Virus record (IMG/VR): IMGVR_UViG_3300006802_000178
Span: 1 to 43,209 of that record
Source: a virus
Direction: 5' to 3' (one strand)
DNA: 43,209 nucleotides
The notes beneath the pieces are model-generated. The model saw nothing but the letters and a program-made list of their open reading frames with translations. It ran no database searches and was not told the origin of the DNA. Below, in pieces: positions 1 to 43,209 of this stretch (its first letter is position 1; every line of letters starts with the position of its first letter). The position numbers were made by a program, and so were the translations under genes.

Positions 1-20
1 GCACTCGGTTTGAGATAGTT

Positions 21-227
21 TCACAATGATTTCCTCCGATTAAGTTCATCAGCGTAGGTAAAAGCTTGGTCTTCGTAGTAACCCTCACGCACAGGATTAA
101 CCTTGCGCAAGTTAGCTGCAGCCTTCCTGCAGTCTGTGATGATGTAGCGCAGAGAATAGGTATCTAAAGTCTCTGCGTGAGATCTCCACTTAGAGAAGTC
201 TTCCGGCGTGGCATAGTCAGGTCGCAT
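21..227 (-). CDS. conserved small phage protein, unknown function
   Basis: 68 aa, charged and mostly helical, with many Arg, Lys, Glu and Asp and no membrane segment. The core, from a LDTYSLRYIITDC stretch to the ADELNRR end, resembles small proteins often seen in cyanophage genomes, from memory and not checked. It lies 2 nt downstream of the next minus-strand gene (stop at 230) and is probably co-transcribed with it. No catalytic motif is visible. Only 20 nt remain to the window edge, so the rest of this operon is unknown. Confidence 0.7.
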   Translation of the reverse strand: MRPDYATPEDFSKWRSHAETLDTYSLRYIITDCRKAAANLRKVNPVREGYYEDQAFTYADELNRRKSL

Positions 228-229
228 GA

Positions 230-547
230 TCAGATCTCCCAGTAGTTGCCAAGTTCGAACTCAGCTTTGAACGCGTTAGCTATATCTTCAGCGATAATCA
301 TGCGCAGATTCTTAGGGAATGTGTTGCGCAGAGATTGTGTCATCGAGCCGTGGCACATCAGGTAATCCTTAGCTGCAGGAAGTACCAAATTGCGCTCGAT
401 AAACTTAACAGCACGTTCGTAATCGTAGGTGCCCTTCTTGTGAAACTTGGAGAGACATTTGCCCACTGAGTTGTAGTGAGCAGATGAAAAGTTGGTCGAG
501 TAAAGTTCTAGCTCTACTCGAGCATCTTGATCAACAAAAACAGTCAT
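230..547 (-). CDS. conserved small phage protein, unknown function
   Basis: 105 aa from the ATG at 547. An ATG 27 nt further upstream exists, but the one at 547 has an AGGTGA ribosome site at good spacing, so it is preferred. The protein is soluble, with a helical C-terminal half and one Cys-His pair (MCHGSM). It is first in a two-gene minus-strand unit with the 68-aa gene. No known domain is recognised. The composition and tight packing support a real gene. Confidence 0.7.
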   Translation of the reverse strand: MTVFVDQDARVELELYSTNFSSAHYNSVGKCLSKFHKKGTYDYERAVKFIERNLVLPAAKDYLMCHGSMTQSLRNTFPKNLRMIIAEDIANAFKAEFELGNYWEI

Positions 548-633
548 GAGAATCACCTGTAATTTGATAAACAAATGGAGGGAAAGAATCCCTCAGTGAG
601 CCTACAAAGCTCAGGGAGAGAATCTAGCTCGAT

Positions 634-661
634 GATCTAATTTGATCCAATGTGATCTAAT
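634..661. repeat. short direct repeat GATCTAATT
   Basis: GATCTAATT occurs at 634-642 and again at 653-661, a 19-nt period, with a partial GATCCAAT copy between them. It lies just upstream of the minus-strand gene that starts at 547, so an operator is possible. No known binding site is recognised. Confidence 0.4.
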
Positions 662-750
662 TAAGAACAACCAAGCGGACAAGGTACAAACTAAAAGGCC
701 CCTCACAGACAGAAACCGTGAGAGAAAAAGTGAAACAATTTGGCAGGCAT

Positions 751-904
751 GTAGTTAGTTACAGTGCGCAGATTGGCCTCTGACGTATAACTGACCCAGC
801 CATCGCACGGATCGGCGCCGTGGTGATAGGTCAGTGTCCAGAGTTTGCGTACCTGCACCATAGACAGATACGCTGGACAAAAAATCTGACACGTAACTAA
901 CTAC
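751..904. repeat. 12-bp perfect inverted repeat pair
   Basis: GTAGTTAGTTAC at 751-762 is the exact reverse complement of GTAACTAACTAC at 893-904, 130 nt apart. Related words (TTAGTTGC at 927, TTAGTTAC at 977, GTTACTAAC near 948) follow within 100 nt. The spacing is irregular, so these are not classical iterons, but the density in a gene-free stretch is notable. Confidence 0.55.
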
Positions 905-1526
905 AACCGGACCAGTTGGATTGTATTTAGTTGCAACCTGACGAGGGTTACTAACATTTAGCGTCACTGGTTTGCCTTAGTTACAGACAAGATACCCGCT
1001 GACAAGTAGTTAAGAGTGCTTATCCAATGGCCTACTTAGTTCGGCTGCATTGTCCTAGCTACTTGTGCAAACTATTTGAGAACAACAGTAAGTTGATTTC
1101 GTACTAACGTCGCCGCGTTCCTACTACACTTACAGCTATTCTGTTGTCAAGGTTCGTCAACCTAGAAGCCTTTACAGTTCCGGCGCTCGCGTTAGGTCAC
1201 ACCATGCCTGCCATTGCCTACACTTCAGGCGCTCCCTGGTGGGAGCCCCCTACCATCAGCGGCAGAGCGTGGGGACCTTTCGGCCGTCCCGGTTCCGTCT
1301 TCAGCTTTCGAGGTTCAATCGATCGTTATTTGATCGATGAGCACAGCATCGCTCCGGATCGGTGCGAACGTCAACCCCTTCCAGCCGGTCTCTCAACTGG
1401 CACACAATGGCATGGGGCTCACCTAGTTACAAGAACGAAACGCACGCGCCCGCGCAAATACCACGCGGCAGGCCCGCAAGTCAAGCTTTGAAATAAAACG
1501 TGATAGGTCATCCCCGCTAGAACAGA

Positions 1527-1538
1527 TGTATTAATACA
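1527..1538. repeat. 12-bp perfect palindrome
   Basis: TGTATTAATACA is its own reverse complement and sits at the start of an AT-rich run of about 100 nt. It is compatible with a dimeric repressor operator or part of an origin. The function is unknown. Confidence 0.4.
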
Positions 1539-1799
1539 GCTTCACAATACTAAATGATACATTTAACATAACTTAATGATATTTAAGGGGCAAAGATTTA
1601 CCCGCAGGATATAAACTTTCCTCCCCGACATTTCTTTTTTTTCCATAAGGAGCAATTCCGCCGCGCCCGGCGAGAAGTATTTGGTTTTGTAGCGGGAAAA
1701 ATGGGATGAGAGTTTTGAGTACCAACATACTAACAGCCCTGACGAAAAAAATTTCGCCGCGTGGGCATAAGCCCTAAATGTTTTACTGGTTATATATAT

Positions 1800-1997
1800 T
1801 TATCTATTTTTGCTTTCTAGGTCTTTAATTAGGTCTTTTAAAAACACCACGTAGGTACGGAGCAGGTCCGCCGCGATCAGATGTCGCGTATCCATACTCT
1901 CAAAGTAATGTTGATTATGTTTATCTACCGTATCGAGTGCCGTTTTAATCGTGCCGTTCCAAGGCGCACGCAAAGGCGTGTTCCACTCCCGTGCCAC
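1800..1997 (-). CDS. small hypothetical protein
   Basis: 65 aa, predicted helical, with a basic C-terminal helix (KDLIKDLESKNR). The composition is natural and the ORF is isolated. No family is recognised. The first residues (MAREWNTPLRAPWNGT) fit a small globular or adaptor-like protein. The opposite-strand frame over the same DNA is poorer in composition, so the minus strand is preferred. Confidence 0.5.
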   Translation of the reverse strand: MAREWNTPLRAPWNGTIKTALDTVDKHNQHYFESMDTRHLIAADLLRTYVVFLKDLIKDLESKNR

Positions 1998-2183
1998 GGG
2001 GCGAAATCAGGGTACTTATTTATGCTAAGACGGGAAATCTTATTAAAATTTTCGGCTTCAACTTTTAATAAGGAAGCCAATAAGCAGTCTTATTAAAGGT
2101 TCAGGCATTTATGAACATATTCAGCACAAAAAAGTTTTACATCTCGTGTCGCCTAGAGTTATAAGATACTTTTAAAGCACCTC

Positions 2184-2333
2184 ATGGACTCTGACACCCT
2201 AAAAAAGTGGGAAAAAGTCAAAGATGCGTTAGAAGAAGCAGGTAAAACGAACAGTCACTTCTACAAACGTGCCCTAATAATTCTGAAAACGGGTGCAGAT
2301 CCTGGACCTGAAGAGTTTTTCAAGAATTTTTAG
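2184..2333 (+). CDS. 49-aa hypothetical protein
   Basis: ATG at 2184, TAG at 2331-2333. It encodes a 49-residue highly charged, helical peptide (MDSDTLKKWEKVKDALEEAG at the start). No clear ribosome site is seen. The balanced acidic and basic residues and the hairpin right after the stop support a real small gene. The function is unknown. Confidence 0.5.
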   Translation: MDSDTLKKWEKVKDALEEAGKTNSHFYKRALIILKTGADPGPEEFFKNF

Positions 2334-2362
2334 GTTTTTATGCGGCGCACTAAACCTTTTTT
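2332..2362 (+). terminator. possible intrinsic terminator
   Basis: AGGTTT (2332-2337) can pair with AAACCT (2352-2357), and a run of T follows. The loop is GC-rich and could pair further. It immediately follows the 49-aa gene. The stem is short, so this is only moderately supported. Confidence 0.4.
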
Positions 2363-2396
2363 AGCGTCTTAGGCTGGTATAACTGGGAGCCTCCAC

Positions 2397-2711
2397 ATGC
2401 TTTCGACGAGCACCCGTCAGAGAGTTGAATTTATCTGTGAACGAGTCGCAAAAGGTGGTGAAGTCCAGTTTAAGGACATGGAGTGGATCCAAAAATTGGC
2501 TAAGGTCAATCACTCTGTGGAGGCGATGCTTCGCCGAGCGCGACGTACAGCTATTAACGGTGATGTACCGGAGGGTAGTTTGGACGATTTTATGCAGAAA
2601 ATGGATTTGGGGGATCCTGATCCGTCTAACCACCTTTCGGGACCGCAGGATCCGACCACTTTGGCGGAGTGGTTCTCTGAAAAGCGCAAATGGTTCCGTG
2701 GAGCGGAATGA
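2397..2711 (+). CDS. hypothetical protein, helical
   Basis: 104 aa. The first two thirds are helical and basic (VEAMLRRARRTAING), suggesting nucleic-acid contact or oligomerisation. A Pro/Asp linker and a WFSEKRKWF tail follow. It stands alone on the plus strand and converges on the minus-strand gene ending at 2722. No family is recognised. The N-terminal STRQRVEFICERVAKG may be a small helical bundle. Confidence 0.65.
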   Translation: MLSTSTRQRVEFICERVAKGGEVQFKDMEWIQKLAKVNHSVEAMLRRARRTAINGDVPEGSLDDFMQKMDLGDPDPSNHLSGPQDPTTLAEWFSEKRKWFRGAE

Positions 2712-2721
2712 CTTCTTGTAC

Positions 2722-2931
2722 TTAGTTCAAAGGTTTATCTTTCAAGTCAGAAAGAGTTTTTATTATTAACTCACTTCGCTCGTCATCTGACAAGCTGTTC
2801 CACTCTGAAAGGGCGGGATCGTCTTCATCCCAAATAAAATTTACGGTGCAAGACCCATCCTCGTGTTCTTCCGCTACTTCTATGTAAATTGAGGGCAAGT
2901 CTTTACTAGAAGTAGGATTTTTGTCAGACAT
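2722..2931 (-). CDS. small acidic hypothetical protein
   Basis: 69 aa, very acidic (EEHEDGSC, WDEDDPALSEW, SDDERSE). Small acidic phage proteins sometimes act as DNA mimics or as inhibitors of host enzymes, but nothing specific is visible here. It lies 30 nt downstream of the 66-aa minus-strand gene and is probably in the same transcript. Confidence 0.65.
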   Translation of the reverse strand: MSDKNPTSSKDLPSIYIEVAEEHEDGSCTVNFIWDEDDPALSEWNSLSDDERSELIIKTLSDLKDKPLN

Positions 2932-2961
2932 AGTGGTTTTTAGTGTTTTTTTGCAATCAGC

Positions 2962-3162
2962 TTAGACACCTCGTAACTCAATTCCGCTGATCTGATCCAT
3001 TAGTTTCTTCATCGTCGCTTCACCGGGGTTAGGGATATCTCCCTTCATAATCATCTCGTAAATAATACGAGCTTCTTCGCGATGCCTCAAGCGATCATCG
3101 TAGTCAGATGCAATTGTGGAATCATTTTTATCGGTGTTAAAAATTGACCCAGCGATCCGCAT
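2962..3162 (-). CDS. small hypothetical protein
   Basis: 66 aa with alternating charge and a central helix (RLRHREEARIIYEMIMKGDI). It leads a two-gene minus-strand unit and is divergent from the gene at 3262. The 99 nt between them must hold both promoters. No family is recognised. Confidence 0.65.
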   Translation of the reverse strand: MRIAGSIFNTDKNDSTIASDYDDRLRHREEARIIYEMIMKGDIPNPGEATMKKLMDQISGIELRGV

Positions 3163-3230
3163 TTGATGTTCCTATTGTCTGTTTAATTTTAGCTAGTTGT
3201 TTGCCGCTAAGTGTCTTACAGTGCTGCCGC

Positions 3231-3236
3231 TATACT
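3231..3236 (+). promoter_or_regulatory. candidate -10 element
   Basis: TATACT lies 26 nt before the ATG at 3262 in a divergent intergenic region. No good -35 is seen at 16-18 nt (TTGCCG is too far away). Several other gene starts in the window have a similar element 20-30 nt upstream, which raises the likelihood. Confidence 0.4.
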
Positions 3237-3261
3237 AATAAATAAGAGTTGATCGCTTCTA

Positions 3262-3558
3262 ATGCTCCACCAGGGTGCTGGTTACCGTTTAGGTGCTGAA
3301 CAGGAAGCCGAAGAACTGACTAAACAAGGTGTAGATTTCCTGAATAGCTACATTCAGAGCTCTTTTTCTGCTCCTACCGAGATCGCGGGCGGGATCCCCG
3401 TGGGCCAAGACCCCATTTTCCCGATGGCTCAGGATGAGTTCCGTGATTTAGTTTTGCAGCGGATCGACAGGCGTGAAGGCAATGCCCAGAAAGCTGCCGA
3501 TCGATTTGGCGGTTCTTTGATCAACGCCATTCGATCCGGTCAGCTCAAAGGGGTTTAA
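3262..3558 (+). CDS. hypothetical protein
   Basis: 98 aa, soluble, no membrane segment. The middle contains DFLNSYIQSSFSAP, which resembles GFLQAYIRSNFPQT in the protein encoded at 9522, so the two may share a short module. The C-terminal half is helical and charged. It is preceded by a candidate -10 element and converges with the minus-strand gene at 3545, overlapping it by 14 nt at the stops. Confidence 0.65.
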   Translation: MLHQGAGYRLGAEQEAEELTKQGVDFLNSYIQSSFSAPTEIAGGIPVGQDPIFPMAQDEFRDLVLQRIDRREGNAQKAADRFGGSLINAIRSGQLKGV

Positions 3559-3775
3559 GGTTTTCTTTAACCTGTAGGAAATAAAAAGATCCCACCAGGA
3601 GCCTAGGTGAGTCCCCTATTGTCAGGGGAATCTCATAGATGGGCATGGAAGCCGAGTTCCCCTCAGAAAAACTTGTTGCGTCTATGAGCAAATTAATAGC
3701 GCTCTCGTCTGGCTGTGAGACACCATCTTTTCCACGAGCCAGCACTGTGCGTAAAACGCCCCAATACGGTCTCAT
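3545..3775 (-). CDS. hypothetical protein, strand uncertain
   Basis: 76 aa, mixed alpha/beta, with a natural composition (DESAINLLIDATSF, IPLTIGDSPRLLVGSFYF). An AAGG ribosome site lies 6 nt before the ATG. A 60-aa frame on the opposite strand (3639-3821) also begins with ATG after AGGGGA, but it is Ser-rich in the way of antisense shadows. Probably only one is real. The minus-strand reading is preferred. Confidence 0.45.
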   Translation of the reverse strand: MRPYWGVLRTVLARGKDGVSQPDESAINLLIDATSFSEGNSASMPIYEIPLTIGDSPRLLVGSFYFLQVKENLKPL

Positions 3776-3909
3776 GTCCAGCCTTACATGGGATGAGAAC
3801 GGGGAACTTGATATTAAATAACCGTAATTATTTCTTAACTTCTTGTGTAGCTTAATAAACGGTATCTAATACTACCGTTTTCTAGTGTAATAGTAGTCTC
3901 CTTAAGGGC

Positions 3910-4074
3910 ATGACTACTATTACGTATCGCGGTGTACAGTACGACCGCGAGCGCCACCATGAATTATTCAGGGACTGGTGGGCTCTGATACACCGAGCTA
4001 CGCTTTGGCTCTGTTACAGGGGTATAAAGTACAGGCCCGCCACCCAAAACCACGGTGGACCTTCGGTTTTTTGA
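3910..4074 (+). CDS. DUF4278-like small protein
   Basis: 54 aa from ATG 3910 to TGA 4072-4074. The N-terminus TITYRGVQYD and the later LCYRGIKYRP are two copies of a YRGxxY motif, one near each end. As I recall it, this is the hallmark of cyanobacterial DUF4278 proteins. The molecular function of that family is unknown. If correct, this is a host-derived gene and points to a cyanobacterial host. It is shorter than typical members. Confidence 0.5.
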   Translation: MTTITYRGVQYDRERHHELFRDWWALIHRATLWLCYRGIKYRPATQNHGGPSVF

Positions 4075-4089
4075 CCTACGCACCCCTCA

Positions 4090-4115
4090 AGGCAGCAAAA
4101 GACTGCTTTTCTTTG
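4090..4115 (+). terminator. weak candidate terminator
   Basis: GGCAG and CTGCTT flank a CAAAAGA loop, followed by TTTCTTT. The stem is only 4-6 bp with a G-T pair. It lies shortly after the DUF4278-like gene. Confidence 0.3.
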
Positions 4116-4196
4116 TGACTTAAGCGTTTTTACCGTTTTCAGGAGGTAATCCCGTACGCACTGTGTTATTATATGAGTGTCTCATAGTTACATCAC

Positions 4197-4532
4197 ATGA
4201 AAACCAAAGCCCCTGTTGAGCTCAAGTCTCGTCATCTACCGCTTTTTGCGCTCGCGTGGCAGTCTTGGAAGCTTTTAGACACTGGATCTCAGATCCTGAT
4301 CAAAGGTTCCGTGCTTGCGCTTGCTTTTTTCCTTTGCGGCGTGGCCATTTCTAATGGACCGCTCGTAAACGAGGAGACTCGGATCCGAATGCGAGCCGAA
4401 GATGAGTGTATTGCGGAAGGTCTCAGCAACCTTGACAACGATAGGTACAGTGTGTATCGCTTGTGTAAGGCCTATGCCCTGCGGTACGCAAGAGAAGCTG
4501 TGTCTCCTTCTGAGACAAAAATGATTTATTGA
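4197..4532 (+). CDS. single-pass membrane protein, unknown
   Basis: 111 aa. A basic N-terminus is followed by a hydrophobic helix at about residues 38-52 (GSVLALAFFLCGVAI), then a charged domain with Cys residues (DECIAEG, YRLCKAYAL). This fits a type II or signal-anchor protein with the C-terminal domain outside the inner membrane. An AT-rich TTATTATATGAG about 30 nt upstream is a possible -10 region. A role in lysis or superinfection exclusion is conceivable but unsupported. Confidence 0.65.
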   Translation: MKTKAPVELKSRHLPLFALAWQSWKLLDTGSQILIKGSVLALAFFLCGVAISNGPLVNEETRIRMRAEDECIAEGLSNLDNDRYSVYRLCKAYALRYAREAVSPSETKMIY

Positions 4533-4566
4533 GTGTACTAGCAAATACGTTGCCCTGAGGGAGTTC

Positions 4567-4809
4567 TTGTGCTTTACTTCAGTGCGAGGACAGCCCTCTT
4601 ACATCGTGTCTCAAGGCCTTCAATTTTTCACCTGCCCAGTTTGTCAAAAGTTTTTCTATCTAAAGGGGGCAAAATTACGCGTTTGGACTGCTCGAGCGGT
4701 CCGTAACCCTTCCACTCCTGGTCCTTACTGCAATTACAAGTGCTCTTCGTCGCACAACGCTGCGAAAGCAACAGCAGCACGGAAACTAAAAGACAAAGTA
4801 AAGACGTGA
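4567..4809 (+). CDS. small zinc-finger-like protein
   Basis: 80 aa from TTG 4567, chosen because GAGGGAG lies 3 nt upstream. An in-frame GTG at 4582 is the alternative. CPVC at about residues 23-26 and YCNYKC near 54-59 form a likely four-Cys zinc site. The tail is basic (KATAARKLKDKVKT). This looks like a small zinc ribbon that binds nucleic acid. HNH-associated zinc proteins have similar spacing, but no catalytic His is evident. Confidence 0.6.
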   Translation: MCFTSVRGQPSYIVSQGLQFFTCPVCQKFFYLKGAKLRVWTARAVRNPSTPGPYCNYKCSSSHNAAKATAARKLKDKVKT

Positions 4810-4828
4810 GTCTTTCTTGTTTGAGTGT

Positions 4829-4860
4829 AATAGGGTCTTTCTGTAGCTAAGGACCCTATT
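4829..4860 (+). terminator. hairpin ahead of the tRNA genes
   Basis: AATAGGGTC (4829-4837) pairs perfectly with GACCCTATT (4852-4860) over 9 bp with a 14-nt loop, followed by TTGTG and later TTTT. It could terminate the upstream gene or be a processing signal before the tRNAs. Confidence 0.5.
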
Positions 4861-4876
4861 TTGTGTACCTTTTACT

Positions 4877-4952
4877 GCGCATCTAGCAATCTGGTGAATG
4901 CAGTCGACTCATAATCGACCTTAGGTGAGTTCAATTCTCGCGATGCGCACCA
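4877..4952 (+). tRNA. tRNA with CAT anticodon (Met or Ile2)
   Basis: The acceptor GCGCATC (4877-4883) pairs with GATGCGC (4942-4948), followed by A and an encoded CCA (4950-4952). The anticodon stem is GTCGA/TCGAC with loop CTCATAA (anticodon 4910-4912). The T arm is GTGAG/CTCGC around TTCAATT. The D stem is short with GG in the loop. CAT can be elongator Met or lysidine-modified Ile(AUA). Sequence alone does not settle this, but phages often carry the Ile2 type. Confidence 0.9.
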
Positions 4953-4953
4953 C

Positions 4954-5037
4954 GCCTCTGTGACGGAATAGGTATACGTAACGCACTTAAAATGCGTCGC
5001 TCTTTAGGGCTTGCGAGTTCGAGTCTCGCCGGAGGCA
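4954..5037 (+). tRNA. tRNA-Leu (TAA)
   Basis: The acceptor GCCTCTG (4954-4960) pairs with CGGAGGC (5030-5036), and the discriminator is A at 5037. The anticodon stem ACGCA/TGCGT encloses CTTAAAA, giving anticodon TAA. A long variable arm marks a class II tRNA. The T arm is GCGAG/CTCGC around TTCGAGT. No CCA is encoded, unlike its neighbour one nucleotide upstream. It reads UUA/UUG codons. Confidence 0.92.
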
Positions 5038-5053
5038 CTTTTTATTAAAGACC

Positions 5054-5437
5054 ATGGTTTTCCCCGAAGATTTTCAACAAACGCCTTACTTGGAGTGCCC
5101 TTCTTGCGGCGAAAAACAGTTTAAGGTCATCGAAAGTCGTCTAACTGGTCAGCACCGACGACGCAGAAAGCGATGCCTCTGTGGGTATGCGCAGACTACG
5201 TATGAAGTAACTCAAGAGTATTTCAAAGACGCGGAGAATGCTTCTGCTGTTCTGGAACAGTTCCGAAAGTTACTTGGCGTTTCTTCTTTTCAAAATACGA
5301 CTTTTTCGGTTGAGTCAGAAAAATCGTGTGAAGATTGTGTTCACATGCTTAGAGCAGGGTGCGCTTTCGATTTCCCTGAGGCGGGTACTTCCTACGCTTC
5401 AGAGTGCATTCACTTCGAATCGACAAACGATGACTAA
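5054..5437 (+). CDS. NrdR-like zinc ribbon protein with extra Cys motif
   Basis: 127 aa. Residues 12-52 match the zinc ribbon of NrdR: CPSCG at 15-19, KVIESR at 24-29, an RRRRKR stretch at 35-40, then CLCGYAQTTYE. In NrdR this ribbon binds DNA. The ATP-cone domain that senses nucleotides is missing. The second half carries another Cys/His set (CEDCVHMLRAGC at about 93-104 and a late C-I-H). It begins the overlapping operon that includes dCMP deaminase, so a link to nucleotide metabolism is attractive but unproven. Confidence 0.65.
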   Translation: MVFPEDFQQTPYLECPSCGEKQFKVIESRLTGQHRRRRKRCLCGYAQTTYEVTQEYFKDAENASAVLEQFRKLLGVSSFQNTTFSVESEKSCEDCVHMLRAGCAFDFPEAGTSYASECIHFESTNDD

Positions 5438-5729
5438 AGCAGTTCAATCCTTTGAAGTCGGTGACCGTGTGGCGGAACGACCGAAAAATTCCCTGATTCA
5501 ATTTACGACCAAAGAAGGTCGTCAAAGAGCCACTGCTAATTCGGGTCAGCGTTATGGGACCCTTGTCGAATGCGTCCTCAAGAAGAACGCTCGTAAGGAT
5601 GAAATTAGGTACTGGTTAGTACTATGGGACGGCTCTAAAACGCCTTCTTTGCACTGTCAGGGGCGTTTGTGCAGGATCGAAGAGCATGCAGCTATTGCGC
5701 ATGATTACAGAGAAGGTTTAGGAATCTAG
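5430..5729 (+). CDS. small SH3-like protein, unknown
   Basis: 99 aa from ATG 5430, which overlaps the previous stop by 8 nt. The frame is open further upstream, but translational coupling favours this start. The sequence has FEVGDRVAERP, YGTLVECVLKK and YWLVLWDGSKTP, a KOW/SH3-like beta-barrel pattern often seen in small nucleic-acid or protein binders. No catalytic residues are recognised. It is part of the dCMP deaminase operon. Confidence 0.65.
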   Translation: MTKAVQSFEVGDRVAERPKNSLIQFTTKEGRQRATANSGQRYGTLVECVLKKNARKDEIRYWLVLWDGSKTPSLHCQGRLCRIEEHAAIAHDYREGLGI

Positions 5730-5731
5730 AA

Positions 5732-5989
5732 ATGTGGGTCGCCTCTTTCTCGGATCTGCCTCTTTATATGCGCCACGTGATCAGCATGGAGCGTGTCGGC
5801 ACTTGGCGGCGTTTAGGAAAGCTTGAGTATGGAAAGCACTATTTGACTCTCGAAGAGGCTCAGAAGTTTAATTTACAAGTTACGGGGCTCAATCCTCGTA
5901 TTGGTGTGAAACAACGTTTTGTCTATAACCCAGAGACACTTTTTGAGTTTTTTAAAGATAAAACCTACACCACCAGAAAGCCGCGATGA
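5732..5989 (+). CDS. small excisionase-like or DNA-binding protein
   Basis: 85 aa. LPLYMRHVISMERVGTWRRL and GKHYLTLEEAQKFNLQVTG are followed by RFVYNPETLFEFFK, the order of a short winged-helix or excisionase-type fold. It lies 2 nt after the previous gene, and its stop overlaps the next start, so it is translationally coupled. The assignment is tentative. Confidence 0.55.
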   Translation: MWVASFSDLPLYMRHVISMERVGTWRRLGKLEYGKHYLTLEEAQKFNLQVTGLNPRIGVKQRFVYNPETLFEFFKDKTYTTRKPR

Positions 5990-6159
5990 GAAGACAGTAC
6001 TGGTGGGTTGTTGTTGCCCGAGCACTGGGTGATAAAGCACACCATAACGACCGTGTGGCCGATCATGTTGCTATTGTAAGGTTTTCAGTCTTACTTGCTT
6101 ACATGATTACTAATGTTTTCATTTGTGCTGGAGTTATTCGTCATTGGAACCAACTATGA
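5986..6159 (+). CDS. 57-aa membrane protein
   Basis: ATG 5986 overlaps the preceding stop, and TGA 6157-6159 overlaps the dCMP deaminase ATG. A polar N-terminal half is followed by a hydrophobic helix (VRFSVLLAYMITNVFICAGV, about residues 31-50). It is a one-pass membrane protein of unknown function. Overlaps on both sides strongly support translation. Confidence 0.65.
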   Translation: MRRQYWWVVVARALGDKAHHNDRVADHVAIVRFSVLLAYMITNVFICAGVIRHWNQL

Positions 6160-6599
6160 GCTCTTGGGATCAACGTTTTCTTGATCTTGCGCAGCATATT
6201 GCTCAGTGGAGCAAAGACCCTTCTACTCAAGTCGGTGCTGTCGCAGTGCGCGAACGACGGGTGCTAGCTACGGGGTACAACGGATTCCCTAGAGGTATAG
6301 CCGATTTACCCGGTCGCTTGAACGACCGTAACGAGAAACTTCTTCGTACTGTCCACGCTGAGGGGAATGTTGTCGCTCAGGCTGCTCGAAATGGAGTTTC
6401 CCTGGACAGAGCGACCGTTTACGTCTGGCCGTTTATTCCCTGCAACTCCTGCTGCACGTTGCTGATCCAGGCAGGGATCAAGCGTGTGGTTGCCCCTGAT
6501 ATGCCTATTCCCGACCGATGGAAGCAAAGTTTTGATCTCTCTATAAAGATGTTCAAGGAAGCGAGTGTAGAACTTACATTGGTAGAAATTGAGTTTTGA
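6156..6599 (+). CDS. deoxycytidylate (dCMP) deaminase
   Basis: 147 aa from ATG 6156, which overlaps the upstream stop by 4 nt. It converts dCMP to dUMP and so feeds dTMP synthesis during phage replication. The zinc-site motifs are present: the catalytic HAEGNVV at about residues 68-74 and the Cys pair in PCNSCC near 98-103. WSKDPSTQVGAVAV and GYNGFPRG are typical of the family, and the length fits. The cytidine-deaminase superfamily is certain. The dCMP substrate follows from the family pattern. Confidence 0.92.
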   Translation: MSSWDQRFLDLAQHIAQWSKDPSTQVGAVAVRERRVLATGYNGFPRGIADLPGRLNDRNEKLLRTVHAEGNVVAQAARNGVSLDRATVYVWPFIPCNSCCTLLIQAGIKRVVAPDMPIPDRWKQSFDLSIKMFKEASVELTLVEIEF

Positions 6600-6601
6600 A
6601 A

Positions 6602-6691
6602 ATGTCCCACGAGGACACGGTCGCACTCGTATCCACAATATGTTTAGCGCTATTTCTAGGTATCTTGTATTTGGGCGCCGGAATCAAGTAA
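6602..6691 (+). CDS. 29-aa membrane peptide
   Basis: ATG 6602 begins 2 nt after the dCMP deaminase stop, and its TAA overlaps the next ATG (TAATG at 6689-6693). After a polar start (SHEDT) nearly the whole peptide is one hydrophobic helix ending in Lys. It is very small, but the coupled arrangement suggests it is translated. The function is unknown. Confidence 0.45.
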   Translation: MSHEDTVALVSTICLALFLGILYLGAGIK

Positions 6692-6873
6692 TGGAACTTC
6701 CTTCAGTCGAAACTTTTACGCTTGAGGATGGGTGTGTCCGCGTCCAGGTAGGGGACCAATCAGGCGTGGTGAGTAGTTTTCACCTTGTTGAGCCCAAGGC
6801 CAATCAGCTTAAAGATGCTTGGATTCGAGCTCATATGATGCAGGACCCCGACTTAAGCGGAAGCGCTGTCTGA
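6691..6873 (+). CDS. small hypothetical protein
   Basis: 60 aa from ATG 6691, coupled by TAATG to the peptide upstream. The same frame is open further 5', but the coupled ATG is preferred. The sequence VETFTLEDGCVRVQVGDQSG looks like a small beta-rich fold. Its 3' end overlaps the convergent FkbM gene by 21 nt. No family is recognised. Confidence 0.6.
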   Translation: MELPSVETFTLEDGCVRVQVGDQSGVVSSFHLVEPKANQLKDAWIRAHMMQDPDLSGSAV

Positions 6874-7575
6874 TTTAGGTATTGCGACGTACATGTTGTC
6901 GAAGGGACGGATCTCCTTGATTTCGTACTGGGTCACGTACAGGTAGTTAAACAGCTCTTTTTTCTTAGCTGCGAACCACTCGTCGTTGTTTGCCTCAAAA
7001 ATGATGGGGACTTTTCCGCATCGGTTGAGGGTGTGTGTCGCTCCCTGCAGGGCGCTCAGTTCGTTGCCCTCGATGTCGAGCTTGATTAGGCCTACGTTCT
7101 CGAGGTGGAAACTGTCGATAGTTTTCGTTTTGACTTTTTCTTGACGGAGAACCGGTTGATGGGGTTCGCAGATGGTCGAGCCGCCGCCGTCTTCGGAAAC
7201 AATCGAAAGAGTCGTGGTGGTGTTAGCTTTGGAAGGGTTAGTCAGAGCCACATTGTAAGCGTGGACATTATCCTTTTCGTTTAAAAAGATATTTCCACAG
7301 AGTTGGTTGTAGGTGCGTCGCTGCGCTTCAAAGCTGTGTACCTCTTTAAAGCTGTCAGCTAAGAGGATTGAGTACGCGCCCATGTGAGCGCCACCGTCGA
7401 TAAAGACCTTGTTTTTGTCTGCGAAGGTCTGTTTTGCCCACTGGATGATGGGTAGTTCAGGCACGCCAACTTGGTGCATCTGACAACGACCGGAATCGTC
7501 ATCGTGCATCAGGAAGGCACGGTCAGGAACGGGGACGATGAGACTCTTTTCAGGACCCCACAGATAAGTTGCCAC
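6853..7575 (-). CDS. FkbM family methyltransferase
   Basis: 240 aa SAM-dependent methyltransferase. Motif I is VFIDGGAHMGAYS at 57-69, the acidic ribose-binding residue lies in SFEAQ at 81-85, and the family motif KLDIEGNE is at 165-172. FkbM enzymes O-methylate sugars and similar substrates, and phages and cyanobacteria carry them next to glycosyltransferase genes. Here it is divergent from a glycosyltransferase (start 7621) with a 45-nt gap. Likely role: capping or decorating a glycan on the virion or host surface. The substrate is unknown. Confidence 0.88.
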   Translation of the reverse strand: MATYLWGPEKSLIVPVPDRAFLMHDDDSGRCQMHQVGVPELPIIQWAKQTFADKNKVFIDGGAHMGAYSILLADSFKEVHSFEAQRRTYNQLCGNIFLNEKDNVHAYNVALTNPSKANTTTTLSIVSEDGGGSTICEPHQPVLRQEKVKTKTIDSFHLENVGLIKLDIEGNELSALQGATHTLNRCGKVPIIFEANNDEWFAAKKKELFNYLYVTQYEIKEIRPFDNMYVAIPKSDSASA

Positions 7576-7594
7576 CAGATTCCTGTGTAAGTGC

Positions 7595-7613
7595 TAGCAT
7601 GCTACCAGCTTCA
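7595..7613 (+). promoter_or_regulatory. 19-nt leader shared with 18749, possible extended -10
   Basis: TAGCATGCTACCAGCTTCA matches TAGTATGCTGTCAGCTTCA at 18749-18767 at 16 of 19 positions. Each copy lies just upstream of a glycosyltransferase start. TGCTAGCAT reads as an extended -10. This may be a promoter or leader that travels with these genes. Confidence 0.45.
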
Positions 7614-7620
7614 GACGAAA

Positions 7621-8388
7621 ATGACGATACCTGTTATTGGCACTGCCGTCGTTAATACGCCTTATTGGGTATACCGCTTACTATATAGCATAGATTACCC
7701 TGTAGACACCTTCGTCATCTTTAACAATAACGGTCGCGGGGAGATTACCGAGGAGCTGGATCTGCTGACCAAGGTCCCGCACAAGCACGTCAAAAAGATC
7801 GTTGTTTGCCACATGCCAGCAAACATCGGATGTTCAGGAGCGTGGAACTTGATAATCAAGTCCTATATGAATGCTCCGTATTGGGTGATCGTAAATCATG
7901 ACATTATGTTCACGCCAGGCCTACTTGCGTCAATGGTCGAGCGCGTGCAGGATGCAGAAACCGGTATTGTCCATGGAGAGAATGGCAGCTGGGATTTGTT
8001 TGCGATAAAGGACTGGGTTGTACAACAGTACGGTTTGTTTGATGAGAACCTGTATCCGGCTTATTGCGAGGATATGGACTATGGGATGCGTTTTAAACAT
8101 CGCGATTTGAAGCGCAACATGTCCGTCGGTAAGCCTTACTACCACGGTGAAACTTCAGGTGATTATGCTGATGGCAGTCAGACCTGGCGTAGTGACCCGT
8201 CCTTAGCTATGGGTATCCACAGGGCGCATGAGTTGAACAAACAGTATCTTCACGCCAAGTGGAATCCAGCGTGGCAGGCGCACGTTGAGGGGGAGGTGTA
8301 CAAGACACCGTTCAATAACCCAAGTATCCCTCTCGATTACACCCAATATGATCTACATTTTGTTCGATCTAAAAATCTAGGTTTTTAG
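7621..8388 (+). CDS. GT2-like glycosyltransferase
   Basis: 255 aa from ATG 7621. A GTG at 7591 is in frame but lies inside the shared leader. It has a GT-A fold: a beta-strand start (IPVIGTAVVN), FVIFNNNG at 31-38, NIGCSGAWN near 68-76, VNHDIMF at 91-97 in the DXD position, and YCEDMDYGMR at 148-157 as the likely catalytic acidic motif. It transfers a sugar from a nucleotide donor, and the acceptor is unknown. It is paired with the divergent FkbM methyltransferase and followed closely by a Cys-cluster protein. Confidence 0.85.
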   Translation: MTIPVIGTAVVNTPYWVYRLLYSIDYPVDTFVIFNNNGRGEITEELDLLTKVPHKHVKKIVVCHMPANIGCSGAWNLIIKSYMNAPYWVIVNHDIMFTPGLLASMVERVQDAETGIVHGENGSWDLFAIKDWVVQQYGLFDENLYPAYCEDMDYGMRFKHRDLKRNMSVGKPYYHGETSGDYADGSQTWRSDPSLAMGIHRAHELNKQYLHAKWNPAWQAHVEGEVYKTPFNNPSIPLDYTQYDLHFVRSKNLGF

Positions 8389-8389
8389 A

Positions 8390-8731
8390 ATGTCCGAAGG
8401 TGGTTTCCCCTGCACTGGATGCGGCGCTTGTTGTATGGCCGTCGGGAAGGTTCTTAGCAATGTTGATTGCTTAGATAACCCTGTCCTACGAGCAGCAGTG
8501 GAAGTTTTCCCTTACAAAGCCGATGAAAACGGTGTGTGCGAGAAACTTGTTGATAATAAGTGTAGTGTTTATGACGACCGACCCATTATGTGCAATGTGA
8601 CTGCTTTAGGTCAGCTGTTGGGACGGAACCCTTACGAGTTCTATTCTGAAAATATAAAATACTGCAATCAGCTTATTGATCTCTTTGGTCTCGATGAAAG
8701 TTACAAAATCACCCAAGAGGGGCTAAAGTAA
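8390..8731 (+). CDS. YkgJ-type Cys-cluster protein
   Basis: 113 aa. The N-terminus has C8, C11, C14 and C15 (CTGCGACC), the CxxCxxCC signature of the zinc/iron-chelating YkgJ family. More Cys residues follow (VCEKLVDNKCSVY and RPIMCNV). The family is thought to coordinate zinc or an iron-sulfur cluster. Its reaction is not firmly established, though it often sits beside glycan-modifying genes. It starts 1 nt after the glycosyltransferase stop, so the two are probably co-expressed. Confidence 0.85.
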   Translation: MSEGGFPCTGCGACCMAVGKVLSNVDCLDNPVLRAAVEVFPYKADENGVCEKLVDNKCSVYDDRPIMCNVTALGQLLGRNPYEFYSENIKYCNQLIDLFGLDESYKITQEGLK

Positions 8732-8754
8732 AAAGTCAGTATGTTGTTAGTGGG

Positions 8755-9039
8755 ATGCCTTATTATTCCTCCTACACAACGCACGGATCGCTGGTTAATA
8801 GTCTGAAAAGGCTATTGGATTCCCGAGGGATTAGCTCTTTCAAGCTCAGTAAGGTCTCGGACCTGTCGCCAACGACCACGCGGAAGATATATCTGGACGA
8901 ACGTTATATACCGTCCCCAGATGTCCTTGAGCGTATTTGCTTAACTTTGAAGGTGCAACCTGGCGATATCTTGCAAATTGCACCTAAACTAGAAGCATCA
9001 GTAGGGGTATGTTCTGGTGTTCTCGCCTCAGGATTATGA
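8755..9039 (+). CDS. XRE-family helix-turn-helix regulator
   Basis: 94 aa. Residues 12-70 form a Cro/C1-type HTH: LVNSLKRLLDSRGISSFKLS, then SPTTTRKIY as recognition helix, then LERICLTLKVQPGDIL. It binds DNA and probably represses a phage or neighbouring gene. The C-terminus is a short hydrophobic tail. Its 3' end overlaps the next gene by 23 nt. Confidence 0.8.
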   Translation: MPYYSSYTTHGSLVNSLKRLLDSRGISSFKLSKVSDLSPTTTRKIYLDERYIPSPDVLERICLTLKVQPGDILQIAPKLEASVGVCSGVLASGL

Positions 9040-9520
9040 ACTAGCAGCTCGGGTCCTGGGTCTTCCAGTTCCTCAGTCTGACGCGGAGCGAGCTGTGGCG
9101 GCTCCTGCTGTCCACGCTGTTTTACGTAATTACTACCGTGCTGCTGCTCCCATGCCGGGGCACGAGCCGGAAGGCCTTTATACCGGAGCTACTCGTTCCT
9201 TAAACGGGTACCCCGATAACAACAAGCCTGAAGCGCAAGATCAACTCCAGCGTCGCATTACCGCTGGTGTCACCACTCCTGAGGATGGTGCAGAGGTTGA
9301 GGGTCTATTGGAAATCCTCCTTCAGGACCCGATGCTGATGGAGATGTTCATCGACTTCCTCGAGAGTCAGCAACGTCAGTCTCTTGAAAGCGGTGAATAT
9401 TTGAGCCGCCAGCGTCCCCTTGAGTACGACATGCCTAACTACGGCGGTCAGTATTCTGTTCTGAACGCACCTAGCTCCTCCTCCATTCCTCCCTCTGTCG
9501 AGTATCAGGCTCTGGGGTGA
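9017..9520 (+). CDS. hypothetical protein, possibly virion-associated
   Basis: 167 aa from GTG 9017, which overlaps the XRE gene. It is Ala/Pro/Gln-rich, with an acidic helical centre (EDGAEVEGLLEILLQDPMLM) and a Ser/Pro-rich end. It begins a plus-strand run of closely packed genes (9522, 9755, 10516, 11244, 11960) likely transcribed together. No enzyme motif is seen. Confidence 0.65.
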   Translation: MFSPQDYELAARVLGLPVPQSDAERAVAAPAVHAVLRNYYRAAAPMPGHEPEGLYTGATRSLNGYPDNNKPEAQDQLQRRITAGVTTPEDGAEVEGLLEILLQDPMLMEMFIDFLESQQRQSLESGEYLSRQRPLEYDMPNYGGQYSVLNAPSSSSIPPSVEYQALG

Positions 9521-9521
9521 T

Positions 9522-9755
9522 ATGACGGAACGAGAACGACAGCTCAAAGAACGCGACGTTCGGAAGATTGCGCCTGATTTAGACCCTACTGGTTTCCTTC
9601 AGGCCTACATTCGTTCTAATTTTCCTCAGACGGCAGTGATGCCTTCTCCGGAACAAAGAGAGCGTGGCATCTTTAGTTCGTCGTCTGATAATTTACTACA
9701 ATTAGAAAAGAAGCCTTCCTCAGGCACTTCATACGACAATCCAGGTAGGAGCTAA
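9522..9755 (+). CDS. small hypothetical protein
   Basis: 77 aa. It has a basic, charged N-terminus (MTERERQLKERDVRKIAP), then GFLQAYIRSNFPQT, which resembles a stretch in the protein at 3262, then a disordered Ser-rich tail. It starts 1 nt after the previous stop and its TAATG overlaps the next start, so it belongs to the virion gene run. Confidence 0.65.
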   Translation: MTERERQLKERDVRKIAPDLDPTGFLQAYIRSNFPQTAVMPSPEQRERGIFSSSSDNLLQLEKKPSSGTSYDNPGRS

Positions 9756-10507
9756 TGGCAAACCCCTTTCGTCGGTCTCCTATGAGCAATATCGGGGGTA
9801 CTGCTGGTGACTTGAATCAGCTCGTTCAAACCCTGGTTAATGCTTTTGGCCCTGAGGAAGCTGCAAAGATCAGTCGTAGTCCTCAGTTTGGGCAAATGCT
9901 CCAGGCTGTTGCATCTCCTAAAAACGTCGGAAGATTTGGCTTAGGTGGTTTAGCTGCAGGCGTAGGAGCTGAGCTACTCGCTCAACCTATAAGTAATGCG
10001 CTGGGAAGTATTCTTCAATCTGGTGCTGGTGCTATAAACCCGACTTCTTATCAAGCTGCTGGCATGGGCGGCTCGAGTAAGTATTTTGTTCAGCCAGAAG
10101 CTATTGCCGGGTACACCCAGTGGTACCAAAACGAGATCCCACGCATCCGTTTATGGAACTCGACTATTGGTGCTGCAACAGGCCAGCGTTTGGAGGAACC
10201 TCCGACTCCGGAAGAGTATCGTCGCTCGTCGATTGAAGGAGCTGAGTATCAAGCTCAGACCTTTAATCAGCGTTTAATCGAACAAGAGCGGGCAAAAGCG
10301 CAAGCTGAATACGCAATGCGTGCCCTTGAGGCTGGTTATGGCTTAGAGGCGGAAAAAGTTAAGACACTTGGTGATGTGCAGCGTCAGCGAATTTCTTCTG
10401 GTTACAGCGCTGCAGGAAGTGCTCTGAATTCTGCTATCGAAAACATCCTTGCTACGAGTAAACTAGAGAATAGCCCGGTCCTTTCTGAAGTCGGAAGGGC
10501 TTTCTAG
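9755..10507 (+). CDS. candidate internal virion protein
   Basis: 250 aa. After a short basic start it has a Gly/Ala-rich amphipathic centre (FGLGGLAAGVGAELLAQPI, about 66-84) and then long helices rich in Ala, Gln and Glu. Proteins of this design are typical of ejection or inner-core proteins of short-tailed phages. The position in a structural gene run and the similar design of the next two genes support this. No sequence family is named with confidence. Confidence 0.55.
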   Translation: MANPFRRSPMSNIGGTAGDLNQLVQTLVNAFGPEEAAKISRSPQFGQMLQAVASPKNVGRFGLGGLAAGVGAELLAQPISNALGSILQSGAGAINPTSYQAAGMGGSSKYFVQPEAIAGYTQWYQNEIPRIRLWNSTIGAATGQRLEEPPTPEEYRRSSIEGAEYQAQTFNQRLIEQERAKAQAEYAMRALEAGYGLEAEKVKTLGDVQRQRISSGYSAAGSALNSAIENILATSKLENSPVLSEVGRAF

Positions 10508-10515
10508 TACGAAAG

Positions 10516-11238
10516 ATGTTACCTCTCTTAGCTCCAGTTGCAATTGGTGCCGGTCTCTTCGGTCTCGGGGCAGTGCTTGGAGGCACCCAAAAACCTCGTA
10601 TGGCTGGGGAAGGGCCGAGCCCTAAAGGAGAGATGCCTCCTGGGACTACTTATATAGACGCTAATGGGGAGATAAAGGTCTGGGGAGGACCTGATTACGG
10701 CCCACAAAGCGTTGCAGCGTGGGAAAAGATGACCGGCCAACGTGCTACTGGTTTAGATCAAGCTCAAACCAAAGGTACTCTTCCTCCTGTTCAAAAAGCT
10801 CCTCCTCTTGAGGTCCCCCCTGCGCCTCCGCTTCCGCCGCCGACTAATTTCCCTGACGCTTCTGAAAAAGCTCAGCAGACTATAGATCCAAACTTACAGG
10901 CTGTTCTTGATATCCTCAAGGGTCAAACTTCATCTGAGTCGATTAACGCACTCGAGGAAGCTCGGCTTGATCGACTGCTCCGTGCTCAGCAAGCTCTCTC
11001 CGAACAGAGCTACCAGAAAGGTTTGGAGATTTCCCGCCGTCAAGCTGAACTTGAACGGCTGAGGCAGTGGGGTGCGGTTGAACAAACCCGAATCGCAGCT
11101 AATCTAGCTAATACAGGCCTTGTGGCTCAAGCTATGTCACTTGCTGCTACGCCTAACGTCAGCGTTATGGACGCCATGACGAAGGGAACTCAGGCTGCTC
11201 TTGCTCCTTTCCAGTTTAAACTGGGTGTACGGGGTTAA
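10516..11238 (+). CDS. candidate internal virion protein
   Basis: 240 aa. An N-terminal hydrophobic Gly/Ala helix (LLAPVAIGAGLFGLGAVLGG) is followed by a Pro-rich linker (about 90-113, PPLEVPPAPPLPPPTNF), then a long Gln/Ala/Arg helical domain. This is the same plan as the genes on both sides: membrane-active start, flexible linker, coiled coil. It may be an ejected protein that helps DNA cross the envelope. Confidence 0.55.
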   Translation: MLPLLAPVAIGAGLFGLGAVLGGTQKPRMAGEGPSPKGEMPPGTTYIDANGEIKVWGGPDYGPQSVAAWEKMTGQRATGLDQAQTKGTLPPVQKAPPLEVPPAPPLPPPTNFPDASEKAQQTIDPNLQAVLDILKGQTSSESINALEEARLDRLLRAQQALSEQSYQKGLEISRRQAELERLRQWGAVEQTRIAANLANTGLVAQAMSLAATPNVSVMDAMTKGTQAALAPFQFKLGVRG

Positions 11239-11243
11239 ATAAA

Positions 11244-11963
11244 ATGGCAGTTCCGATCTTAGCAGCTGCAGTAGGTGGTTTAGCTTCCGGTTTCGCGGGA
11301 AGTCTCTTTGGCGGCGGCGGCGGCGGAGGCGGAGGCGGTGGAGGCGGTGGCGGGGCTGCCAGCCCTGATTACGGCGGTCAAGCTGCACTTTACCTTGCAC
11401 AGCTGAGTCCTTATAACACTCGGCTCACGACTGCAGCTCAAGAGCTTTCCACCATGCAAGCTCCTTATTTAGGGGGTATTGCAGCTCAGCAACAGGTTTT
11501 GGGTCAAGGTCAGTACGACATCTTTGACGCCGCTAAGCAAAAAGATCTCGCTGAGTCGAATCTTCGTTTAGGTATCGCGCAGGCTTACTCGTTAGGTGCT
11601 GCTGATACTCTCCTCAAAGACGCTCAAAACCGGCAGACGCTTGAGCTGATGGGTGCTCAAACCCAGTCGGACATCGCTAAAGCGTATGCAAATGCTGCTT
11701 ACGGTTTGCAAAATTCAATTCTGTCTGGCGAGCAAGCTCTGCAGCAGCCCACTGCGACTGGTTTAGCAAGTGCTGGTCTTAGCGCTCTTCAGTCGAAGAA
11801 CCAGTTAGCTCAGAATCTGGCGACTACTAACCTCAACCTGCGCTCCATGGAAGCTGACACGCAAAACAAACTTGCGTTGCTCCGTGGCGATGTTGAAGGT
11901 AAATTAGCGCTTAAGCGTTTCGAAGCCGGATTAGCGGGAGCTACTCACGGCGCTCTTGCATGA
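11244..11963 (+). CDS. candidate internal virion protein with poly-Gly tract
   Basis: 239 aa. A hydrophobic start (VPILAAAVGGLASGFAGSLF) leads into a run of about 14 Gly residues (DNA about 11311-11355), then a long Ala/Gln/Leu-rich helical domain. The Gly run is a flexible hinge between a membrane-active helix and the coiled coil. The GGC/GGA/GGT repeat is prone to slippage. It is the third protein of this plan in a row. Confidence 0.6.
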   Translation: MAVPILAAAVGGLASGFAGSLFGGGGGGGGGGGGGGGAASPDYGGQAALYLAQLSPYNTRLTTAAQELSTMQAPYLGGIAAQQQVLGQGQYDIFDAAKQKDLAESNLRLGIAQAYSLGAADTLLKDAQNRQTLELMGAQTQSDIAKAYANAAYGLQNSILSGEQALQQPTATGLASAGLSALQSKNQLAQNLATTNLNLRSMEADTQNKLALLRGDVEGKLALKRFEAGLAGATHGALA

Positions 11964-12490
11964 TTAAATCGACAATTGGTGACTCGACCACGGTTGCTTC
12001 CTGGTTGGCTTCGCTCGAAAAGTCGCAGAAGGACGCGTTCGTTTTCTACGCGAAGAACTCGACCAGCGACGTTGAAGCGTATATGTACGCCCGGTTCCTT
12101 ACACCGGGTTATGCAGGAAGCATCGCAGACCTTACAGCGTGGGTTCAGGAGAAGTACCCGAAGAGCGACCTTCGCAAGGTACTCCTTCGTGAAATCGACG
12201 ATCTTCAGGTCGATATTAAAAATATTCGGGATATGACGCTAACAGGCATGTTGGATCATGCCACGGCAGCAACCAAAATTTCTGCGTTACAGAAGGAACT
12301 TCGCTCGCACATCCAAACCGTTCGTCAGATCAGTGACGGTCTAGATCGTCGAGGTCTTTTGCTGGCGGGAGCTGACCGCTGTCTCCGTGAGTTGGTTAAC
12401 ACGTTTGACGGCCAGCCCGCTATCCAGGCTTTGCTCGAAGATTCGTCGCTTCTTGTCTGGTCGACTTTGGAGCGGGAAGAGAAGTCTTAA
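11960..12490 (+). CDS. possible small terminase subunit
   Basis: 176 aa, all-helical: an N-terminal helical unit resembling HTH (SDVEAYMYARFLTPGYAGS, then LTAWVQEKYPKSDLRKVL), a central coiled coil (about 80-130) and a C-terminal helix. This order is common in small terminase subunits. It is the last plus-strand gene before TerL once the two inserted minus-strand sugar genes are ignored. It overlaps the upstream gene by 4 nt and the convergent gene by 4 nt. It could also be another virion protein. Confidence 0.4.
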   Translation: MIKSTIGDSTTVASWLASLEKSQKDAFVFYAKNSTSDVEAYMYARFLTPGYAGSIADLTAWVQEKYPKSDLRKVLLREIDDLQVDIKNIRDMTLTGMLDHATAATKISALQKELRSHIQTVRQISDGLDRRGLLLAGADRCLRELVNTFDGQPAIQALLEDSSLLVWSTLEREEKS

Positions 12491-13569
12491 TCGACTTCCT
12501 TAAGTTTGCTAGTGATGGACCTCAGCGGGCACCTGAAGATGCCGTTGAACGCATCATTAACACCGAGTGCCATCACGAGTTGCTGGTCCTCGACGTAGGC
12601 ACCAAAAGGAAGGATACATGCCGGTTGGAACGAAACCGGATGACCGTATTCGTTTGTCCAACAGATAAGTCGATCGTGCAGGGAACCGGAGAAGAGAGGT
12701 TCCGGGATCGTGTGGGTGATCCGGGTGAAGTCTTTATCAATGACGTAAGCACTGAGGTGGTAAAGGAGGTAATGATTTCCATCCTGCTTTCGAGCCATAT
12801 GCTTCCAGTGATAAAACACCAGATACCCTGAGCCGATATCGATCGGGGGAAGCGAGTTGAAGGTAGCGGTGTCCCCAGTGACGGAATTTAAAACATCACT
12901 ATTGATCTCAATAGCTTTGCTTTTTTCGCACTCGATGAGGAGAGGGCGAGTCGAATAGAGACAACGGAGTTCATCATGGTGCGAGAAGAAGCACCAGTTT
13001 TTCTCCGTTTTATCTTTTTCGTGATTACCCCCGATGGGAGGGATCGTTGCGCTTACCGCTTCGAGCTCCTCGTTGATGTGACAAACAATGACCTTGGGTT
13101 TGTCGAAGAAGCGCAGACCACCCTTTTCGTACTTACTTGCGTAAGTCGAAGCGACGAACTGTACATACATCTCCCCGTCGGGACCTTCGAAAAGTCGAGG
13201 ATCTTCGTAGCTCAGACGGTGTTTTCCAGGACGCAGAAGCTTTGTCCCGAGAATCGTGTTGTCCTCAGCCAGCACACCGATGTAAATATCCGTGGGCTGA
13301 TTGTTGAGATAGAAGTACTTCATGTCCCAGCGGAAACCAAATGCTTCCGGTTGGGAGCGCCACGCGATGTACGTAGTCCCCTTGTGCCGAAGAATGCTGG
13401 GACTGAAGTTCGCGACGGAATGCTCAGGGTTGCCCCGAGTAATTCGCGTAAAGCGACCGTTTAGTTTCTCAGCCTGTGCGTAGACATCAGGGATACCTTC
13501 GACATCCTTTTTAATAGGATGGAGCACATAGCTGTGCTTATGGTAGTAACGAAGATGCTGCATGATCAC
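12487..13569 (-). CDS. GH130-like five-bladed beta-propeller glycoside enzyme
   Basis: 360 aa. FSPSILRHKGTTYIAWR at 55-71, YEDPRLF at 121-127 and EKNWCFFSHHDELRCLYSTR from 189 are the blade motifs of the GH130 group (beta-mannoside phosphorylases/hydrolases and relatives). The family's acidic residue in EDPR is present. It probably acts on a mannose-type or other glycan, and the exact activity is unknown. It overlaps the GT4 gene by 4 nt (ATGA), so the two form an operon inserted backwards in the structural region. Confidence 0.75.
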   Translation of the reverse strand: MIMQHLRYYHKHSYVLHPIKKDVEGIPDVYAQAEKLNGRFTRITRGNPEHSVANFSPSILRHKGTTYIAWRSQPEAFGFRWDMKYFYLNNQPTDIYIGVLAEDNTILGTKLLRPGKHRLSYEDPRLFEGPDGEMYVQFVASTYASKYEKGGLRFFDKPKVIVCHINEELEAVSATIPPIGGNHEKDKTEKNWCFFSHHDELRCLYSTRPLLIECEKSKAIEINSDVLNSVTGDTATFNSLPPIDIGSGYLVFYHWKHMARKQDGNHYLLYHLSAYVIDKDFTRITHTIPEPLFSGSLHDRLICWTNEYGHPVSFQPACILPFGAYVEDQQLVMALGVNDAFNGIFRCPLRSITSKLKEVD

Positions 13570-14738
13570 TTAGTGAGGTCAACAACGGCTTGGGAGAAAC
13601 CTGCTGCCACCGATTCCCATCGATACTCAGGTCGTTGGGTCACGGCGAAGCAAGCATCGGCTACTTCTGCGTAAAGAGCCTTGTCGGCATAAAGCTGGGA
13701 GAGAAGGTTCGCAGCGTGGCTCGTATTAATCAAGCCACGTTCAACACTAAGGTCTTTATCAATAATCCAGGTTGCTACATCGATCAGCATGCCAGCACCG
13801 TCCCACAAATCCATGCAGGAGGTGTGACACGGTTGAACTTGAGGTTTGCGGCAAGCTGCATGCTCAAACGCAACTAGACCCCAACCTTCACCATTAGTGG
13901 TATTAAGTCCAACGTCAGCTGCGTTGTAGATCTTGTTCAGTAGCTCATCCGGAGGAGCCGCGATGTAGTTGATATCCGTAGAGGTCAACACCAAACGGTT
14001 GGTTGGATCAAGCCCACGGAGCTTCATCTCCCTTTCGAACAAGGGGATAATTTCCCAACCCATGTCCTTAGCCCCCATATGGAGGTAGAGCATGGTGTCA
14101 GGTTTGTCTTGCGCAAACTCCGCGAAGGCTTTGATCGTCAGGTCGATCTGTTTGCGAGGCTGGTTCCTATTTGCGTTCAGGACAATGAACTTGTCCAAAG
14201 GCAGGCTTAACGCTTTCCGCGCTTCCTCCCTTGGCATGGGATTGAACTTGGATAGGTCAACCCCATGTGGGAGAACGCCCATGCGACTAGGAGAGATACC
14301 ATGTGAAAGGATGCGGTTTGCTTGTTGTACGGTAAATGTAATAGCTAGGTCCCAATGGGGGATATGCCGAAGCATTTCGTTAGGATAGCGCTCGCTGTCC
14401 GTGGGGAAGTACGCCACGAACTTAAAGTTGTTTTTCTCTTTCAGGAAATGGATTCGTTCCCACACCTGATTAACGACCCAAATGTCGTTTAGACAGATAA
14501 AAACGTCAGGTTTTTCCTTGTTAAAGATCTCGACTAATCGAGGTAGACCGAACCGATCCGCACAGTGCAGGTTCGAGGCAGGGTAGATCTTGTAGTCATA
14601 CTCGTGAGGATCACCGTTGTAGTTGATGCCTATAACAGCAACTTCGTGCTCCTTACTTAGGTGGGCCAGGACACTATGTGTTACACGACCAAATCCAGTG
14701 TTGGAACAAGCGTCTCCGTACCAAAGGATTTTTGCCAC
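13566..14738 (-). CDS. GT4 family glycosyltransferase
   Basis: 390 aa with a GT-B fold. The N-terminal acceptor domain begins ILWYGDACSNTGFGRV. The C-terminal donor domain has NANRNQPRKQID at 188-199 (conserved Arg/Lys for the phosphates) and the E-x7-E motif in EGWGLVAFE (E284 and E292). It transfers a sugar from a nucleotide donor with retention. It is coupled to the GH130-like gene and divergent from terminase. Likely role: building or altering a surface or virion glycan. Confidence 0.9.
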   Translation of the reverse strand: MAKILWYGDACSNTGFGRVTHSVLAHLSKEHEVAVIGINYNGDPHEYDYKIYPASNLHCADRFGLPRLVEIFNKEKPDVFICLNDIWVVNQVWERIHFLKEKNNFKFVAYFPTDSERYPNEMLRHIPHWDLAITFTVQQANRILSHGISPSRMGVLPHGVDLSKFNPMPREEARKALSLPLDKFIVLNANRNQPRKQIDLTIKAFAEFAQDKPDTMLYLHMGAKDMGWEIIPLFEREMKLRGLDPTNRLVLTSTDINYIAAPPDELLNKIYNAADVGLNTTNGEGWGLVAFEHAACRKPQVQPCHTSCMDLWDGAGMLIDVATWIIDKDLSVERGLINTSHAANLLSQLYADKALYAEVADACFAVTQRPEYRWESVAAGFSQAVVDLTK

Positions 14739-14790
14739 TCTGACTTGAATCGAGATAGAGTTAATATAGCAATAGTGTCAACTTAGTGAT

Positions 14791-16311
14791 ATGCCTAGCC
14801 GTGAAACATTTGCCTACAGACGCGGTGCGCAAATGCGTGCGGTTCGTGCAACTGAGCAAACTACAGATGCACTAGATTCTATCTATGGTAGAGCGTCTAA
14901 TGACTTCCATACGTTCTGTACTATTTTAGATAAAGCCCCAGCAAAGCACATGCTGGAGTGGCACCAGCACTTGATTACAGGGGAGTCCAATAAGTACCTA
15001 CTAGATATTGCTGGCCCCAACTTGGACATTCTGGCTCCTCGTGGCAGTGCGAAGTCCACCGTCCTAAACCTGTTTACCGCGTGGATTATCGGTCGTCACA
15101 CCACAGCTAAGCGACCGCTTCAGATCATTTATTGCTCGTACAACATCGCGACTGCCATTCCGAAAAGTCGGATTATTAAGCAGATCATCGACTCTCCCGA
15201 GTACCGCAAGGTCTTCCCGCGTGTTCAGCTCAGGTCGGGTATGCAATCGGATATCGGTTGGTCAATCGACTTTGATTACGCTGGTATCCCACGCCTGGGT
15301 GACGAGGAATTCACCCTTCGTGCCGCTGGTCTGAGGGGCTCGATTACGTCGAAACGCGCCCACCTCGTGATCGTGGATGACCCTATTAAGTCGAGTGCGG
15401 ACATCAAAAACCCCGCGATTCGGGAGGAGATGAACACTAACTGGTCCTCCGTTATCAGCCCGATTATCTTTGAAGGTGGTCGAGCTATTTGCCTGGGAAC
15501 CCGATTCCACCCCTTGGACATCCATAAGACAATGTTCGCTCCTGAGAAGGGTTGGAAGCAGGTCACACAGGAAGCAATCACTTACGGGGACCACGGTGAG
15601 CCTGTCAGCTACTGGCCTGAGCAGTGGTCCTCTAAGTACCTCCTGCAGCAGAAGGAACTGGATCCCGTCGCGTTTGCGTATCAGTACCAGCAACAACCCG
15701 TGATGACCACGGACCTTGTGGTCTCCCCAGATCTCCTTGTTAAGGGTGAGGTTGTTACTGAGTTCGATACGTTGGCGCTGGGCATCGACCTTTCGGCGAG
15801 TAAAAACGAGACCAGCGACTACACCGCTTTTGTATTGGGTGGTCGTCTTAAGGACAAGTACTACATCATCGATTCCCACCAGTGCCGTTCGATCGGGAAC
15901 CTGGAGAAGATCGACATGCTCTGCGACATGCTCCTGGAGTGGGGGATCCTGCAGAACTCAGACGGGATCTTCCTTCCAACGTATTCGACCATAACGTTGG
16001 TTGTTGAATCCGTCGCGTATCAAGCCTCTCTGGCAGCTGACCTTCGACGGGTGCTGATCAACGAACGGGAATTAACAAACCTTCACATCCACGAGGTCAA
16101 GGGTTTCCGAGGGGACAAGATTGCCCGCTTCAGGGGAACACTTGGTCTGCTTGAAAATAAGAAGGTGACGTTTAATAAATACCGTAAGTTCGATGCTCTG
16201 TTTGATCAGTTGATCAACGTAGGTGCTACAGCGCACGATGATATGCTGGATGCCTACACATGGCTTGTGACGTATCTGCAAAGAAGAGGAAATTTTTCAA
16301 TCGAGTACTGA
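14791..16311 (+). CDS. terL: large terminase subunit (TerL)
   Basis: 506 aa DNA-packaging motor. Walker A is APRGSAKST at 82-90, Walker B is LVIVDD at 192-197, and the coupling motif region is CLGTRFHP near 234-241. The nuclease domain starts at LGIDLSASKNETSDYTA (Asp333), with the second acidic site in HDDMLDAY near residues 483-490. It packages DNA into the prohead and cuts it. It is the first plus-strand gene after the inverted sugar operon. A candidate AT-rich promoter (TTAATATAGC) lies about 25 nt before the ATG. Confidence 0.96.
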   Translation: MPSRETFAYRRGAQMRAVRATEQTTDALDSIYGRASNDFHTFCTILDKAPAKHMLEWHQHLITGESNKYLLDIAGPNLDILAPRGSAKSTVLNLFTAWIIGRHTTAKRPLQIIYCSYNIATAIPKSRIIKQIIDSPEYRKVFPRVQLRSGMQSDIGWSIDFDYAGIPRLGDEEFTLRAAGLRGSITSKRAHLVIVDDPIKSSADIKNPAIREEMNTNWSSVISPIIFEGGRAICLGTRFHPLDIHKTMFAPEKGWKQVTQEAITYGDHGEPVSYWPEQWSSKYLLQQKELDPVAFAYQYQQQPVMTTDLVVSPDLLVKGEVVTEFDTLALGIDLSASKNETSDYTAFVLGGRLKDKYYIIDSHQCRSIGNLEKIDMLCDMLLEWGILQNSDGIFLPTYSTITLVVESVAYQASLAADLRRVLINERELTNLHIHEVKGFRGDKIARFRGTLGLLENKKVTFNKYRKFDALFDQLINVGATAHDDMLDAYTWLVTYLQRRGNFSIEY

Positions 16312-16366
16312 TTTTTACCGTGGGGGTACGTAAAGTCAAAAGGGTTTCTCGGGTATCCGAGCCGGT

Positions 16367-17242
16367 ATGACGGAAAAAATTTGGGTTGCCATAACGGCTC
16401 ATAAGCCTATGTCACGGCTTAATAGTCTTATTGATGTGTTAAACGAATATTTGAAGTTTCCGTTCGATTTTGCTGTTAAGATTTACATTGACTACGACAG
16501 CCAAAATGATGTTGAGCTGCTCGAAAGTGTTCTTGAGCCGTACAAAAAGTTAAACGTTCAAGTAGTTGTAGCCGCGCCAAATTACGAAAATTGGTATCTA
16601 ACTTGGGCGCATAAAACTGACTTAGCCCTAGAAATTCTCAATAGACGCGCAGATTTTTATATTTATCAAGAAAACGATATGGTTCTCACTCTTGAGAACT
16701 TTTTGTATTGGCGTAAGTGGAAACCGGTTTTAGAGCGTCGAGGACTGGAACCAGGGTTTATTCGTTATGAAAACTTTGACTCCAAGCGCATCCCCTTCGA
16801 CAACCATCACGTTTTTTCTTTAACAAAGGAAACCCCCAACGTCTGGTACGACATCGGATTCACAGTCCCGAAGATTCTCGTCGTGGATTACGACGTTGAT
16901 TTCTTTGTGCAAGTGTCGAACCCGTATTACGGGGCGATGATTCTGAATCAAGCTGACGGGGAGAAATACATCCGCTCAGATAGCTTCGACCCAGAAAAGA
17001 GTTACGGCAAAGTCGGTATTCGTAACTGGCCTATCGCAGACAGAAGCTCAATGGGTCTCGCGTTTGAAGACGTTCCTGCGGGATTAGAGCATCGACGTTG
17101 TGTTCCAGTAGTGAAAGAAAATGGTGCTTACGTTCCCCACGATGCTGGGCTTATTCTTCATGACGACTCACGGTATGCTCCTGAATTAGCTCTAAAACCT
17201 GAAGGGGTCATAGACTGCAAAGAGATGTTTACGTTGGATTAA
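16367..17242 (+). CDS. glycosyltransferase (GT-A-like)
   Basis: 291 aa. It starts KIWVAITAHKPMSRL, a GT-A first strand. YIYQENDMVL at 98-107 carries the acidic END in the DXD place. Further acidic and aromatic stretches fit a sugar-transferring domain. It lies between TerL and a run of small genes, with its own 55-nt intergenic region containing a CTCGG/CCGAG hairpin at 16348-16361. Donor and acceptor are unknown. Its base composition is more AT-rich than TerL, suggesting separate acquisition. Confidence 0.75.
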   Translation: MTEKIWVAITAHKPMSRLNSLIDVLNEYLKFPFDFAVKIYIDYDSQNDVELLESVLEPYKKLNVQVVVAAPNYENWYLTWAHKTDLALEILNRRADFYIYQENDMVLTLENFLYWRKWKPVLERRGLEPGFIRYENFDSKRIPFDNHHVFSLTKETPNVWYDIGFTVPKILVVDYDVDFFVQVSNPYYGAMILNQADGEKYIRSDSFDPEKSYGKVGIRNWPIADRSSMGLAFEDVPAGLEHRRCVPVVKENGAYVPHDAGLILHDDSRYAPELALKPEGVIDCKEMFTLD

Positions 17243-17245
17243 AAA

Positions 17246-17395
17246 GTGAGACCCCGTGGGGCTGAATATGTTGAAGTGTGCTACTACCTAGATAACCGCC
17301 ATATCTGCCAAATTGTCCGACGAGAAGATGCTTATAGACTGCGTAAATATGTTGAAGGTCGAAATGGAACAATCTACAGATTTGACCCAAGGTGA
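17246..17395 (+). CDS. 49-aa hypothetical protein overlapping DUF3310
   Basis: GTG 17246 to TGA 17393-17395. The 49 aa read like a real protein (GAEYVEVCYYLDNRHICQI, then a basic helix and a YRFDP end). The frame overlaps the DUF3310 gene by 32 nt if that gene starts at 17364. No ribosome site stands out. Composition and position are the only support. Confidence 0.4.
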   Translation: MRPRGAEYVEVCYYLDNRHICQIVRREDAYRLRKYVEGRNGTIYRFDPR

Positions 17396-17600
17396 AAATC
17401 CTGTTAAGCCGAACTACTACAGACGAAATGGTCTGGAGTGTTATGACGTTCAGAAGGCGTCAATGGGCTTGGTGAAGTACCAGGGGTACCTAGAGGGCTG
17501 TGCCCAGAAATACCTATGGAGATGGGAGCAGAAAAACGGTAAACAAGATCTAGAAAAAGCTGTGGAATACTTGGCTAAACTTATAGAGACACTCGATTAA
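17364..17600 (+). CDS. DUF3310 family protein
   Basis: 78 aa from ATG 17364, preferred because GAAGG lies 6 nt upstream. An in-frame TTG at 17313 would add 17 residues. The core NPVKPNYYRRNGLECYDVQ and the later YLEGCAQKYLWRWEQKNG, then DLEKAVEYLAKLI, match DUF3310. That small domain is widespread in phages and also found at the end of T7 gp1.7, a nucleotide kinase. Its own role is unknown, perhaps nucleotide-related. Confidence 0.85.
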   Translation: MEQSTDLTQGENPVKPNYYRRNGLECYDVQKASMGLVKYQGYLEGCAQKYLWRWEQKNGKQDLEKAVEYLAKLIETLD

Positions 17601-17602
17601 TT

Positions 17603-17887
17603 ATGGACATCAGAGCTTTTGGGTCTATTTACGGGCAGACGGCTGCTCTCCCTTACGCAAGTGGTTTCGGCTGGGAACCCGCTACAGGTCGTGTTGATTT
17701 TCCCTCTTGTAGAGCAATCTTTATCGAAGCAAAATCTACTTCAGGTAAAGACACCTTATCGGTCGAGCTTTCCGATGCTCCGGGCCAAGTCTCCACGGCT
17801 ATTAACCTAGAAGGTAATACTCTTGTTCCTATTTCCTGTACTGCTCTCATTAGCGGCACCGTTCAGGGTGTTTTTGTCTTGTTCTAA
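17603..17887 (+). CDS. small beta-rich structural protein
   Basis: 94 aa, rich in Gly, Ser, Thr and Val. Strand-like stretches are seen (RAIFIEAKSTSGKDTLSVEL, NTLVPISCTALISGTVQGVF). This fits a small head-fibre, decoration or tail accessory protein. It begins 2 nt after DUF3310 and its stop overlaps the next ATG. The assignment rests on composition and context. Confidence 0.5.
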   Translation: MDIRAFGSIYGQTAALPYASGFGWEPATGRVDFPSCRAIFIEAKSTSGKDTLSVELSDAPGQVSTAINLEGNTLVPISCTALISGTVQGVFVLF

Positions 17888-18111
17888 TGGCTGACATCGC
17901 TAAGAAAAAAGATCCCGAGAAGTGGGCTAGAGCGAAAGCTAAAGCCCGTAAAAAACTTGGGGGTCATAGTGCGCGAGCTATGCAGCTTGCGACTAAGTAC
18001 TACAAGGAAATGGGAGGTAAATATGAAGGTAAAAAATCAAGTGATAACAGACTCTCTAAATGGTCTAAAGAAGATTGGCAAACTAGAGAGGAGTATGAAA
18101 AGGACAAATGA
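17887..18111 (+). CDS. small basic protein (DUF5872-like)
   Basis: 74 aa, very Lys/Arg-rich: KDPEKWARAKAKARKKLGG, then ATKYYKEMGGKY and LSKWSKEDW. The YKxMGGxY and LxxWxKExW pair resembles the DUF5872-type module of phage and giant-virus small proteins (from memory). Likely DNA- or capsid-interior-associated. Its ends overlap both neighbours (TAATG before, ATGA after). Confidence 0.6.
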   Translation: MADIAKKKDPEKWARAKAKARKKLGGHSARAMQLATKYYKEMGGKYEGKKSSDNRLSKWSKEDWQTREEYEKDK

Positions 18112-18218
18112 ACGAGGATGATTTAGAAGAACTTAATGAGCGAGTCAAGGAGATGAAGATCTCGGTTCTCTTTGAAGAACCTTGCCCCCTTTACGAAGAA
18201 GACGAGTCGGATGGCTGA
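18108..18218 (+). CDS. 36-aa acidic peptide
   Basis: ATG 18108 overlaps the preceding stop, and the stop at 18216-18218 overlaps the next ATG (18211). The peptide is strongly acidic (MNEDDLEELNERVKEMK, then EEDESDG), the opposite of the basic proteins on either side, so it may interact with them. Coupling on both sides supports translation. Confidence 0.5.
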   Translation: MNEDDLEELNERVKEMKISVLFEEPCPLYEEDESDG

Positions 18219-18426
18219 TTTAGCACGCGAAAAAGGTAGGACTGAGCGCTACCTACCCAAAGCAGCGTGGGCAGCACTCTCAAAAGAGGAGCGTCGCGCA
18301 ACGGACGATAAGAAAAAAGAGGCTACACAAGGCGACAAACCTGTAAATACCCGTGTGCCCAACACGGAGAAAGCAAAAGCAGCACGTCGACGTGCAAGCA
18401 AGTATCTTAGTAATAAGGAAAAATAA
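18211..18426 (+). CDS. small basic conserved phage protein
   Basis: 71 aa from ATG 18211, overlapping the acidic peptide. It is rich in Lys/Arg/Ala: RYLPKAAWAALSKEERRATD, then RVPNTEKAKAARRRASKYL. The YLPKxxWxxLSxEERxAT pattern recurs in small phage proteins that accompany the DUF5872-like type. Probably nucleic-acid-binding. The function is unknown. Confidence 0.6.
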   Translation: MADLAREKGRTERYLPKAAWAALSKEERRATDDKKKEATQGDKPVNTRVPNTEKAKAARRRASKYLSNKEK

Positions 18427-18430
18427 CCCT

Positions 18431-18751
18431 ATGGATTATTTCGCTAGAAATTCAAATTATTTCACTAACGCTCTCAACGCACAGGAGCGAGCTGCTCGCG
18501 CACAGACGATGGCGCAGCAGTCTGATATGGCTTCGGATCAATATAGTTCGCAGTTCGACCAACTGGCGTCTCAAGGTCCGGTCCCTCCTCAATACGGCTT
18601 TTACGGGGTGGAGGATGACGGCGAGAACCACACTGGAACCATCCCTTTGGATATCAAAGAGGACCTGCTAAATCGAGCTAAAGCTAAAAAACGAGAAAGT
18701 AACGGCTCTTTAAGGCTGCTTGCCGGTGGCGGTATCTTCCAGGGGAGTTAG
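18431..18751 (+). CDS. hypothetical protein, possibly virion-associated
   Basis: 106 aa from ATG 18431. The helical N-terminus is rich in Ala, Gln and Asn (YFTNALNAQERAARAQTMAQ), followed by a Pro/Gly linker and a basic end with a Gly-rich tail. It is the last gene of the small-gene run. Its stop codon lies inside the 19-nt leader that precedes the next glycosyltransferase. Confidence 0.6.
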   Translation: MDYFARNSNYFTNALNAQERAARAQTMAQQSDMASDQYSSQFDQLASQGPVPPQYGFYGVEDDGENHTGTIPLDIKEDLLNRAKAKKRESNGSLRLLAGGGIFQGS

Positions 18752-18767
18752 TATGCTGTCAGCTTCA
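18749..18767 (+). promoter_or_regulatory. 19-nt leader shared with 7595
   Basis: TAGTATGCTGTCAGCTTCA, 16/19 identical to 7595-7613. It starts on the stop codon of the upstream gene and ends 9 nt before the glycosyltransferase ATG. The downstream GTCAGCTTCATAGGCTGAC is also a hairpin (GTCAGC/GCTGAC), which may affect translation. Confidence 0.45.
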
Positions 18768-18776
18768 TAGGCTGAC

Positions 18777-19622
18777 ATGCTTTTTGATTGTTTTATGTAT
18801 TTCGACGAAGCGGAGCTTTTAGAGCTTCGAGTCGAGATGCTTAAGGATGTTGTAGACGGTTTCATAATCACTGACGCAGACAGGACGTTTAAGGGTGATA
18901 AGAAGTCGTTTTCCTGCGTGGAGACGATTAGAAAATTAGGTCTGCCTGAGGACCGAATTCAGGTTCTTCACTGTGAGCTGCCCACCCCGGAAACTCACCC
19001 AAATCCATGGGTTCGGGAATACGCCCAGCGTGACGCCCTTGGGGTTGGTATGCGTATGTGTCCTCCTGATTCAGTGTTTTTCTTTAGTGATGTAGATGAG
19101 ATCCCTAAACCTTCGGCTCTGCTTGAAGCAATTGAGCTAGCCGAAGATAACCCGGATCGGTGCGTCCGCCTCTCGATGCCTATGTTTTACGGGCGAGGGG
19201 ATCTCCGCGTGATGGATCCGAACGGCGATCCAAGTAAGCCCCCGACAAATTGGACGTGCGGAACGGTCGTTTTATTCGAGCACCTCGTCGAAACACCGTC
19301 CCAGATTCGCATGAAGGACAATGGTCTCGTTCACGGAGACTGTGATGCCGGGTGGCACTTTTCCTGGATGGGTGATGCTGCTCGAATGAAGCGCAAGCTG
19401 ACTTCCTTCTCCCATTGTTACGACGTTATTCCTAACGCACACGCTCCCGCTGATAGCCAGGAAATGCTTGATTTCCTGGATTCTTATAAGGCGTCCGCTG
19501 GGGGTACTGATCCTTTAGGTCGTTGTGACCACATTTTGACCGCGTACCCTCATGACCTATTACCCGAAGAGGTGTTTAAACTAGAGAGAGTAAAGAAGTA
19601 CCTCCTTCCTAACCATGTCTGA
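18777..19622 (+). CDS. GT17 family glycosyltransferase
   Basis: 281 aa. LFDCFMYFDEAELLELRVEM at the start and SDVDEIP at 104-110 are the signatures of GT17, the family of beta-1,4-mannosyl-glycoprotein N-acetylglucosaminyltransferases. In phages and bacteria the substrates are unknown. The DVD is the likely metal-binding site. The length matches compact viral members. It stands immediately before a small basic gene and the portal. Confidence 0.88.
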   Translation: MLFDCFMYFDEAELLELRVEMLKDVVDGFIITDADRTFKGDKKSFSCVETIRKLGLPEDRIQVLHCELPTPETHPNPWVREYAQRDALGVGMRMCPPDSVFFFSDVDEIPKPSALLEAIELAEDNPDRCVRLSMPMFYGRGDLRVMDPNGDPSKPPTNWTCGTVVLFEHLVETPSQIRMKDNGLVHGDCDAGWHFSWMGDAARMKRKLTSFSHCYDVIPNAHAPADSQEMLDFLDSYKASAGGTDPLGRCDHILTAYPHDLLPEEVFKLERVKKYLLPNHV

Positions 19623-19770
19623 CAAAATGCCTGAGGCTCTTCGTAAGCATTTTGAAAAGAAGGGTGAGAGCGGAGAGGAGGGAGGTAAAATGAAGAAACG
19701 GGGTGAAGCTCTCCGCAAAGCTAAGAAGGCAAAGTCCAAGCGTGAAGCTGAAAAAGAAGCTAAGCGCTGA
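19615..19770 (+). CDS. 51-aa Lys-rich protein
   Basis: ATG 19615 overlaps the GT17 stop by 8 nt, and TGA is at 19768-19770. About half the residues are Lys, Arg or Glu (MPEALRKHFEKKGESGEEGG, then KAKKAKSKREAEKEAKR). Such proteins usually bind DNA or sit inside the head. It ends 25 nt before the portal gene. Confidence 0.6.
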   Translation: MSDKMPEALRKHFEKKGESGEEGGKMKKRGEALRKAKKAKSKREAEKEAKR

Positions 19771-19795
19771 TTCTTTTTAATAAATTGGGGTACTA

Positions 19796-22042
19796 ATGGC
19801 GGACACACTCGGCGTTAAGCAACGCTTCAATGAAATCGTAGAGGCCGCCCGGAACCAGACCAAAGGGAAACAGGCGGCCACGATGGTCGTTTTGAGTCAT
19901 CTTCAGCAAATGACGCTGTTGATGATCAAGAAAGGACTGTTTTTTTACTGTGAGCAGGATACTTTCCGTTCCCGAGCCAAGTTTATAAACAGTCTTTTAG
20001 AACTAAATAAAATCGACATCCGATTTCCGTCGATTATTAGGAACTTTTTAGTTGACGGATGCGGTCTTTTTTACTTCCGCCCCGACCCCAAGCTTAAATA
20101 TCAGATTTATTTCTTCCCGAAGGATCAATACCGTGTTTTTCATGACGTAAATGGGAATATAAATGAAGTCGTAATCATTTACAGCTACAACGTACGTAAC
20201 TCGACGCTAGGCCTGCCGTCCGATTCGTACGGTTTAAACAAAAGATACGTTCGAATCTCTATTACTGAAGACACAATCTCTGAATATGAGGCGAATACAG
20301 AGCTCAGCTTCGAGTTAGAGCCCGGAGCGATCATTTCTCCGAAGAGTGCTAAGCCAAACACGCTTGGTTTTATACCTGCAGTTGAGGTTTTAAATAAACC
20401 CAATGCCAGTGGCACCGAAGGGGAGGGTGAATTCGACCCCTTCATGGAGCAAATTGTGCTTCATGACGAAATGATGCGTAATATCGCCAAAAATATTGAA
20501 TTTTTTGGCAATCCGACGCTTATCAGCTCTCGTCCCCGGTCTGATCTGGTCGAAGCAGCAGATGCTGATCGGACTTTCCGCCCCACGATCAGCAGTCAAA
20601 GCGGTTTTGGCGGTCGAGACACTCCTTCAACCCGTGTTTCGGAGCCTTTTGGCGCAAATTCGTCTCTTGGCGGTCTCCGAGTCCCTCGTGTAATCGCAAA
20701 CGTCGAACCGAGCGACCGTGTGGGCTACATGTCTCCCGACCCGATCAACGGGGACATGAATCGTTACGCATTGTTACTGCGTGAGGAGATTCGGACTGCT
20801 TTAGGCGGTGTTGATGAACTTTCTGTCTCGGCAGGTGCCACCGCGACGGAAATTAAGAGCTTGATGGGTCGCGCACAAGCGACTGCACTCCGTAAGAACA
20901 AGAGTTTCCTCACTTACGGCTTCTGTAAGTTGCTCGAGATGATTATTTATCATCAAGAGCAGGTCTTCCGAGAGAGTTTTGTTGCCGTCACTGGTTTAAA
21001 AGCTCCTAAATCACCTGAAGAGAAGACACTCGAAACTGAGAAAGAGTATTCGCAAGCTCTTAACAAGTTCGAGTCGACTGTCGATCTCGCCATTCAAGAT
21101 GCACTGAACAGCAACCAGCTGCCACCGGGTGTCTTTGGCCTTCCGCCTGACGGAGCTCGCGAAGTTTCTTATCGCTTCCAGGGTGATGTTTATGAGGATA
21201 CGGCGTATGACATTAACCAGAAATCTATCGTCGTTCGTAACCTGCAAGAGCTAGGCGTGGACAGCGTTGAGGCTCTTAAATATCTTTTCCCTGATAAGAC
21301 AGACGCAGAACGTTCTGAGATGTTGAAGGGGTTCCCTTTCCGAATGGTTCAACAAACACAGAGCGCATTCTCACAATTTTTAGTATTATTAACTCAGATG
21401 TTGCAAACGCCACATCCTTTATCACCGGATCAGCCTCTCGGGGCAGACCCGCGTCTAAACCTAACGCCCCTGTTATACAGGACGTTTGACCACCTTGCGC
21501 AAGAACTGACTTACTCGGGCAGCTATGAGCCAGCAGATCCCAGCTTCGACCCCGAGCCCGGTCTCCCCGGCGGTAGCGGCCCCTCAGGCGGCGCCCTCGG
21601 ACCAGGGCTCAACCGCCTACCCGCAGTGGGTGGCCTCTACCCAGGGGGTGCCTTCGGCAACTACAGCCCAAGCGCCGTCGCCGGTAACACCCCCTTCGGC
21701 CCCTTCTACCAGCAGCCAGTCCAACCAGTATCCGTCAACGTCCTCCCCGTCGAACCCGTGGGAAGCGGCGATGAGCAGCTTGGAGCGGGTGGTCTCCCGT
21801 ATCTCTCCGTCCCCCAGCCAGGCAGCACAGTATCCGCAGTACCAAACGGCGGCGCTGGATACTCAACAGCTCAGTCAGAATTTACAGGCCCAGCCTTGGC
21901 AAACCCAGGCCGCCTCGGATCCGCTGACCTTATCCAACAACGGATATACAACCCAGACTTCTTATCCGACTTCTACGGCGCAACAACCGCAAGCCCAAAA
22001 CCAAACTCCGGTTCTAAGCGAGGCAAGCGCAGCCGTAGTTAA
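19796..22042 (+). CDS. portal protein with overprinted C-terminal tail
   Basis: 748 aa. Residues 1-576 form the portal body: an N-terminal helical region, a beta-rich core (QIYFFPKDQYRVFHD, then VVIIYSYNV), a Leu/Glu-rich helical stem and clip (MNRYALLLREEIRTALGG) and the crown. From about 577 the sequence becomes Gly/Pro/Ser-rich with a basic end (SKRGKRSRS). That tail is read from the same DNA as the start of the scaffold gene, in another frame. The portal forms the dodecameric channel used by the terminase. The body is longer than minimal portals, and the tail adds about 172 residues. Confidence 0.88.
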   Translation: MADTLGVKQRFNEIVEAARNQTKGKQAATMVVLSHLQQMTLLMIKKGLFFYCEQDTFRSRAKFINSLLELNKIDIRFPSIIRNFLVDGCGLFYFRPDPKLKYQIYFFPKDQYRVFHDVNGNINEVVIIYSYNVRNSTLGLPSDSYGLNKRYVRISITEDTISEYEANTELSFELEPGAIISPKSAKPNTLGFIPAVEVLNKPNASGTEGEGEFDPFMEQIVLHDEMMRNIAKNIEFFGNPTLISSRPRSDLVEAADADRTFRPTISSQSGFGGRDTPSTRVSEPFGANSSLGGLRVPRVIANVEPSDRVGYMSPDPINGDMNRYALLLREEIRTALGGVDELSVSAGATATEIKSLMGRAQATALRKNKSFLTYGFCKLLEMIIYHQEQVFRESFVAVTGLKAPKSPEEKTLETEKEYSQALNKFESTVDLAIQDALNSNQLPPGVFGLPPDGAREVSYRFQGDVYEDTAYDINQKSIVVRNLQELGVDSVEALKYLFPDKTDAERSEMLKGFPFRMVQQTQSAFSQFLVLLTQMLQTPHPLSPDQPLGADPRLNLTPLLYRTFDHLAQELTYSGSYEPADPSFDPEPGLPGGSGPSGGALGPGLNRLPAVGGLYPGGAFGNYSPSAVAGNTPFGPFYQQPVQPVSVNVLPVEPVGSGDEQLGAGGLPYLSVPQPGSTVSAVPNGGAGYSTAQSEFTGPALANPGRLGSADLIQQRIYNPDFLSDFYGATTASPKPNSGSKRGKRSRS

Positions 22043-22457
22043 CCACTTCGGTATCGAAGCTCCTGCGGTTCTCAATCAGTACGCCACCACGCTGGAAGAT
22101 GCTCTGATCCAGCAGGATCAAGCTCTGAACGCAATCGGTGCCCGTTCTCAGGCCATGGAAACGATCCTTACGGATCCCGATCACCTGGCTGATTACACCA
22201 ACCGCTTCTTCACCGAAGTCTACCCCGTGGACATCGAAGCTCCTTCCCAGCCTCCCACGCAGTATCAGCCTCAGTACGATCAGATGCCTGCTGTCCCCGC
22301 AGCTTCTAGCTCTGCTTCTCGTCCCGCTGATCCTGACACCCAGTGGCAAGGCTTCAGCCAGACCATGAATCAGTCTCCTGATCAGGCTTGGCGTTATCTG
22401 TCTCAGATGTCTCCTGAAGCAATCCGTAGCAAGCTTCTCTTTATGGATGCTGGCTGA
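21525..22457 (+). CDS. scaffold protein, overlapping the portal gene
   Basis: 310 aa if started at ATG 21525. An internal ATG at 21771, with GGAAG 6 nt upstream, has the better ribosome site and would give 228 aa. The first 170 residues are Ser/Pro/Gln/Ala-rich and disordered. The rest is helical and acidic (about 170-210 LEDALIQQDQALNAIGARS, and a C-terminal WRYLSQMSPEAIRSKLLFM). A disordered start with a helical end next to portal and capsid genes is typical of scaffolding proteins. It overlaps the portal by 518 nt (272 nt from the later start) in the +1 frame. Confidence 0.78.
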   Translation: MSQQIPASTPSPVSPAVAAPQAAPSDQGSTAYPQWVASTQGVPSATTAQAPSPVTPPSAPSTSSQSNQYPSTSSPSNPWEAAMSSLERVVSRISPSPSQAAQYPQYQTAALDTQQLSQNLQAQPWQTQAASDPLTLSNNGYTTQTSYPTSTAQQPQAQNQTPVLSEASAAVVNHFGIEAPAVLNQYATTLEDALIQQDQALNAIGARSQAMETILTDPDHLADYTNRFFTEVYPVDIEAPSQPPTQYQPQYDQMPAVPAASSSASRPADPDTQWQGFSQTMNQSPDQAWRYLSQMSPEAIRSKLLFMDAG

Positions 22458-22485
22458 TCTGCCGAGACTACCATTGTGCAAGTTG

Positions 22486-22509
22486 AACCCTCCTTCGGGA
22501 GGGTTTTTT
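22486..22509 (+). terminator. strong intrinsic terminator
   Basis: AACCCTCC (22486-22493) pairs with GGAGGGTT over an 8-bp stem closed by a TTCG tetraloop and followed by TTTTTT. It ends the portal-scaffold transcript just after the scaffold stop. Confidence 0.92.
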
Positions 22510-22540
22510 ATTTAAACTAAAAACTAAAGAGACTCTTGCT

Positions 22541-22711
22541 ATGCCTTTTAGCAGCGAAGCTCAGCGTCGTAAGTTTTACGCGATGGCAGAGCGCGGTGAA
22601 ATCTCTGAGGATAAAGTTCGTGAGTACGAAAAAGAAACTCACGGTAATCTTCCTGAGAGGGTGAAAGCGAAAAAGAAGGCTAAGAAGTACACTGAATCTA
22701 AGAGCTCTTAA
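22541..22711 (+). CDS. small conserved phage protein (SEAQRRKF type)
   Basis: 56 aa. The start MPFSSEAQRRKFYAMAERGE and the later LPERVKAKKKAKKY match a recurrent small phage protein family (KSEAQRRKF, RG-I-S, LPERV). Highly charged. The function is unknown, perhaps capsid- or DNA-associated. It is preceded by the terminator and an A-rich leader (AAACTAAAGAG). Confidence 0.7.
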   Translation: MPFSSEAQRRKFYAMAERGEISEDKVREYEKETHGNLPERVKAKKKAKKYTESKSS

Positions 22712-22715
22712 TTCA

Positions 22716-22892
22716 ATGCCTAATCCAATTGGTCGTAAGCGTATTCCCTCTGCTTCTTCAGAGGTGGATACCCTGAAAAAGGAGCTGGAAGCACTCAAAG
22801 CTATGTACGTTCAAGACATGGCCAACATCAGTGCTGACATTCAAACCCTGGGTAACCAATCGCAGCCTGCTGATTCCCAACCAGCAAGCTGA
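22716..22892 (+). CDS. 58-aa coiled-coil peptide
   Basis: ATG 22716 begins 4 nt after the previous stop. A basic start (GRKRIPSAS) is followed by one amphipathic helix (VDTLKKELEALKAMYVQDMA) and a polar end. The heptad-like Leu spacing suggests a small oligomerising protein next to the capsid genes. The function is unknown. Confidence 0.6.
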   Translation: MPNPIGRKRIPSASSEVDTLKKELEALKAMYVQDMANISADIQTLGNQSQPADSQPAS

Positions 22893-22907
22893 GAATTTTT
22901 AAAAACT

Positions 22908-22913
22908 TATAAT
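22908..22913 (+). promoter_or_regulatory. consensus -10 element
   Basis: TATAAT, preceded by a run of T and A, lies 22 nt before the GTG at 22935. No good -35 element is seen. This fits the pattern of -10 elements 20-35 nt before gene starts elsewhere in the window. Confidence 0.5.
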
Positions 22914-22934
22914 GGGTATAGCTGATCCACAAAT

Positions 22935-23684
22935 GTGGTCTATACCCCTCTTTCTAATTACAGATACGATTCGGGACCACATCGGATACAGAGCGGTCCT
23001 AATAGGGAAGCGTATCAAGTTGTAAGCTCTGGAATTGTAGATCTCGGGGCGGATTACGGTGTAGTTGTTCCTGGCCCCCCTAATAGTGGTATATACAGCA
23101 CCGACGCGTGGCGGGCAGTACCAGCCGCTGTTTCTGGTTATTGGACTGATTACCAACACGTTGACTATCAACCAAGCGGTACTTTTTTAAGTGCTTACGA
23201 AGGTTATAGACCTCTTGGGTTCAGCACGATAGCCAATGCAAAAGTTCAGACTTCTTACGGACCCGAGTGGGGTGTAAGAGGCACGGGCAAGTACACGTAT
23301 TTTGGTGGAACTGCGCCGGACAACCAGGCTTACAACCCATATAACACTCCGGAAGGAAATACAGCCGCTCAAGGGCACACGGGAGGTCAGTCTCTACAGC
23401 AGCGTTATGCCACGACGCTTTTAACAAATCCAACGAACGACACTTCCGGAAGCAGAGCCTCGTGGGTTTACCATCCTCCTGTTTACTGTCAAACATTTAC
23501 GGAGGTTTCAAGAAGTGAAACTCCTGGTCTGATGTCTACTGATTTGAGGTACGTGTATAGAGGTAGAGCAGGTAATTACGTCTCTAACTTTGCTTCTATC
23601 TACCATCAACTTCCGGAGGGTGTTCGTTCAATTGTGCGTACCTACAGTCCTACAGTTAACTCAAGTAATCAAAAAACTAATTAA
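22935..23684 (+). CDS. structural protein, Tyr/Gly-rich
   Basis: 249 aa from GTG 22935. Rich in Tyr, Gly, Ser, Asn and Thr with few charged helices, as in virion beta proteins. It lies between the small genes and the major capsid gene. A head or tail structural role is likely, but no family is recognised. Confidence 0.6.
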   Translation: MVYTPLSNYRYDSGPHRIQSGPNREAYQVVSSGIVDLGADYGVVVPGPPNSGIYSTDAWRAVPAAVSGYWTDYQHVDYQPSGTFLSAYEGYRPLGFSTIANAKVQTSYGPEWGVRGTGKYTYFGGTAPDNQAYNPYNTPEGNTAAQGHTGGQSLQQRYATTLLTNPTNDTSGSRASWVYHPPVYCQTFTEVSRSETPGLMSTDLRYVYRGRAGNYVSNFASIYHQLPEGVRSIVRTYSPTVNSSNQKTN

Positions 23685-23730
23685 CGCTAAAAACGCGACA
23701 GTCACTGTGTTGTCAGGCTTTCAAGTAGTT

Positions 23731-23742
23731 ATATTTAGTAAG
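23731..23742 (+). promoter_or_regulatory. ATATTTAGTAAG motif before the capsid gene
   Basis: This 12-mer recurs exactly at 40216-40227. Here it lies 34 nt before the capsid start, there 41 nt before a fibre gene. It may be a late promoter element. Confidence 0.4.
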
Positions 23743-23764
23743 TAGTTCTTCGGGAGTTGACGCT

Positions 23765-24880
23765 TTGTTCGTCGACAATGATTTTCCGAAGCTGCTCGGT
23801 GCGGAATTATACCGTCCCCATCCTGCGTACGTCGTAGAGATGGCCGCTGAGCCGGTCGTTGTTCACGATTTCTCGAAACAACCCGGTCAGACCGTTCAGC
23901 TCGATCGTTACCGTTTCTGGGGCAATCCCGGCTCGAAAGAGTCTCGGGAGCGCACCGCTGAGCAGACCATTGGTACTGCTAATAGCCGGAACATCGTCAA
24001 GGACAAAGTGCTCGTGACTCTTCGCGAGTACACCGGTCCTGCCGATCCGAGTGACCCCACTCAGCCCAGCACCTTCAAGATTGCTCGCGAGACACTGATC
24101 ACCGCGCAGCGTCTTCTGCTGGACACCGGCAACCTGACTGCTTTCCACCAGTCCATCGGTTCTCTGACCCTGCTCGACGACTATCGTCGTTGGCGCGATC
24201 GGGTGTTCATCAACGAACTCCTGAAAGCTGTCTCTAAAGGTCAAGCCTCCGATAGCCAAGGTGGTTACTACTACCCCGGCGATCTCGCCGTCGGTAGTCT
24301 GACCTACGCGAACGCTGAACAAGCTAAGTTCGACGTTAAGGACGACCTGCTGCGCGTGGTCAAGAGCCTGCGCAAGCGTAACGTTCCTACCTACCAGGAC
24401 GGTTTCTATCGCTGCGTTTGCGATCCGACCTTCCTGATGCACCTGCGTCAGAACAGCGACTTCCGTGAAGTTGCTCGTTATCCCGGCAACGGTCAGATCA
24501 ACCCCCTCATGTCCGCGATGCAGCCCAACGCTGCCATCTACATGGGTCAGGGCTTTGGTCAAGCCACCTTCGTGGCTGGCGAGCCGATCATGCCGACCGG
24601 TTTCGTGTTCGAGGGCGTTCGCTTCTTCGAATCCACGAACATGCCTTCTCAAAATGCGTCCGCGACCATCGGTGGTTCCGCGTCTTCTTACGAGACCGCC
24701 ATCGGTATGTTCTTCGGACCCCAGTCTGTTGGTGTGGGTATTGGCGGTAACAACGCCCAAGTCCTGCTCAACAACAATGACGACTTCAGCCGTTTCATCA
24801 TGATGATTTGGAGCCTGTACGCAGGTTTCGAACTCCTGAATGCTGATTTCGCCACCATCGCTTACTCCTTTAACGCCTGA
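23765..24880 (+). CDS. major capsid protein
   Basis: 371 aa, HK97-type shell protein, probably of the N4 gp56-like group. It starts with TTG 23765, and GGGAG lies 9 nt upstream. N-terminal FPKLLGAELYRP is followed by an E-loop-like stretch (DFSKQPGQTVQLDRYRFWG, about 35-53), a long spine helix region (ARETLITAQRLLLDTGN) and C-terminal strands. Codon choice is strongly biased to C/G-ending codons, unlike most neighbours, as expected for the most abundant virion protein. The next gene, also biased, follows by 14 nt. Confidence 0.82.
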   Translation: MFVDNDFPKLLGAELYRPHPAYVVEMAAEPVVVHDFSKQPGQTVQLDRYRFWGNPGSKESRERTAEQTIGTANSRNIVKDKVLVTLREYTGPADPSDPTQPSTFKIARETLITAQRLLLDTGNLTAFHQSIGSLTLLDDYRRWRDRVFINELLKAVSKGQASDSQGGYYYPGDLAVGSLTYANAEQAKFDVKDDLLRVVKSLRKRNVPTYQDGFYRCVCDPTFLMHLRQNSDFREVARYPGNGQINPLMSAMQPNAAIYMGQGFGQATFVAGEPIMPTGFVFEGVRFFESTNMPSQNASATIGGSASSYETAIGMFFGPQSVGVGIGGNNAQVLLNNNDDFSRFIMMIWSLYAGFELLNADFATIAYSFNA

Positions 24881-24894
24881 GGAGGTAACTAACG

Positions 24895-25767
24895 ATGGCT
24901 ATTAATCCTAACCAGCTCTCAGTTGCCAAGATCTATCCTGGTAACTACACGAATGTTCTTCGTTACTGGCACGAAGAAAAGTCCGTTACTTATCTGAATG
25001 AGAACGGCACCAGCGAGACTCTCGCCAACCAACCTGTTGGCGGTCCCGTTGGCGTGGTCTTCCGTCCCGGTTGGATCGCTCAACAAGCCGTTGGCTACGT
25101 TGACCTGTCCTACCAGGCCGCTGGCACCACCAACCAGCTCGACTACTACGCTCAAGCGTATTCGTCTGGTCTGAATGGCGCTAACGCCGCTTTCGTTAAC
25201 GGCAGCGTCATTATTCCTTCTCCCGACTACCACAAGGATGTTCGGGCAGACATCACCAACGGTATCACTGTGCCTTCCGGCGCTTATGTGTACCGCGCTT
25301 CTATCCGTCTGGACGGTGGCGATGTGGTGTCGAGCGGTGTGGGCGGCGCTTCCGCAACTCCCACCCTGGGTCTTGGCCCCGCCCTGGGCGTTGGTCTGAC
25401 CTCTGCTCCTACCCCCAGTGGCTTCTTCGCCACCGTGGTTGGTTCGAACAGCCGCATTGAGAACGGTTCGTTCAGCTCCAGCAACGCCTGGAACTCTGCG
25501 AACATGCACGCCGTTAAGGCAGACACCACTTACAAACTGTGGACTGTCGGCAACCTCGGCGGTGTTGCTGCTTCCGGTCTGGCTCAAGCCTCCGGTGTGT
25601 ACGACGCTCGTGCCACCAACGGCAAGCTCAACGGCAAGGACAAAGCCCTCGCTATCTGCGAAGTGTGCTGGTTGGTTCCCGATCAGCCCCCCGAGCGTAG
25701 CGACCTGGCTCTGCAGCCCGGCGGTGTGGTTGAGTCCAGCATCTACACCAGCACTGTCCCTCAGTGA
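24895..25767 (+). CDS. abundant virion protein (decoration or second shell protein)
   Basis: 290 aa with the same extreme codon bias as the capsid gene, so very highly expressed. It is beta-rich, with little helix (VGYVDLSYQAAGTTNQLDYY) and a Gly/Pro-rich middle (VGLTSAPTPSG). GGAGG stands ahead of the ATG. A capsid decoration or head-fibre protein is the best guess. A tail tube is less likely in the absence of a tape measure. A strong terminator follows. Confidence 0.65.
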   Translation: MAINPNQLSVAKIYPGNYTNVLRYWHEEKSVTYLNENGTSETLANQPVGGPVGVVFRPGWIAQQAVGYVDLSYQAAGTTNQLDYYAQAYSSGLNGANAAFVNGSVIIPSPDYHKDVRADITNGITVPSGAYVYRASIRLDGGDVVSSGVGGASATPTLGLGPALGVGLTSAPTPSGFFATVVGSNSRIENGSFSSSNAWNSANMHAVKADTTYKLWTVGNLGGVAASGLAQASGVYDARATNGKLNGKDKALAICEVCWLVPDQPPERSDLALQPGGVVESSIYTSTVPQ

Positions 25768-25793
25768 TACACTGACACAGCGAAACCACGGCG

Positions 25794-25818
25794 ACCCCCT
25801 CTTCGGAGGGGGTTTTTT
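25794..25818 (+). terminator. strong intrinsic terminator
   Basis: ACCCCCTC pairs with GAGGGGGT across a TTCG loop, then TTTTTT. It ends the capsid transcript, 27 nt after the stop, and points away from the next minus-strand genes. Confidence 0.93.
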
Positions 25819-25828
25819 CTTGGAAGAA

Positions 25829-25996
25829 CTACTCGGTTTCGATCTCTGTAAAGGGGTCAGTTTCTATATAGGTTTCAGTCTCTATATAGGTTTTCAGTGT
25901 TTCGAGAGCTTGCTGAAGAAGCTGTTCCTCTTCGGGAGTCAGTTCAGAAACTTCTGAATCGTTTTCGGAAGGCTCGGAAGAGGCGAAAGAAACCAT
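25829..25996 (-). CDS. 55-aa acidic protein with short repeat
   Basis: ATG at 25996, TAG at 25829-25831. Strongly acidic (SENDSEVSELTPEEEQLLQQ), with a tandem TYIETE/TYIETD pair. The DNA shows the matching direct repeat (TCTATATAGGTTT twice). It starts 2 nt after the stop of the next upstream minus-strand gene. It may bind the basic virion or DNA proteins. The function is unknown. Confidence 0.6.
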   Translation of the reverse strand: MVSFASSEPSENDSEVSELTPEEEQLLQQALETLKTYIETETYIETDPFTEIETE

Positions 25997-25998
25997 AG

Positions 25999-26517
25999 TT
26001 ATTGTTGACCCAACCGCTGGCGCAGCTGCTCAAACCTTTTGTTTACGTCCAAAGAGTAACTCGTGTCACTGGTCTGTGGGTCAACGCGATCGACAATTGA
26101 GCGTGCGTGAGCTTCGCTATTGATGTAGTCCGCCACTCGGGCTGCAGCTTCGAGTGCTGCCGGATCTTGCCAGAACTGCCCCATTGCAATAGACGGAGCC
26201 ATCCCGCTTAAGACTCTTGGGTCGGTGCCTCGTGTGATTGGAGCTCCCCAAGTTTTGCTGGGTTTGTTCTCGGGGTTGACTTTGCGTTCCCTCGCTGCTA
26301 TCGCTCGGAGAACTTCAGGCCCTACGTTGGTTACTCCGAAGGGATCCACGACGTTGGTGACCATTCCTGTAACACCGACAGGAATAGAACGAGCTAAAGC
26401 TTTAGGAGCACTAAAGCCAGCTTCTCGTTGGTCGCGATACTCTAAAGATGTGTTGTAGATATCACCTAGGAAAGGCAGCGCTCGAAGGATCTGACCAGCG
26501 AACCTAGGAATCGGCAT
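25999..26517 (-). CDS. hypothetical protein, possibly membrane- or virion-associated
   Basis: 172 aa. The basic and hydrophobic start MPIPRFAGQILRALPFLGDI is followed by Val/Gly/Pro stretches (SIPVGVTGMVTNVVDPFGVT) and a charged C-terminal helix (KRFEQLRQRLGQQ). It leads the two-gene minus-strand unit with the 55-aa protein, convergent to the capsid operon and divergent from the HhH gene. No domain is recognised. Confidence 0.65.
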   Translation of the reverse strand: MPIPRFAGQILRALPFLGDIYNTSLEYRDQREAGFSAPKALARSIPVGVTGMVTNVVDPFGVTNVGPEVLRAIAARERKVNPENKPSKTWGAPITRGTDPRVLSGMAPSIAMGQFWQDPAALEAAARVADYINSEAHARSIVDRVDPQTSDTSYSLDVNKRFEQLRQRLGQQ

Positions 26518-26573
26518 TTTAATAACGTGCTCTATTGACAGTTTAATGTAAACTTATCCCAGATTCTGTTCAC

Positions 26574-27011
26574 ATGATGACGGTCACCCAGTCGAAAGAA
26601 TTTACTTACACTCCTAATGGAGTCAAAATCGAAATTCTTAGCGAGCACGACGAGGGTGAGTACAAAATGGTTCGGTCCCTGACTACAGGGAAAGTCTTTT
26701 TTGCTCACAAGAATCAAATCGCTGAGATCCTTAAAGAGGAAGATGAGGGGGAAAAACCCGTTAAGCAGCGCCGTGGGCGTCAGATTGTTAAGCCAGAGGT
26801 ACCTGCTTACAACCGAGTCAACATCAACTCGGCAACTCCCCAGCTGCTGACTCAGGTTCTGAAAGGCGTTGGACTTAAAACTGCCACTGAGATCAAGGAA
26901 CTTCAGCAGTCGATGCCCGGCGAGCGCTTCACCAAACTGGATCAGCTGCGGTCCATCACCCGTGTGGATTGGGATTCTGTTTTGGAAGGCGACACTGTTT
27001 ATGTCGAGTGA
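26574..27011 (+). CDS. helix-hairpin-helix (ComEA-like) DNA-binding protein
   Basis: 145 aa. Residues 1-50 are a small beta domain (YTPNGVKIEILSEHDEGEYK). Residues 60-72 are a basic linker (KPVKQRRGRQ). Residues 80-145 are a helix-hairpin-helix unit with VNINSATPQLLTQVLKGVG and LKTATEIKEL, the pattern of ComEA-type HhH domains. It binds DNA without sequence specificity. In a late gene region it may act in DNA packaging, ejection or head completion. Confidence 0.75.
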   Translation: MMTVTQSKEFTYTPNGVKIEILSEHDEGEYKMVRSLTTGKVFFAHKNQIAEILKEEDEGEKPVKQRRGRQIVKPEVPAYNRVNINSATPQLLTQVLKGVGLKTATEIKELQQSMPGERFTKLDQLRSITRVDWDSVLEGDTVYVE

Positions 27012-27070
27012 GACGAATTTTTAACGATTAAATAAAGCGATAGAATACGTTTATCGCTTGTAGTTAGATC

Positions 27071-27691
27071 GTGGCGCAGTTATCTCCACAAGAACTTGAG
27101 CAGATTCAAAGTTATCTGGCTCAACAGGGAGTTGTATTCCAACCGGATACTACTGACGCCACTAAACGTGAGGTTGTATATGCTGCGATAAATCAGTTAT
27201 CCAGAAACCCTGCGCAGGTTTTTGGTTACAGATTAGATGATTTTAACTTCAGTCGCGTAGCATATCACCTCGGCTATAACATCGCTACAGTTCCTGCGGG
27301 CGATTATGCCCGTTTGATGGAAGCTTGCAACAGCGTCCCCAGCGAGTTTTACTACGACAAAATCGTTCAGCAAATTGAGCGTTGTGAAGAAGCTGAGCGT
27401 TTAACTGAACTTGCAACCGGTCGCGCCACGAGTCGTCAGGAGCTGATTCAAGGTGACGTGAGTCGCTCCATCAACATTCAAGACAAACGCGAGACCGCGA
27501 AAATCTGGCGGGAGAACTACTTATATGAGTGCGATCGTCTTGCCCACATGCTTTATATTCCTAACTATCGAGACCCCGTGGCAGCTCGGTACCGCTTTGA
27601 AAGGAGCGGCGGAGAGTTTATCCAAGCTATACCTGGACCTCCTGATACTTCCAGGGCAGATAGGTTATGGTTTAACGCAAATTGGCGATAA
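27071..27691 (+). CDS. possible head-tail connector
   Basis: 206 aa from GTG 27071. The helical bundle (FYYDKIVQQIERCEEAERL, WRENYLYECDRLAHMLY) with a loop-rich C-terminus resembles the adaptor proteins that sit under the portal. The gene lies in the head and neck region. No strong sequence family is named. A TAGAAT about 20 nt before the start is a possible -10. Confidence 0.45.
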   Translation: MAQLSPQELEQIQSYLAQQGVVFQPDTTDATKREVVYAAINQLSRNPAQVFGYRLDDFNFSRVAYHLGYNIATVPAGDYARLMEACNSVPSEFYYDKIVQQIERCEEAERLTELATGRATSRQELIQGDVSRSINIQDKRETAKIWRENYLYECDRLAHMLYIPNYRDPVAARYRFERSGGEFIQAIPGPPDTSRADRLWFNANWR

Positions 27692-27727
27692 AAGCTATAG
27701 TAGTTCTAGGAACTAGATCCATTTGTA

Positions 27728-29329
27728 ATGGCTGGGAAGCAAGGGTTTTTTAAGGACCTTGAGTCTATTCGTCAGGCTGTAACTACTTACGGTCCTCAGT
27801 TTTTAATGGGTCTGGGTGATGCAGGCGAAGCCATAATTCGAAGAGTTGGCCAGCAAGGTGGTCTCACTCAACCCGCAGCTCGGCAAGTCAGGCCTCCCGC
27901 CGCAAGACCGATCCCTACTCGAGCTGTCGAGTCCACTCAACTCCGTCTTCCCTTAACATCTCGAGAGAGCGGCAGATTTGTCTCTCCCTACGGGCCAAAA
28001 ATTGACCCTGCGGATATCGATGCTCGGTTGGCGGTGCAGAATCGTCCAAGCATCATGGACGTTCCTGCCGTCCCACGTCGCTCTGTGCCTGTCCAAGGGC
28101 AGACGCAAATGAGCGTCTTCAGCGCTCCTGAGCCTGCGTTCAAGACAACCCCTATGCAGGGACCCGTTTCGCGAACTGCCCAGGATCTGTACGCTAATGA
28201 TCCTGGCACTTATCGCGCAATCGATGAGTTAGCACAACGTGCTTCGACCTATTACGGCAAGCCCGTAACTGTTGACGATCTTGTCTCAGAGCGCGGCACC
28301 TTGATTCTTCAAGATCTGCAACGAGGTCAGGCTTTAGCTCCTCGTACTCCCGGAGGCATGATCCCTCGTGGTCCTGGAGGAGCTGTCATGGAAGGCACCC
28401 CCGGCGGACGCATCACCCAATATCAGAGGGGTGCCATGACAAAGGATATGGGTGATGCTGGACGAGCATACCAAGGCGAACCCATCATCGATGTCGACGT
28501 TCGTGAGATCCAGAACGCTGCAGGCGGTCTCCGTACTCTTGACCTCAAAAAAATCGCTGCGCTGAGCGCGTTGGCAGGTCTGGGCGGGGTAGGCCTCGCT
28601 TCTCGACAGGGTCAACCCGATTTTGTTCCTGCCGATCGACGGAGCGCTATTGAAGGAGCTTTTGATCGGGAGCCTGATGTCGACGCAGATCGTTCCGGTC
28701 GCTATGTCGGAGAAAACTTCCCCGGCCCTGGGGCGGCTGCTGGACTGAATCAAGGAGCCGTCACGATTGGAGCTGGTTCGATCCCGATTGTCACTTCTCG
28801 AGGTCGTGCTCGTGACGAAGCCCTCAACGAAGCGATGCAGAATATTCAGCGACCCTCCGGTTTGACCAAACAACAAGCTGATTTGGCTCGTTATTACCAG
28901 CAACGCGAGGCGTACGCTCAGCACCCCACCACTAAGGCTCAGATTCTTGCAGATTTTGCAGCCCTTGGGGAGCGCTACGCTCAAGCTGATATGGCAGCGT
29001 GGGCTAGTAAAAACCCTGAGTTGGCTTACGAACTGACTCAGAAAATGAAGGGCAAACTGCCTAGCCAGCAAATGCCTCAAGCTCAGCAGATTGGCGCACC
29101 CACCGCTGAGATCGGTTCAGACGCTGGCCGGACTCTTGCAGGCAATGTCGATATGGCTGGGCAGGTCGCAGTAACGGACGCTATGGCTAATGCTGGTGCC
29201 CGAGACCTTCAACAAGCAACTACTCCCCGCATGCCTGTTCAGATCGGTAACCCCGGTCCTTATCCAGTTGGGACCGGCAACCCCGGCTACAACATGTACG
29301 GGTACCCCTTAATTAATCCCTACAACTGA
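27728..29329 (+). CDS. large virion-associated protein
   Basis: 533 aa. Pro/Arg-rich N-terminal 120 residues, then mixed regions and a Gly-rich hydrophobic stretch (ALSALAGLGGVGLASRQ, about 275-291), then a helical Ala/Gln domain and a Tyr/Asn/Pro tail. This resembles ejection or inner virion proteins. Its stop overlaps the next ATG by 1 nt. The function is not identified. Confidence 0.6.
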   Translation: MAGKQGFFKDLESIRQAVTTYGPQFLMGLGDAGEAIIRRVGQQGGLTQPAARQVRPPAARPIPTRAVESTQLRLPLTSRESGRFVSPYGPKIDPADIDARLAVQNRPSIMDVPAVPRRSVPVQGQTQMSVFSAPEPAFKTTPMQGPVSRTAQDLYANDPGTYRAIDELAQRASTYYGKPVTVDDLVSERGTLILQDLQRGQALAPRTPGGMIPRGPGGAVMEGTPGGRITQYQRGAMTKDMGDAGRAYQGEPIIDVDVREIQNAAGGLRTLDLKKIAALSALAGLGGVGLASRQGQPDFVPADRRSAIEGAFDREPDVDADRSGRYVGENFPGPGAAAGLNQGAVTIGAGSIPIVTSRGRARDEALNEAMQNIQRPSGLTKQQADLARYYQQREAYAQHPTTKAQILADFAALGERYAQADMAAWASKNPELAYELTQKMKGKLPSQQMPQAQQIGAPTAEIGSDAGRTLAGNVDMAGQVAVTDAMANAGARDLQQATTPRMPVQIGNPGPYPVGTGNPGYNMYGYPLINPYN

Positions 29330-29736
29330 TGCCTTACCAAGATATCCCAGGGTACGACCAGTATCCTTCTAGCGTTTCTCCGAAGGTTGTTCCCGACTCT
29401 TCGTATTGGGGTGGGGACCCCACTTTCACTAACCCCTCCTGGGGAAATCCAACACCATACAACTTTAAAAGTAACTTCCAGCAACCTTCTATCTGGGACG
29501 CTCTGAAACAAGGCCTGTATGAAGGATTAACTCGAGGCATATCTGGAGGCCTCGGTACCGATCCTTATGGTCGAAATCCTTTCTCCGGGTATGTTCCGGA
29601 AGCTGGCCGCATGGCCGGAGACAACCAACGGGCTATTGGCGCTCTTCCTGATATCCTTAAATACGATGTCCAGCGTTTGCTAAACCCGAAACTGCAGGTA
29701 CGTCCTACCTCGATTTATTCTGGTTTCCTTCGCTAA
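29329..29736 (+). CDS. small structural protein
   Basis: 135 aa, Tyr/Pro/Ser/Gly-rich start (YQDIPGYDQYPSSVSPK), then FKSNFQQPSIWDALKQGLYE, a Gly-rich linker and a basic end. Translationally coupled to the large gene before it. Probably virion-associated. No family is recognised. Confidence 0.55.
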   Translation: MPYQDIPGYDQYPSSVSPKVVPDSSYWGGDPTFTNPSWGNPTPYNFKSNFQQPSIWDALKQGLYEGLTRGISGGLGTDPYGRNPFSGYVPEAGRMAGDNQRAIGALPDILKYDVQRLLNPKLQVRPTSIYSGFLR

Positions 29737-29793
29737 TACTCTTAGCGAAATTTACGGTAACATACAGTAAGACCGGTCAATTAAGAGAAAACT

Positions 29794-30348
29794 GTGGCGT
29801 CTACTTCGACTAATAAGCAGCCCTGTCTGATTGACCGCCCATTCCTTCGCGGCGCACGGATCACCAGTTCCACTGGTACCTGTGATCCCACGAACCCTAA
29901 TCTGACTGACTTAATCCAGCTAGTCCGAGTCGGTGATCTTCCTTCTGAAGACGCCGCTCTTGTTGAAGATATTACGATCGTCAGCAACGAAGATTATCCC
30001 GACAACTCTGGTATTCGGACCTGTGATATTGGTCTGTATGTGTATGCCCCCAACCAGTCTGCTCCCTCCACCTCAGCTGGTCTGATGGTCGGTCGGGTCG
30101 AGGTTGGTTTAAGTGGTGCAACTTTCGGTTACCCTCAGCAGATTCAACTCTTCGCTGTTAACGCCCCCGTCCCCGCTGTGGGTGACACTGCCCTTCTGAC
30201 CCCTATTCAGATTGGTAAAGGCGAAGGTCTTTACCTTGAAAAAGGTTATATCTTGTGTGCGGGTTACATTGGTAATGGCCCGACCTCTGTTAGCGGTGGC
30301 CTTAGTCCTTCCGGCATCACGATCTGGGCGCAGGGCGGCTTCTATTAA
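29794..30348 (+). CDS. structural protein, beta-rich
   Basis: 184 aa from GTG 29794. Strands dominate (ARITSSTGTCDPTN, GLYLEKGYILCAGYIG), with a pattern like small trimeric virion proteins. It follows a 57-nt intergenic region with ACATACAGTAAG, similar to the shared motif. It starts the tail gene block with 30351. Confidence 0.6.
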   Translation: MASTSTNKQPCLIDRPFLRGARITSSTGTCDPTNPNLTDLIQLVRVGDLPSEDAALVEDITIVSNEDYPDNSGIRTCDIGLYVYAPNQSAPSTSAGLMVGRVEVGLSGATFGYPQQIQLFAVNAPVPAVGDTALLTPIQIGKGEGLYLEKGYILCAGYIGNGPTSVSGGLSPSGITIWAQGGFY

Positions 30349-30350
30349 TC

Positions 30351-31886
30351 GTGGGACGGACAAAGAGACCAGACGATTTTGGTTTCAAGTCTTTTAACAA
30401 AACTGATAGTTTCAAAGCCCCAAAAACCATAAGGGGCTCTGACAACCCTAAGGAGCTTCTTGAAGTCTTACCCTTCAAGAGGCGCTTCCGACCGCCGACG
30501 CAATCGAAGGAAAGATTTCTTCAAAGTGATTACGATTATGCGTCGCTCTGGTGCCGCTGGAGGCGTGGTTACGAGCTTGCGATGTACTCGCAGCAAGCTT
30601 ATGACGGACTGAATTATTCATTCAAGTACTACCCAGTCGGAACTCCAGGGGTGGGAGTTTTCCTTCCTGGGGCTTGTTTTATGTACCCCACGACCCGCTC
30701 CGACATGCGGATGTGGATGGTTGGAGTTCGTCCTAGAGACTCATTTAACTTCTTGAGTTTCGGTTACGCAATTGAGTCCGTAACCGCTTATAACTCCACC
30801 ACCTACGCAGTCAAACTGAACACCCGTTTCGGAGCGCCCATATCCTTCTTCACGGGAGAAGTTGTCTCTAACAGGTTTAATTCAGATGGTTCTGAAAAAG
30901 CTTACGGGTACAACAATTACACAGTCACCGCCGTGGGATTCGATGGCGTCCCACTTCCGCCAGCTTACGCGCCAATTTTTAATACCCTTTTTATCTCGGT
31001 AGCTCAGGCAAATAGCTGGTCAGTTGTTGACCGAAATACTTTGGCTGCTCCAGCCAGTGGTCCGCCAGCTGTAGGCGAATACTTTGCCACTGAGATGAGA
31101 GCTCAGTGTACGTGCCCCGACTTCTTGAATCGTGAAGGGTACAACCTTTGGAATTCAAACCTTAAAAACCGCTATCCCACTTCAAGCATCTGGAACGTTG
31201 ATCCTGCAACGTATGACGCCGGTCCAGACGCTTCTGTACGTCCTTTACCAAGCCCCGATGATCCTGGCTACACACGAACGTTTGGCTTTATTTATCTGAA
31301 TCAGATTTACAACATCCCTGAGTACCAGTACAACAACACTTACTCAGACCCAAATCTTTACTACTACCAACCCAAGTGGTGTAAGCACATCTACGCCGCT
31401 ATGTGGGATATGTACCTGAAGTATGGGCAGCAAGAATCAACGTCTCAGTGGATTCTTCATCAGCCGAACGACGAGCCGATGAATGAGTACTACCGGGAAC
31501 GATTCGAAATCGATTTGAAAAAACAAACTGACTTCCTAAAGAGGGAAAAAGACCTCGTTTGGTGGCAGCGTTACAGCCCCCAGATTAATGGAATGCCTAA
31601 CCGCATGATGCAGCCGGATATGTACAACATGATGGGTAAGACCCTGAACTCTGGCGATCTGGATTCGTTAAATACGCTTGTAGCTACATCATTCGAAATG
31701 TTTACGTTTGATGAATATAATCCGTTTGATCCTGTTGAGCTTCAAAATCTTGATGTATACGATGGGGGAACGTATGCTTATGGCTCACCCGTCCTTTCCC
31801 CTGTCAACATCCTTGACGGCTCCGTGTACGCCAATGGAACTCAGGGACCTGTAACCTCCTATGCCCTTAACGGGGGTATTTACTAA
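30351..31886 (+). CDS. tail protein with SWIM-like zinc motif
   Basis: 511 aa. Tyr-, Asn- and Pro-rich with many aromatic residues, typical of tail or baseplate proteins. It carries C253-x-C255 (CTCPDFLN) and C344-K-H346 (KWCKHIYAAMW), the CxCx(n)CxH arrangement of a SWIM zinc finger, with an unusually long 88-residue insert. A helical region follows (about 375-400), then a variable end. Zinc binding is inferred. The precise virion role is unknown. Confidence 0.7.
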   Translation: MGRTKRPDDFGFKSFNKTDSFKAPKTIRGSDNPKELLEVLPFKRRFRPPTQSKERFLQSDYDYASLWCRWRRGYELAMYSQQAYDGLNYSFKYYPVGTPGVGVFLPGACFMYPTTRSDMRMWMVGVRPRDSFNFLSFGYAIESVTAYNSTTYAVKLNTRFGAPISFFTGEVVSNRFNSDGSEKAYGYNNYTVTAVGFDGVPLPPAYAPIFNTLFISVAQANSWSVVDRNTLAAPASGPPAVGEYFATEMRAQCTCPDFLNREGYNLWNSNLKNRYPTSSIWNVDPATYDAGPDASVRPLPSPDDPGYTRTFGFIYLNQIYNIPEYQYNNTYSDPNLYYYQPKWCKHIYAAMWDMYLKYGQQESTSQWILHQPNDEPMNEYYRERFEIDLKKQTDFLKREKDLVWWQRYSPQINGMPNRMMQPDMYNMMGKTLNSGDLDSLNTLVATSFEMFTFDEYNPFDPVELQNLDVYDGGTYAYGSPVLSPVNILDGSVYANGTQGPVTSYALNGGIY

Positions 31887-32500
31887 TGACATCAACACCT
31901 GTTGTCTTTCTTTTAAAGCGTTCGGGTATTTCTTCCGACCGTCCCAGCGGTACGATCCTGCAAGCAGGTGAACCTGCTATGTGTTTTGGCGGGGCAGATC
32001 CCGGCCTTTATTTTGAAGATTCGGCTGGAGATGTCCGTAAGATCGGGCCTTCGGCTTATGGTACGACTGCGCCTAACTCAACTCCCGCAGGTCTCGCTGG
32101 CAACTCCGTAGGGGAACTTTGGACGGATAGCAGCGGACCGAATTATTACTTAAAAGTTTGGACTGGAGGAGCGTGGCAGAAGGTTGGTGCTGGTTTTGCT
32201 GACAGCAGTACCACGGCGGGTTCTGCCACAACTGCGAATACAGCTAATTTTGCTTCCGCTTCTGCGATTGCGTCTGGAGCAATAGTCGCGTCCGGGGCAA
32301 TAGTCGCATCCGGAGCAATCGTTGCGTCTGGAGCAATTTTGGCTTCAGGAGCTGTTCAGACCTGTGCGATTGTCATCAGCGGTTTACCCGCTGTAGCCAC
32401 AAGCCTCTCCGGCTCCCTTGTTTACCAAATCCAAAGCTCTGGTACAACGCCCAGCGGTCTGTTTGTTCGGGTACTAGACGGTTGGGCGTTTACTAACTAA
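31886..32500 (+). CDS. tail fibre-like protein with repeats
   Basis: 204 aa, TAATG-coupled to the previous gene. The N-terminal 80 residues contain LQAGEPAMCFGGADPGLYFED and LWTDSSGPNYYLKVW, a common virion-attachment motif shared in style with the fibre genes at 40257 and 41090. A run of six-residue repeats (ASGAIV) follows at about 129-152, and a beta-rich end. Fibre or head-fibre, inferred. Confidence 0.7.
   Translation: MTSTPVVFLLKRSGISSDRPSGTILQAGEPAMCFGGADPGLYFEDSAGDVRKIGPSAYGTTAPNSTPAGLAGNSVGELWTDSSGPNYYLKVWTGGAWQKVGAGFADSSTTAGSATTANTANFASASAIASGAIVASGAIVASGAIVASGAILASGAVQTCAIVISGLPAVATSLSGSLVYQIQSSGTTPSGLFVRVLDGWAFTN
32270..32341 (+). repeat. 18-bp tandem repeat in the fibre gene
   Basis: Four units of GCGTCTGGAGCAATAGTC type, starting at 32270, 32288, 32306 and 32324, plus a degenerate fifth. 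They encode ASGAIV hexads. The spacing of Ile/Val fits a left-handed beta-helix or trimeric stalk. Confidence 0.85.
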
Positions 32501-33033
32501 CCCCGAAGCGTGGCTTTTAGGAACCAAGCCGCTTTGAACGACGCTCCGACATATTCGGCTAGGTAGTTCTCGATGTCAGGAGCGTCTACTTCTTTTGCGA
32601 CTTTTTGCATATCCTTAGCCATCATTCCAGCTTTCTCGAGGTTGTTCAGGTAGGTCGTCAGCATGTCCCGCATTTCGTAGGACTTGACGTGCTTAAAGGA
32701 TTTGTACGCCTGCTGCAGACCGCGAGCACACATCGGCATAAAAAAGTCTAAGGTCCGCACGAACTCCGACAGAGCGTCGAACTGCTCGATGTGGAGTTCG
32801 TACTGACCCTTTAAGTACTCGTGGATAGGCAGGAAAATAGGACCTTCAATGTTTAAGTGGATTAAATGTGATTGGGTGTACAACTGGTTTGTATACGAAG
32901 CAAGGCCCACGAGCTGAGAAGAAAGCTCCTCAACCGTAGGCCTAGCCACCATCTCGGGAACTTCGGTGACGATTGTCTCTACCTGTTCGACTACAGGAAT
33001 CGGACGATCAGCAAAAGTTTCCGAGTAAGTCAT
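32497..33033 (-). CDS. dps: Dps-like ferritin protein
   Basis: 178 aa. The four-helix Dps core begins after a 30-residue acidic extension. The ferroxidase ligands H59, H71, D86 and E90 keep the Dps spacing (12, 15 and 4), in HLNIEGPIFLPIH and FDALSE. Dps forms a 12-mer that oxidises and stores iron and protects DNA from oxidative damage. It lies 1 nt downstream of an HTH gene, so it is probably co-expressed with it. It converges on the fibre gene with a 4-nt overlap. Host origin is likely. Confidence 0.85.
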   Translation of the reverse strand: MTYSETFADRPIPVVEQVETIVTEVPEMVARPTVEELSSQLVGLASYTNQLYTQSHLIHLNIEGPIFLPIHEYLKGQYELHIEQFDALSEFVRTLDFFMPMCARGLQQAYKSFKHVKSYEMRDMLTTYLNNLEKAGMMAKDMQKVAKEVDAPDIENYLAEYVGASFKAAWFLKATLRG

Positions 33034-33034
33034 A

Positions 33035-33304
33035 TCAGAAAGGGCAAGCTGCGGTGCTCAGCTGTTGAACTTCCTCTTCCACTTTAACTGTAGAAGAACT
33101 ACGAAGATACTCTTCAAGAGCGTTACGGTTTACGCGATAAAGAGACTTTGCGCCGTTGGGCTGAAGATTCACGTACACGGACTTAGGCCAGCCACCGGGT
33201 TGGTTAGCTTCAGACAAAGCGATGCGCTTCCGCACAAAACCAGAACTGCAGTTCAGAAGTTCAGCCGTTTCCGCGATAGTAAGAAGAGTCTTACTTTCCG
33301 ACAT
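33035..33304 (-). CDS. excisionase-like / MerR-type HTH protein
   Basis: 89 aa. LLTIAETAELLNCSSGFVRK is the helix-turn-helix of the excisionase-like HTH_17 group. The wing follows (SLYRVNRNALEEYLRS), then an acidic tail. No integrase is in the window, so excision is not implied. It is more likely a transcription regulator, possibly of the Dps gene 1 nt downstream. Confidence 0.75.
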   Translation of the reverse strand: MSESKTLLTIAETAELLNCSSGFVRKRIALSEANQPGGWPKSVYVNLQPNGAKSLYRVNRNALEEYLRSSSTVKVEEEVQQLSTAACPF

Positions 33305-33423
33305 TGTATATGCGGGAAATGAGTTACGGCTCTATGTTACATACGTTTCTTGTGTGCGCAACACAAGCTTCTTCTACCTCACAACTTCTTTATTATTCGG
33401 ATGCTACTATTAAGGTGAGACTC

Positions 33424-33678
33424 GTGACCAACATGATTCGACTTGCCGGAGAAGTCTTTAAGTCATACAACAAACCAAAAAGAGACATCCAGGGAGGTAA
33501 ACAGTTCGCTGTGGCCGCTAAAGAAGATGGTGAAGTTCGGTTAGTTCGTTTTGGAGATGCGAATATGGAAAACAAAAGTGACGACCCCGAACGCCGCAAG
33601 AACTTTAGAGCACGTCATAATTGTGATGAGCCCAAGAGTAAATTAACAGCTGGATATTGGAGCTGTAAGGCTTGGTAA
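33424..33678 (+). CDS. conserved small phage protein (YWSCKAW type)
   Basis: 84 aa from GTG 33424, preferred for AAGGTGAG close upstream. An ATG at 33433 is the alternative. The pattern KSYNKPKRD, then LVRFGDANM, then DPERRKNFRARHNC, ending YWSCKAW is one I recognise as shared by small proteins of many cyanophages and pelagiphages, sometimes found near head genes. Cys/His could bind zinc. The function is unknown. Confidence 0.75.
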   Translation: MTNMIRLAGEVFKSYNKPKRDIQGGKQFAVAAKEDGEVRLVRFGDANMENKSDDPERRKNFRARHNCDEPKSKLTAGYWSCKAW

Positions 33679-33763
33679 ACCGATTACTTAATAAAAGCTG
33701 TAAGTCATAAGCCCAACGAAAATTTCCGCTAGAGGTAGACTTTAAATATGCAGCTCTCTAACT

Positions 33764-34015
33764 ATGGGCTCCCGGAAGTCCGATGACGCTCAGAACGTCT
33801 CGTGCGGCTTAACTTTAGAAGACGAATTCGTTTTAACACGAATACGAGTCAAAGCTCACTCACTCAAGAATAAAGAAAGAGATCAGTATCTTTGGGAGAC
33901 CGTTTTTAAGTTAGTTTGTCGCGAAAGAGCTTATAAGACGGTAATGAATGAAGTAGGAATCGCTGTGGACACTAACATGGATCTTTTTGATGATGTTCTT
34001 GAAGACCAAGATTAA
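33764..34015 (+). CDS. small hypothetical protein
   Basis: 83 aa, helical and charged (EDEFVLTRIRVKAHSLKNKE, then RDQYLWETVFKLVCRERAYK). The acidic C-terminus ends LFDDVLEDQD. A second short frame (33748-33786) with its own ribosome site overlaps its start and might be a leader peptide. No family is recognised. Confidence 0.6.
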   Translation: MGSRKSDDAQNVSCGLTLEDEFVLTRIRVKAHSLKNKERDQYLWETVFKLVCRERAYKTVMNEVGIAVDTNMDLFDDVLEDQD

Positions 34016-34057
34016 TTGAGTTTAAACTATAAGTAAGTAACCGAAGTACGCGTAGCA

Positions 34058-35185
34058 ATGAGCGAACGGCAGATACTCGAGCAGTTTCGTTCGACTCCTG
34101 AAGGCCAACGTCTGCTTCAGGCTATCCGTTTTGCTGAGGGGACCTCTGGACCTCAGGGGTACCGCACCATGTTTGGTGGCGGCACATTTTCAGATCTAAG
34201 TAGGCACCCAGATCGAGTTATATCCGCTGGCGGTTACAACAGTGCAGCTGCTGGCGCATACCAATTTATGCCTGGGACATGGAATCAACAGGCATCGAAG
34301 CTTGGGCTGTCGAGTTTTGGTCCTTACGAGCAAGATATAGCCGCTCTTGGTTTAGCTAGAGATCGGTTGATGCCTCTTGGAGGTTTATCAGTCTTAAAGA
34401 CGGAGGGTTTAAGTCCGCGTGTATCAGCCGCACTTGCTCCTGAATGGGCGTCCTTCCCGACTCTTTCAGGTAAAAGCTATTACGGTCAGCCTGTAAAATC
34501 TCTTCAACAGATTCAAAGTGTGTATGGCGGTGAGGTTCGGAACGCCGCAGCTCCTGGTTCTCCAGCTGCAGCACCGGCTCAAAGAGACTTCAAGTCTGAA
34601 ATGGCCGGTATTCTGTTCAAATATTTAGGTAATCGCAATCAAGCTTCTGATCCCTACTCCACTTTGATAAGTTCAAACGCAACTGCAGACTTATTAGAGC
34701 AAGAAGGGACTCTCGAAGCTCTTGAGAAAGCTGACGAACTACGCTCAGCGGGACTTATGAAGGCTTTTGAAAGTTCCTCTACTTCAGACGATTACTCAAA
34801 ACTAGCTTCAGATTTACTTTCGGTTGTCCAGCAACGAGAGCTTGGTCAAGCAACGGCTAGCTCCACATCGCCTGGTTCACTTAGTGTAGTTCAATACATC
34901 ACAGGTGATCCTCAACATCCAAACTTTGTGTCCGACCACGGTGGTTCTAATTATCACGACCATTTGGAATTTCCTACGGTCGAGCAAGCAAGAGTTGCTG
35001 CCGCAAAGTTAAACCAGGCTGGAATTAAAACCACGGAACTTAAAGGTATCAACCCCGTGGGACAACACACAGCCGGGTCGGCCCACTATCGCGGCGTGGC
35101 CTTTGACGTTCCTGGGGCACAAGTTCCAGTTGGCCAGGAAAGGCAGCTTTCTTCTCGGGTCAGGAACGTTCTTGGTTTCGGGTAA
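34058..35185 (+). CDS. lysin: lambda-type muramidase plus M15-like C-terminal part
   Basis: 375 aa. Residues 16-155 fit the lambda R type (GH104) lytic transglycosylase fold: Glu27 in RFAEGTSG, MFGGGTFSDLSRHP and the later AAAGAYQFMPGTWNQQ. The C-terminal third has HDHLEF near 300 and SAHYRGVAFDV from 341, the SxHxxGxAxD pattern of M15 peptidases. It would cut peptidoglycan, either at lysis or as a tail-associated entry enzyme. No holin gene is recognised beside it. It sits in the structural block, which favours a virion role. Confidence 0.75.
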   Translation: MSERQILEQFRSTPEGQRLLQAIRFAEGTSGPQGYRTMFGGGTFSDLSRHPDRVISAGGYNSAAAGAYQFMPGTWNQQASKLGLSSFGPYEQDIAALGLARDRLMPLGGLSVLKTEGLSPRVSAALAPEWASFPTLSGKSYYGQPVKSLQQIQSVYGGEVRNAAAPGSPAAAPAQRDFKSEMAGILFKYLGNRNQASDPYSTLISSNATADLLEQEGTLEALEKADELRSAGLMKAFESSSTSDDYSKLASDLLSVVQQRELGQATASSTSPGSLSVVQYITGDPQHPNFVSDHGGSNYHDHLEFPTVEQARVAAAKLNQAGIKTTELKGINPVGQHTAGSAHYRGVAFDVPGAQVPVGQERQLSSRVRNVLGFG

Positions 35186-35255
35186 TTTCTTAGATGAGTT
35201 CGATTGATGTCTAAAACATCTACTAAACTAGAATGAAGAAAGATTAGAGCTAAAA

Positions 35256-35897
35256 ATGTCCGTTCCGCCAATTGACTGGGGCAAAGTTTTAACACCCGCC
35301 GCGACCAGTCTTGGCACAGGGCTTGGCGGATTTCTCGGAGGCAAACTTGGACAGGCTGTTGGCCTGACTCCTACCAGCTATCAAAGTGGGGTCACCCAAA
35401 CAGCGATCAACGATCAAATAGAAAATATCAAAAAGTTAACCGAAGAAATCCAAGCTCGCGCTGAGTACTATCGCGGTTTGGGTGAGCAGGCAACCGCAGA
35501 CCTCGGAAAGATTTCAGGGATTTCAATTCCTGAGTACCGCACATCGGCGCTTGATCAATTTAATCAAGGTGTGGCCGCTGAACGAGCCCTGGGTCAAAGC
35601 ACCCTGCAAAATTACGACCCCAATCTCTTACGTTCTGCAGCCGGTGGACGTTTTCGGTCTGCGCTCTCCTCTTCGGCTGATGACTACCGAAGGGCTATCG
35701 GATCTTTAAGTAGCGAAGGATCCCAACGCTTTTTAACCGCAGCAACCGCTGTTCCCGTAGCAGCATTCAAGTCGATAGCCGACGATCGAGATTTCAATAA
35801 TCTCCTCAATCCGGAATTCATGTCTCAAGCCACGAACCCCATGACCGTTAGTATGGATCTAACTAAATACAAGCCCTACATGACATATAATGTCTGA
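35256..35897 (+). CDS. virion-associated protein
   Basis: 213 aa. Gly-rich hydrophobic start (LGTGLGGFLGGKLGQAVGL), then a helical middle and a disordered C-terminus. The plan matches the candidate inner virion proteins at 9755-11963. It follows the lysin and overlaps the next gene by 8 nt. Role inferred. Confidence 0.55.
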   Translation: MSVPPIDWGKVLTPAATSLGTGLGGFLGGKLGQAVGLTPTSYQSGVTQTAINDQIENIKKLTEEIQARAEYYRGLGEQATADLGKISGISIPEYRTSALDQFNQGVAAERALGQSTLQNYDPNLLRSAAGGRFRSALSSSADDYRRAIGSLSSEGSQRFLTAATAVPVAAFKSIADDRDFNNLLNPEFMSQATNPMTVSMDLTKYKPYMTYNV

Positions 35898-36195
35898 TCA
35901 GATTAGGGAACTTCCTCACGAAAGGAAACTTAGGTTTCATGGTGAGGCAGGTTTTGCTAAACATACTTATAGATTTCGCTCTAGACCCGACATCCGGTTT
36001 GCTGGAAAAGTTTGGTCTGAGAGTGAATTAGATAGGAGTCGTCGTCTAGCTCGCACACGCGACACTCGAAAGATGACGGAAACCCCCGTGGGACCAGGGT
36101 TTGGTACTAGAGATAATGTCGAGCCGGATAACACACCTGCATCGGTTGAGTTTCTCAACAAAAAACTCGACCAAATGAGCTATAAAGATCGATAA
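35890..36195 (+). CDS. hypothetical protein, basic
   Basis: 101 aa, rich in Arg, Lys and Asp (ELPHERKLRFHGEAGFAK, then RSRRLARTRDTRKM). It overlaps the previous gene by 8 nt and the convergent methylase by 41 nt at the 3' ends. Possibly DNA-binding. No family is recognised. Confidence 0.6.
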   Translation: MSDQIRELPHERKLRFHGEAGFAKHTYRFRSRPDIRFAGKVWSESELDRSRRLARTRDTRKMTETPVGPGFGTRDNVEPDNTPASVEFLNKKLDQMSYKDR

Positions 36196-36733
36196 AATCT
36201 CCGATCCTCTTGTCTGTATTTAAGGAAGATGGAAAGTAATACACAAAACCAAAACATCTTGTTCTACCAAGTTTTGGTAAACCTGGAGCATCTATAAACA
36301 GCTCAGGTCTTTCTTTTGCGATACACAAAGGAAGGTCTAAACCTATTTTCTGAGTAGTCAAAAGAGCTACTTCGGAAGAAGTTAAAAATACGATTGCTTC
36401 GTCAAACTCGTTTTTTCTATATTTGGACAGGCAAGTTTCTAACCAAACTCGCTGAGCAGATCTATGAAATCTTTTTCTCTTTTTAAATATGTAAGGATCT
36501 TTTGGTTGTTCGTCATTATTTAGAAAATCGCGTGGGGGATAGAGGTAAACAGACTTACCTTTCCAATTCTGTCTAAGTCCGTCTGTTTCTCGGGTAAAAA
36601 ATCTATTGGCATTTATAAGCGTATTTGCTCGTTCACTTGATGCGGGATCGAGATCGATTTCACCTCCGAAAAAGGAAGTCGTCAAACCTATGAGTTCCGG
36701 AGGTGAAACAAAATCAATCTGAGCTAGCGGCAT
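36155..36733 (-). CDS. phage Dam-like N6-adenine methyltransferase, altered motif
   Basis: 192 aa. GGEIDLDPASSERANTLINA near 23-42, RFFTRETDGLRQNWKGKSVY and the following YLYPPRDF are laid out as in the phage DNA N6-adenine methylase family (PF05869). The catalytic D/NPPY motif is replaced by YPPR (65-68), so activity is doubtful, or the target differs. It is the last gene of the minus-strand operon. Its end overlaps the convergent 35890 gene. Confidence 0.6.
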   Translation of the reverse strand: MPLAQIDFVSPPELIGLTTSFFGGEIDLDPASSERANTLINANRFFTRETDGLRQNWKGKSVYLYPPRDFLNNDEQPKDPYIFKKRKRFHRSAQRVWLETCLSKYRKNEFDEAIVFLTSSEVALLTTQKIGLDLPLCIAKERPELFIDAPGLPKLGRTRCFGFVYYFPSSLNTDKRIGDFIDLYSSFGRVFC

Positions 36734-37136
36734 CAGAGGTTTTATTCAAAAGTTCGTCAGCGGCATCGAGATCAATTAGGTGGACACTCATGCCTTTCTG
36801 ATCGACCATAACAACGATAGGTTTATTGTTATCGCCTTCCTTGTCGACTACTGAAAGAAGTTTACGTAAAAATGCTGCGAGATCTTCATCCATTATCTCC
36901 TCAGCCAGTGCGATATCCGTTTGGATATCAGTGACGCTCATGTATTGACTGTAGTCAGGGTTAGAAGGATTAAAAAATAAGGCTCCTTTACCCTCAGCTT
37001 TTTTAAACTCATCGTAGAGCGTAACAATATCACCGATAATCATTTTCACGGTGTTGAGCGCGATTCGATTTTGAACCTCGCTCTTACCAAACAATTTCTT
37101 GGCTAAGCCAGAAGCAGTGTTCTTGAAACTACCCAT
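36714..37136 (-). CDS. hypothetical protein
   Basis: 140 aa. A basic helical start (SGLAKKLFGKSEVQNRIALN), then charged helices and an acidic end. It overlaps both neighbours (20 nt with the methylase, 8 nt with the upstream gene), so it is translationally coupled. No family is recognised. KPIVVMVDQKGMSVHLIDLD is a beta-rich stretch near residues 104-123. Confidence 0.6.
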   Translation of the reverse strand: MGSFKNTASGLAKKLFGKSEVQNRIALNTVKMIIGDIVTLYDEFKKAEGKGALFFNPSNPDYSQYMSVTDIQTDIALAEEIMDEDLAAFLRKLLSVVDKEGDNNKPIVVMVDQKGMSVHLIDLDAADELLNKTSDAASSD

Positions 37137-37446
37137 TGCAATACCCTGAGAAAGAATTCCATGCGTCGCTTAGCACTTTAGCTGAATCAAAAAGAAAATT
37201 TGAGATGTTGGTTTCCGCCGGGTCTAATTTGCAGTAATGCCTACCCTCAACCAGACCGGACTCCCCTTTTGATGTAATACCTTGGTAAACGAGTTTATCT
37301 ATGACAACAGGTTGCACACCAAGACGCGCAGCTACTGTTTTTTTGTTTACGAACGCTGTGGTGACCCCGCCAGACGAAGAGTTGGCAATGATCATCAAAC
37401 TTGCGTCAATGTTCCTCAAAATTTGAAGTAAATCTTTGGTCAACAT
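37129..37446 (-). CDS. possible HTH regulator
   Basis: 105 aa from ATG 37446. The frame is open to 37515, but that extension is hydrophobic and unlikely. KKTVAARLGVQPVVIDKLVY reads as a helix-turn-helix. A beta-rich C-terminus follows. In the early-type minus-strand operon, a DNA-binding role is likely but not certain. Confidence 0.5.
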   Translation of the reverse strand: MLTKDLLQILRNIDASLMIIANSSSGGVTTAFVNKKTVAARLGVQPVVIDKLVYQGITSKGESGLVEGRHYCKLDPAETNISNFLFDSAKVLSDAWNSFSGYCNG

Positions 37447-37595
37447 GTTTAAGATTGTTAAAAAATGAGGGGCTGCCCCGGCACCTGATATCAGGCACAG
37501 GGGTTCAGTTACCACGATCAGGAAATGGCGAAAACTGATCGTACCCCGGAGGTTACTGGCACAGGGCCATTCTTACAAGTACCAGCGATGTAATT

Positions 37596-38018
37596 TTAGG
37601 GTTGTTTAAGCCAATCTGAGTCAGATAAGTCGCTGAGTTTAGTGTTTTTTCGATTAAAACCAGAGCGAACGGTCTTTGAAATAGCCGGTTGCTCGAATCT
37701 TGACCTTAGATGTGCTGGATTTACGCAGCCGATAGTTCCGCATATCCTTTTTACGCAGAAATTACCGATATCTGCTTTATAAAACCCATAAAAAATGTTT
37801 TCTATATTTATTTTTTTACCTTGTATTGTTATCGTTTTATACTCTGTCTTCCAGCACTTACACATATCCCTGTTTTGAAGGGTTAATTGTGTAAAAAGTG
37901 CCCTGAGGTCAGGAGAAATTTGATTCAGATCGGGTTCTGAAGCTCCCTCGTTTATTGACTCGAGGCACTGTTGGCAGACTGTATCGGTGTTTAAGTGATC
38001 TTTGTTCCTTAAACACAT
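37596..38018 (-). CDS. zinc-binding protein with partial HNH motif
   Basis: 140 aa. C15-x-x-C18, C53 and C55, then C93 and C98 with VNPAHL (99-104). CxxxxCVNPAH is the zinc/NPxH half of an HNH nuclease. The first catalytic His of a typical HNH is not obvious, so it may bind DNA without cutting. A basic C-terminus (SKTVRSGFNRKNTK) supports DNA contact. It shares this motif with the 234-aa protein of the same operon. Confidence 0.6.
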   Translation of the reverse strand: MCLRNKDHLNTDTVCQQCLESINEGASEPDLNQISPDLRALFTQLTLQNRDMCKCWKTEYKTITIQGKKINIENIFYGFYKADIGNFCVKRICGTIGCVNPAHLRSRFEQPAISKTVRSGFNRKNTKLSDLSDSDWLKQP

Positions 38019-38021
38019 GAC

Positions 38022-38447
38022 TCAAAGATCATTGAGTATGCACTCAAGTTTAGGAACGAAATCACTAGGTTCCTCAACCAGAAGCTCGACAAGATCTTTA
38101 AGTTTTCCCTTCAAATCAGGGCTTTCCTTAGGGTCGTTCAAGATCCCCCAGTACTTGTAGGCGTTGAGCAGATAAAGGTGCGTTTGCTTAGCTCGGAGAG
38201 CCTGGGTTTTCCATTTTTCAAAGTCAAAACTGCTTTGATGTCGGCTACTACCGGTCTTAAGTTCAAGCTCTCGAATTTCAATTTGAAGCTCAATGTCCCG
38301 AATCGTGTATTCGATAGAAGAGATCTTGGCTTTGCACTCAGCGATGTTGTTGGGTTCCTCGGAATCGGAATAAATCCAGGGAGGAAGATTGTCGATGATG
38401 TACTTCTTATCCCAGAGACAGGGTTTTTGTTCCGGCGTGGAAATCAT
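38022..38447 (-). CDS. coiled-coil hypothetical protein
   Basis: 141 aa. A long amphipathic coil spans about 37-65 (ECKAKISSIEYTIRDIELQI, then EIRELELKTG), followed by a helical domain ending in an acidic stretch. It overlaps the winged-helix gene by 4 nt (ATGA), so it may act with it, for example as a dimerising partner. No family is recognised. Confidence 0.6.
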   Translation of the reverse strand: MISTPEQKPCLWDKKYIIDNLPPWIYSDSEEPNNIAECKAKISSIEYTIRDIELQIEIRELELKTGSSRHQSSFDFEKWKTQALRAKQTHLYLLNAYKYWGILNDPKESPDLKGKLKDLVELLVEEPSDFVPKLECILNDL

Positions 38448-38776
38448 GAGCTCAAAATGGAGTGAATTAATGCGTTGTAATTGCCGTCGATCACATAAAG
38501 AACATGTGACTCAAAGCTTACCCTAACGATCAGCTTGTACTTTCTTAGCTGTTTTAAGTCCCGTAAGAGTTTTTGTTTTGACAGTCCTAACTCATCGAGG
38601 ATTTCTTTAAGGGATAACGGCTGCCGACATAGTAACAGATAAATTAAATTCGAGTGATGGCTCACACAAGCACTGATTTTTTTAAATTCGTAATTGTTCG
38701 TAGAGAAAGCTGACAATTGTACTTCGCTTCGAGGAGCAGTTGAATCGTCTTGTTTGAAAACTTCTTGGTAAGCCAT
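38444..38776 (-). CDS. winged-helix DNA-binding protein
   Basis: 110 aa from ATG 38776, which has a strong AAGGAGGAT ribosome site 10 nt upstream, inside the preceding gene. A GTG at 38665 would give the usual 4-nt overlap and a 73-aa core. The core is a winged helix: LIYLLLCRQPLSLKEILDEL, GLSKQKLLRDLKQLRKYKLI, then a beta wing. It probably regulates the phage genome or the operon. With the first start, 115 nt are translated in two frames. Confidence 0.68.
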   Translation of the reverse strand: MAYQEVFKQDDSTAPRSEVQLSAFSTNNYEFKKISACVSHHSNLIYLLLCRQPLSLKEILDELGLSKQKLLRDLKQLRKYKLIVRVSFESHVLYVIDGNYNALIHSILSS

Positions 38777-39366
38777 AGACGAACATCCTCCTTCATTTGA
38801 GGGGTAACTTTGGTTGCGGGACTCAGGGTCCGCATCATGTGATACGGATTGACACAGTCTTCACATCCGCAGGTTGGCAGCACCTTGTCCCTGGTCGCCA
38901 ACTCAATGTCATAAAACTTTGAGAAAACGAATCTTCTCGGGCGCATGATCGTCCCATCCCTGTCGACAAGACGTTGAAACTGCTTAGGAAGAAACAAGTG
39001 GTCCTGAGCGTTTACGCGAATCCTGTTTTGGGCCAGCCAAGCGGAAACCTGATCGGAGGGGCTTCTGGCGTCTCGGTCTTCTTGGATGCAGGTCGGGCAT
39101 GCGAAGCGCCCGGAAACCCTGTGGGAACGCGCCAGGTCTTCAGTGGCTACCCATTCAGGGTCTGAGCGACCGCACGAGCAAGTCAGCCGGGCATACGAAC
39201 CGAAGTCTTCAACGGTGTAAGCGTCGAGCTTGTACGTGTTTTCTGGGTCTCCGTCGGGTTTTTGGGCTGTTAAAGGCGTCTGAACGACAAGTCCAAAGAC
39301 GGAAACCAACACAGGGTTGGTCACGATGTGATCTGGATTGACATGTTGATCACAGAAGGATAGCAC
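38662..39366 (-). CDS. zinc/NPxH protein with C-terminal HTH
   Basis: 234 aa from GTG 39366. Zinc-like motifs are CSC at 63-65, CPTC at 90-93 and CGCEDCVNPYH at 166-176. The NPxH motif also appears at 10-13 after C5 (CDQHVNPDH). The C-terminal 45 residues form an HTH (VTPQMKEDVRLWLTKK, then LSLRTITNLKK). The layout resembles free-standing HNH-type proteins with an HTH end, but the catalytic His is uncertain. It is first in the minus-strand operon. Confidence 0.6.
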   Translation of the reverse strand: MLSFCDQHVNPDHIVTNPVLVSVFGLVVQTPLTAQKPDGDPENTYKLDAYTVEDFGSYARLTCSCGRSDPEWVATEDLARSHRVSGRFACPTCIQEDRDARSPSDQVSAWLAQNRIRVNAQDHLFLPKQFQRLVDRDGTIMRPRRFVFSKFYDIELATRDKVLPTCGCEDCVNPYHMMRTLSPATKVTPQMKEDVRLWLTKKFSNKTIQLLLEAKYNCQLSLRTITNLKKSVLV

Positions 39367-39402
39367 GGTCCGCTTTGCCCTTGGACTTAGTTTTTCTATT
39401 CA

Positions 39403-39681
39403 ATGGTTTTCTTAACGAAATTTGCGTGTCGCTTGTGTCTCACTCGGTCTGAGCCCCATAGCTACCGCAAAAAGACGGAACTTTTGTTTTTGCTCATAGT
39501 ATTATATAAATTAATTTTAAATACGTTTACAGAATCCAATTCTAAGGAACTTCTCGTTAAGCCCCGGTTCCACAGAACTTTTTTTGCTGCGAAGGGTAAG
39601 CGAGGGAAGCACCGTGGTAACACGATCTACAGATTTTCTTTGGCAAACAGGTATTATGGAATCATTAAGCACTCTGGCTGA
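39403..39681 (+). CDS. doubtful small protein
   Basis: 92 aa in an intergenic region between divergent units. The middle is a hydrophobic stretch (TELLFLLIVLYKLILNTF). The end is basic. Composition is borderline and the AT-rich centre (39499-39520) may instead be a promoter. Its stop is inside a repeat. Weak. Confidence 0.25.
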   Translation: MVFLTKFACRLCLTRSEPHSYRKKTELLFLLIVLYKLILNTFTESNSKELLVKPRFHRTFFAAKGKRGKHRGNTIYRFSLANRYYGIIKHSG

Positions 39682-39697
39682 GCCCCAATGGTTACCG
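39441..39697 (+). repeat. imperfect direct repeat, 27 nt
   Basis: CACTCGGTCTGAGCCCCATA... at 39441-39467 and CACTCTGGCTGAGCCCCAAT... at 39670-39697 share CTGAGCCCCA and a TACCG end. The second copy covers the start codon at 39688. It could be a duplicated gene start or a regulatory site. Confidence 0.45.
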
Positions 39698-39843
39698 TGC
39701 ATCCTGCAACCTCGGAGTCTCCTGAAGTCGAGTATTGGCAAGAGTGTCGGCGACGTGCTCAAGAGCTGAACATCCCCGCCTGGCAGCTTGCGGAGTCTGA
39801 GTGGCATCACGAGCTACTAGACAACTCCAAGCGCAATCAATAA
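39688..39843 (+). CDS. 51-aa hypothetical protein
   Basis: ATG 39688 to TAA 39841-39843. Natural composition with several Trp and Glu (SESPEVEYWQECRRRAQELN, then PAWQLAESEWHHELL), predicted as two helices. It stands 28 nt before the sigma-like regulator and may be co-transcribed. No family is recognised. Confidence 0.6.
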   Translation: MVTVHPATSESPEVEYWQECRRRAQELNIPAWQLAESEWHHELLDNSKRNQ

Positions 39844-39871
39844 CATCTAGGGGATTTCACATGAACTTCTC

Positions 39872-40216
39872 GTGAAGACCGAGCACTCTGAAGAATTGTT
39901 TCAAGATCGTTTTGTTCAGATGTACGAGATGTACCTCGATGGGGACTCGTACGAAAAGATCGGGAAGCGTTTCAAGCTCAGTAGAGAGCGTGTTCGTCAG
40001 ATACTTAAAAACCGGAGCTCAGAGGACGAATACGAACAAATAAGAAAAAGAATCTTGAGCAAACGTGTAAACACTTGGCAAGTTAAAGAAATAGCTAACC
40101 TCATTAAAACGGGTCATTCCTGTCGTCAGATCGCTGAAGTTTTAGGTTGCAGCGTTGACTGTGTTAAACGGATTTCGTCGAAGTACAAATTTCAAGAGTT
40201 ACGAAAAGTAAGCTAA
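39872..40216 (+). CDS. sigma-region-4-like double HTH regulator
   Basis: 114 aa from GTG 39872. HTH 1 (about 19-47) contains DSYEKIGKRFKLSRERVRQI, the sigma-70 region 4 pattern with SRERVRQI. HTH 2 (about 80-105) is GHSCRQIAEVLGCSVDCVKR. No region 2 is present, so it is not a full sigma factor. It may bind DNA or steer host RNA polymerase to late phage promoters. A 12-nt motif shared with the capsid leader begins at its stop codon. Confidence 0.72.
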   Translation: MKTEHSEELFQDRFVQMYEMYLDGDSYEKIGKRFKLSRERVRQILKNRSSEDEYEQIRKRILSKRVNTWQVKEIANLIKTGHSCRQIAEVLGCSVDCVKRISSKYKFQELRKVS

Positions 40217-40227
40217 TATTTAGTAAG
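40216..40227 (+). promoter_or_regulatory. ATATTTAGTAAG motif before the fibre genes
   Basis: Exact match to 23731-23742 upstream of the capsid gene. Here it precedes the fibre block by 41 nt, with GGAGGG close by. Candidate late promoter element. Confidence 0.4.
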
Positions 40228-40256
40228 GAGGGCCGTATTTACAAAGAGCATAATAG

Positions 40257-41090
40257 ATGCCCGCGTGCCCGCATTATCCCAGTCGACACAGTTTACACAC
40301 TCCTAATTTTGGAGGCGCTATTGCAGCGCTTGTAGAATGTATCAATACGATTAGCGGCGTGGGAACTACATCCTTTACGATTGACCCCTCGGGTTACGCC
40401 GCGAATTTCGAGGGTTTAGTTCAGGTTATTGAGGATTTGAACTTCACCATGAGCGGTATTACCGCTGGAGGTGGAGGAGGCTCTTATAACGCAGGTTCTG
40501 GTTTATATCTAACAGGTGGCGACACCTTTAACGTTAACTTTGAAACTGTTTACCAGGAAGTTGTTTCTGGTCACTTCTTTGCTGAAGCTGATCTCGCTGT
40601 AACTTTCAGCGGTAACAATGTCGTTTATAGCGGCAGCCAAGGCGGCGGCGGTGGCGGCGGAGGAGGAGGCGCAACTGTCGGAACCAGTCCTGGTGTTGGC
40701 TTTACCGACGGTTCGCTTTGGTTTGATACTAATGAAGGCCGTCTCTTCGTTTACGCGTCTGGCGCTTCGGTCTCCGACCCAGATTGGTACCAAACTAACG
40801 CTGAAGCTCTTGCCTACAAGTCTGAAGAACCACCTTCCGGCGCTGGTTACAACGCGCCGCCGCGTGATGGCTCACTGTGGTTTAACACTTTAATAGGTAA
40901 CCTGTTTGTATACGATGCCGTTTCGAGTGGGTGGTATGAAGCTGGTCCTTCTCGATCTTTCGCTTACGGTGCTGCTGCTCCCGCTCCCACTGTTGAAGGA
41001 GCAGGTTGGTTGGATTCGACTGTTAATCGTTTGAAGATCTGGAACGGAACCTCTTGGGCAGATATTGATATTGACGGAGGTGTCGTTTAA
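40257..41090 (+). CDS. fibre protein with repeated DGSLWF modules
   Basis: 277 aa. A Gly-rich hinge (GGGGG at about 72-76, and ten Gly at 130-139) splits an N-terminal beta domain from the C-terminal half. There three copies of a short module repeat: DGSLWFDTNEGRLFVY, DGSLWFNTLIGNLFVY and a divergent GWLDSTVNRLKIWNGTSW. The module also occurs in the 31886 protein. It is common in virion fibre attachment domains. Coupled by TAATG to the next fibre gene. Confidence 0.72.
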   Translation: MPACPHYPSRHSLHTPNFGGAIAALVECINTISGVGTTSFTIDPSGYAANFEGLVQVIEDLNFTMSGITAGGGGGSYNAGSGLYLTGGDTFNVNFETVYQEVVSGHFFAEADLAVTFSGNNVVYSGSQGGGGGGGGGGATVGTSPGVGFTDGSLWFDTNEGRLFVYASGASVSDPDWYQTNAEALAYKSEEPPSGAGYNAPPRDGSLWFNTLIGNLFVYDAVSSGWYEAGPSRSFAYGAAAPAPTVEGAGWLDSTVNRLKIWNGTSWADIDIDGGVV

Positions 41091-41794
41091 TGGCTAATTA
41101 TCAACGTTTAAAGCGGACTACTTCTACTGTCCAAACAGGCGATCCTGCTGTTGGAGAGCTGATTGTTAATACTCCCTCCGGTTATGTATATACGACTAGG
41201 GATGATGGTGCTCTTGTTTTACTAAATAACGGCATTCCTGGTCCGATTGGCCCGAGCGGCGTGGTCGGGCCGTCCGGTGCAGTCGGTCCTAGCGGCGTTA
41301 TAGGTCCAAGTGGAGCCATCGGACCTGCAGGTAGTGGACTCATACCGTATTACGGCTCTTTTTACAGCAATGCAAACCAGACAAACGCATCTGGTACTGC
41401 TGTAAATCATATGACGTACAACAATACAGCTGAGGTTAACGGAGTTTCCGTTGCTTCTGGCTATATTGTCCAGGTAGCTAATTCGGGTGTTTATAACGTC
41501 AAATTCACCGCTCAGATCCAGAAGTCGAATGCCAGTTCCGAAGATATACAGATTTGGATTGCGAAAAATAACGTCAATGTTGCTGACTCCAACACGAGTT
41601 TGACGATACAGGGGTCAAACAACCGAATCGTTGCAGCGTGGGGTTGGTTTATTGCTTTAGATCGTAACGAACATGTGGACCTCCGTTGGCATTCAACAGA
41701 TACTTCAATGTTCTTATTAGCTTCTGGCGCTAATAATTTACCTACAAGACCCGCTATTCCTTCTGTTAGTTTAACAGTTAATAGAGTTGGTTGA
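41090..41794 (+). CDS. fibre protein with collagen-like repeats
   Basis: 234 aa. The N-terminus shows GDPAVGELIVNTPSG, a virion-attachment type. Residues 48-80 are GPxGxx collagen-like triplets (GPIGPSGVVGPSGAVGPSG). The C-terminal part (about 86-234) is a beta domain that resembles C1q/TNF-like trimer heads (SNNRIVAAWGWFIALDRNEH). Overall a trimeric tail or head fibre that recognises a host surface. Confidence 0.8.
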   Translation: MANYQRLKRTTSTVQTGDPAVGELIVNTPSGYVYTTRDDGALVLLNNGIPGPIGPSGVVGPSGAVGPSGVIGPSGAIGPAGSGLIPYYGSFYSNANQTNASGTAVNHMTYNNTAEVNGVSVASGYIVQVANSGVYNVKFTAQIQKSNASSEDIQIWIAKNNVNVADSNTSLTIQGSNNRIVAAWGWFIALDRNEHVDLRWHSTDTSMFLLASGANNLPTRPAIPSVSLTVNRVG

Positions 41795-41818
41795 CACGCA
41801 CGGTTTGACCCGTATACT
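41791..41818 (+). promoter_or_regulatory. strong sigma-70 promoter
   Basis: TTGACA (41791-41796), a 16-nt spacer and TATACT (41813-41818). It overlaps the stop of the collagen-like fibre gene and lies 21 nt before the ATG of the 40-aa gene. This is the best consensus promoter in the window, suggesting recognition by the host housekeeping sigma factor. Confidence 0.8.
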
Positions 41819-41838
41819 TGGTCCGCTTCACCCTCCTT

Positions 41839-41961
41839 ATGGCCAAACCCAAGTCCACTCTTAACAAAATTGAGTCCAAGCCTAAGAAGACCCGTCAAGG
41901 AGACGGTCAGCACTCAAAGGCTTCTCATGGAAGGAAAAAATATCGCGGACAGGGAAAATAA
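41839..41961 (+). CDS. 40-aa basic small protein (KKYRGQGK type)
   Basis: ATG 41839 to TAA 41959-41961. 40 aa, strongly basic, ending GRKKYRGQGK. I recognise this end as shared by tiny proteins in T4-like and other cyanophages. It has its own strong promoter. The function is unknown, and it may bind nucleic acid. Confidence 0.65.
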   Translation: MAKPKSTLNKIESKPKKTRQGDGQHSKASHGRKKYRGQGK

Positions 41962-41992
41962 AAGTAGAATTAAAATAGTAAATACCCCGTAA

Positions 41993-42478
41993 ATGTCTTT
42001 TGCCACATTTTTGGCGGGGGAGACTTTAAGCCCCGGCGATCCCGTTGCTCTCACAAGTGGTGGAGTCGTTTATAAGTGCTGTGCTGTCGACCCCAACACC
42101 CACTTTTTAGCTGGTGTTTGTTTAGAAAGCGGCACAGCTAACGGTCAAGTCCGCGTGGGAACGGATAACGCCGGGAGCATTTATTCTGGTTTGACTCCAG
42201 GTTATCCCTATTATGTTGGTTTAGCTTCGGGTACTTTAGTTAATAGTTACGATCAATTTATTACCGATTTGGGTAACACTGGATATGGAAGTGCAGTACT
42301 TAATTACGTTGGTCGAGCTATTACTAGTTCGCGCATTTCTGTTGAGCGTTCCAATCCAATTACTATTACAAATCCGACAGCGGGAAGTTTCTTACTAGAG
42401 TCTTCTGTCAGTATTGTGACCCCATTTTTCATTCTTCAAGAAGATGGGTCTAAAATTACCTTAGAAGGTGCTTCCTAA
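41993..42478 (+). CDS. beta-rich virion protein
   Basis: 161 aa. Beta-rich, with repeated Gly/Ser/Thr strands (FATFLAGETLSPGDPVALTS, then HFLAGVCLESGTANGQVRVG). The latter pattern is like capsid decoration or fibre-knob proteins. It is between fibre genes and its stop overlaps the next ATG by 1 nt (TAATG). Confidence 0.6.
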   Translation: MSFATFLAGETLSPGDPVALTSGGVVYKCCAVDPNTHFLAGVCLESGTANGQVRVGTDNAGSIYSGLTPGYPYYVGLASGTLVNSYDQFITDLGNTGYGSAVLNYVGRAITSSRISVERSNPITITNPTAGSFLLESSVSIVTPFFILQEDGSKITLEGAS

Positions 42479-43209
42479 TGGCTAACGAGAAGATTTCGCA
42501 ATTTACACCACTAACTACGTTAGCCAGTGGTGACTATTTACCTATTATCGACATTTCTGAACCCGCTGCTGCGGATCAGAACAAACGAGTTGGCATTGAT
42601 ATTCTTGACGGTCGGTATTATGCCGCAGCTAGTGGGGATGCCGCACTAACCTTAGCTGTTTCCGCTCAAGCTTCAGGTAACGCCGCACTTGTTGATGCAG
42701 CAGTTGCGTCTGTTGCTCTCGCTTCCGGTAACGCCGCACTTGTTGATGCAGCAGTTGCGTCTGTTGCTCTCGCTTCCGGTAACGCTGCTCTTGTAGATGC
42801 TGCTACCGCTCAAGCTTCAGGTAACGCAGCTTTAACTGACCTTAGCGGCAAGTACGACAAGACCGGTGGTCCTATCTCGGGTCCCGTAACCGTTCAGTCT
42901 CAGTCGATCGGTACGATCTCGACCTCGACTGTCTCTGGTGTCATATTCCTCGATTTCGGCAGCTGTAATAATTTTGATATCACCCTTAACGACGCTAACA
43001 ACACTCTGGCGGCTCCTACCAGCGCCAGTGGCGGTCAGACTGGTCAGATCGTTATCCGCCAAGACGGCGGGGGGAGTCGATTACTAAGTTACAGCGGCGG
43101 TTGGCAGTTTACCGGCGGTTCAGCACCTACCCTTTCGACTGCTGCTGGGTCTACCGATGCACTTACTTATTACTGCGCATCTTCTTCGGGCTTCTTAGCT
43201 ATTCTTACC
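42478..43209 (+). CDS. tail fibre protein (partial, runs off window)
   Basis: At least 244 aa, open to the right edge. The start (ISQFTPLTTLASGDYLPIID) is the typical attachment motif of phage fibres. Then comes a stalk of GNAALVDAAVASVALAS repeats (about 67-100) and a beta-rich part with GPISGPVTV and a following Gly/Thr-rich region. Probably a long host-binding fibre with the tip outside the window. Confidence 0.75.
   Translation, partial: MANEKISQFTPLTTLASGDYLPIIDISEPAAADQNKRVGIDILDGRYYAAASGDAALTLAVSAQASGNAALVDAAVASVALASGNAALVDAAVASVALASGNAALVDAATAQASGNAALTDLSGKYDKTGGPISGPVTVQSQSIGTISTSTVSGVIFLDFGSCNNFDITLNDANNTLAAPTSASGGQTGQIVIRQDGGGSRLLSYSGGWQFTGGSAPTLSTAAGSTDALTYYCASSSGFLAILT
42676..42777 (+). 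repeat. perfect 51-bp tandem repeat
   Basis: Two identical 51-bp units (42676-42726 and 42727-42777), followed by a third that diverges. Each encodes 17 residues of Ala/Val-rich coiled stalk. A perfect repeat implies recent duplication or gene conversion. Confidence 0.92.

Follow-up and report, generated by a model that had tools for sequence, protein, structure and literature searches.

The 43,209-base virus record IMGVR_UViG_3300006802_000178, referred to in its whole length as the window, contains a portal gene whose reading frame continues far beyond the structured part of its product, while a second frame on the same strand is open across the same DNA. Does this stretch encode two proteins and, if so, where does the second one start and what is it? 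We addressed these questions by comparison with related loci.

The locus and its two reading frames

The portal gene extends on the plus strand from an ATG at 19796 to the stop at 22042 and encodes 748 residues. It comprises a core of 576 residues (19796–21523) with profile matches to phrog_20475 and phrog_64, followed by a double-coded C-terminal tail of 172 codons plus stop (21524–22042), which is predicted to be disordered. The second open reading frame, also on the plus strand and +1 relative to the portal, begins with an ATG (21525–21527) within the TAT codon of portal Tyr577 and ends with a stop at 22457 (310 residues). Both frames share positions 21525–22042, i.e. 518 nt. An in-frame TGA (21507–21509) closes the +1 frame further upstream; the frame is open from 21510, 15 nt 5' of its start. 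These coordinates confirm those of an earlier note on this DNA, made from the sequence alone, in which the portal frame was described as open for 172 codons past the core and the +1 frame as open over 518 nt and on to 22457. The note had also called both products of the overlap low-complexity and the local DNA C-rich. Indeed, the portal side is rich in Gly, Pro and Ser and basic at its end, the +1 side is Ser/Ala/Gln/Pro-rich, and the GC skew across 21001–22000 is −0.147.

The gene order in the window is terminase, portal, +1 ORF, capsid. The large terminase subunit (14791–16311, plus strand) matches phrog_38 with an E-value of 2.5e-77 and the major capsid protein (23765–24880, plus strand, putative start codon) matches phrog_1357 with an E-value of 2.3e-22. 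A gene of glycosyltransferase family 17 (18777–19622, Pfam E-value 2.8e-16) is located between terminase and portal in this head cluster. A comparison with 50,697 phage records yielded a single match to the window, Synechococcus phage S-EIV1 (79 kb).

The portal of the window matches phrog_20475 (virion structural protein) over residues 8–681 with an E-value of 4e-163 and phrog_64 (portal) with an E-value of 1.8e-7. One portal each from three related clades (M, N and X, see below) matched phrog_20475 and gave no match to phrog_64. The score against the Pfam family Head-tail_con was 14.8 bits, under the cut-off of 27, a profile search of the PDB with the portal gave 0 matches, and profile comparisons with the portals of T7 and P-SSP7 were not significant (E-values of 0.07 and 0.19). 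The assignment of the window protein as a portal is thus based mainly on its match to the portal-family profile phrog_64.

Among the relatives described below, the portal tail comprises 147–212 residues past the start site of the second frame. Its basic end (NSGSKRGKRSRS in the window, 22004–22039, plus strand) is a regular feature: of 212 representatives, 211 have at least three Lys or Arg within their C-terminal 12 residues, the mean being 5.9 compared to 1.3 in 12-residue segments of the core. The net charge of the whole tail ranges from about −4 to +8 (five examples). A G-x-A-D-L motif within the overlap (21917–21931, plus strand) is conserved to 100% (G), 82% (A), 98% (D) and 92% (L) in 51 sequences from five clades. 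AlphaFold models were poor (mean pLDDT of 46 and 40, 18 sequences each) and were used for helices and disorder only. In the low-confidence portal model the pLDDT is below 50 over residues 552–671 and 682–748, from which the tail is predicted to be disordered.

Conservation of the overlap and selection on both frames

Searches with the window, S-EIV1, three more distant portals and a core-only portal profile yielded at least 476 loci, each viral scan contributing the best 80 of 134 to about 600 relatives. In several scans one of the six query peptides was taken from the portal tail, and such scans could preferentially recover relatives in which the tail is retained. The core-only profile is not subject to this bias, and it retrieved the overlap in 9/9 relatives from genome assemblies. 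The assemblies containing contigs of this lineage (loci L163–L171) are labelled Euryarchaeota, Rhodobacteraceae, Crocinitomicaceae, Blastopirellula and other bacteria; these labels are probably binning errors.

We distinguished five S-EIV1-related clades, W (the window's own), E, M, N and X, with portal identities of 42–52% between clades; the identity of the portal core to more distant relatives is 46–52%. In a tree of portal cores a well-supported branch separates each clade from the others (51 sequences, the same set as for the motif conservation, with X represented by only two). Counts are given by representatives, because some contigs are present twice under different locus ids. The working set consists of 249 representatives (W 67, E 47, M 41, N 55, X 39), thinned by ungapped identity over the first 1,600 nt of the portal for W, E, M and N and over the 1,500 nt before the start for X. 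Since ungapped thinning leaves a few close rows, the counts are also given after a stricter thinning on codon alignments, which kept 239 (W 65, E 44, M 40, N 52, X 38).

Among the best 80 relatives per scan, the +1 frame contains no stop between its start codon and the end of the portal gene in 249/249 representatives with an intact portal, and after codon-alignment thinning it is open across the overlap in 239/239, with unchanged starts and 0 closed frames in W, E, M and N. The length of the overlap ranges from 446 to 641 nt across the five clades. S-EIV1, the only named phage record found, has the same overlap with a length of 554 nt. No relative without the overlap was found among those collected (best 80 per viral scan). 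The portal stop is reached in 367 of 401 sequences, in one of them prematurely (L249); the other 34, as well as one of 80 X loci, were left out as partial portals. A portal stop near 21525 in homologues had been named as evidence against the overlap, and none was seen. The early stops in L249 (residue 211, with scaffold-frame motifs persisting downstream) and L439 (residue 108) both lie far upstream in the core rather than in the overlap, and both loci were left out. L169 was left out as well, because the start extrapolated for it met a stop codon, yet it has an open +1 frame of 548 nt, and L327 was flagged solely because its locus finishes at the portal stop.

In 83 representatives analyzed for all frames of the overlap, the +1 frame was open in 83/83 and the +2 frame in 0/83; for the three frames of the reverse strand the counts were 0, 0 and 5. 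When codons were drawn from the portal core with the portal residues kept fixed, 4–5% of the shuffled sequences were open in +1 (mean of 2.8–2.9 stops); when the codons of the tail itself were permuted, 0.5–3% were open. An open +1 frame arising by chance in one single sequence is therefore not absurd. Codon shuffling leads one to expect 2.8–3.9 stops in +1, and 0 were observed in each of the 83 representatives.

The alignment of relatives in both frames combined with an analysis of synonymous constraint, which the earlier note had suggested as a check, points to two coding frames. The frequency of differences at portal codons with the same amino acid drops from core to overlap in all clades, from 0.54 to 0.24 in W, 0.46 to 0.14 in E, 0.53 to 0.27 in M, 0.58 to 0.28 in N and 0.48 to 0.14 in X, so that portal-synonymous change is approximately 2- to 3.4-fold lower in the overlap. 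Third-position differences amount to 0.47–0.58 in the core of W, E, M and N, and to 0.28 (W), 0.15 (E), 0.37 (M) and 0.33 (N) in the overlap. There, the third position varies less than the first, which is the wobble position of the scaffold frame, in E, M and N, and slightly more in W (0.28 vs. 0.25). Substitutions are distributed differently among the codon positions in overlap and core, with p < 1e-100 in each of W, E, M and N (disjoint closest pairs).

OLGenie-like dN/dS ratios for the overlap are 0.43 (W), 0.60 (E), 0.66 (M), 0.61 (N) and 0.43 (X) in the portal frame and 0.47, 0.28, 0.47, 0.50 and 0.29, respectively, in the scaffold frame. The upper limits are below 0.8 for both frames in all five clades, and disjoint closest pairs were concordant in W, E, M and N, the clades analyzed in this way. 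The second-frame test is biased below 1, and its baseline is not 1. Applied to the portal core, which has no known second gene, the same calculation gave 0.64–0.96 for single segments of W and E. For the core taken as a whole, W, E, M and N had values of 0.81–0.85 with all pairs (X 0.76) and of 0.72–0.79 with disjoint pairs. The ratios below 1 are thus in part due to the method, as control DNA from the core also gives 0.64–0.96; the scaffold-frame ratios of the overlap are 1.7- to 2.9-fold below the all-pairs core controls. The +2 frame of the overlap, used as a further control, gave 1.97 in W and 2.25 in E. In single segments of 41–42 codons some intervals reach 1, namely 0.27–1.14 and 0.34–1.01 in central segments of W for the scaffold frame, and 0.33–1.23 and 0.36–1.00 (W) and 0.32–1.13 (E) for the portal frame. 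The portal dN/dS of 0.43–0.66 in the overlap is far above the 0.03–0.07 of the core, and the tail is therefore only weakly constrained as a protein, most so in E and M. Judged from these substitution patterns, both frames, which are open throughout, are under purifying selection in every clade.

The start site of the second reading frame

In W the start is an ATG in 67/67 representatives and in X in 78/78 loci, and across W, E, M and N it is kept as ATG or GTG in 210/210 representatives. The Tyr codon carrying the start in W is TAT in all 67, compared to 53% TAT among the Tyr codons of the core. In E, M, N and two X representatives (n = 145) the sequence is either TAT-GCA-G, which contains an ATG (101 cases; E, N and the two X), or TAC-AGT-G, which contains a GTG one codon further on (44 cases; M and three N), and a combination without a start was found 0 times. 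Tyr is hence encoded by TAC only where the following codons supply a GTG. Relative to the portal motif, the starts of E, M, N and X are located three to four codons earlier than that of W.

Three clades carry a Shine-Dalgarno sequence 5' of the start and inside the portal gene: AAAAGGAG in E, AAGGAG in M and AAAAAGAGG in X. AAGGAG or AAAGAGG is invariant at this position among the E, M and X representatives, and the portal Lys and Glu codons at the site are fixed as AAG and GAG in E and M. Pairing energies with the anti-Shine-Dalgarno sequence, calculated for W, E, M and N, average −8.0 in E and −7.4 in M, values which are reached by 2.1% and 1.4% of the other internal ATG/GTG sites, respectively. 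The means are −2.7 in W and −3.2 in N; a clear Shine-Dalgarno sequence is absent from both clades, and 32% of internal ATG/GTG sites score no worse. The view expressed in the earlier note that 21525 has no ribosome site thus applies to W, but three related clades have a clear site, and 8 of the 19 listed starts in the window (21525 and 21771 included) pair more weakly than 21525. As only three of these 19 positions pair below −9, the weak site at 21525 says little.

Folding of 20 sequences per clade indicated a weakly structured start region in W, M and N and not in E. An RNA hairpin at the W start (CTCGGG/CCCGAG) was considered and rejected: its halves are near-invariant, but they are paired in the minimum-energy fold of only 2/7 W sequences. 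A Ser codon 8–10 nt 5' of the ATG (21515–21517 in the window) is TCG in 67/67 W representatives, and TCG accounts for 16% of the Ser codons in the core. This invariant codon is a possible signal for initiation without a Shine-Dalgarno sequence.

The earlier note had left the overlap at either 518 or 272 nt, the shorter value resulting if the second protein started at the ATG at 21771–21773 (plus strand), for which it saw a better ribosome site. The pairing energy in the window is indeed slightly better there (−4.2 vs. −2.5 at 21525). As a start, however, 21771 does not hold up, being an ATG in 53 of 67 W representatives and in 0 of 142 representatives of E, M and N with the motif found (one M representative is without it). 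Moreover, the scaffold frame of W is most constrained 5' of 21771, with a dN/dS of 0.18 (0.09–0.28) for codons 1–41, and a start of the 21525 type is kept in every representative. We consider initiation at 21771 highly improbable and, from the conservation of the upstream codon, place the start of the second ORF at 21525, which sets the overlap at 518 nt rather than 272 nt.

A fusion by frameshift or a sequence indel had been raised as further alternatives. In the former case a programmed +1 frameshift would join the portal core to the scaffold, and 21525 would be unused as a start. The opening of the +1 frame 15 nt before the ATG provides a region where a shift could occur, and W and N are without a clear Shine-Dalgarno sequence. 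Yet a separate start codon is retained in all representatives, accompanied by a Shine-Dalgarno sequence in E, M and X, and GTG takes the place of ATG one codon on where Tyr is encoded by TAC; in addition, inspection by eye revealed no common slippery run in the start contexts, and the portal tail itself is under selection. This makes a programmed frameshift very unlikely. As for a chance open frame or a sequencing indel with one coding frame only, the DNA is C-rich and of low complexity, and some synonymous shuffles are open, as described above. Representatives from many assemblies all have the open frame, though, as does S-EIV1, a cultured isolate; both frames are under selection and each has its conserved motifs, so that the probability left to an artefact is close to nil.

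The second protein and a proposed mechanism

The product of the +1 frame is acidic, with a pI of 4.1 in the window and a median of 4.1 (range 4.1–7.0, n = 196), and has a length of approximately 305–345 residues by clade median. Its N-terminal half is rich in Ser, Ala, Gln and Pro and contains within the overlap an N-P-W-E/Q motif (21753–21764, plus strand), in which N is conserved to 94%, P to 100% and W to 96% (51 sequences from five clades). The single-coded C-terminal part (22043–22457, plus strand) is the most conserved and comprises invariant residues and predicted helices (residues 270–283, 285–294 and 297–308; block pLDDT of 76–82 for residues 271–300). According to these predictions the N-terminal half would be disordered and the C-terminal part helical.

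Homology searches gave little. No match to PHROG was obtained, all Pfam matches were below the curated cut-offs (best CCDC53, E-value 6.5e-4), profile searches of the PDB returned nothing useful, and PF05396, the family of T7-type scaffolds, matched neither the window nor the S-EIV1 product. A comparison with gp9 of T7 and P-SSP7 by hhalign resulted in a probability of 0.1%, i.e. no homology. A capsid homologue downstream (W and E queries) was observed in 111/132 loci of W, 64/71 of E, 2/4 of X, 4/61 of M and 0/71 of N. The M cases are 3.4–3.8 kb off, and many M and N loci may be too short to tell. The product thus has the features of a scaffold, i.e. a position between portal and capsid (unconfirmed for the capsid side in M and N), acidic character and a predicted helical C-terminal part. 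Position, charge, size and predicted layout also agree with the name given in the earlier note, for which no homologue was found, and together they indicate that the product is probably a head scaffold.

Alternatively, the overlap could be real and the second protein could have a different role in the head, for example as an internal or completion protein. The failure to detect homology to known scaffolds would fit this reading, as would the small ORFs that also lie between the +1 ORF and the capsid gene and the scarcity of downstream capsid genes among the often short M and N loci. On the other hand, the gene order in the window and an acidic protein of T7-type scaffold size with the predicted layout described above argue for a scaffold, and we regard another head protein as rather unlikely.

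Known phages provide partial parallels. The order portal, scaffold, capsid is that of T7 and P-SSP7 (gp8/gp9). The portals of these phages (536 and 522 residues) are close in length to the core of 576 residues and are without comparable extra length; the gap between portal and scaffold is 99 nt in T7, and the two genes overlap by 1 nt in P-SSP7. Their scaffolds comprise 307 and 265 residues, compared to 310 for the candidate. The gene for the internal scaffolding protein of phiX174, B, lies in another frame inside gene A, and the candidate scaffold is likewise read in a second frame from the DNA of a different gene. In contrast to this nested gene of a 5.4-kb ssDNA microvirus, the present overlap is partial, involves the portal and is found in a lineage of tailed dsDNA phages. 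In lambda the scaffold Nu3 starts inside the protease gene C; there, too, a scaffold arises by internal initiation within an upstream head gene, but in the same frame, whereas the frames differ here. The nested lysis genes Rz and Rz1 of lambda are a functional out-of-frame overlap in a tailed dsDNA phage, which is much shorter. Dual-coding overlaps are known; an out-of-frame form joining portal and scaffold did not appear among the titles and beginnings of abstracts that were searched, mostly of freely accessible papers.

Based on the comparative analysis, we consider it very likely that portal and +1 frame form a true, long, same-strand, out-of-frame overlap, as proposed in the earlier note, and that the +1 product is separately initiated at 21525 and is most likely the scaffold. 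In the mechanism we propose, ribosomes starting at 19796 would synthesize the portal core followed by a disordered tail of about 170 residues with a basic patch at its end. Other ribosomes would initiate at 21525, where the conserved core finishes, and translate the +1 frame into an acidic protein of about 310 residues. The portal is present in 12 copies. Internal initiation would decouple the second protein from it and may allow larger amounts. Both disordered segments would face the interior of the procapsid. A review (PMC8227390) cites studies proposing that disorder makes viral gene overlaps tolerable, and disorder on both sides may do so for a shared portal and scaffold sequence. The shared DNA might even encode both sides of one contact inside the procapsid, in which the basic patch terminating the disordered portal tail meets the acidic, disordered N-terminus of the scaffold; we regard this as doubtful. 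If it were true, one stretch of DNA would connect the portal vertex with the scaffold responsible for its placement, and a change in either partner would be imposed on the other.

Gene overlap in viruses has been reported to be more common in short genomes (PMC4875738). A lack of genome space is unlikely to be the cause here, because the overlap sits in tailed dsDNA phages (79 kb in S-EIV1) and has persisted through divergence: approximately 500 nt appear dual-coded in two head genes, an arrangement that outlasted the divergence of the portals to about or below 50% identity. With hundreds of sequences and a cultured phage, the lineage offers a natural system in which the sharing of one DNA by two proteins can be measured.

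With regard to the origin of the overlap, the length of the portal compared to those of T7 and P-SSP7 suggests that the tail is a later addition. Codon usage was tried as an indicator of the ancestral frame and rejected, since the clades disagree. The scaffold frame fits the codon usage of the portal core better than the portal tail does in W (−0.084 vs. −0.120) and slightly better in N (−0.065 vs. −0.074), whereas the tail fits better in E and M.

The overlap also illustrates how annotation can truncate a head gene. In the S-EIV1 record KJ410740.1 (L002) the conserved frame extends from 59287 to 60264, is preceded by a strong ribosome site and encodes 325 residues. The second CDS in GenBank starts at 59863, past the portal stop, and comprises 133 residues, so that the overlap is unannotated and 192 residues are missed. 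The major capsid protein of S-EIV1 corresponds to a plus-strand ORF of 383 residues (L002:8311–9462, record 60859–62010), whereas the annotation of the record at this place consists of one CDS on the minus strand and a short one on the plus strand. Long antisense ORFs cover the capsid genes of both phages (window 23807–24760, minus strand, 317 residues; S-EIV1 L002:8236–9381, minus strand, 381 residues) and possibly reflect mere codon bias.
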